46,493 nucleotides of DNA. It comes from Alphaproteobacteria bacterium. Lineage in GTDB: Bacteria; Pseudomonadota; Alphaproteobacteria; RS24. Positions 1-46,493 of the stretch are shown in pieces. Numbering within the stretch: position 1 is the stretch's first letter; each line of letters opens with the position of its first letter. Made by a program: the position numbers and the translations under genes. The notes under the pieces were generated by a model, which saw nothing but the letters and a program-made list of their open reading frames with translations, did no database searches and was not told the DNA's origin. The stretch lies in NCBI GenBank assembly GCA_029253645.1, contig JAQWZC010000134.1, positions 1 through 46,493 of the forward strand, written 5' to 3'.

Positions 1-115
1 CCAAAACCTCGAAGGGGAAGGGCCCGGCCAGCCGCTCTTTAGCCTGTGCACCGCTTGGCGTGGCGCAAACCATTAATGCCGCCCATAGGGCGAAACAAAT
101 TCTTACTACGCGCAT
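1..115 (-). CDS. Thermonuclease (SNase)-like secreted protein, N-terminal fragment cut by window edge
   Basis: Not in the ORF track. Minus-strand reading from ATG at 115 gives MRVVRICFALWAALMVCATPSGAQAKERLAGPFPFEVL..., a signal peptide followed by a xGPxPxxVL segment typical of bacterial SNase-family N-termini. Open to the edge. Confidence 0.5.
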   Translation of the reverse strand, partial: MRVVRICFALWAALMVCATPSGAQAKERLAGPFPFEVL

Positions 116-143
116 TTCAAAACTCCCTCAACTTTTGACCTCA

Positions 144-276
144 GCCCGACATAAATGTCGGGCCGGGCTCCAACTTTGCGTAGGCAAAGAGGTCCTGCAT
201 ATTTCCCATATGGGTCTTGTATTCAGCAGAAGACCCGACCCTAAGGTCGGCTCTTTGCCTGTACAAAGTTGAAGCC
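144..276. repeat. Composite palindromic intergenic element (nested hairpins inside a 26-bp imperfect inverted repeat)
   Basis: GCCCGACAT-AA-ATGTCGGGC (144-163); inverted repeat 166-191 / 251-276 (22/26 matches); CCCATATGGG (205-214); CCGACC-CTAA-GGTCGG (235-250). Confidence 0.7.
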
Positions 277-337
277 AAGAATAAGTTAACGCGTTTAATG
301 ATGCGCTTCTAGCAACCTGTGGTTGCAAAACCGATAT

Positions 338-523
338 TTAAAAATCCGACACAATTCCGGCTTTTTCCCAATCGCCATAACGGGTCGGCTCCGGCCCGTC
401 TTGACCGCCTTGTTCTTTCGGGCGCGGCCCGGCTTTCAGCGCGTCGCGCCGCGCGGCGGCCTCGGCCAAGGCTTGTTTTTGAGCGGCTTTTTTTTGCTGC
501 TCCGATGTTTCATCATTTGACAT
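338..523 (-). CDS. DUF1674 / SDHAF4-like small protein
   Basis: From internal ATG at 523: MSNDETSEQQKK...PRPKEQGGQDGPEPTRYGDWEKAGIVSDF; the C-terminal GPEPTRYGDWEKxGIVSDF signature is characteristic. Confidence 0.85.
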   Translation of the reverse strand: MSNDETSEQQKKAAQKQALAEAAARRDALKAGPRPKEQGGQDGPEPTRYGDWEKAGIVSDF

Positions 524-575
524 GACCTCTATATGGGGGCTTGCCGTGCGCGCGGCAAGGTGGTGTAACCGCGAC

Positions 576-1847
576 ATGAGTTCGCAAGATAAAAAACGCC
601 CCCAAAAAGGGCGCGGTAAAACCGGCGCCAGACGCGCCGCCGCCACCATGTTGGCCGCCATTGAGCGCGGCAAAACATTAGACGAAGCGCGCGACAAGCT
701 GGCCGATTTGCGCGATAGCGACCGCAATTTGGCCGATGCGATTGTGCAAGCCACACTGCGCCATTATGGCGAGATTGATGCGCTGCTGCGCCGCCATGTC
801 AAAAAAATGCCGCCGCTCAGTTCTCTGGCGCGGCCCTTATTGGCCATTGGCGCGGCGCAATTAATATATATGAATGTGCCGTCACACGCGGCATTGCACG
901 AAACCGTCTCGGCCACCGGACGGCGCGAGCAACCCTATCGCGGTTTGATTAATGCGGTATTGCGCAATATTGCGCGCGCCCAAGACGCCAATGAGCTGCC
1001 CGCACCCGACCCGCTATTAAACCTGCCCGATTGGCTGCGCGATAATTGGCTGGATTTTTACGGGGTTGAAAAAACCACCGCCATTGCCGCCGCTTTGGCC
1101 GATGGGCCAAGCCTTGATTTATGTTTTAAATCCGCCGCCGCCGCCAAGGATTGGGCGGCGCAATATGGCGGCGTATTTTTACCGCCAAGCCATGTGCGCT
1201 TGGCCGAAAGCACCGATATCACCAAGCTGGCCGGATTTGCCGAGGGTGATTTTTGGGTGCAAAACGCCGCCGCCGGTCAGCCCGCCGCGCAGCTTATGGC
1301 GGCCTGCACCGCGCCGTCTCATATGCTCGATATATGCGCCGCCCCGGGCGGCAAGACATTGCAGCTGGCTGCTGCCGGTCATCAGGTCAGCGCGCTTGAT
1401 ATTTCCGCGCCGCGCCTCAAACGCCTTGCCGACAATATGGCGCGCACCAAATTGGACGGGCAAATGCAGGAAGTGATTTGCGCCGATGCATTGGATTGGC
1501 AACCCACGGCACTTTTTGACGCCATTCTATTGGATGCACCGTGCACCGCGACCGGCACATTGCGCCGCCACCCTGATGTATTGCGCCATCGCTCGGCAGG
1601 GCAAATGGCCAGGCTGGTGGATTTGCAAACCGCGCTTTTGGCGCGCGCTGCCGATTGGCTGAAGCCCGAGGGCGTTCTCGCCTATAGTGTTTGTTCTTTG
1701 CAGCATGAGGAAGGCGATGCCCGCATCGCGCATTTTTTGGAAAGCCGCGCTGATTTCACCCGCCTTGAAAGCGATGCGCCGAGGCGATTGACGCCGGATG
1801 AGAATATGGACGGGTTTTTTATCGCCCTATTGCAGAAAGCGGGCTGA
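576..1847 (+). CDS. rsmB: 16S rRNA (cytosine-C5) methyltransferase, RsmB/Sun family
   Basis: NusB-like N-terminus plus MLDICAAPGGKTLQLA, DAILLDAPCTATGTLRRHPD and YSVCSLQHEEGD motifs. Start chosen at internal ATG 576 (MSSQDKKR); ORF is open from 522. Confidence 0.9.
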   Translation: MSSQDKKRPQKGRGKTGARRAAATMLAAIERGKTLDEARDKLADLRDSDRNLADAIVQATLRHYGEIDALLRRHVKKMPPLSSLARPLLAIGAAQLIYMNVPSHAALHETVSATGRREQPYRGLINAVLRNIARAQDANELPAPDPLLNLPDWLRDNWLDFYGVEKTTAIAAALADGPSLDLCFKSAAAAKDWAAQYGGVFLPPSHVRLAESTDITKLAGFAEGDFWVQNAAAGQPAAQLMAACTAPSHMLDICAAPGGKTLQLAAAGHQVSALDISAPRLKRLADNMARTKLDGQMQEVICADALDWQPTALFDAILLDAPCTATGTLRRHPDVLRHRSAGQMARLVDLQTALLARAADWLKPEGVLAYSVCSLQHEEGDARIAHFLESRADFTRLESDAPRRLTPDENMDGFFIALLQKAG

Positions 1848-1977
1848 GGCCCAAGCGTCAAAAAAACTCTGAATAAGGCGGCGCGAGGGCGCGCCCTATC
1901 TTGTCGTTGGCGACAAAACGCTTTAGACAAAAGAGTGAACGGGGCTGGCCCCAATGATGAAAAATGATGAACCCAAA

Positions 1978-2646
1978 ATGGCTGATATCAAAATTTCCCC
2001 CTCTATTCTGTCTGCTGACTTTGCCCGTCTGGGCGAGGAAGTTGCGGCGATTTGCGCCGCCGGTTGTGATTATGTGCATGTCGATGTGATGGACGGGCAT
2101 TTTGTGCCCAATCTCACCATCGGGCCTGATGTGGTCAAAGCGCTGGCCCCGCATGCCTCTAAACCGCTGGATGTGCATTTAATGATTGCGCCGGTTGACC
2201 CCTATATCAGCGCCTTTGCTGATGCGGGCGCGGCCATTATTACCTTTCACCCCGAAGCCGGACCGCATCCGCATCGCACGGCGCAAGCCATTAAGGCGGC
2301 CGGATGCAAGGTCGGCATTTCGCTTAATCCGGCAACACCGGTCAGCGTGCTGGATAATTTAATGGGCGATATTGACCTGATTTTGGTGATGTCGGTCAAT
2401 CCGGGTTTTGGCGGACAGAGCTTTATTGAAAGCCAGATTGAGAAAATTAAAACCCTGCGCGCCATGATTGATGCGAGCGGGCGTGATATTGAGCTGGAAG
2501 TCGATGGCGGTGTTAATCGCGACACGGCGGCGCGGGTGATTGAGGCGGGGGCCTCTATGCTGGTTGCCGGTACAGCGACATTTCAGGGCGGCCCTGATAA
2601 ATATGCCGAAAATATTTCCGCTTTGCGTGAAGCTGCGGTGCGCTAA
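1978..2646 (+). CDS. rpe: Ribulose-phosphate 3-epimerase
   Basis: ISPSILSADFARLGEEV, VDVMDGHFVPNLTIGP, VMSVNPGFGGQSFI, EVDGGVN motifs. Start 1978 preferred; 1954 is possible. Confidence 0.95.
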   Translation: MADIKISPSILSADFARLGEEVAAICAAGCDYVHVDVMDGHFVPNLTIGPDVVKALAPHASKPLDVHLMIAPVDPYISAFADAGAAIITFHPEAGPHPHRTAQAIKAAGCKVGISLNPATPVSVLDNLMGDIDLILVMSVNPGFGGQSFIESQIEKIKTLRAMIDASGRDIELEVDGGVNRDTAARVIEAGASMLVAGTATFQGGPDKYAENISALREAAVR

Positions 2647-4388
2647 TGGCGCGCGCGCAGCGTCTCGCCTCGCGCTTTGAAACGCTGTCTGTCAGCGCCG
2701 CCAAGCTGCGGCAAAATCTGACCATTGCTTTTTATCGGTCTCTCTTCGGGCGCGGCTTATGGCGCGGTGCCAATGAACCGACCCTGTTTGATTATCCATC
2801 CGCATTGCGCCCGGGCCATGCTTTGCGCGGCGAAAGCTGGCTGGCCGGGGATTATTCCTTGCCCGGCGGGGTGGCGCGCAATGTCACCAAATCACCCTTT
2901 GAGATGGCTCCGCCCAGCACGCAATGGCGCGATAGCCTGCATAGTTTTGATTGGCTGCCCGATCTTTTGGCCATTGCCAATGGTGGCGGTCATCAAGCCG
3001 TGCGCGCCTCCATATTGCATTGGGCGCTGGCGCCTTATATTCACCACCGCGCCACCATGCGACCGGCTTTGGTCGGGCGGCGGCTCATGCGCTGGGCGCA
3101 GGCGCTGTCAGAGGTCAAAAGCGGTTTTGACGGGCAAGCCATTTCGCGTATTCATACCAGTTTTTCGGCGCAAACGCGCTGGCTCGAAAAGCTGGCCACC
3201 CAATGTGATGATGGCATTGACCGGCTACATGCGGCACTGGGTTTAACGCTGGCGGCCTGCGCCCTGCCGCAGCAAGGCCAGACTTTGCGCTATGGCATGG
3301 ATTTATTAAACCGCGAAATGCGCCGCCAAATTCTGCCCGATGGCGGTCATGCCTCGCGCAATCCGGCGTTGCTGGCTGATTTACTGGCTGATTTAATGGC
3401 GCTTGAGGCGGTGCTGAAAGCGCGCCAAGTCGAATTGCCAACCGCCATTGCCACGGCGCGCGCGCGCATGCAAACGCTATTGGCCATGCTGCGCCATAAG
3501 GACGGCCATCTCGGAGTCTTTCAAGGCGGGCTTGAGGGCCATCCCGATAATCTCGATGCGACGCGCCCGCAAGGCAAAGCCAAAACCGATAAGCCGATCA
3601 GTTTTGCCCAGAAAAGCGGCTATCAGCGACTGGAAGCGGGCGATAGCTGTGTGCTGATTGATGTCGGCGAACCGCCGCGCGGCGCGCATAGTATTGCCGC
3701 TCATGCCGCGCCTTTGGCGCTTGAAATGAGCCATGGCGGCGACCGGTTGATTGTGAATTGCGGGCCGAATTTAGTGCATGGTGCCGATTGGCAATTGGCA
3801 GCGCGCGGCCTGGCGGCGCATTCGACCTTGGCTTTTGACGCTGATGTGGCCGACCCGTTTTTACGCTCCGGCATGGGGGCGCGCCGTTTGGGGCCGCGTG
3901 TCAAAGGCGATGGTTGGCATATCACCAATCGCCGCGTTGAAGATAAAAGCGGCATTTGGCTGGAAACCAGCCATTCGATTTTTTTGGAAACCCATGGCGT
4001 GCGCCATAATCGCCGGTTTTTTATTGATGCGTCGGGTGAGGATATTCGCGGCGAGGATTTACTGCTGGCCGATATGAACCATGTGGCCCGCGAAGGCGCG
4101 ACCTTTCACCTGCGCTTTCATTTACACCCTAAGGTCAAAGCCAGCCTGCAAAGCGGCGGCGATGCGATATTGCTGCTGACACCGGCCGGCCATGGCTGGC
4201 AATTTCGCCTGGCCAGCGAGGCCACGGGTGATTTGCGTATTGAAGAAAGCGTTTATATGGGCCATAGCGGTGTGCCGCAACGCTGCCAGCAAATCACAGT
4301 GCAAGGGCGTTTGATGCATGGCGATACTCTGATGCGCTGGGCCTTGCGCTATGCCGGTCGCCAAGCCACGCGCCGGGTGCGGCGCTAG
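2646..4388 (+). CDS. Heparinase II/III family protein
   Basis: 580-aa ORF overlapping the rpe stop; central/C-terminal features ([21 protein letters not shown]) and position between rsmB/rpe and purH match the alphaproteobacterial heparinase II/III-like family. Confidence 0.8.
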
Positions 4389-4432
4389 ACAGAATGAAAA
4401 AGCCCGATGGGCATTATGAAAAGGAAGACCGA

Positions 4433-6016
4433 ATGTCTGATGTAAAACCCGTAACCCGCGCCCTTATCTCGGTTTCCAATAAGGACGGCATTGTCGATTT
4501 TGCCCGCAAGCTGGCCGCGCTTAATGTTGAGCTGGTGTCCACAGGCGGCACAGCCAGCCTGTTGGCCGAGGCCGGATTGGCGGTGAAGGATGTGTCGGAA
4601 TTGACCGGCTTTCCCGAAATGATGGATGGCCGCGTCAAGACCCTGCACCCGATGGTGCATGGCGGGCTTTTGGCGATACGCGATAATGCGGCGCATCAAG
4701 CCGCCATGGAGACGCATGGCATTGTGCCGATTGATTTATTGGTGGTGAATTTATACCCGTTTGAGGCCACTGTTGCGGCGGGCGGGGATTATGCGGCTTG
4801 CGTTGAAAATATCGATATTGGCGGGCCTGCCATGATACGCGCTGCGGCGAAAAATCACGAGGATGTTGCGGTTTTGGTGGATGGCGATGATTATGATGCG
4901 ATTTTGGACGCGCTCGCCAAAGGCGGCACGGACCGCGCTTTGCGCCAGCGTCTGGCGCAAAAAGCCTATGCCCGCACGGCGGCCTATGATGCGGCGATTT
5001 CCAATTGGATGGCTGACGCGCTTGAGATTGACATGCCGCCCTATCGCGCTTTTGGCGGCAAGCTGAACCAAGCTTTGCGCTATGGCGAGAACCCGCATCA
5101 GCAAGCCGGTTTTTATGCCGGTGACGCGCCACGCAAAGGCGTCGCCACGGCGCGCCAAATTCAGGGCAAGGCGCTGTCTTATAATAACATTAATGACACG
5201 GATGCGGCGTTTGAATTGGTCAGCGAATTTTCCGCTGAGGCGGCACCGGCCTGCGCCATTATCAAACATGCCAATCCCTGCGGTGTGGCTTTGGGCGACA
5301 CACCGGCCATGGCCTTTGCCAATGCGCTGCGCTGCGATCCGGTCTCCGCTTTTGGCGGCATTATCGCCATGAACAAGCCGCTGGATGCGCCGACAGCCGA
5401 AGCCATTACCGATATTTTCACCGAAGTGATTATCGCGCCCGAGGCGGATGAAGCGGCGCGCGAGATTATTGCGGCGAAGAAAAATCTGCGCCTCTTGCTG
5501 AGCGATGGCCTGCCTGCACCGCATGCGGCGGGGCTGTCTGTGCGCAATGTGGCGGGCGGCTATTTGGTACAAAATCGCGATAATGGTCATATCACGCAAG
5601 ATGATTTGACCTGCGTCACCAAGCGCCAGCCAAGCGCACAGGAAATGGCCGATTTGCTGTTTGCTTGGCGTGTGGCCAAACATGTGAAATCCAACGCCAT
5701 TATTTATGTCAAAGACCAAGCCACGGTCGGCATTGGCGCGGGCCAAATGAGCCGCCTTGACAGCGCGCGCATTGCGGCGCGCAAAAGTGCCGATGCGGCT
5801 GAAGCTTGCGGCGCGGATGCGCCCTTGGCGCAAGGCTCAGTGGTCGCGTCAGATGCGTTTTTCCCTTTTGCTGATGGGCTATTAAGCGCCGCCGAAGCGG
5901 GAGCAACCGCGATTATTCAACCGGGCGGCTCCATTCGCGATGATGAGGTGATTGCCGCGGCAGATGAGGCCGGACTGGCTATGGTCTTGACCGGCATGCG
6001 CCATTTCCGTCACTAG
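4433..6016 (+). CDS. purH: Bifunctional AICAR formyltransferase/IMP cyclohydrolase
   Basis: [79 protein letters not shown]. Start at internal ATG 4433. Confidence 0.97.
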
Positions 6017-6019
6017 TCT

Positions 6020-8338
6020 TTAGCCGCAATGCTTGTCGGCCGTACCTTGCCAATCCTTGAGCAGGGGAAAGGCCGTCACCGCATCGCGCCATCGGGTTTG
6101 AGCTTGGGGGCGTGAGAATATTTTTTGCCGCATGGCACAGGCTTGCGTGCCGCGTTCAAGCTCAATGAATAATGCCGCCAGCCCAAGCCGCGCGCCCATG
6201 CCGACCGGGTCATCGGCCGGTGTGCGTTGCGCCAAAGAAGACAAGGCGCGGGCGGCTTCGAGACCACGCTGATTGGCCTGCAAAGCGGCGGCGCGCCAAA
6301 ACCAAGCTGATGGGCGGCGCGGAAAATTGGCCGCCAATATTTCGGCACTTTCCAGCGCACGGCTCGGCTTATCGCGCGCCAAATCATGCTCGATAAGGGT
6401 CTCCAATAAAACTGCATGCGGGCGACCTTGCAAATCAATCAGCCCACGCAAAAATCCATAATGGCCATCCAAATCCGGTTTTTTGAGCAAGCCGCGCAAA
6501 TGTTTTTTCCAATGCGCCAAAGTCACGGCAGCCAATTCTTCATCCGCCGGTTCCAGCAAAACCAATAATCTATCGCCATCGCCGCGCGCCATAATATAGC
6601 GCAGCGCTTGGGGGATGAACGGGCGGATATCGCCGCCATCCTCAACAAAGCCGCCCCAGCTATAGCCGAAAGCCGTGCTGTCCAAATCGGCCAGAAAGGC
6701 GGTTTCAAAAGCCGCTTGATGCACGGCCAGTCGATTGCTGGCGGGACAGCCCGGTGGGCATTGGCTGTTGCGCCATAAGCGATAGAGAATATGCCCGCCA
6801 CGCGCCGTGATGCGCAACTTCCCTTTATCCTCGCCCGCCTTTAAGCGCGCCTTAATCGCCTCGGCCAAGAGCCGCACCCGCATGCCGAGAAACAAGCGAT
6901 AGGCCGGTTCATCGGGGCCGATACCGGTTAAATAAGCATCCGCCGCCGGCCAGTCTGCGCCTTGGGCGGCATGACGCGCCAGCACAATACGCGCACGCAA
7001 ATCGAGCAAACCATTCAGCACCTCAACCGGTGTCGGCGGCGGCGCATCAATCGGTTTTTGAACTTGGATAAATTTTTCTTTGCGGCGGTGTTTTTTGGCC
7101 AATTCAACCAAAGCCGCATCGGGCGCTTTATCGGCGGTTAATTGCGCCAGCACAATCAGCTTATCCAGACGCTCGGCCTGCGGACCGGTGGCGGTGATTT
7201 TGCGCGCCGCGCGCAAATGGTCAATGGCCAAAACCACCGCGCCCAAATTGAGCCGCGCCACCCCCATTTGATAATCAACCTGTCGCTTCAAGCCATCGGG
7301 CAAAAGCTGATAATAGGGTTTTAAATCAGGCCAGCTATTCACCAGCTGGCTATATTGGCCATCGGCAAAAGCGCGGCGCATCACCCGCAGGCTGGGGCCG
7401 GGTGCATAATCCATCGCCTGCACCAAAAGCTGGTCGCGGGCAATCAGTGCCAAAGCGGCGCGCGCGCTTTCCGGCGTGCCGCGCAAAGCCGGTTCCAAAA
7501 GCGCGACAATCTCATCGGCGGGGCGTCCCTCACCGACCGCCAGTCGGGCCAAACGCAGCGCATCATTGGCCGGACGTCCGGTCAGGGGCGTCGCCTCGAC
7601 TTCCGCGTCTTGTTGCGAGGCGGTGGAGAAAAGCGGGGTTGGCGGCTGATAGCCGGGCGCGGTGATGCGCGCATAAAATGCCTCAACCGATTGCTTAAAG
7701 GCCGGTGCTCCGGCGCGCGCCAAGGATTGCCGCAAACGGCTCAGCGTGTCTTTCGCCGCCGCCAAGCGCCCGCCCTCTATTTGCGTGCTGGCCAGCCCAT
7801 ACATGGCGCGCTGCACCAAAACCGGATGCTTGAACTCAAAGGTCAATTGCTGCATGCGCTTGCTGGCCTCAATCAAGGCTTGTCTTTTATCATTAGCCGA
7901 AATATGGCGCACTGCGACAGCCAGAGAACTCCATGCCGTGGCATAGGCGGCAGCGACGCGCATGGATTCAATATCCGCCCAAAGCGTGGAGGATAGCAGG
8001 CTTTCATAATCAAGCTCATTGCCGCGCACGCGGTCTTCTGCCATGCGGCGCATATCGGCCATGATCTGATTTAACCGCTCAGCCGCTTTGACAAAAGGCA
8101 CCAGCTCCAACGGCCCGAGCGGCCCGTCATAACACGCCTCCATCGCCACGGAATACTCATCCATCGCCGCCAAATAGGGCGCGGCATCATCGGCCAGCGC
8201 GGCCAGTATTTTGGGCGCGCTCAGCGTCAATAAGTCCGGCGGTGAGCTACAGGCGCGCGCCGTTTGCGGAGCGAAAAACGCCGCGACCAGCAAAAACGCC
8301 ATGAGTTTGACAGACGGGGAAAAGAGACAGCGCATCAT
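6020..8338 (-). CDS. Large predicted periplasmic protein with helical/TPR-like repeats, function unknown
   Basis: 772-aa ORF with N-terminal signal peptide (VKLMAFLLVAAFFAPQTARA) and Ala/Leu-rich helical repeats; last gene of the ExbB-ExbD-ExbD-vWA operon. Confidence 0.7.
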   Translation of the reverse strand: MMRCLFSPSVKLMAFLLVAAFFAPQTARACSSPPDLLTLSAPKILAALADDAAPYLAAMDEYSVAMEACYDGPLGPLELVPFVKAAERLNQIMADMRRMAEDRVRGNELDYESLLSSTLWADIESMRVAAAYATAWSSLAVAVRHISANDKRQALIEASKRMQQLTFEFKHPVLVQRAMYGLASTQIEGGRLAAAKDTLSRLRQSLARAGAPAFKQSVEAFYARITAPGYQPPTPLFSTASQQDAEVEATPLTGRPANDALRLARLAVGEGRPADEIVALLEPALRGTPESARAALALIARDQLLVQAMDYAPGPSLRVMRRAFADGQYSQLVNSWPDLKPYYQLLPDGLKRQVDYQMGVARLNLGAVVLAIDHLRAARKITATGPQAERLDKLIVLAQLTADKAPDAALVELAKKHRRKEKFIQVQKPIDAPPPTPVEVLNGLLDLRARIVLARHAAQGADWPAADAYLTGIGPDEPAYRLFLGMRVRLLAEAIKARLKAGEDKGKLRITARGGHILYRLWRNSQCPPGCPASNRLAVHQAAFETAFLADLDSTAFGYSWGGFVEDGGDIRPFIPQALRYIMARGDGDRLLVLLEPADEELAAVTLAHWKKHLRGLLKKPDLDGHYGFLRGLIDLQGRPHAVLLETLIEHDLARDKPSRALESAEILAANFPRRPSAWFWRAAALQANQRGLEAARALSSLAQRTPADDPVGMGARLGLAALFIELERGTQACAMRQKIFSRPQAQTRWRDAVTAFPLLKDWQGTADKHCG

Positions 8339-8340
8339 AT

Positions 8341-9486
8341 CTATTCCAAATTGGCCAGAAACGGCGCCAGCTCATCATGAAACCGGTCGTCAAATATCAG
8401 CAAAGCCAGCGTCTTCATTAATTGGCGTTCCGCCGCCAAAGTGGCCGCCGTGCCACCGCCCAATCGGGCGAGACGGCGAAAGACCGGCATGACGCCTTTT
8501 TTTATCAAATCAACCCCCGAGCCGGTCGGGTCGCCGCGCCCCAAAAGCGCACGATTGGCCTCGACGCGACTGTCCAGCAATGACAAGCGGCCACCGCGCG
8601 ATTTAAACCGCTCGGCAATATCGGCGGCTTCATTCAGCTCCCGCCCATGCGGCGGTGCATCGCCGATAATAATCACCACACGTTGCGCCCCACTGCGCCA
8701 GCCAATCGCGCCCTCCACATCGCGCAAGGCTTGCGTCACCGCTTCGGGATGGTCGCCGCCGCCCAGCGCATCAATGCCGCTCATAAAGCCGCGGGCTTTT
8801 TGAATGTCAAAACTGGGCTGCGAGATGCGCGTGACGAATTCCGGGTCATTATAATCGCGATAAGCAATAATGCCGAAGCGCGCCAAAGGCACAAGGCCGC
8901 GCACATATTCCGACAGCTGCGCCATGCGTTGGCGCACATTGCGATGCACCCAGACCATTGAGCCGGTGGCATCAATGGCAAAGACCACATCAATGCCGGT
9001 TTTTTGCAAATGCTCAATATAATCGGCAAAACTTTGCGGCACGCCGGAAATCAAACCGCCGCCGGGCAAAGCGCGTTGCGTCACCGCCGCGCTGGGCAAT
9101 GGCATGGCGGGTGCAATGGTCGCCATTTGCGCATTATCCATCATGAGATCATTAAAATCGGCCTCAAGCGGCACTTCCAAAAGCTCGGACAGGTCAAGCT
9201 CGGCCTCAGCCAGGCGCGGCAGCTCAACCGGTATATCTTGCGGCAGTTCAAGGTCCAGCTCTTCGGGTCCGGCATCACCGGCCGAAATGACAATACTGTC
9301 AGCCGCCGCCCCGCCGCCGCGCTCGCCGCCAAATAACAAGACCAGCACCACGCCGACCGCCAGCACATGGGCCACCACAGAAGCCGCCAAAAGCGACCAC
9401 CAAATGCGCGGCGGCACCGCCACCAAACGTGCCCGCATACGGCTGAACCAGCCGCGTTTCTCGGGGGTTGTGACGGTTTCACTCAT
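8341..9486 (-). CDS. Membrane-anchored von Willebrand factor A (vWA) domain protein
   Basis: One N-terminal TM (WWSLLAASVVAHVLAVGVVLVLLFGG), acidic linker, then vWA: DVVFAIDATGSM (MIDAS), FGIIAYRDY, GGGDHPEAVTQAL, VVIIIGDAPPHG. Confidence 0.85.
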   Translation of the reverse strand: MSETVTTPEKRGWFSRMRARLVAVPPRIWWSLLAASVVAHVLAVGVVLVLLFGGERGGGAAADSIVISAGDAGPEELDLELPQDIPVELPRLAEAELDLSELLEVPLEADFNDLMMDNAQMATIAPAMPLPSAAVTQRALPGGGLISGVPQSFADYIEHLQKTGIDVVFAIDATGSMVWVHRNVRQRMAQLSEYVRGLVPLARFGIIAYRDYNDPEFVTRISQPSFDIQKARGFMSGIDALGGGDHPEAVTQALRDVEGAIGWRSGAQRVVIIIGDAPPHGRELNEAADIAERFKSRGGRLSLLDSRVEANRALLGRGDPTGSGVDLIKKGVMPVFRRLARLGGGTAATLAAERQLMKTLALLIFDDRFHDELAPFLANLE

Positions 9487-9899
9487 GGCGTCGCATCGCT
9501 TTTCAGTTCGGTTTTAAGCCTGATTTCGCCCACACCTGCCGCCGCCATAGCGCGGCGAAACGCCAATAATTGCTTGGCCGTGGCGCGGCGATCAGCAATC
9601 AGTTCAAGCGGCAAGCCTTGCGCGGCAATGCCTTTTTCAACCACCAAATCACTGACCTCGCTAAGCGTGACCGGCTTGATGTCGGAGAGATAAAACCCGT
9701 CATCTTGTTTCAGCCAAATGCTCAGCGCTGCGCCTTCATGTTCGGACTGCACCGTGCTGCGCGCCACTTCCAAACCCGAAGGATGATTGGTCGAGGGGCG
9801 ACCGGCAATCAGCACGAATAGGATTAATAAAAACACCACATTAATGAGCGGCAAAAGGTCGATGGATTTCATCTCGCGGCGGGTATTTTTCAACTGCAT
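9483..9899 (-). CDS. ExbD/TolR family protein (Asn in place of the expected TM Asp)
   Basis: Start at internal ATG 9899: MQLKNTRREMKSIDLLPLINVVFLLILFVLIAG...; single TM and C-terminal ExbD-like domain; overlaps the vWA start by 4 bp. Confidence 0.85.
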   Translation of the reverse strand: MQLKNTRREMKSIDLLPLINVVFLLILFVLIAGRPSTNHPSGLEVARSTVQSEHEGAALSIWLKQDDGFYLSDIKPVTLSEVSDLVVEKGIAAQGLPLELIADRRATAKQLLAFRRAMAAAGVGEIRLKTELKSDATP

Positions 9900-9900
9900 A

Positions 9901-10320
9901 TCAAAAATCCGCCAAATCAATATCAAACACATCGCGCTCCAGCGTGATGGATTGCGCGCCCGCGCCTTGCAGCGCATCCATAATATCCGTGACTTGCTGA
10001 ACATTGGCCGCACCGGCCGGCATCAGCACCATGATTTGCTCGTCATTTTGCGCCGTCAGCTTGGCCGTCTCGCGACGCAAAAAAGCCGTATCAATGGGCG
10101 CGCCATTCCAATTTAACGCGCCATTCGCGCCCAGCGTAATCACCACAGGCGGGGCCGCACTGGTGGCACCGCCCGTGCCGCGTGGCGGGGCCAAACGGCT
10201 TTGCCCATAAGTGACAAAATCCGAGCCGAGCAGAAAAAACAGCAGCAGCAGAAATATCATATCAATGAGTGGGGTCAGACCCATAAATCCGGCGCGGCGC
10301 GGGCGGCGAGCAAGTTGCAT
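9901..10320 (-). CDS. ExbD/TolR family protein (canonical TM Asp)
   Basis: RRPRRAGFMGLTPLIDMIFLLLLFFLLGSDF TM motif with Asp; periplasmic domain follows. Confidence 0.9.
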   Translation of the reverse strand: MQLARRPRRAGFMGLTPLIDMIFLLLLFFLLGSDFVTYGQSRLAPPRGTGGATSAAPPVVITLGANGALNWNGAPIDTAFLRRETAKLTAQNDEQIMVLMPAGAANVQQVTDIMDALQGAGAQSITLERDVFDIDLADF

Positions 10321-10331
10321 GAAGCCGCTCC

Positions 10332-11099
10332 CTAACCTTGCGCCTTTGTCTCGGCGCGCACCAATATTTCGGTCAGCGCGTCTTCCACCATATCGCGCAC
10401 GCCATCAACCGCATTATTGAAAATGGCGGCCAATATGGAAAACGGCAAGGCCACGCCCAGACCGAAAGCCGTGGTTAACAGCGCCTCCCAAATGCCCGAG
10501 GCCAGCAGCGCCGTATCCGCCCCACCTATGCCCTGGCCGACGCCTTGAAAAGCGACAATCATGCCCAACACTGTGCCCAATAAGCCGAAGAGCGGCGCCG
10601 AGGCGGCAATCAATTCAAGCACCCAAATTTGGCGTGATAAATGGCGCACCAAAAATTGCGCGCGGCGGGTCAATTCCTCGCGCAGCACGGCGGCGGATAA
10701 TCTATCGCCACTGCTTTGGCTGAGCGCAAAAGCAATGAGCGGGGCCGCCGGATGCACCAGCGCATCAAGGCGCGCCGCCAATCCGTTTATATTGCCACGG
10801 CGCATATCGGACAGCGCCTCTTCAAAACCTTGCGGGCGAAAAATATCCATGCGGTAAAATTCATAAAGTTTAATCGCCGCAATCGGCACGCCGACGGCCG
10901 AGAGCAGCGCAATCATCCAAGTCACCGCGCCGCCTTTGGAAAACACCAAAGACCAAAAACCGGGTGCGGCGGTTTCTTGCGCGCTCTGCTGAGCGGGCTG
11001 GGCGAGCGCCGGAAATAACGACGCATCCATCAGCGCTGCCGATAGCGATACGCCAAGGGTCACAAACACAAAAACCGGAATGAAAAACCGACGGGTCAT
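10332..11099 (-). CDS. MotA/TolQ/ExbB proton channel family protein
   Basis: APLFGLLGTVLGMIVAFQGVG...IWEALLTTAFGLGVALPFSI hallmark of ExbB/TolQ; N-terminal signal/TM and Ala/Gln-rich periplasmic extension. Start 11099 or in-frame ATG 11111. Confidence 0.93.
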   Translation of the reverse strand: MTRRFFIPVFVFVTLGVSLSAALMDASLFPALAQPAQQSAQETAAPGFWSLVFSKGGAVTWMIALLSAVGVPIAAIKLYEFYRMDIFRPQGFEEALSDMRRGNINGLAARLDALVHPAAPLIAFALSQSSGDRLSAAVLREELTRRAQFLVRHLSRQIWVLELIAASAPLFGLLGTVLGMIVAFQGVGQGIGGADTALLASGIWEALLTTAFGLGVALPFSILAAIFNNAVDGVRDMVEDALTEILVRAETKAQG

Positions 11100-11123
11100 A
11101 GATACCTCCATAGATACCTCCAA
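11100..11123 (-). repeat. 12-bp tandem duplication of an SD-ATG unit (GGAGGTATCTAT)
   Basis: Minus strand: TTGGAGGTATCTATGGAGGTATCTATGACC; two SD+ATG modules in the same frame. Confidence 0.9.
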
Positions 11124-11241
11124 TGAATGCCTTAATGCGGGCAACGCCTATTTAAATGTCACGCACAAAAATGCCGCGTCCACAAATGCCGCGCCCAGAA
11201 ATACTTGAAGCTTGGCAAGAAAAGATAGCTTACCCAAAAGC

Positions 11242-11280
11242 AAAAGCACTGCCAGCGAAAACCGGCAGTGCTTTGATTTT
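11242..11280 (-). terminator. Rho-independent terminator of the acyl-CoA dehydrogenase gene
   Basis: AAAGCACTGCC / GGCAGTGCTTT stem flanked by A/T-rich runs, about 30 bp past the stop at 11307. Confidence 0.75.
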
Positions 11281-11306
11281 TATCCGTCGCTTATAAGACG
11301 GGCAAT

Positions 11307-12455
11307 TTACAGCGCGCGCGCCACCAGCATGCGCATAATCTCATTCGAGCCGCCATAAATGCGCTGCACGCGACTATCCGTGTACATGCGGCTAATCGGA
11401 TATTCATCCATATAACCCCAGCCGCCGAATAATTGCAGGCATGTATCAATCACTTCATTCTCGCGTTCGGTGCACCAAAATTTGGCCGCCGCCGCCGTAT
11501 TGGCATCCAATGTGCCATCCATTAATTGCTGGGTCAGCTGGTCAACCATGGCGCGCGCGGCCATCCAATCGGCTTTACATTCGGCCAATTTAAATTGCGT
11601 ATTTTGATAATCAAAAATCGCATTGCCGAATGTTTTGCGCTCACGCGTATAATCGACCGTCAATTCAATGGCGCGCTCTATCGCCGCCACCGCACCATTG
11701 GCAATCACCAAACGCTCGGCCGGCAATTGCTGCATAAGCTGATAAAAGCCTTGGCCTTCTTCGCCGCCCAGCACATTCTCAGCCGGCACTTTTACCTCGT
11801 CAAAAAACAATTCCGATGTATCCGCCGCATGTTGGCCCATTTTGTCGAGATTGCGCCCACGGGCAAAACCGTCACCATCGGCTTCGACAATGACCAGCGA
11901 AATGCCTTTCGCGCCTTGATCGGGGTCGGTTTTGGCCACCACCAGCACAACATCGCAATGCTGGCCATTGGTGATGAAGGTTTTGGAGCCGTTAACGACA
12001 TATTGATTGCCGTCTTTAAACGCGGTGGTTTTAACCGATTGCAAATCCGAACCGGTGCCCGGCTCAGTCATCGCAATGGCGCAAACCATTTCGCCGCTGG
12101 CCATTTTCGGCAAATATTTTTTCTTCTGCTCTTCCGTGCCATAGGCCAGAAAATAATGCGAGCAGATTAATGAATGCACGGACTGGCCCCAACCGCCAAT
12201 GCCGAGACGGGTTTGTTCCTCGGTCAAAATCGCTTCATGGCGATAATCACCGCCGCCGCCGCCATATTCTTCCGGAATGGAGGTCAGCAAGAGACCCGCC
12301 TCACCGGCTTTATTCCAAGCCTCGCGGTCAATCATGCCTTGGTCGTGCCATTTATCGGCCAAGGGCACAAATTCGGCCTGCATGAATTTGCTGGCGGCAT
12401 CTTTAAAAATGCTCAAATCTTCGGTCATCCACGGGGATGTATAATTTCCTAGCAT
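11307..12455 (-). CDS. Acyl-CoA dehydrogenase
   Basis: AMTEPGTGSDLQSVKTTA, GSKTFITNGQHCDVVLV, ERKTFGNAIFDYQN, QLFGGWGYMDEYPISRMYTDSRVQRIYGGSNEIMR. Confidence 0.95.
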   Translation of the reverse strand: MLGNYTSPWMTEDLSIFKDAASKFMQAEFVPLADKWHDQGMIDREAWNKAGEAGLLLTSIPEEYGGGGGDYRHEAILTEEQTRLGIGGWGQSVHSLICSHYFLAYGTEEQKKKYLPKMASGEMVCAIAMTEPGTGSDLQSVKTTAFKDGNQYVVNGSKTFITNGQHCDVVLVVAKTDPDQGAKGISLVIVEADGDGFARGRNLDKMGQHAADTSELFFDEVKVPAENVLGGEEGQGFYQLMQQLPAERLVIANGAVAAIERAIELTVDYTRERKTFGNAIFDYQNTQFKLAECKADWMAARAMVDQLTQQLMDGTLDANTAAAAKFWCTERENEVIDTCLQLFGGWGYMDEYPISRMYTDSRVQRIYGGSNEIMRMLVARAL

Positions 12456-12550
12456 TGTCTTCTCCCAAGCTTTCGCGTTTCAGCCTAATCAGGCGACGCG
12501 TCGGGCGCAAGTCATGCGCTTGCGACAATCTGCCCGCACAGGCGCGTCAA

Positions 12551-13705
12551 TTATAATTGCATGCCCGGATGATAGCCGCCCAATAAAACCCGACCGGTCA
12601 TTTCATAAGTCGCCGCATTGGTAATCATATGCTGGGTCATGGTTTGCGCATCGCGCAAGCGGCGCTGTATGGCGCTGTCTTTATAAACCGATGTGCCACC
12701 GGCAATATCATGCACCTGCCGCACGGTCTCGGCGCAGCTGCGCACGGCATGGGTGGCGGCCAGGCGCAAATCGGCTTTGATGGCGGGCGTCACCGCGCCG
12801 TCTTGGGCGGCCTGCCAGCTATCGCCAATGGCTTTGTCGAACAAGGCTTGGGCGGCGCGCCATTCGGCTTCGGCCTGCGCCACAGCGGATTGAACGCCGC
12901 TGCGCTCGGCCAAGATGCGCCCATGACCTTGGGCTTTTTTCGCCGTGGCCAGTGCCACCACCTCATCCAAAGCGGCCCGGGCATTGCCCAAAGCCACCGC
13001 CGCAACACCGGCCGCCAAAAGCGCGAAATAAGGCATATGATAAAGCGCGCCCTCAGCCCAAGGCGTGTCCGTCGCAATCGAATAGCTATGCGCCACCGGC
13101 ACACGCACATTATCCAATTCAACATCACCCGATGAGGTGCCGCATAGGCCCATTGTGTGCCATGTATCGTGAAAAATAACCTTGTCGCGCGGCACCATAA
13201 GCAGGCGAATTTTATCGCCCGATGGCGCGTCATCCTCATGCGCTAACGCCATGCACCCCAAGCCGATATAATCGGCATTGGCCGAGCCAGAGGCCCAGGC
13301 CCAGCGTCCCGACACAATATAATCCGTGCCATCAGGCGCCATAATGGCGCGCCCATTCGGGGCAAAAATACCGCAAGTAATGCGCTCTTTGGCGGCAAAC
13401 ATATCGCCGCCAATATCCGCCGGAATATAGGCCGCGCCCATGGCCGCGGTTGCGCCAATCATCGATACCCATGCGCTGGCCGCATCATGGCGCGCCAAAT
13501 AGGTCAGCCGCGCCATCGCATCGGGCGGCGGCAATTCTTGTCCGCCCAAGGCTTTGGGCACAAACATGTCAAAAAAACCGGCCGCTGCCAAAGCCCGTGC
13601 CAATTCAACGGATAATTGACGCGCCTGCTCCGTCGCATCGCTTTGCGCCGCTGCGCGCGCGCAAACCGCTTCAATATCTGCATTGATGACGCGATGCATA
13701 TTCAT
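12551..13705 (-). CDS. Acyl-CoA dehydrogenase-fold flavoprotein (flavin-dependent monooxygenase-like)
   Basis: FDMFVPKALGGQELPP, DAASAWVSMIGATAAMGAAYIP, VSGRWAWASGSANADYIGLG, DTWHTMGLCGTSSGDVELDNVRVP; lacks the canonical ACAD C-terminal signature. Confidence 0.8.
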   Translation of the reverse strand: MNMHRVINADIEAVCARAAAQSDATEQARQLSVELARALAAAGFFDMFVPKALGGQELPPPDAMARLTYLARHDAASAWVSMIGATAAMGAAYIPADIGGDMFAAKERITCGIFAPNGRAIMAPDGTDYIVSGRWAWASGSANADYIGLGCMALAHEDDAPSGDKIRLLMVPRDKVIFHDTWHTMGLCGTSSGDVELDNVRVPVAHSYSIATDTPWAEGALYHMPYFALLAAGVAAVALGNARAALDEVVALATAKKAQGHGRILAERSGVQSAVAQAEAEWRAAQALFDKAIGDSWQAAQDGAVTPAIKADLRLAATHAVRSCAETVRQVHDIAGGTSVYKDSAIQRRLRDAQTMTQHMITNAATYEMTGRVLLGGYHPGMQL

Positions 13706-13790
13706 CTCATGACCCCCAGCAGTCCTTTGGTTGTCGCATGAGTTTGCGGCAAGTGCAGCGCAAAATCAAATGAGGAATCAATCCTTAATA

Positions 13791-14597
13791 TCAATCCTTA
13801 AGGTCTATCCAGAGCGGCGCATGGTCTGAGGGCCGTTCCCAACCGCGCGCGGCGCGCTCCACGCCATAATCCGTCACGCCATCGGATAAATCAGGCGTCA
13901 CCCAAATATGGTCCAAACGCCGCCCGCGATCCGACGCCGCCCAATCGCGCGCCCGATAGGACCACCAGCTATACAGCTTCTCTTCGGGCGGCACAAAACG
14001 CCGCGCCACATCATCCCAATCGGCGGCTTTTTGCACTTTCGCCAATTCGGCAATCTCAATTGCGGTATGGCTGACGACATTTTTAAGCTGTTTGGAGGAC
14101 CATACATCATGCTCACCCGGCGCGATATTCAAATCCCCCAACATGACCTGACCAGCCGCTTTTCCGGCTTTTTTCAGCTTTTTAAAAATTGTTTGCATCT
14201 CTTTTAGAAAAGCCAGCTTATGGGCAAATTTCTCATTCACCTCCGGGTCCGGCTCATCGCCACCGGCGGGCACATAAAAATTATGCACCGTCACCGGCTT
14301 GCGGCCCGGCTTGACGGTGACGGCAATATGGCGGCCATCGCCTTTTTTGCAATAATCAACAATATGGCTGTCGATAATCTCATGCTTGGAGAGCGTCGCC
14401 ACGCCGTGATAGCCCTTAATGCCGTTTTTGGCGATATGGCTGAACCCCGCCTTGGCAAACGCTTTTTCGGGAAATTGATCATTCGGGCATTTGGTTTCCT
14501 GCAAACAAACAATATCCGGGTCGAGCTTTTTCATCAGCTTTAACACCAATGGCTCACGCAATCGCACCGAGTTTATATTCCATGACACTATCCGCAT
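13791..14597 (-). CDS. xth: Exodeoxyribonuclease III
   Basis: MRIVSWNINSVRLR, PDIVCLQETKCPNDQFP, GDLNIAPGEHDVW, RRLDHIWVTPDL, SDHAPLWIDL. Confidence 0.95.
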   Translation of the reverse strand: MRIVSWNINSVRLREPLVLKLMKKLDPDIVCLQETKCPNDQFPEKAFAKAGFSHIAKNGIKGYHGVATLSKHEIIDSHIVDYCKKGDGRHIAVTVKPGRKPVTVHNFYVPAGGDEPDPEVNEKFAHKLAFLKEMQTIFKKLKKAGKAAGQVMLGDLNIAPGEHDVWSSKQLKNVVSHTAIEIAELAKVQKAADWDDVARRFVPPEEKLYSWWSYRARDWAASDRGRRLDHIWVTPDLSDGVTDYGVERAARGWERPSDHAPLWIDLKD

Positions 14598-14654
14598 TGG
14601 CTTCCGCCCTTCTTTTGAAAATCGACCCTGATGAAGGTTCTGTTAGCTGATTGA

Positions 14655-15362
14655 TTAGAATAAATTAAGGCTGCGCCCGCTCAGCGCCAAGGGCCAGCGC
14701 CCCAGCTCAAAAAGCCTGTAACGCAGCAAAAGCGGGTGCTCGAGGGCTTCCTCACCGGCAGCTTGGTCATCTTGCTCGGCCATTTCCAAGGCCGCCGCCG
14801 CCAACGCCAAAGCCCCGCCAAAGGCCGCCTGTTGCGCCGCGCCTACGGCCAAATCGCGTATCGCATCGGGCGGCTCATCGGCCATCATCAATGCCTCATC
14901 GGCCATTTCAGCCAAAGGTTCGGCCAAAGCCGCAGATAAATGCGCCAACATCACACTGAGGCCTTCTTCTGAAACCCCCATTAACACACGGTCGGTCAGG
15001 GCGGCGCGCAATTGTTCCTCGGCCTCCCAAGCCTCGGAATTTAAGTCACCGCTTTCCGCCGCATCCAGCGCATCATCCCAATTCATCACCGGCAACGGCT
15101 CAGCATCGGGAAAGCCCAGCGCGTCCAAATAAAGCCGCGCCAAAGTCTCGGTCTCGCCGTCAATCGGCTCGCCCAATTCAGCAAACCAACGCGCCCGTGC
15201 GGCGCGTTCGGTAAATTCGCGCACGGCTGAGAGCAGCGGAATTTCCGCCTCCAAAGCGAGCAAGGTCTCGGCACTGGCCGCCCAATCTTGCGCATCATCG
15301 CCATTATCGGGCGCTTCGGGGTCTATCGGGGTGATGGGATTATGGGGGGTTATCGGCATCAT
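14655..15362 (-). CDS. Hypothetical acidic protein
   Basis: 235-aa ORF between lolA and xth in the same orientation; very Asp/Glu/Ala-rich; C-terminus LLLRYRLFELGRWPLALSGRSLNLF. Confidence 0.65.
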   Translation of the reverse strand: MMPITPHNPITPIDPEAPDNGDDAQDWAASAETLLALEAEIPLLSAVREFTERAARARWFAELGEPIDGETETLARLYLDALGFPDAEPLPVMNWDDALDAAESGDLNSEAWEAEEQLRAALTDRVLMGVSEEGLSVMLAHLSAALAEPLAEMADEALMMADEPPDAIRDLAVGAAQQAAFGGALALAAAALEMAEQDDQAAGEEALEHPLLLRYRLFELGRWPLALSGRSLNLF

Positions 15363-15367
15363 AATGC

Positions 15368-16036
15368 TTAATAATCATCCTCTTCATTTTCGATAATATC
15401 GAAAGAGTTACGCGGCAAGCTGTCATGGGTGATGATTTCAGACAGCCGCACCATTGTCACCAGATTTTGCACATCCGTCAGCTGCCAAGCATAAAGCCGG
15501 TCGCCCGTGCGGGTAAAAAACAGCTGGGCTTGGCCGGGCAATTCCGCGCTCGGATCGGTTAGGGTGATGGAATAATTATCATCGCGCAGGGTGAAATCAC
15601 GCACCATATCGGCGCGAATGCCGTCATTTATGGCTTGGCGCAAAACCGCCAAAGGCGTCAACGCCACGGGAAACCAATTCGCCTCCGCGCCCGCGGTTTC
15701 TTGCACGGCGACAAATTTACCCTTCACCGTGACAATGCTTTCGCCGCCAACATCATAAGCAAAGCGCAGACGGTTCGGCCAATCAATGGCATAGCTGCCA
15801 GCCGCATGCGCGCCATTGGGCAGCTTTTGCTGAAACCGACCGCTTAAGGGCGGCATGGCTTTTAAGGATTGATTGATGCGCGCCAACCAGGCTTTATCGG
15901 GCGCTGCGGCCAAGTCAATTGCCAAAGCCCCTCTTATGGCCATTGCATTAAAGGCCAACACATAAAGAGCCAAGACGCCGATAAGCGCCATTATGGGTGC
16001 ATGGCGGGCGGGTTTTTTATTGCTGTTCTTGGTCAT
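15368..16036 (-). CDS. lolA: Outer-membrane lipoprotein carrier protein LolA family
   Basis: INQSLKAMPPLSGRFQQKLPNG...GSYAIDWPNRLRFAYD; position next to ftsK. Confidence 0.85.
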   Translation of the reverse strand: MTKNSNKKPARHAPIMALIGVLALYVLAFNAMAIRGALAIDLAAAPDKAWLARINQSLKAMPPLSGRFQQKLPNGAHAAGSYAIDWPNRLRFAYDVGGESIVTVKGKFVAVQETAGAEANWFPVALTPLAVLRQAINDGIRADMVRDFTLRDDNYSITLTDPSAELPGQAQLFFTRTGDRLYAWQLTDVQNLVTMVRLSEIITHDSLPRNSFDIIENEEDDY

Positions 16037-16084
16037 CGCAGCCCCCTTTGAGCTTGAATTTTCAGGCCTTATTTTAGCTTAGGC

Positions 16085-18487
16085 CTAATGCTTACCGGCC
16101 AAAATTTCACGCTTACCGGCATGATTGGGCGGCGAGATGACGCCCTGTTCTTCCATTTGTTCAATCAAACGCGCCGCGCGATTATAGCCAATGGAAAGCC
16201 GCCTTTGCACATAGCTGGTCGAGGCGCGCCCATCGCGCGTCACAATCGCCACGGCTTGGTCATAAAGACTGTCACCGGCGGCAGCTTCCATATCGGGCAC
16301 CTCCTCGGGCGCCTCCGTCACCTGCTCAATATAATCCGGCGCGCCTTGTTTTTTCAAAAACGTCACGACTTTTTCGACTTCTTCATCGGAAACAAACGGC
16401 CCGTGCACGCGCTGCACGCGTCCGCCGCCACCCATATAAAGCATGTCGCCTTGGCCCAATAATTGTTCGGCCCCCTGCTCGCCCAAAACCGTGCGGCTGT
16501 CGATTTTTGAGGTGACTTGAAAAGAAATCCGACTGGGGAAATTGGCTTTAATCGTGCCGGTAATCACGTCAACAGATGGGCGTTGGGTCGCGGTGACGAG
16601 ATGCACACCGGCGGCGCGCGCCATTTGCGCCAGACGCTGCACGGCGGCCTCAATTTCCTTGCCCGCCACCATCATTAAATCGGCCATTTCATCAATCACC
16701 ACCACAATAAAAGGCAGCACTTCGGTTTCAATCATCTCATCTTCGTAAATCGCCTCGCCGCTTTCCGGATCAAAACCGGTCTGCACACGCCGCGACAAGG
16801 TCTCGCCCGAGGCTTTGGCCTCGCGCATGCGCTCATTAAAACCGTCAATATTCCGCACACCGATTTTGGCCATTTTGCGGTAACGGTTTTCCATTTCCTG
16901 CACCACCCATTTCAGCGCGACCACGGCTTTTTTCGGCTCGGTCACCACCGGCGCGAGCAAATGCGGAATGCCGTCATAAACCGATAATTCGAGCATTTTC
17001 GGGTCAACCAAAATCAAGCGGCATTGGTCGGGGGTCAAACGATAGAGCAAAGATAATATCATTGTGTTAATGCCGACCGATTTACCCGAACCGGTCGTGC
17101 CGGCAACCAAAAGATGCGGCATTTTGGTCAGGTCAGACATGACCGGCGCACCGCCAATATCCTTACCCAGCGCCATGGTCAGTTTTGATTTGCCGCTTTC
17201 AAAATCGCTGGAGGATAAAAGCTCGCGCAAGGAAACCAGCTCGCGGGTCTGATTGGGCAGTTCGATACCGATGACATTAGAGCCGGGCACGGGCGCGACC
17301 CGCGCCGATACGGCACTCATGGAGCGGGCAATATCATCCGATAAACCGACGACACGCGATGAGCGCACACCGGCGGCCGGTTCCAATTCATAAAGCGTGA
17401 CAACCGGCCCCGGGCGCACTTGCCCGATTGTGCCCTTCACCCCGAAATCGGCCAGCACGGTTTCCAACATACGCGCATTGGCCTCGAGCGCATCCTTGCT
17501 GAGGCTCACCGTCTGGCGCGGCTTTTTATGCTCGGTCAGCAGCCGCAAGGGCGGCAATTCATAGGTCGATTTATCAAACACCTTGTCAAAGGCCAGGCTG
17601 GGCTGCGCTTCGCGGGCTGCGCGACGGCCTTTTTTCGGGGCAGGTTTTTTATCCGCCACATGCACATCACCCCGCCCCAAATCATCTTGAGCGGTGGCAT
17701 CGGCTTGCGCCATTTCATTTTCGGCAGGCGCGCTAGGCTCGCCCGCTTGGCGCAATGGCCAATTGGCAAACCAGCTGGCCGGTTTAAGCTCCGGCAGACG
17801 CGTAGCAAAGCGGCGCAATTGCGCCGGGCTGAGCCATATCACAGCGGCTTTAACGCGCCGATAAGCGGCCGGTAATTGGCGCGTCGAGCGCAGACCTTGG
17901 CGGCCCATTTGCCAGCCCATTTGTGCCGTATTGCGCACCAAGCCACTGCCGAATAAAGCGGCCAGCAAAGCCACGCCGCCCAAGCCATAAGCCAGCGCCA
18001 ATTCAATGCGGCGCGGCATGTAAATCTGAAATTCGGCCAAGCCGGTCTCCAGCCCATCGGCCAGCAATTCACCCAAAGCCCCGCCCGGAATGGGCGATAG
18101 CGGGTCAACTTGACGACCGCCCAAAGCCAGAGCCAGTGTCATGATTAATGGCGCACTCAGCGCCGCCATAAAACGCCAATTCGGCCAATTCAGCGCATGG
18201 CCGGTCATTTGCCGCGCCGCGCGCGCGCCCAAGGGCAAGAGAATAAGCCAAACGGCAAGGCCAAAAAGCTGCAACACCATATCCGCCGCAATGGCTCCCG
18301 GGCGGGCCAGCCAATTATCAATATCTGCCCCGCTCGACACATTCATGCTGGCATCTTGCGGTGTATAGCTGAGCACGGCCAAAGCCAAGAGCAAGACCAA
18401 TAACAGGCTGAGGGCAGCCGACAGGCGCAGCCATAAAAATCCGGCCGCAACCCGCATGCGCTTGGTGATATGGCGTAATCGGCTCAT
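16085..18487 (-). CDS. ftsK: DNA translocase FtsK
   Basis: N-terminal TM helices; [82 protein letters not shown]; gamma domain at the C-terminus. Confidence 0.97.
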
Positions 18488-19692
18488 GCGCCCCCCGTCT
18501 TATCTGATGCATGATGCGGCGCGCGCATAAAGCCATCCAATGCAGTTTTCAGACGTGGCAGGGCGTCTTGCGTCACCGCCATATCGGCAACCAAAGCAAT
18601 GCGAATATAGGCCGCCGCATGGGCGCCGCCCAAATAGCCGCCGGGCAAAACCCGCAAGCCCTCTTCTTGCCATAAATGCAAAGCCGCCGCCGCGCCGTCA
18701 GCGACATTCAGCCATAGAAAAAATCCGGCATGGGGACGGTAAAAATCAAAACTTCCGGCCAGCACGGTTTCGGCAAAATCAAATTTTTCGCCATAGCGCG
18801 CGCGATTGTCTTCGACATGGGCGTCATCGCCCCAAGCCAAAGCCGCCGCGGCTTGCGCCGGCATCGGACATTGCGGTCCGGCAATTTGGCGCAAATCGTG
18901 AAACGCCTGCATCAGCGTCGCGCCGCCTGCCGCCATGCCGCTTCTGAGGCCCGGCAAATTAGACCGCTTGGACAGTGAATGAAAGGCAATCACCGGCGCG
19001 TCATCATGCCCGCCCGCCTCCATCAGCTGTAAAATTGAGGGCGGCGGGGTGCGTTGCGGGTCATAAATTTCCGCATAGCACTCGTCAACCAGCAGCACAA
19101 AATCATGCTGCACGGCAAGCGCCAGCGCTTTTTCGAGATAGGCCTTATCGGCCACCGCGCCTTGCGGATTGGACGGATTGCATAAATAAAGCGCGCGCAG
19201 ACGCGCCAATATTGCCGCGTCAATCGCGTCCAAATCGGGCAGATGGTCAGTCTCCGACGTTGCGGCGAGATAATGCGGCGTCGCGCCTGCCGCCACGGCA
19301 GCGCTGGCATAAATTTGATAAAACGGGTCGGGCATGGCCATCAGCCCATCGGGTTTCTGGGGCGCGATTTGCGCCGCCAAAAACAACCCCTCACGCGTGC
19401 CATTGAGCGGCAAAACTTGCTGCGGCTGCGCCACACAAGCGCTCACACCAAAGCGGCGGGCCAACCAACCGCGGGCGGCCTCTTGCCAATCGGGCGTTCC
19501 GGCAATGGGCGGATAGCGGCGATATTGTTCAATATTTTCACTGACGGCAGAAAGCGCAAAAGAGGGCGGCGCGTGTTGCGGCTCGCCCAAGGCCAAAGAG
19601 ACCGGCGCACGCGGCGGCGTCACATCATCCAGCAGCGCACGAAGGCGGGTAAATGGCGAGGCGGGCAGGGTGTCAAAAGCCCCTTTTTGCAT
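18484..19692 (-). CDS. PLP-dependent aminotransferase class I/II (DapC-like)
   Basis: Start at ATG 19692 preceded by [68 protein letters not shown] motifs; 4-bp overlap with ftsK start. Confidence 0.88.
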
Positions 19693-19710
19693 TTTTGTCT
19701 CCAAAAGAAA

Positions 19711-19743
19711 AACCCGAGCCCGGCCTATCAGCCCGCTCGGGTT
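19711..19743 (-). terminator. Terminator-like hairpin in the intergenic leader immediately 5' of the aminotransferase
   Basis: Minus strand AACCCGAGC-(15 nt)-GCTCGGGTT followed by TTTCTTTT, ending under 20 nt before ATG 19692. Confidence 0.65.
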
Positions 19744-19777
19744 GTTCACGAATCAGCCTGTCTCAGACTAACCCAGC

Positions 19778-19834
19778 CACGCCGCCTAGTGCAAAGCCTA
19801 AAGCTAAAGCTAAAGCAAAGCCTAAAGCGGCGTG
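19778..19834. repeat. Inverted repeat CACGCCGC/GCGGCGTG enclosing a CTAAAG hexamer-type repeat tract
   Basis: CACGCCGC (19778-19785) and GCGGCGTG (19827-19834) flank GTGCAAAGCCTAAAGCTAAAGCTAAAGCAAAGCCTAAA. Confidence 0.75.
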
Positions 19835-19874
19835 ACCTGTTCGGTTATCACCCCCCTAAAGGGAGCGCGGCGCA

Positions 19875-21092
19875 TTAGCCAATACCGGTTTCCGGATTGG
19901 CCGCGATTTTATGAATGGAGAGGTCGGCACCTTGCCGCTCTTCTTCCTCGGTCAATCGAATGCCCAGAGTTTGCTTCAGCCCGCCATAAACAACAGCACC
20001 CGCAATTGCGGCAAAACCGCAACCGACAATCGTGCCGATGATTTGCGACATCAGGCTGACGCCGCCCAGCCCGCCAAGGGCCTCGAGGCCGAAAATACCG
20101 CAAGCAATACCGCCCCAAGCACCGGCCAGACCATGCAGAGGCCAGACGCCCAAAACATCATCGATTTTCAGTTTCTCTTGGCAGATGACAAACATTTTGA
20201 CAAACAACACACCGGCAATCGCGCCGGTGGCCAAAGCCCCGCCCGGATGCATAACATCAGAACCGGCACAGACCGCGACCAGTCCGGCCAAGGCACCATT
20301 ATGCACAAAACCCGGATCGTTTTTGCCGACAAATAACGCCGCCAAAATACCGCCAACCATAGCCATTAAGGAATTGACCGCGACCAGACCGGACACGCCT
20401 TCCAGCGATTGCGCGCTGACCACGTTAAAGCCGAACCAACCAATGCATAACAGCCAGCTGCCCAAAGCCAGCCACGGAATGGAGCTGGGCGGAAAGGCCG
20501 TGCCCTTATCGCCATAGCGCCCCAAACGCGCACCCAAGAGAATAACGGCAGAAAAAGCAATCCAGCCGCCAACGCCATGCACCACCACGGAACCGGCGAA
20601 ATCATGAAAGCTCGCGCCAAAGCTGGCTTCGAGCCAGGCTTGGAAACCATAATTGCCGTTCCAAATCATGCCTTCGAAAAACGGATAAACCAGCGCCACA
20701 ATCACCCCTGAGGCGATGAGCTGGGTGCCGAATTTGGCGCGCTCGGCAATGCCGCCGGAGATAATCGCCGGAATGGCCGCCGCAAAAGTCAGCAGAAAGA
20801 AGAATTTAATCAGCGACAGGCCTTGCGGGCCATAAGCCTCATCGCCGCCATCACCGCTAATGGTTGCGGCCGAAGACAAAAAGTCCATGCCATAAGCCAC
20901 TGAATAGCCGATGAAGAAATAAGCCAAACTCGACATGCCGAAATCCGATAGGATTTTGACCATGGCATTGACTTGGTTTTTCTTGCGCACCGTGCCGACT
21001 TCCAGAAAGGCAAAACCGGCATGCATTGCGAACACCAAAATGGCGCCCATGAGAATAAAAAAGACGTCGCCGCCTATTGCGTTGTTTTCCAT
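19875..21092 (-). CDS. amtB: Ammonium transporter
   Basis: HAGFAFLEVGTVRKKNQVN, FHDFAGSVVVHGVGGWIAF and GVWPLHGLAGAWGG (twin-His region), C-terminal LGIRLTEEEERQGADLSIH. Start at internal ATG 21092. Confidence 0.96.
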   Translation of the reverse strand: MENNAIGGDVFFILMGAILVFAMHAGFAFLEVGTVRKKNQVNAMVKILSDFGMSSLAYFFIGYSVAYGMDFLSSAATISGDGGDEAYGPQGLSLIKFFFLLTFAAAIPAIISGGIAERAKFGTQLIASGVIVALVYPFFEGMIWNGNYGFQAWLEASFGASFHDFAGSVVVHGVGGWIAFSAVILLGARLGRYGDKGTAFPPSSIPWLALGSWLLCIGWFGFNVVSAQSLEGVSGLVAVNSLMAMVGGILAALFVGKNDPGFVHNGALAGLVAVCAGSDVMHPGGALATGAIAGVLFVKMFVICQEKLKIDDVLGVWPLHGLAGAWGGIACGIFGLEALGGLGGVSLMSQIIGTIVGCGFAAIAGAVVYGGLKQTLGIRLTEEEERQGADLSIHKIAANPETGIG

Positions 21093-21121
21093 GATAACTC
21101 CCCTAGATATGAGCATTTTTA

Positions 21122-21138
21122 TGCAAGAATCATGCCAA
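21122..21138 (-). promoter_or_regulatory. Sigma-54 (RpoN) -24/-12 promoter upstream of amtB
   Basis: Minus strand TTGGCATGATTCTTGCA matches YTGGCAYGRNNNTTGCW at every specified position, 30 bp upstream of ATG 21092. Confidence 0.75.
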
Positions 21139-21410
21139 AGCTGCCGCGCCTCACGCGGCGGTATTTGCTTGGCAGCGGGCTGAAACTGCTTGCTTTTTAG
21201 GCAGTGATTTTAACCGCGCCTAATTTATGGGCATATATCGCTTGTTTATCCCTGATTTACCATAAAGCCATTGGCTTTAAGGCGATGTGCCGGTAATGGG
21301 GCAGGGACTGGACGGGCGCGCGCTTTTGCGGCACTGTCGCAGCCAGTTGCGACAAGACGCACTGGATGCACTAAACGCACTAAGCGAGATGAGCGGTATG
21401 GAGACCGAAT

Positions 21411-22757
21411 ATGCCAGAGCAAAACCCGATAGTGATTCACGGCAGTGGCAGCACGGCGCGCATCACCGCACTGGCTTTGGCCGCCGCGATGGCTGATAAA
21501 AATATCCCGATATGGCTCGCGCCCCCTCATCAAGAAAACGCCCAAATAAATGAGCCGGACACGCGTGATTGGACCAGTGTTTTGGCCCTCAGTCCGGCGG
21601 CTAAAAACATGTTGGAGCTATTGGGTGTCTGGGCGCGGCTCGACCTGCCCACCGCGCCGGTTTGCGATATGGCGGTTTATGGCGATGCCGCCGCCATGGC
21701 GCATCAGGGCGGGCTGGATTTTAACCCCACACAGAATACAGGCAATGAAGAGCCGCAAAATGAGGTTAATGTGCTGGCGCATATTGTCAGTCGCACCAGC
21801 CTCGACCGCGCCATTCACGCGGCATTTGATGCGGCTTTTAAAACAGCGAGCAAAACAGCGGGCAAAACAGTGGGCAAAAACGCCAATGGCGCGCTAAATG
21901 GGCAAGCGCCCGCATTGGTTGATTTCGATAACACCACAGGCCGCGCCGATTTTGCTGATGGCACGGAGATGACCGCCGCGCTGCTGGTTGATTGCGCGCG
22001 CATGCCACGCGCCTCAACCGCCGCGCCACCATGGCGTCAATCGGGCGCCGCGCATTGGCTGGCTCATGATTATGACGCCGCCGCTTTGGTTTGCGCCGTT
22101 GACAGCGACCGCCCGCATGGCGGCCAAGCCGTGCAGATATTTTTGCCAAGCGGGCCGCTCGCCCTTCTGCCCCTGCCCGACCCGAAAAAACGCGCCCTCA
22201 TATGGTCTTTGCCGCAAGCCCGCGCCACGGCTTTGGCCGATATTGAGGCGGATATTTTTGCCCATGAGCTTAACCAAACCACGCAAGGCCATGCCGGTGC
22301 GTTGACCGCTGACGGCCCGCGGGCTTTACAAAAATTATCGCTCGCTCTGGCAGAAAATTATGTCGATGGGCATATTTGTTTGCTGGGTGAGGCGGCGCAT
22401 ATTATTCACCCGCTGGCCGGTCAGGGGTTTAATTTGGCCCTGCGCGATGCGGCACAATTGGCCGACACATTATATGACGCGCAAAGTCTGGGATTAGCGT
22501 TAAATGGGCCGCATGCGCTGGCCGATTATCAGGCCCTGCGCCGCGCCGATGGCGGCACGATGGCCGCGACCACGCATTTTTTGGCCGAGATTTTTTCCGG
22601 CCCCCAAAGCCGCTTCACCGCGCCCTTGGCAAGGCTCGGCCTGGCACTCACCGGACGCATGGCACGCTCAAACAAGACGCTGGCAGCGCGGTTTCGGGCG
22701 CAAGCCAATGGCGGCACGCCGCCTCTGCCACGGCTGATGCGCGGGCGCGGGTTTTAG
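21411..22757 (+). CDS. UbiH/UbiF/COQ6-family FAD-dependent hydroxylase
   Basis: IVIHGSGSTARITALALAAA N-terminus, VCLLGEAAHIIHPLAGQGFNLALRDAAQLA (GD motif); 448 aa. Confidence 0.88.
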   Translation: MPEQNPIVIHGSGSTARITALALAAAMADKNIPIWLAPPHQENAQINEPDTRDWTSVLALSPAAKNMLELLGVWARLDLPTAPVCDMAVYGDAAAMAHQGGLDFNPTQNTGNEEPQNEVNVLAHIVSRTSLDRAIHAAFDAAFKTASKTAGKTVGKNANGALNGQAPALVDFDNTTGRADFADGTEMTAALLVDCARMPRASTAAPPWRQSGAAHWLAHDYDAAALVCAVDSDRPHGGQAVQIFLPSGPLALLPLPDPKKRALIWSLPQARATALADIEADIFAHELNQTTQGHAGALTADGPRALQKLSLALAENYVDGHICLLGEAAHIIHPLAGQGFNLALRDAAQLADTLYDAQSLGLALNGPHALADYQALRRADGGTMAATTHFLAEIFSGPQSRFTAPLARLGLALTGRMARSNKTLAARFRAQANGGTPPLPRLMRGRGF

Positions 22758-22792
22758 GTTTTCAGTAAAAGAGGACGCGGCTTTAGCGCGGC

Positions 22793-22978
22793 TTAACCGT
22801 CAAGCTTGCGGGCTTCTTCCGCCAACATAATCGGAATGCCGTCGCGCACCGGATAGGCCAGACCGGCCTCCTTCGAGATCAGCTCACCGGCTGTCGCATC
22901 ATAAGATAGCGGGCCATGGCTGACCGGACACACCAACAGCTCCAATAAGGCCGGGTCGAGTTTTTGTGTATCGTTCAT
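22793..22978 (-). CDS. Trm112 family (UPF0434/YcaR-like) protein
   Basis: [51 protein letters not shown]. Confidence 0.93.
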
Positions 22979-22999
22979 GGCGTCGCCTCTTTATCGGTT

Positions 23000-23665
23000 T
23001 TACTGAACGGCATTATCATTCGCGCCACCCGCTTGCCCGATTTGGGCCAGCACCATTTCAGTGAGCGCGATTAAAATTTCGGCCCGCTCGGCCAGGGTCG
23101 CCGCCTCCAACATGGCTTGCTTTTCTTGCGCGCCATAGGGGCTGATAATGCATAATGAATTGACCAAAGCCTCATTATTTGAGCTTTCAATGGCCGGCCA
23201 ATCGGCTTGCATGCCATTGGCCTCGAGATAGCGTTTCAACACATCCAACACGCCCTCGCGATTGACATCAATACTGCCGACATCGGCAATCAGGTCACTT
23301 TCAAAGGGGCGATAATCGGCGCGAATTTGGCGATAAGGTGTCAGCACATTTAATTCCTCAGCCACCGCAAAGCGCGCCACGCCGGTCAGTGAGACCACCA
23401 TGCGGCCATCATCGGTCTCGCTGAAAGAGGAAATGCGCCCCAAACAACCGACGCGCTGCAACTGATCGGCCCCGCCCTCATCATCATAAGGTTGCACCAG
23501 CCCCAAAAGGCGGCCTTTGCTCAGCGAATCTTCAAACATTTGCAAATAGCGCGGCTCAAAAATATTTAACGGCAATTGCCCGCGCGGCAGCAATAACACG
23601 CCTTCCAGCGGAAATACCGGCACGGTTTCGGGCAACTCACCAATGGTCTCAGGGTCAAAGGACAT
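23000..23665 (-). CDS. LON peptidase substrate-binding (N-terminal) domain protein
   Basis: TVPVFPLEGVLLLPRGQLPLNIFEPRYLQMFEDSL, VGCLGRISSFSETDDGRMVVSLTGVARF. Confidence 0.92.
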   Translation of the reverse strand: MSFDPETIGELPETVPVFPLEGVLLLPRGQLPLNIFEPRYLQMFEDSLSKGRLLGLVQPYDDEGGADQLQRVGCLGRISSFSETDDGRMVVSLTGVARFAVAEELNVLTPYRQIRADYRPFESDLIADVGSIDVNREGVLDVLKRYLEANGMQADWPAIESSNNEALVNSLCIISPYGAQEKQAMLEAATLAERAEILIALTEMVLAQIGQAGGANDNAVQ

Positions 23666-23677
23666 AAATCAAGCCTA

Positions 23678-24679
23678 TCAGCTAAACAATATGGATGACA
23701 GCCGCTTGCGCGCCGCCATCACCAATTCATCTTGCGCGCCATAAGCGTCGAATAATTCGACCAATTGTTTGCGCGCCGCATCATCATTCCAATCGCGCTG
23801 CCGCGCGACAATTTCCAGTAATTCATCCAGCGCCGCATCGCGCCGACCCACGCCATGATGAACCAAGGCCAAGTCAAAACGCGCCTGATGATTATTTTCA
23901 TCTTGCGCCACAGAGGCCTGCAATTGCGCCGCCTCATCGCCCTCAGCCCCGTCGGGATTATCGGCCATTTTCTCGGCCGCTTTATCAGCCATTTTTTCAG
24001 CCAAGGCCAAAGCGGCCCGCGCCGCGCCCAGCGCCGGGTCATTATCATGTGGCGGGCTGGCCGCCAAAGCCTGCTGCGCCGCCTCTATATTATTGGCCGC
24101 CAAATGGCTTTGCGCCAATCCGGCCATGGCACCAATATGACCGGGCTCTTGCTCTAACGCCGCGCCATAACATTCCACCGCATCCTCAATCTGACCGGCC
24201 GCCAAAGCTTCCGCCGCGGTTTCCATCAAGGCCTCGGCGGGCGACAGGCCAAGCGCATCATCCAAATGTTTTTCGAGGAATTTTTTAACCTCGCTTTCCG
24301 GCAAAGCGCCCATAAAGCCGTCAACCGGCTGGCCGCCCTTAAAGGCAAAAACTGCGGGAATGGACTGCACTTGTAATTGCTGGGCAATGGCGGGGTGTTC
24401 ATCAATATTCATTTTCGCCAAACGCACGGCACCGTCAGATTGCGCCGCCAGCTTTTCCAACACCGGCGTTAATTGCTTGCACGGGCCGCACCAGGGCGCC
24501 CATAAATCCAGCAAAACAAGCCGTTCTTGCGACGCTTCAATCACCTCGGCCATAAAGTTCTCAGTCGTCACATCGACAATGCTGGCGCCGTCATCACCTG
24601 CCGGTGACGCGCCGCCTTGACCAAGCGGGGTGTCCAATGCGTCCGTGCCTTTATCGGCGGGTGTAAATTCTGATGACAT
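23678..24679 (-). CDS. Thioredoxin / YbbN-type co-chaperone with TPR-like C-terminus
   Basis: LLDLWAPWCGPCKQLTPVLEKLA active site followed by helical repeats. Start MSSEF at 24679. Confidence 0.92.
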   Translation of the reverse strand: MSSEFTPADKGTDALDTPLGQGGASPAGDDGASIVDVTTENFMAEVIEASQERLVLLDLWAPWCGPCKQLTPVLEKLAAQSDGAVRLAKMNIDEHPAIAQQLQVQSIPAVFAFKGGQPVDGFMGALPESEVKKFLEKHLDDALGLSPAEALMETAAEALAAGQIEDAVECYGAALEQEPGHIGAMAGLAQSHLAANNIEAAQQALAASPPHDNDPALGAARAALALAEKMADKAAEKMADNPDGAEGDEAAQLQASVAQDENNHQARFDLALVHHGVGRRDAALDELLEIVARQRDWNDDAARKQLVELFDAYGAQDELVMAARKRLSSILFS

Positions 24680-24746
24680 AATCAAATCTCCTGCCCCTTA
24701 AATGGGGTCTTAAGCGCGCTTTGTCTAGGGGGGTGTCATCAGGGGC

Positions 24747-24782
24747 GTCTCGAGATGTGTCTCGGGATGTGTCTCGAGATGT
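24747..24782. repeat. Three tandem 12-bp repeats GTCTCG(A/G)GATGT
   Basis: GTCTCGAGATGT GTCTCGGGATGT GTCTCGAGATGT, upstream of the thioredoxin/YbbN gene. Confidence 0.9.
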
Positions 24783-24872
24783 ATTTGAGGGCGCGCGCAT
24801 TTCAACCGATCGGTTAAATGGCCACTTGTCAAACCGGCAGTGATGGTGCATAACGCAAGCCGTTCTGACATA

Positions 24873-24947
24873 GCGGGCGTAGCTCAGGGGTAGAGCACAA
24901 CCTTGCCAAGGTTGGGGTCGTGAGTTCGAATCTCATCGCCCGCTCCA
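24873..24947 (+). tRNA. tRNA-Gly (anticodon GCC), CCA encoded
   Basis: GCGGGCGTAGCTCAGGGGTAGAGCACAACCTTGCCAAGGTTGGGGTCGTGAGTTCGAATCTCATCGCCCGCTCCA; acceptor GCGGGCG/CGCCCGC, anticodon loop TTGCCAA, T-loop TTCGAAT. Confidence 0.97.
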
Positions 24948-25116
24948 GAACATCTTGCCAAATTCGCCATCTTGCGGCCCTGCCGCCACCGCCCCAAAAC
25001 GCGGGCGCGGTTTGCAAAAAGGCGCATCGGCTCCCTTTTTTCGCAAAAACGAGTGCTTGTTCCGCCCGAGGGAATATCCTAGCGTTTGTGAGTTAATCAT
25101 AGAGGGAGAAAATCTC

Positions 25117-25536
25117 ATGGAACAAATCACGGAATATCAAACTTTAACAATGTTTGGCACATATAGCATCGCGTTTGCCTTGCGCTCAATCGGTGCCATT
25201 TTGGGCATTTGGCTGGCCTTGCGTATCGCCAATAATATCCGCATGTCGGACGAAGACAGCATGGTCTCAAAAATTCTCGGCACGGGCTTTGGCGTGTTAA
25301 CCGTCATGGGTGCTTATTATTGGCAGACCGCTTATTTCAGCCTGCGCGCCAATACGGCAAATGGCCTGAATGAGTTGGCCGCCAGCGGCACAGAGCTGGC
25401 CGCCGGCACACAACAATTTGTTGCCAATTTTGCCACCGGCAATGCGGTGACCTCGCCAGGCGCGCCGGTTATCGTATTTGACCTGATTGTGCTGGCCATG
25501 ATTGTCGGCCAAATCTGGATGCCGAAAAAAGACTAA
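25117..25536 (+). CDS. Small integral membrane protein, unknown function
   Basis: ATG 25117 preceded by AGAGGGAGAA; 139 aa MEQITEYQTLTMFGTYSIAFALRSIGAILGIWLALRIANN... with about three hydrophobic segments; own terminator downstream. Confidence 0.8.
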   Translation: MEQITEYQTLTMFGTYSIAFALRSIGAILGIWLALRIANNIRMSDEDSMVSKILGTGFGVLTVMGAYYWQTAYFSLRANTANGLNELAASGTELAAGTQQFVANFATGNAVTSPGAPVIVFDLIVLAMIVGQIWMPKKD

Positions 25537-25579
25537 TCCGGCACCATAATATACGGGCCCTTCGGGGCCGAACATCATG

Positions 25580-25609
25580 AAAGAGGGGCCTTTGGGCTCC
25601 TCTTTTTTT
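25580..25609 (+). terminator. Rho-independent terminator after the small membrane protein gene
   Basis: AAAGAGGGGCC-TTTG-GGCTCCTCTTT followed by T-run; preceded by a GGCCC-TTCG-GGGCC hairpin (25556-25569). Confidence 0.9.
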
Positions 25610-25626
25610 GCCAATTAATATGCGGT

Positions 25627-26868
25627 CTATTTGCGGCCGACTGTGGCGCGCAAAAGCCGCCTAATGGTCAGCCAAACCAAAGGCACGGTGATGGCGACCA
25701 GTGCCATATTGACAATTAACGGGTCCAGCGCGGGCTGGCGCGCCAGCACCCAATCAGCGGGTGCGCGTAATAAATTAACCAAATAATATGAAATCGCCAC
25801 GGTCGAGACACCCTCCACCGTATGTTGCAAACGCAATTGCCGCGCCGCTGAATGATTGAGCGAAGCCAGAAGATCGGCATTTTGCTGCTGCATATCCAGC
25901 TCAATGCGGGTTTGCAAAAGGCCGGTCATGGCCGAAATTTGTTCGGCCAAATCATGGCGGCGGCGCTCGGTTGATTGATAAGTGGCAATTGCCGGTTGCA
26001 GGCGGCGTTCCAAAAAACCGCCAATGGTGATGCGGCTGTCAAAGGCGTGTTCTTGCAAAGACGCCAAACGCGCCGTCACCAAATCCCAATAGGCTGTGCA
26101 GGCGGCAAAGCGGAATGAGGTGCGCCGCCACACATCCTCCAGCTCGCCGGTCAATTGGCTCAAAAGTTCAAAACGCTCGCCATCGGCGCTGCCCGCAGCG
26201 GAAATGCTGGGCGGCACACGCGCCGCAATATCAGCCAATTGCGCTTGTGCGGCGCGGGCGCGGTTGAGGCCAATGGCGGCAAAAGAGCGATAGGTCTCAA
26301 TCTCGACAACTTGCAGCGCGATACGCCCGACATCGCGGACATCACTATCGGCGGCGAAATCAAGGGCGATTTTTGTATGTCCGTCTTCGGCCACTTTGAA
26401 ATCAAAAAATCCGTCAGCCAAACCGTTTTCGAGACGGCTGGCACAGGTCCAGCCCTCGCGTGCCGTGCCGCGCACACTGCATTGGCAATCAACCGCAACG
26501 ACGACTTCGCCGCGGTTTTTTTCCAGCCAATCGCCGGGCAAATATTGCGCCGCCGAGCCGCTTTCGGCGCGCTCATCAATAATTGTCAGGGAGACAAATT
26601 CCGTATGCCGCTCAATATTAAATTGCACATCTTGATGGCGGGTGCGGATGAGGCGACTTTGCCCCTCATTTTCCCAATCAATATCGCTCAGCGTGTCAGA
26701 TAAAATGGCGCGCAAGCCGTCAAACGCCTCATCGCCCGACAGACACAGCCGAAAGATTGCCGTCGGCAGGGCAAAGCGCGGAAACGGACGGGCATTTAAT
26801 TCATCCGTAACCTGCCGCAGCCGCCATTGCGATTTATGCATTTGATTGGGGTTACTTGGCTCACTCAT
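25627..26868 (-). CDS. DUF3422 family membrane protein
   Basis: LRQVTDELNARPFPRFALPTAIFRLCLSGD N-terminus; two C-terminal TM segments. Confidence 0.85.
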   Translation of the reverse strand: MSEPSNPNQMHKSQWRLRQVTDELNARPFPRFALPTAIFRLCLSGDEAFDGLRAILSDTLSDIDWENEGQSRLIRTRHQDVQFNIERHTEFVSLTIIDERAESGSAAQYLPGDWLEKNRGEVVVAVDCQCSVRGTAREGWTCASRLENGLADGFFDFKVAEDGHTKIALDFAADSDVRDVGRIALQVVEIETYRSFAAIGLNRARAAQAQLADIAARVPPSISAAGSADGERFELLSQLTGELEDVWRRTSFRFAACTAYWDLVTARLASLQEHAFDSRITIGGFLERRLQPAIATYQSTERRRHDLAEQISAMTGLLQTRIELDMQQQNADLLASLNHSAARQLRLQHTVEGVSTVAISYYLVNLLRAPADWVLARQPALDPLIVNMALVAITVPLVWLTIRRLLRATVGRK

Positions 26869-26880
26869 AATCTTAATACG

Positions 26881-27471
26881 CTATTTATGCCGCTCCGGTT
26901 TCCATCCATTGGCCTGAAGATGACCTTCAGCAAAAGCCAGCGGGCTGTCCTCCAGCGCGGTGGCCATTGTGTCATTCCAGCGATTGAGAAAGCCGAATGT
27001 GGCAATCACCGCAACAATTTCACAAATTTCAGCCTCGGAAAAATGAGGCGCCAATGCATCAAAATGCGCTTGGGTGGCACCATTGGGCACGCTGCCACCG
27101 GCTTGCGCCAGAGCCAAAGCGGCGCGCTCGGCATCGGAGAATAGCGGGTCGGTTTCATAAGACCACAGCGCTTCGATTTTCTTATCCTGCACGCCGCGCT
27201 CATGCGCGCCATGCGCCGTATGCGCCTGGCAGTAACGACATCCGGCCGCGGCGCTGGCAATATGGGCAATCATTTGCCGCAAGCCCGGCTCGAGCTTGGC
27301 CTCGGGGCCCAATACGGCGGCGCTGAGTGCTAAAAAGCCGCGCAGGATTTCCGGCCGATGCGCCATGATTTTCAAACTATTGGGCTCAAAGCCCATAACC
27401 GCAGTCGCCAGAGCCAGCTCATCGCTTACCTCGGCCAATTGGGCGGCATCTGCATTTTTTAAATGGGCCAT
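26881..27471 (-). CDS. Carboxymuconolactone decarboxylase/AhpD-fold peroxidase-related protein
   Basis: LRQMIAHIASAAAGCRYCQAHTAHGAHERGV (CxxC-H motif). Confidence 0.87.
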   Translation of the reverse strand: MAHLKNADAAQLAEVSDELALATAVMGFEPNSLKIMAHRPEILRGFLALSAAVLGPEAKLEPGLRQMIAHIASAAAGCRYCQAHTAHGAHERGVQDKKIEALWSYETDPLFSDAERAALALAQAGGSVPNGATQAHFDALAPHFSEAEICEIVAVIATFGFLNRWNDTMATALEDSPLAFAEGHLQANGWKPERHK

Positions 27472-27479
27472 AATCTCTC

Positions 27480-27989
27480 CTATTTCTTCTCGCGTTTTTT
27501 ATCGGGCTTTTTAAGCGTAACAAAATTTGCCGTGGATGAACCGGTGGCCAATAATTGACCCGCCTCATCATAAAGCTGGCCTTCGACAAAACCGACCGAA
27601 CGCCCGCGGCGCACCACTTGACCGACCGCATAAAGCCGCCCCGGGCGCGCCGGTGCCAACATGGATACTTTTAACTCCAATGTCGGGCTGATTTGCCCCC
27701 AATCGAGATTGAGGCCAATGGCAAAAGCCATCGCATCATCCAGCATGGCGGCGACATTGCCGCCTTGAATACCGCCCCATTTATTGCACAGCTTATCATC
27801 GGCATTAAACGCCATTTCCACAATGCCATCTGCCTGATTAACGGCCAATATTTCCAGCCCCAAATGAGCCGAGGTGGGGGAGGGCTTGCCATGCGCCGCT
27901 TTGACATTGGGCGGCCAATTTTCGCTGGCGGTTTCAAAGCCGCTGCGCGCCGTGCCCAATCGGCTCACATCAATCGCATTTGCGCTCAT
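27480..27989 (-). CDS. PaaI-family hotdog thioesterase
   Basis: CNKWGGIQGGNVAAMLDDAMAFAIG; LELKVSMLAPARPGRLYAVGQVVRRGRSVGFVEGQLYDEAGQLLATGSSTA. Start MSANAID at 27989. Confidence 0.85.
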   Translation of the reverse strand: MSANAIDVSRLGTARSGFETASENWPPNVKAAHGKPSPTSAHLGLEILAVNQADGIVEMAFNADDKLCNKWGGIQGGNVAAMLDDAMAFAIGLNLDWGQISPTLELKVSMLAPARPGRLYAVGQVVRRGRSVGFVEGQLYDEAGQLLATGSSTANFVTLKKPDKKREKK

Positions 27990-28145
27990 AATCATCTCTC
28001 CCCAATGACGCGATCCAATGACGCGATGACCATGCCTTGACGGGCCGCGCCGCAAACCTTGCCAAACCATAAGAGCCTGCTTGGGTGCTGGCAAGAGGTC
28101 TTGCCCATCTTGCATCTCATCGCTTTGGCGCATAGCGTGTGACGC

Positions 28146-28610
28146 ATGAGCGATATTGCATCAAACCTGCCCTGGCTGCTGACGCCGCAACATGTGCTGA
28201 CACTCAATGTGCGCGACGCCGATATAGATGATTTTAACCATGTGAATAATGTTGTTTATCTGGGCTGGATGGCGCGCGCCGCTTGGGACCATTCCAAAGC
28301 CTTGGGCTTTGACTTTGCCGCCTATCGCGCCCGCGATTGCGGCTTTGTTGTGACCCGCCATGAGATTGATTATAAAGCCGCCGCGCTGGCCGGTGAGACG
28401 GTTTATATCGCCACTTGGATCAGCATGAATGATGGCCGCTTACGGTTGCGGCGGCGGTTTCAAATGCTGGCCGCCAATGGGCGCGAACTGGCGCGCGGCA
28501 TGAGCGATTTCGCCGCCATGAAAATATCATCGGGCCGCGCCATGCGTATGCCGGCCGATTATGCGACCGGCTATCCGGTGGACACCGCGGCAGAGGCTGT
28601 TTTCAGCTAG
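28146..28610 (+). CDS. 4-hydroxybenzoyl-CoA-type hotdog thioesterase
   Basis: VRDADIDDFNHVNNVVYLGWMARAAWDH, VTRHEIDYKAAALAGETVYIATWI. Confidence 0.88.
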   Translation: MSDIASNLPWLLTPQHVLTLNVRDADIDDFNHVNNVVYLGWMARAAWDHSKALGFDFAAYRARDCGFVVTRHEIDYKAAALAGETVYIATWISMNDGRLRLRRRFQMLAANGRELARGMSDFAAMKISSGRAMRMPADYATGYPVDTAAEAVFS

Positions 28611-28630
28611 AGCTTTTAGGCTTTTGCGCC

Positions 28631-29329
28631 TCAGGCTTGCGACAGTGCGTAGCCGCCTTCCAATGTCAGCAATAATTTGGCCTCAGACGGGTCGGCCTCG
28701 ATTTTGCGGCGCAGGCGATAAATATGGGTTTCCAAAGTATGGGTCGAGACTTGGGCATTATACCCCCAAACCTCATGCAGCAGCGTGTCGCGTGCTACGG
28801 CCGCACCGGCGGCACGGTGCAGAAATTTTAGGATATTGGTTTCTTTTTCGGTCAGGCGGATTTTGCTCGCACCATTGGACGGCTCAAGAATTTTCAGACT
28901 GGGGCGAAACACATAATCGCCAATCTGTAACTCCGCCGTTTCGGCCTGTTCGTGATGGCGCAATTGAGCCCGCATACGGGCCAATAAAATACCGAATTTA
29001 AACGGCTTGGTGACATAATCATTCGCCCCCGCATCCAGCCCAAAAATCGTATCCGCCTCGCTGGCCGCGCCGGTCAGCATTATAATCGGCGTGGTGATTT
29101 TATTTTTACGGATGATTTTACAAGTCTCGCGGCCATCTTGGTCGGGCAGGCCGACATCCAGCAAAATCAGGTCAAAGCCATGACCCGGCTGGGTCAGTTC
29201 TGCCAAGGCCGCGGTCGCCGTATCAACCCGCGCCAGTTCAAACTCATCATGCAGAGCCAATTGCTCGCCCAGCACCTCAGCCAGAGCATCATCATCTTCA
29301 ACCAAGAGAATTTTTTGTTTCACCGCCAT
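28631..29329 (-). CDS. OmpR-family response regulator
   Basis: ILLVEDDDALAEVLGEQL, LILLDVGLPDQDG, IIMLTGAASEADTIFGLDAGANDYVTKPF; winged-helix LTEKETNILKFLHR...THTLETHIYRLRRKIE. Confidence 0.95.
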   Translation of the reverse strand: MAVKQKILLVEDDDALAEVLGEQLALHDEFELARVDTATAALAELTQPGHGFDLILLDVGLPDQDGRETCKIIRKNKITTPIIMLTGAASEADTIFGLDAGANDYVTKPFKFGILLARMRAQLRHHEQAETAELQIGDYVFRPSLKILEPSNGASKIRLTEKETNILKFLHRAAGAAVARDTLLHEVWGYNAQVSTHTLETHIYRLRRKIEADPSEAKLLLTLEGGYALSQA

Positions 29330-29443
29330 AGACCGCTTTTATCCCAGCCTTGACCCCTCTGGCAAGAACCCGCCGCAAATAGACGCGCCAGGGCGGCGAA
29401 AAAACATTTGCCGCGCCGCTCAAATTCATCGACTCTCGCTGCC

Positions 29444-29980
29444 ATGAAGTTACGTTTTATGAGCGACATCATCATTACGCCGCGCGGGAGCCATAAACAT
29501 AGCGGTCATTTGACCTTTGGCCCGCATCATTCGCGCTGCGCTTTGGGGCGCGGCGGGGTGACCCGCACCAAGCAAGAGGGCGATGAAAAAACCCCTTTGG
29601 GGCATTTTCCCTTGCGCCGCATTTGGTATCGGCCCGACCGCGTCATGCGCCCGCACAGCCACCTGCCCATAGCCGAAATTGCCCCGAAAAGCGGCTGGTG
29701 TGATGATATGACGGCGCCGTTTTACAATCGCCCGATTATACGCCCAACGCGCTTCCGCCATGAGGCTTTATGGCGTCATGACCGGCTTTATGATGTGTTT
29801 ATCGAGCTTGGCTATAATGATGCGCCGCCCGAAAAGGGTCGCGGCAGTGCGATATTTCTGCATTTGGAGAAGAATAATTTTAACCCGACATTGGGCTGCA
29901 TTGCGGTCAGCCATAACACCATGTCATTTATCTTGCGCCATGCCGCGCCGGGCTGTTTTGTGCATATTCAGCGCGGGTAA
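29444..29980 (+). CDS. L,D-transpeptidase (YkuD) family protein
   Basis: TKQEGDEKTPLGHFPLRRIWYRPDR, YDVFIELGYNDAPPEKGRGSAIFLHL, TLGCIAVS catalytic motif. Start 29444 or 29459. Confidence 0.87.
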   Translation: MKLRFMSDIIITPRGSHKHSGHLTFGPHHSRCALGRGGVTRTKQEGDEKTPLGHFPLRRIWYRPDRVMRPHSHLPIAEIAPKSGWCDDMTAPFYNRPIIRPTRFRHEALWRHDRLYDVFIELGYNDAPPEKGRGSAIFLHLEKNNFNPTLGCIAVSHNTMSFILRHAAPGCFVHIQRG

Positions 29981-29992
29981 AGCTGAATAAAA

Positions 29993-30682
29993 TCAGTCTC
30001 TTGCGCCAAATAATGCCGTGCCGACACGAATATGGGTCGCGCCCAGCGACAGCGCCGTTTCAAAATCACCCGACATGCCCATTGAAAGCTGCGACAGGCC
30101 GAGACCGGCGGCCAATTTGGCCAAAAGCGCGAAATGCGGACCGGCTGCCTCATCTTGCGGCGGCAAACACATCAGCCCGACCACATTAAGACCCAACTCA
30201 GCCGTGCAAAGCCCATGAAAAGCGGTTAGTTCAGACGGTGATACGCCGGATTTTTGTGGCTCATCACCGCTATTCACCTGAATGAAAAAGCGCGGAAACA
30301 GGATATCACCTGTCGCCTCTTCGGCTTGCGCGTCTTTCAAGGCGGCCATTTTACGCGCCAGTTTTTCGCGGTCCAATGTTTGAATGACATCAAACAGCGC
30401 CACCGCCTCTTTGGCTTTATTGGTTTGCAACGGCCCAACCAAATGCAATTCAAGCCCCTCATGCGCCGCTTTGAGCGCGGGCCATTTCTCCGCCGCTTCC
30501 TGCACGCGGTTTTCGCCGAAATGGCGATGCCCGGCCTCAATAAGCGGCGTGATGGCGGCGACCGGCTTGGTTTTGGAGATGGCCAGCAATTGCGCCGCCG
30601 CCGCATCGCGACCGGCAAGCTGCAACGCCGCCGTCATGCGCTGGGTTATGTCACTCAATTTGTCGGCGGCATGGTTTGGCAT
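29993..30682 (-). CDS. YggS/PLPBP family PLP homeostasis protein
   Basis: LLAISKTKPVAAITPLIEAGHRHFGENRVQEAAEKW, HLVGPLQTNKAKEAV, LSMGMSGDFETALSLGATHIRVGTALFG. Confidence 0.94.
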   Translation of the reverse strand: MPNHAADKLSDITQRMTAALQLAGRDAAAAQLLAISKTKPVAAITPLIEAGHRHFGENRVQEAAEKWPALKAAHEGLELHLVGPLQTNKAKEAVALFDVIQTLDREKLARKMAALKDAQAEEATGDILFPRFFIQVNSGDEPQKSGVSPSELTAFHGLCTAELGLNVVGLMCLPPQDEAAGPHFALLAKLAAGLGLSQLSMGMSGDFETALSLGATHIRVGTALFGARD

Positions 30683-30764
30683 GGAAGCCCCTTTTTTCAC
30701 ATGCTTGTTTTAAACCAAGCGGCGGACTATTGCCAGATGCGCGCGAAACCGCCAAATTGACGCC

Positions 30765-31364
30765 ATGTTTGTGCCGCCCTTTTTAATGCTTTCTGACCTC
30801 GCCCGCCAAACAGACGGCCAATCGAATTGTCGGGCTGATAGCCACGCCGATTTGCCCGCTGCGGTCAGCGCGCAGCCATTATGTGTCGGACTGGTTTTGC
30901 GCGATTATGCCCATCCGGCGCGCGCCGAACTGGCGGCGCATATGGCCGCGCTATGTCGCCGCCAAGGCCGCTATTTTTCCATTGCCGGTGATGCGCGTCT
31001 GGCCGCCCAATTTGATGCGGGCTTTCATTGCCCGTCTTTTATGCTGGCGCGACCCCGCTTGCGGCACGCCCCGCAAAGGGCGCATGTGCGCGCCGATACG
31101 GCAGCCGTGCATAATATGGCCGAGCTTATCGCCGCCAAGCGTGCCGGATTTGGGGGCGTGCTTATCTCGCCGGTTTTTGCAACAGCAAGCCATGCCAGCG
31201 CCCAGCCGCTGGGTGTGGCGCGCGCCGTGCCGCTTTTACGCGCCGCGCAGGCAATGGGCATGCGGGCCTATGCGCTGGGCGGCATGAATGGGCAAAGCTG
31301 GCATCGCCTTGGCGGGTTTGCGGTTGCCGACGGGTTTGCCGCGATTGACGCCTTTGCGCGATAA
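30765..31364 (+). CDS. Thiamine phosphate synthase / TenI family protein
   Basis: TIM-barrel TenI pattern: HNMAELIAAKRAGFGGVLISPVFATASHASAQPLGVARAVPLL, ALGGMNGQSWHRLGGFAVADGFAAIDAF. Confidence 0.82.
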   Translation: MFVPPFLMLSDLARQTDGQSNCRADSHADLPAAVSAQPLCVGLVLRDYAHPARAELAAHMAALCRRQGRYFSIAGDARLAAQFDAGFHCPSFMLARPRLRHAPQRAHVRADTAAVHNMAELIAAKRAGFGGVLISPVFATASHASAQPLGVARAVPLLRAAQAMGMRAYALGGMNGQSWHRLGGFAVADGFAAIDAFAR

Positions 31365-31439
31365 GCTCTTTTTGCAAGCCCCCCTATCAGCGCAGCGCAT
31401 CACAAAGCGCAGCGGGGCGTGTGAACAGGCTTTACTTTT

Positions 31440-31464
31440 GCCCATGTCCATAATAGTCATGGGC
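31440..31464 (+). terminator. Hairpin GCCCATG/CATGGGC followed by TTGATTTT
   Basis: 7-bp perfect stem, 11-nt loop, then a weak T-tract, 75 bp after the TenI stop. Confidence 0.45.
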
Positions 31465-31518
31465 TTGATTTTCCCGCGGTCTCAGCGACCGTTTGACTTT
31501 GACATAAAGAGTTCTGCC

Positions 31519-32121
31519 ATGCGCCGCTTCACATTGTTTTTCACCAGCCGCTTCACCAGCCAGCTTATGGGCTTGCGCCGCCTCTTATTGACGCTCAGCC
31601 TGACCGCCGCTTTGGCGGCCTGTGGCGGATTATCGGTTGAGGCCGATTATCCCGAGACCGAAAATACCGCGACAGAAGAAAGCGGCTCGATTTTCGATTT
31701 TTTCACTTTTGGCAAAAAAGACCCCACATCCGAGGCTGCACCCGCAGCACAAGCCGCGCCACAAACCGCAGTACAAACCGCCGCACCGATACGCGGGCTG
31801 TCGGTCAATGCGGTTTTATGGCAAGCCAGTCTCGAGACCCTCTCCTTCATGCCGCTGGCCTCGGCCGATCCGGTAGGCGGGGTGATTATCACGGATTGGT
31901 ATCATGACCCAGCCGCGACCAATGAGCGGGTGAAGGTGAATTTGATTATTTCAGGCCTTGGATTGCGCGCCGATGCGCTGCGCGTCAATTTGTTTCGCGA
32001 GACTTTGCGCGGCGGTAAATGGGTGGCCACGGCCAGCTCGTCGCGCGCGGCCCGCCAGCTTGAAAATATTGTCCTGACACGCGCCCGCGACCTTGCCGTG
32101 TCGCGCAACGCCAACCGGTAA
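31519..32121 (+). CDS. DUF3576 family lipoprotein
   Basis: Lipobox LTAALAACGG; SVNAVLWQASLETLSFMPLASADPVGGVIITDWYHDP; located just before leuS. Confidence 0.88.
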   Translation: MRRFTLFFTSRFTSQLMGLRRLLLTLSLTAALAACGGLSVEADYPETENTATEESGSIFDFFTFGKKDPTSEAAPAAQAAPQTAVQTAAPIRGLSVNAVLWQASLETLSFMPLASADPVGGVIITDWYHDPAATNERVKVNLIISGLGLRADALRVNLFRETLRGGKWVATASSSRAARQLENIVLTRARDLAVSRNANR

Positions 32122-32126
32122 CTTGA

Positions 32127-34757
32127 ATGAGCGACACGTCGCGCCCCCCTTACGACCCGTCTGCGCATGAAGCCCATTGGCAAAAAGCGTGGGATGAGGC
32201 GCGCTCTTTTGTGGCAGATGAAAGCGATAAATCGCGCCCGAAATATTATGTCTTAGAAATGTTTCCCTATCCATCGGGCCGTATTCATATGGGCCATGTG
32301 CGCAATTATGCTATGGGCGATGTGGTGGCGCGGTTTAAAAAAGCCCAAGGCCATAATGTGCTGCATCCAATGGGGTGGGACGCTTTTGGCATGCCGGCTG
32401 AAAATGCGGCGATGGAAAAAAACACCCATCCGGCGAAATGGACTTTTGAGAATATCGACACCATGCGCGGCCAGCTTAAAAAGCTGGGCCTGTCGATTGA
32501 TTGGGGCCGCGAATTTGCTACATGCGACCCGTCCTATTACGGCCATGAGCAAGCCATGTTTCTGGATTTTGTCGAGGCCGGATTGGTTGACCGCCGCGAG
32601 AGCATTGTCAATTGGGACCCGGTTGACCAAACCGTGCTGGCCAATGAGCAGGTGATTGACGGCAAGGGCTGGCGCTCGGGCGCGGCAGTGGAGAAAAAAA
32701 ATCTGACGCAATGGTTTTTGCGCATATCCGATTATGCGGAAGACTTGCTGGGCGCTTTGGACGGGCTGGAACGCTGGCCGGAAAAAGTGCGCCTGATGCA
32801 AGCCAATTGGATTGGCCGCTCGGAAGGGCTGGCCTGTCGCTTTGAGCTGACACCGGCAGCCAAAGAAATGGCGTCGGGCTTTGACGCGCTTGAGGTTTAT
32901 TCAACCCGCCCCGATACGCTTTATGGTGCGAGTTTTTGCGCCATCTCGCCCGACCATCCGCTGGCCGTGCAACTGGCTGAAGACAATGAAGCGCTGGCGG
33001 CGTTTCGTGCCGACTGCGCCAAGCGCGGCACCTCAGAGGCCGATATTGAGGCCGGTGAAAAGCTGGGTTTTGACACCGGCTTAAGCGTGCATCATCCGCT
33101 GGATGCGAATTGGCATTTACCGGTCTATGTCGCCAATTTTGTTTTAATGGGCTATGGCACGGGCGCGATTTTTGCCTGTCCGGCGCATGACCAGCGCGAC
33201 TTGGATTTTGCGCTGAAATATGACCTGCCGGTGACCACTGTGGTGCGCCCGAAAGATGACGCTGCCTTTGAAGTCACCCAAACCGCCTATACGGGTGATG
33301 GGGTGATGGTTAATTCAGCCGAGCTTGACGGCTTGGCACCGCAAGAGGCGCGCGCGCAAATGATTGCGCGTTTTGAGGCCGAAGGGCGCGGCGAAAAGCA
33401 GGTCAATTATCGGCTGCGCGATTGGGGCATTTCGCGCCAACGCTATTGGGGCTGCCCGATACCGATTATTTTATGCGATAGCTGTGGCAATGTGCCGGTG
33501 CCGCGCGACGCATTGCCGGTGACCCTGCCCGATGATGTCAGCTTTGACACGCCGGGCAATCCGCTGGCCCATCACCCAAGCTGGAAACATGTTGCCTGCC
33601 CAAAATGTGGCGGTGCGGCGACCCGCGAGACCGACACATTTGATACTTTTATCGACAGCAGTTGGTATTTTGCCCGCTTTGCCGGCCTGAATGAGACCGC
33701 GCCGACCGACCGCGCCGCGGTCGATTATTGGCTGCCTGTGGACCAATATATTGGCGGCATTGAACATGCGATTTTGCATTTGCTTTATGCGCGCTTTTAC
33801 ACACGCGCCATGCATAAGACCGGCCATGTGGCAGTGGCAGAACCCTTTGCCGGATTATTTACCCAAGGCATGGTGTGTCACGAAACCTATCGCCATGACG
33901 GCAAATGGCTGTCGCCCGATGAGATTACCCGCACCGGCGATGGCGCGGTTTTGGCCGCCAATGGCACAAGCCCTGTCGAGGTCGGCGCGGTTGAGAAAAT
34001 GTCGAAATCGAAAAAGAATATTGTCGACCCCGATGATATTATTGCGCGCTATGGCGCGGATACGGCACGCTGGTTCATGCTGTCAGACAGCCCGCCCGAG
34101 CGCGATGTGCAATGGACGCAAGACGGCATTGAGGGCGCATGGCGATTTGTGCAAAAAGTCTGGCGGCTGTTTGACACCGAGACCGAGGCCGGTTTTATCG
34201 ACCAAATGAACCCGCCCGAGCATGACACCGCGCGCGCGCTTTATGCACAAGTGCAAACAACCATTGATGCGGTGACCCGCGATTTGGAGGCTTTGGGCTT
34301 TAACCGTGCCGTGGCGCGGCTATATGAATTGGTCAATGCGCTGGGCGCACTTAAAAAGTCAGATGCGCCAAATGCAGGAGATGCCGGAGATGCAGGAGAC
34401 GCAGGCGAGCACGAAAAATGCCGTGCCTATGGGCTGGCGCAATTGATGAAGCTTTTATCGCCCATGATGCCGCATTTGGCCGAAACCGGTTGGCGCGCCC
34501 TTGGCGGCAATGGGCTGGTGGCCGATGCCGTTTGGCCGATAGCCGATATGTCGGTTTTGACCAGCGATGAGGTGGTGTTGCCGGTGCAGGTCAATGGCAA
34601 AAAACGCGGTGAAATTTCCGTGCCGAAAGACGCCGATGAGGCTATAATCAAAGATATGGCGCTGAACGAAGCTGGGGTTAAAAAATTCATTGACGGTCAC
34701 GAGCTTAAAAAAACCATCATTGTCCCGGGGCGCATTGTCAATCTGGTGGTCTCATAG
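32127..34757 (+). CDS. leuS: Leucyl-tRNA synthetase
   Basis: [21 protein letters not shown] (HIGH), KMSKSKKN (KMSKS), DSSWYFARF, editing domain. Confidence 0.98.
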
Positions 34758-35238
34758 GCGCGCCTTTTTAAGCGCGCTTATCAGCAGCCTATTTCTTGCC
34801 GCTTGCGGCTTTTCCCCGATTTATAAAATGGATGGCGCGCGGCTCGGCCCCCTGCCGCTCGCCGGTTTGGCCTTGCCTGATAGCGAAAATGGCCGCCTTT
34901 TGGCACGCGCATTAGAGGGGCGCTGGCGGGTCGATGAAGCCGCCACTTTCGATATACGCCTTACGCTGGATGAGCGCGCCCGCGATACGCAATTAAATGA
35001 GGCGGGTATTGGCGCGCGCATTGAGCTGACTTATGTGCTGCGGGCCGAGCTGCATCATCGCCCAAAAGGCAAAACCCGCCTGATGGAGCTGCGCCATATT
35101 GCCAATGTGGCGCGCAGTGATAGCGGCGCGGATGATTTAATACAACAACGCAATCAAGCGCGGCTCGCCATGCGCCTGCTGGCCGAGCGTTTCATCACGC
35201 GGCTGGCGCGTGAGCTGCCCAAAGAGCCGCCGCAATGA
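34735..35238 (+). CDS. lptE: LPS-assembly lipoprotein LptE
   Basis: [21 protein letters not shown] lipobox; position leuS-lptE-holA. Probable TTG start at 34735, overlapping leuS; the ORF-track ATG at 34690 is deep inside leuS. Confidence 0.8.
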
Positions 35239-36296
35239 AGCTGAAAGCACATGAAGTGGAGGCTTGGGTCAGCGGGCTGAAAGCCGATAAGGCACCGGCG
35301 CTGGCTTTGGTTTATGGGCCCGATCGCGGTGGTGTGCATGAAACGGCAAAGGCCGTTAAGGCGGCCTATCTCGGCAAGGATTTTGACCCGCTGCAATATG
35401 TATCACTGGATGAGGGCGCGCTGACCGGCCAAGCCGGATTGCTGGCCGATGAAGCCGCCGCTCTGCCCATGTTTGGTGATTATAAGCTGGTGCATGTCAG
35501 CGGCGCCAATGCCGCCGTGCTCGCGGCGGTTAAATTTTATTTGGCCAAATTGGCCGAGACCCCCGGTTCCGGCGCGTCGATGATTATTGTCGAGGCTGAT
35601 AATTTGCGCCCGACCACGCCCTTGCGCAAAGCCGCAGAGACCGATAAGCGCGCCATGGCCTTGCCCTGTTATGCGCTGGAGGCGCGCGATATTGGCCGTC
35701 TCATTCGCCAAAGTTTAGAGGGTGAAAATTATCGCATTGAAGCGCAAGCCATGGATTTATTAAGCGCACGTCTGGCCACGGATCGCGGTGTCATTAAGCG
35801 CGAATTGGAGCGGCTGGTTTTATATAAGGGCGTGCGCGATAAAAAAGACGCGCCGGGTATGGTGACCGGCGATGATGTCGAGGCGGCTTTGGGCGACCAA
35901 ACCCAAGCCGATTTCGACCGGCTGATTGACAGTGTCGCGCTGGGTCGTTTAGACGAAGCCGATCGCGCTTTGGCGCGGTTGGAAGCGGCGGGCACGGCAG
36001 CGGCCGGCGCTTTGGCCGTGGCGCGAATGCATTTTCAAACCCTGCATTTGGCATTGGGCCAAATGGAGAGCGGTATGCCGCAAGTCAAAGCGTTAAACGC
36101 GTTTCGCCCGCCCCTGCATTTTCGGCGCAAGCCATTGGTCGAGCAACAAATGCGCCTCTGGTCGAGCGGCAAATGCGCCCGCGCTTTGGAGATTTTAAAC
36201 GCGGCTGAAAAAGCCTGCCGCGGCGGGGCGAGCGGCCTGGCAACCGCGCAAGCCGGAAATGCGCTTTTGCGCATTGCGCGGGCAGCGCAAAGATAA
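35235..36296 (+). CDS. holA: DNA polymerase III subunit delta
   Basis: ALALVYGPDRGGVHETAKAVKAAYLG, RGVIKRELERLVLYKG; downstream of lptE. Confidence 0.92.
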   Translation: MKLKAHEVEAWVSGLKADKAPALALVYGPDRGGVHETAKAVKAAYLGKDFDPLQYVSLDEGALTGQAGLLADEAAALPMFGDYKLVHVSGANAAVLAAVKFYLAKLAETPGSGASMIIVEADNLRPTTPLRKAAETDKRAMALPCYALEARDIGRLIRQSLEGENYRIEAQAMDLLSARLATDRGVIKRELERLVLYKGVRDKKDAPGMVTGDDVEAALGDQTQADFDRLIDSVALGRLDEADRALARLEAAGTAAAGALAVARMHFQTLHLALGQMESGMPQVKALNAFRPPLHFRRKPLVEQQMRLWSSGKCARALEILNAAEKACRGGASGLATAQAGNALLRIARAAQR

Positions 36297-36325
36297 AGAG
36301 TGCGGGCAGCGCAGAGATAAAGAGA
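36278..36325. repeat. 24-bp tandem duplication spanning the holA stop codon
   Basis: GCGGGCAGCGCAAAGATAAAGAGT then GCGGGCAGCGCAGAGATAAAGAGA (2 mismatches). Confidence 0.9.
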
Positions 36326-36345
36326 GTGTTTTAAGGGCGCGCTTT

Positions 36346-37350
36346 TTAAGGACGCAAGAGCCGCGCAATCAGCGCATCCAATTGTTCCAGCGTTTTATAG
36401 GCAATGCGCACATCGCCGCCTTTTTTGCCCTTATCATCAAGCCGCACGCTAAGCCCCAGACTGTCGGCCAATTGCTTTTCAAGCTGGCGCGTATCGGCAG
36501 ATTTTTCAGACTCCGGTTCCGGCGTCGCTGCAACCGAGGTCTTGCCGCTTTGGGCCGCAACCAATTGCTCGACAGCGCGGACGCTAAGCCCGTCTTTGAT
36601 AATTTGTTTGAGCAGCTTGCCCATCACATTGGGGGCGTTTTTATCGGCCTCGGCCAAGCCCAAAAGCGCGCGCGCATGACCCATGGAAATCTCGCCCGCA
36701 CTCAAGGCATTTTTCACCGCTTGGGGCGCAGCCGTCAGGCGCAATAAATTGGCAATATGACTGCGGCTCTTACCAATCGTCTCGGCCAGCTCGGCTTGTG
36801 TATAGGCAAACTCTTCGATAAGCCGTTGATATCCTTCAGCTTCTTCTATCGGGTTTAAGTCCGCGCGCTGCACATTCTCAACCAAGCCGATTTCCAAAGC
36901 GGTCACATCATTGACCGGCTGCACAATCACCGGCACTTGATGCAAGCGGGCTTTTTGCGCCGCCCGCCAGCGTCTCTCACCGGCGATAATCTCATATCCG
37001 CCATCGCTGGGGCGCACCAGAAGCGGTTGCAAGACGCCCGATTTCTCAATCGAAGCCGCCAAAGCGCTTAATTCTTCATCATCAAACACTTTACGCGGCT
37101 GATAAGCCCCGGGGCGCAGCTCATCAATACCGACATAGATAAAGCCGCTACCAGCCGCTTTTGTTGAGATATCTGATGTGTCAGGCGCCCTCGCGGCAGC
37201 CTCAGCAGAAGCCTCTGTCGTGAGTTCTGGGGCAGGCGCATCCGGCGTGACCGCCACTTTCGGCGCGGCGGCATCGCCAATCAGCGCAGACAAGCCCCGG
37301 CCCAAACCGCGTTTGGCTTTGCGGGGGGCGGTTTTTTTTGCGTCGCTCAT
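36346..37350 (-). CDS. parB: Chromosome partitioning protein ParB
   Basis: KRGLGRGLSALIGD, QPRKVFDDEELSALAASI, GERRWRAAQKA, EIGLVENVQRADLNPIEEAEGYQRL, HTH of ParB. Confidence 0.97.
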   Translation of the reverse strand: MSDAKKTAPRKAKRGLGRGLSALIGDAAAPKVAVTPDAPAPELTTEASAEAAARAPDTSDISTKAAGSGFIYVGIDELRPGAYQPRKVFDDEELSALAASIEKSGVLQPLLVRPSDGGYEIIAGERRWRAAQKARLHQVPVIVQPVNDVTALEIGLVENVQRADLNPIEEAEGYQRLIEEFAYTQAELAETIGKSRSHIANLLRLTAAPQAVKNALSAGEISMGHARALLGLAEADKNAPNVMGKLLKQIIKDGLSVRAVEQLVAAQSGKTSVAATPEPESEKSADTRQLEKQLADSLGLSVRLDDKGKKGGDVRIAYKTLEQLDALIARLLRP

Positions 37351-37379
37351 GTCACTTTCCTATCCCGATTGAGGTTGGG

Positions 37380-38237
37380 TCACGCGGCTTGGCGCGCGCG
37401 TTCACGCCGCACCAATTCACCCGCCAATTGCATATAGGCCAAGGAGCCGCTGCATTTATGATCATAGAGCAGCGCCGGTTTACCAAAGCTCGGTGCCTCG
37501 GAAACCCTGACATTGCGCGGAATAACCGTCTCATAAACCAAGCTGTCAAAATGCGTCCGCACATCGGCATCGACCTGGGCCGATAAATTATTGCGCGCAT
37601 CATACATGGTCAGCACAATACCCTGAATATCCAAAGCCGGATTAAGACCGCCCTTAACCTGCTCAATTGTGCTCAAAAGCTGGCTCAAACCTTCCAGCGC
37701 AAAAAATTCGCATTGCAAGGGCACAAGAACCGATTGCGCGGCGACCATCGCGTTCAGGGTCAACATATTGAGCGAGGGCGGGCAATCAATAAAAATATAG
37801 GAAAAGCGGCTGGCCGCGCTATTGGCGGCATAGGCCGCCAGCGCATCCGCCAAGCGATGAATGCGCCGCTCATGATCTGATAATTCTACCTCAACGCCCA
37901 GCAAATCCATGCTGGCCGGCACCAGATGAAAGCCGGGCACGGCGGTTTCGCAAATTGCCTCGGCCAGACTGGCATCACCCAGCAACACATCAAAACTGGT
38001 CACTGTGCGCTGGGCGCGGTCAATGCCCAAACCGGTTGAGGCATTGCCTTGCGGGTCGAGGTCAATCAATAAAACTGGCTCGCCAATGGCGGCCAGAGCC
38101 GTGCCGAGATTAATCGCCGTGGTGGTTTTGCCAACGCCGCCTTTTTGATTGGCCAAACACATAACGCGCGGCGCATCTGGCGCAATAGCGGGCTGGGGGG
38201 ATGGGTCAGATGGCGACAAATGGGTGTCCTCATACAA
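37380..38237 (-). CDS. parA: Chromosome partitioning ATPase ParA
   Basis: VMCLANQKGGVGKTTTAINLGTALA, LLIDLDPQGNASTGLG, YIFIDCPPSLNMLTLNAM. Confidence 0.97.
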   Translation of the reverse strand: MYEDTHLSPSDPSPQPAIAPDAPRVMCLANQKGGVGKTTTAINLGTALAAIGEPVLLIDLDPQGNASTGLGIDRAQRTVTSFDVLLGDASLAEAICETAVPGFHLVPASMDLLGVEVELSDHERRIHRLADALAAYAANSAASRFSYIFIDCPPSLNMLTLNAMVAAQSVLVPLQCEFFALEGLSQLLSTIEQVKGGLNPALDIQGIVLTMYDARNNLSAQVDADVRTHFDSLVYETVIPRNVRVSEAPSFGKPALLYDHKCSGSLAYMQLAGELVRRERARQAA

Positions 38238-38264
38238 ATGCGCGTTTGCGCGACGAGCCGCTTT

Positions 38265-38945
38265 TCAGCCGCCAATCGGTGCACGGGGCGCGATGGCGGT
38301 TAATTCCAATATCCGCGCCGCAGCATCCGTATCGCTGACATGCGCCGATAGGCTGAGTTTCCAATATTGTTCGCTCGCCGTCAATTCTTCCTGCCAATTG
38401 CGCCCCTTATGAACCAGCGCAACTGTGGATGAATTACAAAAAGGCGCGATGAGCCCCAATAAATCGGGCAGGGGGGCCAGCGCGCGCGCCGTAATCACAT
38501 TAATCTGCGCCAAAGCGGGCGGCATATCCTGCGCGACCGCCTCAATGCGGGCGTGATGCACCACAGCCGTGAGGCTAATATCTGCACTCGCGGCGCGCAG
38601 AAAAGCGGCCTTCTTGCGGTCGCTTTCAATAAAATGCACCTGCGCGTGCGGGGTTTTCTCGGCCAGCATAATCGCCAAAACCAGCCCGGGCAGGCCGCCG
38701 CCACTGCCCAAATCAAGCCATACGGTCGCCCCCTCCGGCGCGTGGCGCAGAATTTGCGCCGAATCCGCAGCGTGACGCTGCCAGAAATGCGCCAGCGTAT
38801 TGGGACCGACAAGATTGACCGATTGCTGCCATTTGCCCAAAAGGGCCTGATAGGCCATTAACTTTGTGAGTGTTTCACGTGAAACATCATATATCTCGGC
38901 AAAAGCCTCGGGTGTTAGCCCGTCCGGTATTGGTTTAGCAGACAT
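38265..38945 (-). CDS. rsmG: 16S rRNA (guanine-N7) methyltransferase RsmG (GidB)
   Basis: VSRETLTKLMAYQALLGKWQQSVNLVGPNT, WLDLGSGGGLPGLVLAIM, HFIESDRKKAAFLR. Confidence 0.96.
   Translation of the reverse strand: MSAKPIPDGLTPEAFAEIYDVSRETLTKLMAYQALLGKWQQSVNLVGPNTLAHFWQRHAADSAQILRHAPEGATVWLDLGSGGGLPGLVLAIMLAEKTPHAQVHFIESDRKKAAFLRAASADISLTAVVHHARIEAVAQDMPPALAQINVITARALAPLPDLLGLIAPFCNSSTVALVHKGRNWQEELTASEQYWKLSLSAHVSDTDAAARILELTAIAPRAPIGG
38871..38886. promoter_or_regulatory. parS centromere site within rsmG
   Basis: Perfect 16-bp palindrome TGTTTCACGTGAAACA. Confidence 0.95.
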
Positions 38946-38956
38946 GGTGGCTATCT

Positions 38957-40885
38957 TTATTCTGCCGCATTCGGGGCGGGTTTGGGAGCGAGATTAGGGT
39001 TAGGGGTGGCTTTGCGCGCATGATGCAATAATAAAGTCAGCGCGGCCGGTGTCATGCCATCCAGTCGGGCGGCCTGTCCCAAAGTGACCGGACGCGCCGC
39101 CGCCAGTTTCTGGCGCACTTCCGTTGCCATGCCCTCCAGCGTCAAATAGTCGATATCTTTCGGCAATTGCAGCGCTTCATCGCGGCGAAACGCTTCAATA
39201 TCAGCCTGTTGGCGGTCGAGATAACCGGCATAGCGCGCATCGGTTTCAATCTGAAACCGAATATCCTCATCCCAATCGGCCATGTCCGGCCAAATCGCGG
39301 CGAGGTCTTGCCAGTCAATGGATGGATAAGCCAGCAGCTCAACCATATTGCGGCGCACCCCATCAGCGCGAATATGCAGACCTTTTTGGCCCGCCTCATT
39401 GGGGGTCATTTGCCAGCTTTCGGCCTTGGCGCGCGCGGCCTGTAATTTAGCCATTTTGGCATCAAAATACGCCGCGCGTTTGGCCCCGACCAACCCCGCC
39501 GCCACACCCTTAGCGGTCAAGCGTTGGTCGGCATTATCGGCTCGCAAGGTGAGGCGATATTCCGCCCGTGCGGTGAACATGCGATAGGGCTCGCTCACCC
39601 CCTTGGTCACCAAATCATCAATCATCACGCCAATATAAGCCTCGGCGCGGTCGAAGATAATGCTGTCCTGACCGGCGGCGGCGAGGGCCGCATTCAATCC
39701 GGCCACCAGCCCCTGACCAGCAGCTTCCTCATAGCCTGTCGTGCCATTAATCTGTCCGGCCAAATACAGCCCGGGCAGGGCTTTAAGTTCGAGGCTGGGC
39801 AGCAGGGCGCGCGGGTCAACATAATCATATTCAATGGCATAGCCGGGCCGCATAATATGCACATTCTCAAGCCCGGGAATGGTGCGGATAAACGCATCTT
39901 GAATATTCTCGGGCAGTGAGGTGGAAATGCCATTGGGATAAACGGTCGGGTCATCCAGGCCTTCCGGCTCTAGAAAAATCTGATGCGAAATCCGGTCGGG
40001 AAACCGCACAACCTTATCCTCAATCGCCGGACAATAGCGCGGGCCGACACCGGCAATTTGCCCCGAATAGACCGGCGATAATTTGACGTTTTTTTCGATT
40101 ATATCAAAGGTCGCCTGATTGGTATGGGTGATATGGCAGACGGTTTGCGGCACGGTGATTTTTTCACTCATAAAGGAAAACGGCACGGGATGTTCATCGG
40201 CCGGTTGCGCTTCCAAAATATCGGTATTAATCGTGCGCCCATCAAGCCGCGCCGGTGTGCCGGTTTTCATCCGCCCCAAAGACAGCGCGCCGCTTTCACC
40301 GGCCAGCGCGTAAAGCCGCTTGGATAGGGTGATGGCCGGTGCCTCGCCATGGCGTCCCGCCGGAATGCGCTGCGTGCCAATATGCACAATGCCATCGAGA
40401 AATGTGCCGGTGGTCAACACAATCGCCGCCGCATTAATGCGCTTGCCATCAGCCGTTATAATGCCGCAACACCGCCCCTCATGCACCACTACATCATCAA
40501 CCGGCTGGGCCAATACATGCAGGTTTTCAGTCTCGGCAATGGCGGCCTGCATGGCGAGGCGATAAAGTTTGCGATCGGCCTGTGTGCGCGGCCCGTGCAC
40601 CGCCGGGCCTTTGCGCCGATTAAGCAGGCGAAACTGAATACCTGCCTGGTCAGCGACGCGGCCCATCAGCCCGTCCAACGCATCAATCTCGCGCACCAAA
40701 TGACCCTTACCGACACCGCCAATGGCCGGATTGCAAGACATCTCGCCAATCGTTTCCAACTTATGCGTAACCAACAGAGTTTGCGCGCCAAAGCGCGCCG
40801 CCGCTGCCGCCGCCTCGCAACCGGCATGGCCGCCACCAATGACAATCACGTCATAGCGCGGTGCAATGTCTGTTTCTGCCTTCAT
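38957..40885 (-). CDS. mnmG: tRNA U34 carboxymethylaminomethyl synthase subunit MnmG (GidA)
   Basis: [65 protein letters not shown]. Confidence 0.98.
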
Positions 40886-40990
40886 ATTCCGGCTTTCATA
40901 TCCCTGTCTTCCGGTACCTTAATGGCGTGATAGCGCATAAGCGCCAATGCCGACAAGCGCAAATGCGCGCAGCACCCCCTCATGGCCAAT

Positions 40991-41006
40991 TGTTTCACGT
41001 GAAACA
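40991..41006. promoter_or_regulatory. parS centromere site between mnmE and mnmG
   Basis: Second perfect TGTTTCACGTGAAACA. Confidence 0.95.
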
Positions 41007-41013
41007 TTTCGCG

Positions 41014-42381
41014 CTATTTGCCGATACAAAAATCAGCAAAGACAATATCCAATAATTGTTCGACATCGACCGCACCGGTCAGCCGTCCCAAGGCGCGTTG
41101 CGCCAAACGCAAATCCTCGGCAGCCAACTCCAAAGCCGGTGCGTTTTGCGCCGCCTTAATATGACGAAGCACATCTTTTAAAATCTCGGCATGGCGCTCG
41201 CGCGTCACCAAGACGCTGTCGCCCAAACCGGCCTTTTCTCTCACCAGCACCCCAAGCCGCGCCATCAGAGCGCCCGCGCCCGCACCGCTTGTCGCCGACA
41301 AGGCCACATCATAAGACCCATCCGGGGCGGCTGCGATATCGGATTTATTGGCCAGCCGCAAATCCGCGGCAGCCAAACGGCCTGTCATCTCGGCAGGCGA
41401 CAACACCGCATCGGGGGCGCTGACCAGCACCACAATATCGGCCTCATCGGCGGCTTGCTCGGCACGGCGCACGCCCTCGCGCTCAATATCATCACCGGCG
41501 GCACGCAAGCCCGCCGTATCGACCAGCGTCACCGGCACACCATCCAACACCATCGCCACCTCAATGGCATCGCGTGTGGTGCCCGCACGGGCCGACACAA
41601 TGGCCGCGGCACGACCCGCTAACATATTGAGAATACTAGATTTTCCGGCGTTTGGCGCACCCAATAAGGCAATCTGCACACCATCGCGCAGGCGCAAACC
41701 CCGCTTATCGCCGACATGCGCCGCCAAAGCGTCGTGCAGGGCGGGCAAGCCATTCAGCGCCGACTGCCCCAAACCGCCGGGCAAATCTTCATCGGCAAAT
41801 TCCAAATCAGCTTCCAAATGGGCCAGCATGGTTTTCAGTTCATCGCGCCATGCCTCGGCTTGATGTCGCAATTGACCGCGCAATTGGTCGAGCGCACGGG
41901 CTTGTTGGGCACCGCCTTCCGCGTCAATCAAATCGGCTATCGCCTCGGCGGCGGTTAAATCCATTTTGCCATTCACCACAGCGCGGCGGGTAAACTCACC
42001 GGCCTCCGCCGGGCGCAATCCGCCCACCTGCGCCAATGCAGCCAAGACCGATTGCGTGACCGCCAAGCCGCCATGCACATGCAGCTCCACCATATCCTCA
42101 CCGGTAAAACTATGCGGCGCGGCAAAGCGCATAATCAGCGCCTCATCCAATAGGGTTTTATCTTGCGCGCCATCAGGCTCAGATAGTGACGCCAAGGGGG
42201 CATAGAGCCGTCGCAAAGCAGCTTGGCGCGGGGGCGGGGGGGTGGTGACGCCCAAAGCCGTTAGGGCCGCGTCACAGCTGCTGCCCGACAGGCGAATAAT
42301 CGCCACCGCCGCGCGCACCGGCGCCGTCGATAAAGCGAAAATCGCATCCTTTTGCGGCGCGCCATGATTATCAGCCGACAT
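41014..42381 (-). CDS. mnmE: tRNA modification GTPase MnmE (TrmE)
   Basis: [60 protein letters not shown]-terminal FADFCIGK. Confidence 0.98.
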
Positions 42382-42430
42382 GCTCAGGTCTCACCTTGTG
42401 CTGCTCCGAATTTCGGCTAACCTGCCCGAC

Positions 42431-44509
42431 ATGACCGATAAAGGCAATGCCATCTTCACGCGCAATCGGCTGGGCGCGGCGACCAGCCCCTATCTTTTGC
42501 AGCACAAGGATAATCCGGTGCATTGGCAACCTTGGGAGGCGGCCGTGTTTGACGGGGCGCGCCGCCGCAATGTGCCGGTTCTGCTTTCCATCGGCTATGC
42601 GGCGTGTCATTGGTGCCATGTCATGGCGCATGAAAGCTTTGAGGATGACGAGGTCGCCGCGCTGATGAATGCGCATTTTGTCTGCATCAAGCTCGACCGC
42701 GAGGAGCGTCCCGACCTTGATGAGATTTATATGAGCGCGCTGGCCATGATGGGCGAACAAGGCGGCTGGCCACTGACCATATGTCTGGATGCTGAGGGCG
42801 CGCCCTTTTGGGGCGGCACATATTTTCCCAAAAATCCGCAATATGGTCGCCCGGGCTTTATGCAAATCCTCACCGAGATACATCGCATTTGGACCGAGAC
42901 ACCCGACAAAATCGCCGCCAATACCAAAGCGTTGACGCAATCTTTAAAGGCCAAAGCCGCTGCCGATGCGCGGGGCGATATGCCCGCCGGACTTCCCGCC
43001 CGCGCCGCGCAAACTCTGGCCGGTCATATTGATATGGATAAGGGCGGGCTGGCCGGTGCGCCGAAATTTCCGCAAGCCTTTCTCTATCAGTTTTTATGGC
43101 AGCAAGCCCAGCTGAGCGGCGACGCCACCATGCGCGAGGCGGTTTTGGTGAGCGCGCGCAAAATCTGTCAGGGCGGGATTTACGATCATGTCGGCGGGGG
43201 CTTTGCCCGCTATAGCGTTGATGCGGATTGGCTGGTGCCGCATTTTGAGAAAATGCTTTATGACAATGCGCTGCTCATTGATTGGCTTTGTGCGCTTTAT
43301 CGCGACACACAAGAACCGCTTTTTGCCGCCCGTATTGCCGAAACCGTTTCTTGGCTCATGCGCGATATGGTGACGCCCGAAGGCGCATTTGCGGCCAGCC
43401 TCGACGCCGATACGGAGGGCGAAGAGGGCAAGTTTTATGTCTGGGACAAGGCCGAGATTGAGGCCGTTTTGGGCGCAGAAGCAGAGACAAAAGCAGAGGC
43501 CTTTTGCGCGGCTTATGATATTTCCGAAGGCGGCAATTTTGAGGGTAAAAACATTCCCAATCTTTTGGCACATGGCGATGCGCCTCTGGCTCATTTCGAA
43601 GCCGCCCGCGCCGCGCTGCTCAAAGCCCGCGCCACGCGCACCGCCCCCGGGCGCGATGATAAAATTCTGGCCGATTGGAACGCCATGATGATTGGCGCGC
43701 TGGTTGAAGCGGCACGCATATTTAACCGCGCCGATTGGCTGGCTTTGGCCGAGACAGCTTATGCCGCCGCGCGCACCGCGCTGACTGATAAGCAGGGCCG
43801 CCTATGTCACGCCGCGCGCAATGGCCAACGGCTCGATGTCTCGCTGGCCGGCGATTATGGCTTTATGGGGCAAGCCGCCGCCGCGCTTTATGCGGCAACC
43901 GGTCTCGCTTCTTATCTCGACCAGGCCCGCGCCGATGCCGATTATTTACACGCGCATTTTCACGATGACGCCCGCGGCGGCTATTTTGCCAATCTGGCCG
44001 ATGAGACGACGCTATTGGTCAATAATAAACCGGTGCAAGACAATGCCCAACCAGCCGCCAATGCCGCCGCCCTCGCGCTGTTTGCGACGCTGGCCACATT
44101 AACCGGCGATACTATCTGGCGCGCCCGCGCCGCGCAGGGGTTCACCGATTTGGCCGGTCATTTGGCGCAAGGCTATCCGGCCATGACCGCGCTCTTAACC
44201 ATGCGCGGCACGCTCGACCATGCGCTGTCAATCATCATTATTGCCGAGACTGATGCAGAGAGCGATAAGACCGCGCTTGAGCGCGCCGCCTTGGCGCATC
44301 CGATATTTTGCCGCCAGGTCATTGTGTTGCCGCCCGACAGCACGTTAGAGCCTGCCCATCCGGCGCATGGCAAGGTGATGGTGGACGCCAAGCCTACCGC
44401 CTATATTTGTCCGGGCCAAAGCTGCCGCCCACCGCTGACCGATGCGGCCGCGCTGAGCGCCGAACTTGACGCCTTGCTGCGCGCGCGACAAACTAAGCCG
44501 CTAGATTAA
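42431..44509 (+). CDS. DUF255 / YyaL-type thioredoxin domain-containing protein
   Basis: [91 protein letters not shown]. Start 42431 preferred over 42380. Confidence 0.93.
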
Positions 44510-44523
44510 ATCGGAGCGAGCGC

Positions 44524-45213
44524 ATGAACGAGACAGTTCAAATACCCATTGGTGATGACTATTTTGACGGCTATTTGGCCCACCCCAAAGGCGCGCCGAA
44601 AGCCGGTGTCGTCGTCATTCAAGAAATTTTCGGCGTGAATGGCGATATTAAGCAAACCGCCGATTGGCTGGCCGATGAGGGCTATCTCGCCCTCGCGCCG
44701 GATTTATTTTGGCGTCAAGAGCGCAATGTCTCACTAACAGACGGCTCTGAAGCGGAATGGCAAAAAGCCCTTGCCCTGATGAATGGCTATGGCGGCGATG
44801 AAGGCGTTGGGGATATACAAGCCGCGATTGATTATTTGCGCGCCCGGGGCTGCGCGAAAATCGGCACAATCGGCTTTTGTTTGGGCGGGCGCATGGTGTT
44901 TCTCGCCGCCTGCCGCACCAATGCAGACGCTCACGCTTCCTATTATGGGGTCGGTATTGAGGGACTGCTGGGCGAGGCGGAAAACATTACCGCGCCGACA
45001 TTGGTTCATATTGCGGCTGAGGATGAATTTGTTCCAAAGCCCGCACAGGCCGCCATTAAAGACGGGCTGGCCGCGCATGAACTGGCGCAAGCGCATATTT
45101 ATGACGGGCAAGACCATGCTTTTGCGCGCCATAATGGCATGCATTATGACGCCGCCGCCGCCGCATTGGCGCATGGCCGCACATTGGATTTATTTCAAAA
45201 AGCGCTTGGCTGA
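44524..45213 (+). CDS. Dienelactone hydrolase family protein
   Basis: GVVVIQEIFGVNGDIKQTADWLADEGYLALAPDLF, IGTIGFCLGGRMVFLAA (C nucleophile), YDGQDHAFARHNG. Confidence 0.93.
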   Translation: MNETVQIPIGDDYFDGYLAHPKGAPKAGVVVIQEIFGVNGDIKQTADWLADEGYLALAPDLFWRQERNVSLTDGSEAEWQKALALMNGYGGDEGVGDIQAAIDYLRARGCAKIGTIGFCLGGRMVFLAACRTNADAHASYYGVGIEGLLGEAENITAPTLVHIAAEDEFVPKPAQAAIKDGLAAHELAQAHIYDGQDHAFARHNGMHYDAAAAALAHGRTLDLFQKALG

Positions 45214-45232
45214 ACGGCGTTGACGTGACCGC

Positions 45233-46489
45233 TTAAGTATTCATCGAGTCGAAAAACTCATCATTGTTTTTGGTGTTTTTCAGTTTATCAATCAAGAACT
45301 CAGCCGCATCAACCGCACCCATTGGGTTGAGGATGCGGCGCAGCACATAGATTTTCGCCAAAGCGGCCGGGTCCACCAGCAGCTCTTCTTTCCGCGTGCC
45401 TGATTTCATAATATCAATGGCCGGGAAGACGCGCTTATCGGAAATTTTCCGGTCGAGCACGATTTCCGAATTGCCGGTGCCTTTAAATTCTTCAAAGATG
45501 ACCTCATCCATGCGCGAGCCGGTTTCAATCAGCGCGGTGGAAATAATGGTCAATGAGCCACCTTCTTCAATATTCCGCGCCGCGCCGAAAAACCGCTTCG
45601 GACGCTGCAAAGCATTTGCGTCCACACCACCGGTCAAAACTTTACCAGACGACGGAACAACTGTGTTGAATGCCCGACCCAAACGCGTGATAGAATCGAG
45701 CAAAATCACAACATCGCGTTTATGCTCCACCAACCGTTTGGCCTTTTCAATCACCATTTCTGATACTGCAACGTGTCGCGTCGCTGGCTCATCAAAAGTA
45801 GAGCTCACAACCTCGCCTTTCACAGACCGCTGCATGTCAGTGACCTCTTCCGGGCGCTCATCAATCAATAAAACGATCAAATAACATTCTGGGTGATTTC
45901 TCTCGATAGAATTGGCAATATTTTGAAGCAAAACGGTTTTACCAGTCCGCGGCGGTGCGACGATCAAGGATCTTTGGCCCTTACCAATTGGTGCAACCAA
46001 ATCAATAATACGCGCGGAGCGGTCCTTTGTTGTGGGATCCGCTAATTCCATATTCAATCGCTCATCCGGATAAAGCGGAGTCAAGTTTTCAAAGGCTACT
46101 TTGTGACGAGCGTGCTCTGGATTTTCAAAATTGATTTTCTCAACTTTCGTCATGCCAAAATAGCGTTCAGTATCCTCTGGTGCCTTAATGATACCTTCGA
46201 TTGTATCTCCCGTCCGCAAGGAAAACTGCCGTATCATTTCTGGAGACACATAGATATCATCCGGACCGGGCAAATAGTTTGCCTCAGGGGATCGCAGGAA
46301 ACCAAATCCATCTTGAAGCACTTCCAAAACTCCATCACCGGATATTTCCACGCCATCTTCAGCACGCTCTTTCAAAATAGAGAACATCATGTCACCCTTG
46401 CGCATGGTTGACGCGTTCTCAATTTCCAGCTCCTCAGCCATAGAAATCAAATCTTTTGGGCTTTTTGCCTTCAATTCAGCTAAAGTCAC
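45233..46489 (-). CDS. rho: Transcription termination factor Rho
   Basis: [87 protein letters not shown]. Confidence 0.98.
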
Positions 46490-46493
46490 ACGG

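Follow-up and report, generated by a model that had tools for sequence, protein, structure and literature searches.

A TM-anchored vWA protein in the TonB slot of an ExbB/ExbD operon, a candidate force transducer of PS1-clade Alphaproteobacteria

The five-gene operon and its distribution

The window analysed here is the whole of a 46,493 nucleotide stretch of DNA, positions 1 to 46,493 of contig JAQWZC010000134.1 (C126) in assembly GCA_029253645.1. The genome containing this contig is 1.68 Mb and 96% complete, and its nearest named relatives are PS1-clade/Rhodobiaceae Alphaproteobacteria. A reading of the open reading frames identified a gene for a vWA protein of 381 residues on the minus strand, the plus strand being closed over the same positions. 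Five tightly spaced genes run from 11144 down to 6020 in the order ExbB, ExbD1, ExbD2, vWA and TPR-like solenoid, and the vWA gene is the fourth of them (Table 1). The start of the vWA gene overlaps the stop of ExbD2 by 4 bases, and the TPR gene begins 2 bases past the vWA stop. The start of ExbB is uncertain, either TTG at 11144 or an ATG nearer 11099, and its N-terminus is leader-like. The true start of ExbD2 was judged from relatives to be the ATG at 9899.

Table 1. Genes and features of the vWA operon, with their positions in the window.
Feature	Position	Strand	Basis
ExbB/TolQ-type protein, putative pentamer subunit	10332..11144	minus	PF01618 7.2e-25
ExbD1, putative axle subunit bearing the Asp that carries the proton (D20, PLIDMIF)	9901..10320	minus	PF02472 1.3e-19
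ExbD2, putative axle subunit, Asn in place of that Asp (N20, PLINVVF)	9483..9899	minus	PF02472 5.7e-11
ExbD2 N20	9840-9842	minus	Asn where the essential Asp is expected
TM-anchored vWA protein, 381 aa, operon gene 4	8341..9486	minus	Pfam, alignment
TM helix, residues 28-54	9325..9405	minus	AF2 helix at about residues 26-52, block pLDDT 79-91
Ser36 and His40, in the TM	9379-9381; 9367-9369	minus	invariant 20/20
Motor-box-like segment DSIVISA, residues 63-69	9280..9300	minus	register comparison with TonB
Periplasmic linker, residues 70-150	9037..9279	minus	conservation in alignment
vWA domain, residues 151-381	8344..9036	minus	Pfam VWA_4/VWA
MIDAS D172/T174/S176; D245; D276	8959-8973; 8752-8754; 8659-8661	minus	invariant 20/20
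TPR-like all-helical solenoid, 772 aa, N-terminal signal sequence	6020..8338	minus	weak TPR_16/YbgF matches, AF2

A scan of public PS1-clade/Rhodobiaceae genomes yielded 19 loci, of which 18 have the complete set of five genes in unchanged order; the 19th is cut at a contig end. Three of the six genera sampled in the family (g1, g4 and g6) have the vWA gene. It is missing from each of the six g3 genomes sampled, and two of these genomes are 99% complete. Outside the family, a single clear full homologue, in genome G053, was found among 385 genomes of the class. It displays 42% identity, keeps the His of the anchor, has Ala for Ser, and is likewise accompanied by the TPR gene. No ExbB or ExbD lies beside it, and the two ExbD genes of G053 are located in Ton-type and Tol loci. 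In this homologue (L051:2831-4009) the anchor and the vWA domain are in one frame with a stop codon between them, reflecting either a split gene or a sequence error. The preliminary description had made co-occurrence with ExbB and ExbD a test of its proposal: the two are adjacent in all 18 uncut close-family loci, and the expectation fails for G053. Matches to the vWA profile in the phylum and plasmid searches were vWA domains of other proteins, and those examined in the phylum sample had neither a comparable anchor nor motor neighbours.

The putative motor subunits were compared with those of E. coli. In ExbB, the pore residues, aligned with E. coli ExbB Thr148, Glu176, Thr181 and Pro190, are conserved, and these include the TM3 Pro that contacts the Ser-His pair. 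Ser34 and Trp38, the TM1 residues of ExbB that touch the TonB Ser/His in the cryo-EM structure (PMC12215075), were not evident; they align with Gly and Ala and no Trp is nearby, in a TM1 alignment that is itself uncertain. The residue aligned with E. coli ExbD D25 is D20 in ExbD1 and N20 in ExbD2, the Asp and the Asn each being invariant in 19 alignment rows. PADLOC, used to check for membership of the anti-phage system Zorya, gave no match for the vWA, TPR, ExbB or ExbD1 proteins. Elsewhere, on contig C36 of G000 (L055:1419-3138), a small gene of the MotA/ExbB type (PF01618 1.3e-9), weakly similar to ZorA, is followed by a 216-residue protein with an Asp-bearing TM and then by a third membrane protein, the latter two without a family match.

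The AF2 model of the TPR protein was all helical (pLDDT 82.9). A Foldseek search with this model returned generic solenoids only (TMq up to 0.26); the top match, a Campylobacter flagellar periplasmic scaffold, had a TMq of 0.18 and was not regarded as a meaningful likeness. Among 289 genomes of the class, the TPR gene was seen only alongside the vWA gene, in four genomes, and this confinement to vWA-bearing genomes suggests that the two proteins are a functional pair. Five Cys residues of the TPR protein are nearly invariant, C30 at the end of the signal sequence, C69, C527, C531 and C771, and C734 is invariant, a pattern that suggests disulfides or an atypical lipoprotein site.

Anchor, linker and head of the vWA protein

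The vWA protein had previously been described as a short basic cytoplasmic tail followed by one TM, an acidic linker and a vWA domain. This organisation was recovered as claimed, and the TM, linker and vWA strings quoted for it were all found. In an alignment of 20 PS1-clade orthologues with 64-94% identity to this protein, both residues of the Ser36-x3-His40 pair in the single TM were invariant. The TM is otherwise variable, with 10 of 27 columns invariant, and holds no acidic residue. Conservation of the TM His in orthologues had been named as a further test, and the invariance of His40 throughout this close family answers it in the affirmative. Alignment with the TMs of TonB and TolA bore out the TonB-like reading of the pair, with Ser36/His40 in the register of E. 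coli TonB S16/H20 and TolA S18/H22. That the TonB TM His is a contact point with ExbBD, as had been assumed, agrees with the cryo-EM study of TonB-ExbBD (PMC12215075).

The motor-box-like segment DSIVISA, with S64 and S68 invariant in the 20 orthologues, lies 23-29 residues past His40; in E. coli TonB, the ISVTMV segment is at +25 to +30. No confident strand was modelled in this segment by AF2, the model of the vWA protein being poor overall (mean pLDDT 49.7, 21 sequences). The periplasmic linker extends over approximately 95 residues. Its residues 98-150 are 53% invariant in the 20 orthologues compared to 55% in the vWA core, and a linker conserved to this extent appears to be more than a spacer. 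The vWA protein contains no Pro-rich region, unlike the TonB proteins of the Asp/Asn ExbD operons described below.

The head matched Pfam VWA_4 just above the cut-off (27.3 versus 27 bits), vWA models were matched by 13 of 13 aligned members (best 3.9e-10), and the PDB profile match was the vWA domain of inter-alpha-trypsin inhibitor H4 (4e-7). The MIDAS, earlier called largely intact, was found to be intact in sequence: D172, T174, S176, D245 and D276 are invariant in all 20 orthologues, D245 replacing the usual Thr. It may bind a periplasmic partner, for example the TPR protein, rather than the adhesion target first envisaged. A domain search for TonB_C (PF03544) gave no TonB match, and by domain content the vWA protein is not a TonB. 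Its TonB-like traits are the Ser-x3-His TM anchor and the dedicated ExbB/ExbD. The genome has its own TonB (L052:10453-11064, G000 contig C4), with TonB_C and no TM His; the TM His is present in the vWA protein and in the genome's TolA, unlike this TonB.

Asp/Asn ExbD pairs and the TonB slot

When 289 genomes of the class were searched with the profile of ExbD2, 33 of them yielded a match. Among 28 loci with an Asn-type ExbD that were examined, 26 have an Asp-type ExbD adjoining it; for loci beyond the PS1 clade the count is 23 of 25. The Asn stands in the second gene of an adjacent ExbD pair at L081-L106, L116 and L119, in many alphaproteobacterial TonB-type operons and in two loci of another class. 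The two loci outside the class likewise join an Asp-type to an Asn-type ExbD and have a TonB-like gene downstream, and some other loci carry Asp in both ExbD, as is the case for the tonB1-exbB1-exbD1-exbD2 genes of SYK-6 (PMC8599685). In an ExbD tree of 61 rows the Asp- and Asn-types were separate, with two label changes compared to 19.5 for shuffled labels, in an alignment that included the Asp/Asn column as one of 129 and with weak support (74) for the central split. A literature search found no paper on Asp/Asn ExbD pairs; no description of the fixed pair was met with among the papers searched, and it is new here.

In these operons the gene behind the Asn-type ExbD mostly encodes a TonB-type transducer; TonB_C was detected in 7 of 10 tested, and most such transducers have [S/A]-x3-His in the TM. 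In operons of the type ExbB-ExbD(Asp)-ExbD(Asn)-TonB (for example L083, L096, L098 and L106), TonB occupies the same slot as the vWA protein, in the same order and behind the same paralogous ExbD pair. The alphaproteobacterial TonBs of these operons share with it the [S/A]-x3-His anchor and have, some 20-30 residues beyond that anchor, a beta-rich segment comparable in placing to the motor-box-like segment of the vWA protein. They end in TonB_C, whereas the vWA protein ends in vWA and has the TPR gene behind it. At five loci from two families the transducer in the TonB slot ends in a different, unnamed C-terminal domain. Transducers with a TonB-like anchor were seen in this slot at L082:1872-2735 (reverse strand of the locus), L088:1860-2771, L092:1888-2736 and L097:1887-2762, and their C-terminal domain of approximately 120 residues, with conserved Cys and Trp, had no Pfam or NCBIfam match.

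The first 115 or so residues of the vWA protein were compared by hhalign with 22 TonB-slot transducers, taken from other Asn-type-ExbD operons and not selected for the His. The score was 40.0 (probability 90), and the best of 143 column shuffles scored 14.1. Asp/Asn ExbD pairs are dispersed across Alphaproteobacteria and mostly precede a TonB-type protein, so the vWA protein takes the place of TonB in what appears to be a common motor. The profile match and the common slot make replacement of the head of a TonB-type arm by vWA, on a motor already lopsided, the simplest history. The vWA protein probably arose in this way, by exchange of the C-terminal domain of a TonB-type arm for vWA; the direction of the exchange is one that we infer. 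Among the papers searched, none was found to describe such a relation to alphaproteobacterial TonB operons, with a shared motor and exchangeable heads.

A published class of vWA proteins and the proposed role

The vWA force transducers were first described by Williams-Jones et al. 2025 (PMC12204202), with the type locus in Tichowtungia aerotolerans. According to that paper, members have a TM with an SHLS motif, a disordered linker with a motor box and a vWA domain, and are neighboured by one tolQ, two different tolR and a TPR gene; the full SHLS motif is found in "many" members, and AF3 complex models dock the transducer via the His. By its anchor His, vWA domain and neighbour genes the present protein is a member of this class. 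The two are alike in the Ser/His TM anchor, the linker of about 100 residues, the vWA domain, tolQ, two tolR and TPR. The present locus differs in belonging to PS1-clade Alphaproteobacteria, in its gene order ExbB-ExbD-ExbD-vWA-TPR, in the Asn of ExbD2, as far as the tolR pair is described there, and in having only the Ser-His half of SHLS; the Leu-x3-Ser half is absent, V47 and L51 standing there. With the class published in 2025, the force-transducer idea as such is not new. The same paper describes a second family, the TPH-vWA proteins, which likewise have a TM-anchored vWA beside a TolQ-type gene. Their TM bears an Asp like that of ExbD, and ExbD itself is lacking; membership was ruled out here by a TM without acidic residues and by the two ExbD genes. 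At L061:1294-2295, a vWA protein that has an Asp in its TM (SALDLFASALGVFILMAILLFPY) fits the TPH-vWA family.

We consider it likely, from the sequence comparisons, that the vWA protein serves a dedicated, proton-driven ExbB/ExbD motor as its force-transducing arm, and the preliminary description's view of it as a force-transducer candidate gains support from the invariant His, the adjacent ExbB and two ExbD, and TonB in the same slot elsewhere. In such a machine ExbB would form a pentamer and ExbD1 and ExbD2 the axle, with one Asp, that of ExbD1, performing proton transfer. The vWA protein would dock on the outside of ExbB via Ser36/His40, and the ExbD periplasmic domains would engage its motor-box region, so that rotation of the axle would pull the linker and hence the vWA head. 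The head would hold a partner through its MIDAS; co-occurrence makes the periplasmic TPR protein of the operon, or some part of the envelope that it scaffolds, the likeliest candidate. This arm reading is favoured by the five-gene operon in 18 of 19 loci, the invariant Ser36/His40 and MIDAS, an N-terminus profile that matches TonB-slot transducers far above shuffled controls, the conserved ExbB pore residues and ExbD1 Asp, the occurrence of TPR only with vWA, and the independent proposal of the same architecture as a force transducer in PMC12204202. Counting against it are the lack of evident Ser34/Trp38 in ExbB, the missing second half of SHLS, and the vWA/TPR pair of G053, which has no ExbB/ExbD beside it and carries the in-frame stop between anchor and vWA.

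The same observations may be read in other ways. The vWA protein could be a regulator, docked on ExbB by Ser/His: its MIDAS would sense a ligand or the state of a partner and gate the proton channel, and the load would fall to ExbD2 or the TPR protein. The high conservation of linker residues 98-150, which are not low-complexity, would suit such a role, as would the Asn of ExbD2, which suggests another function for one axle subunit, and the Ser-His network of TonB/TolA has itself been proposed to signal to the channel (PMC12215075). The presence of TonB in the same operon slot of related loci favours a load-bearing arm, and we regard a regulator as unlikely. A mere coincidence of Ser and His in a simple membrane-anchored vWA protein expressed beside a motor would agree with the differing ExbB contact residues and with the pair being just two residues of the SHLS motif. 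It is hardly credible given that both are invariant in 20 orthologues despite a variable TM, that the profile match to TonB-slot anchors is far above the shuffled controls and that the operon is fixed across related loci.

Similarity to E. coli TonB-ExbBD and TolA-TolQR extends to the Ser/His register, the ExbB pore residues and the ExbD1 Asp; the E. coli systems differ in their homodimeric ExbD/TolR, the TonB/TolA C-terminal domain and the ExbB Ser34/Trp38 contacts. A surface adhesion or gliding machine would have its likeness in Myxococcus AglRQS, where one TolQ-type and two TolR-type subunits energise a system with the vWA adhesin CglB, an outer-membrane lipoprotein. The set of one ExbB-type and two ExbD-type subunits with a MIDAS-bearing vWA protein recalls this system, and gliding or adhesion is suggested for the family in PMC12204202. 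The vWA head here is, unlike CglB, tethered to the inner membrane by the TM and the linker, no other gliding gene is in the operon, and AglQ and AglS both carry Asp (PMC9389320) where ExbD2 does not. The TM anchor and the ExbD2 Asn ruled out membership of AglRQS/CglB, and a machine of this kind is quite improbable.

For the likely force-transducing arm, we tentatively propose, at rather less than an even chance, that its motor is naturally lopsided, 5:1:1, with an Asp ExbD and a fixed Asn ExbD, and that it is an alphaproteobacterial platform shared by TonB_C, vWA and unnamed heads. The two ExbD proteins would then form a heterodimer. The proton stoichiometry and stepping of a lopsided 5:1:1 motor, if real, would differ from the 10-step symmetric model. 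The Asp/Asn pair bears on whether both axle subunits of 5:2 motors need the proton-carrier, and on whether paired ExbD/TolR homologues form heterodimers, which for AglQ/AglS was stated as unknown (PMC9389320). A published class of proposed proton-driven arms is now placed in small marine bacteria, and the link of vWA arms to ordinary TonB operons suggests that pulling heads can be swapped as modules.
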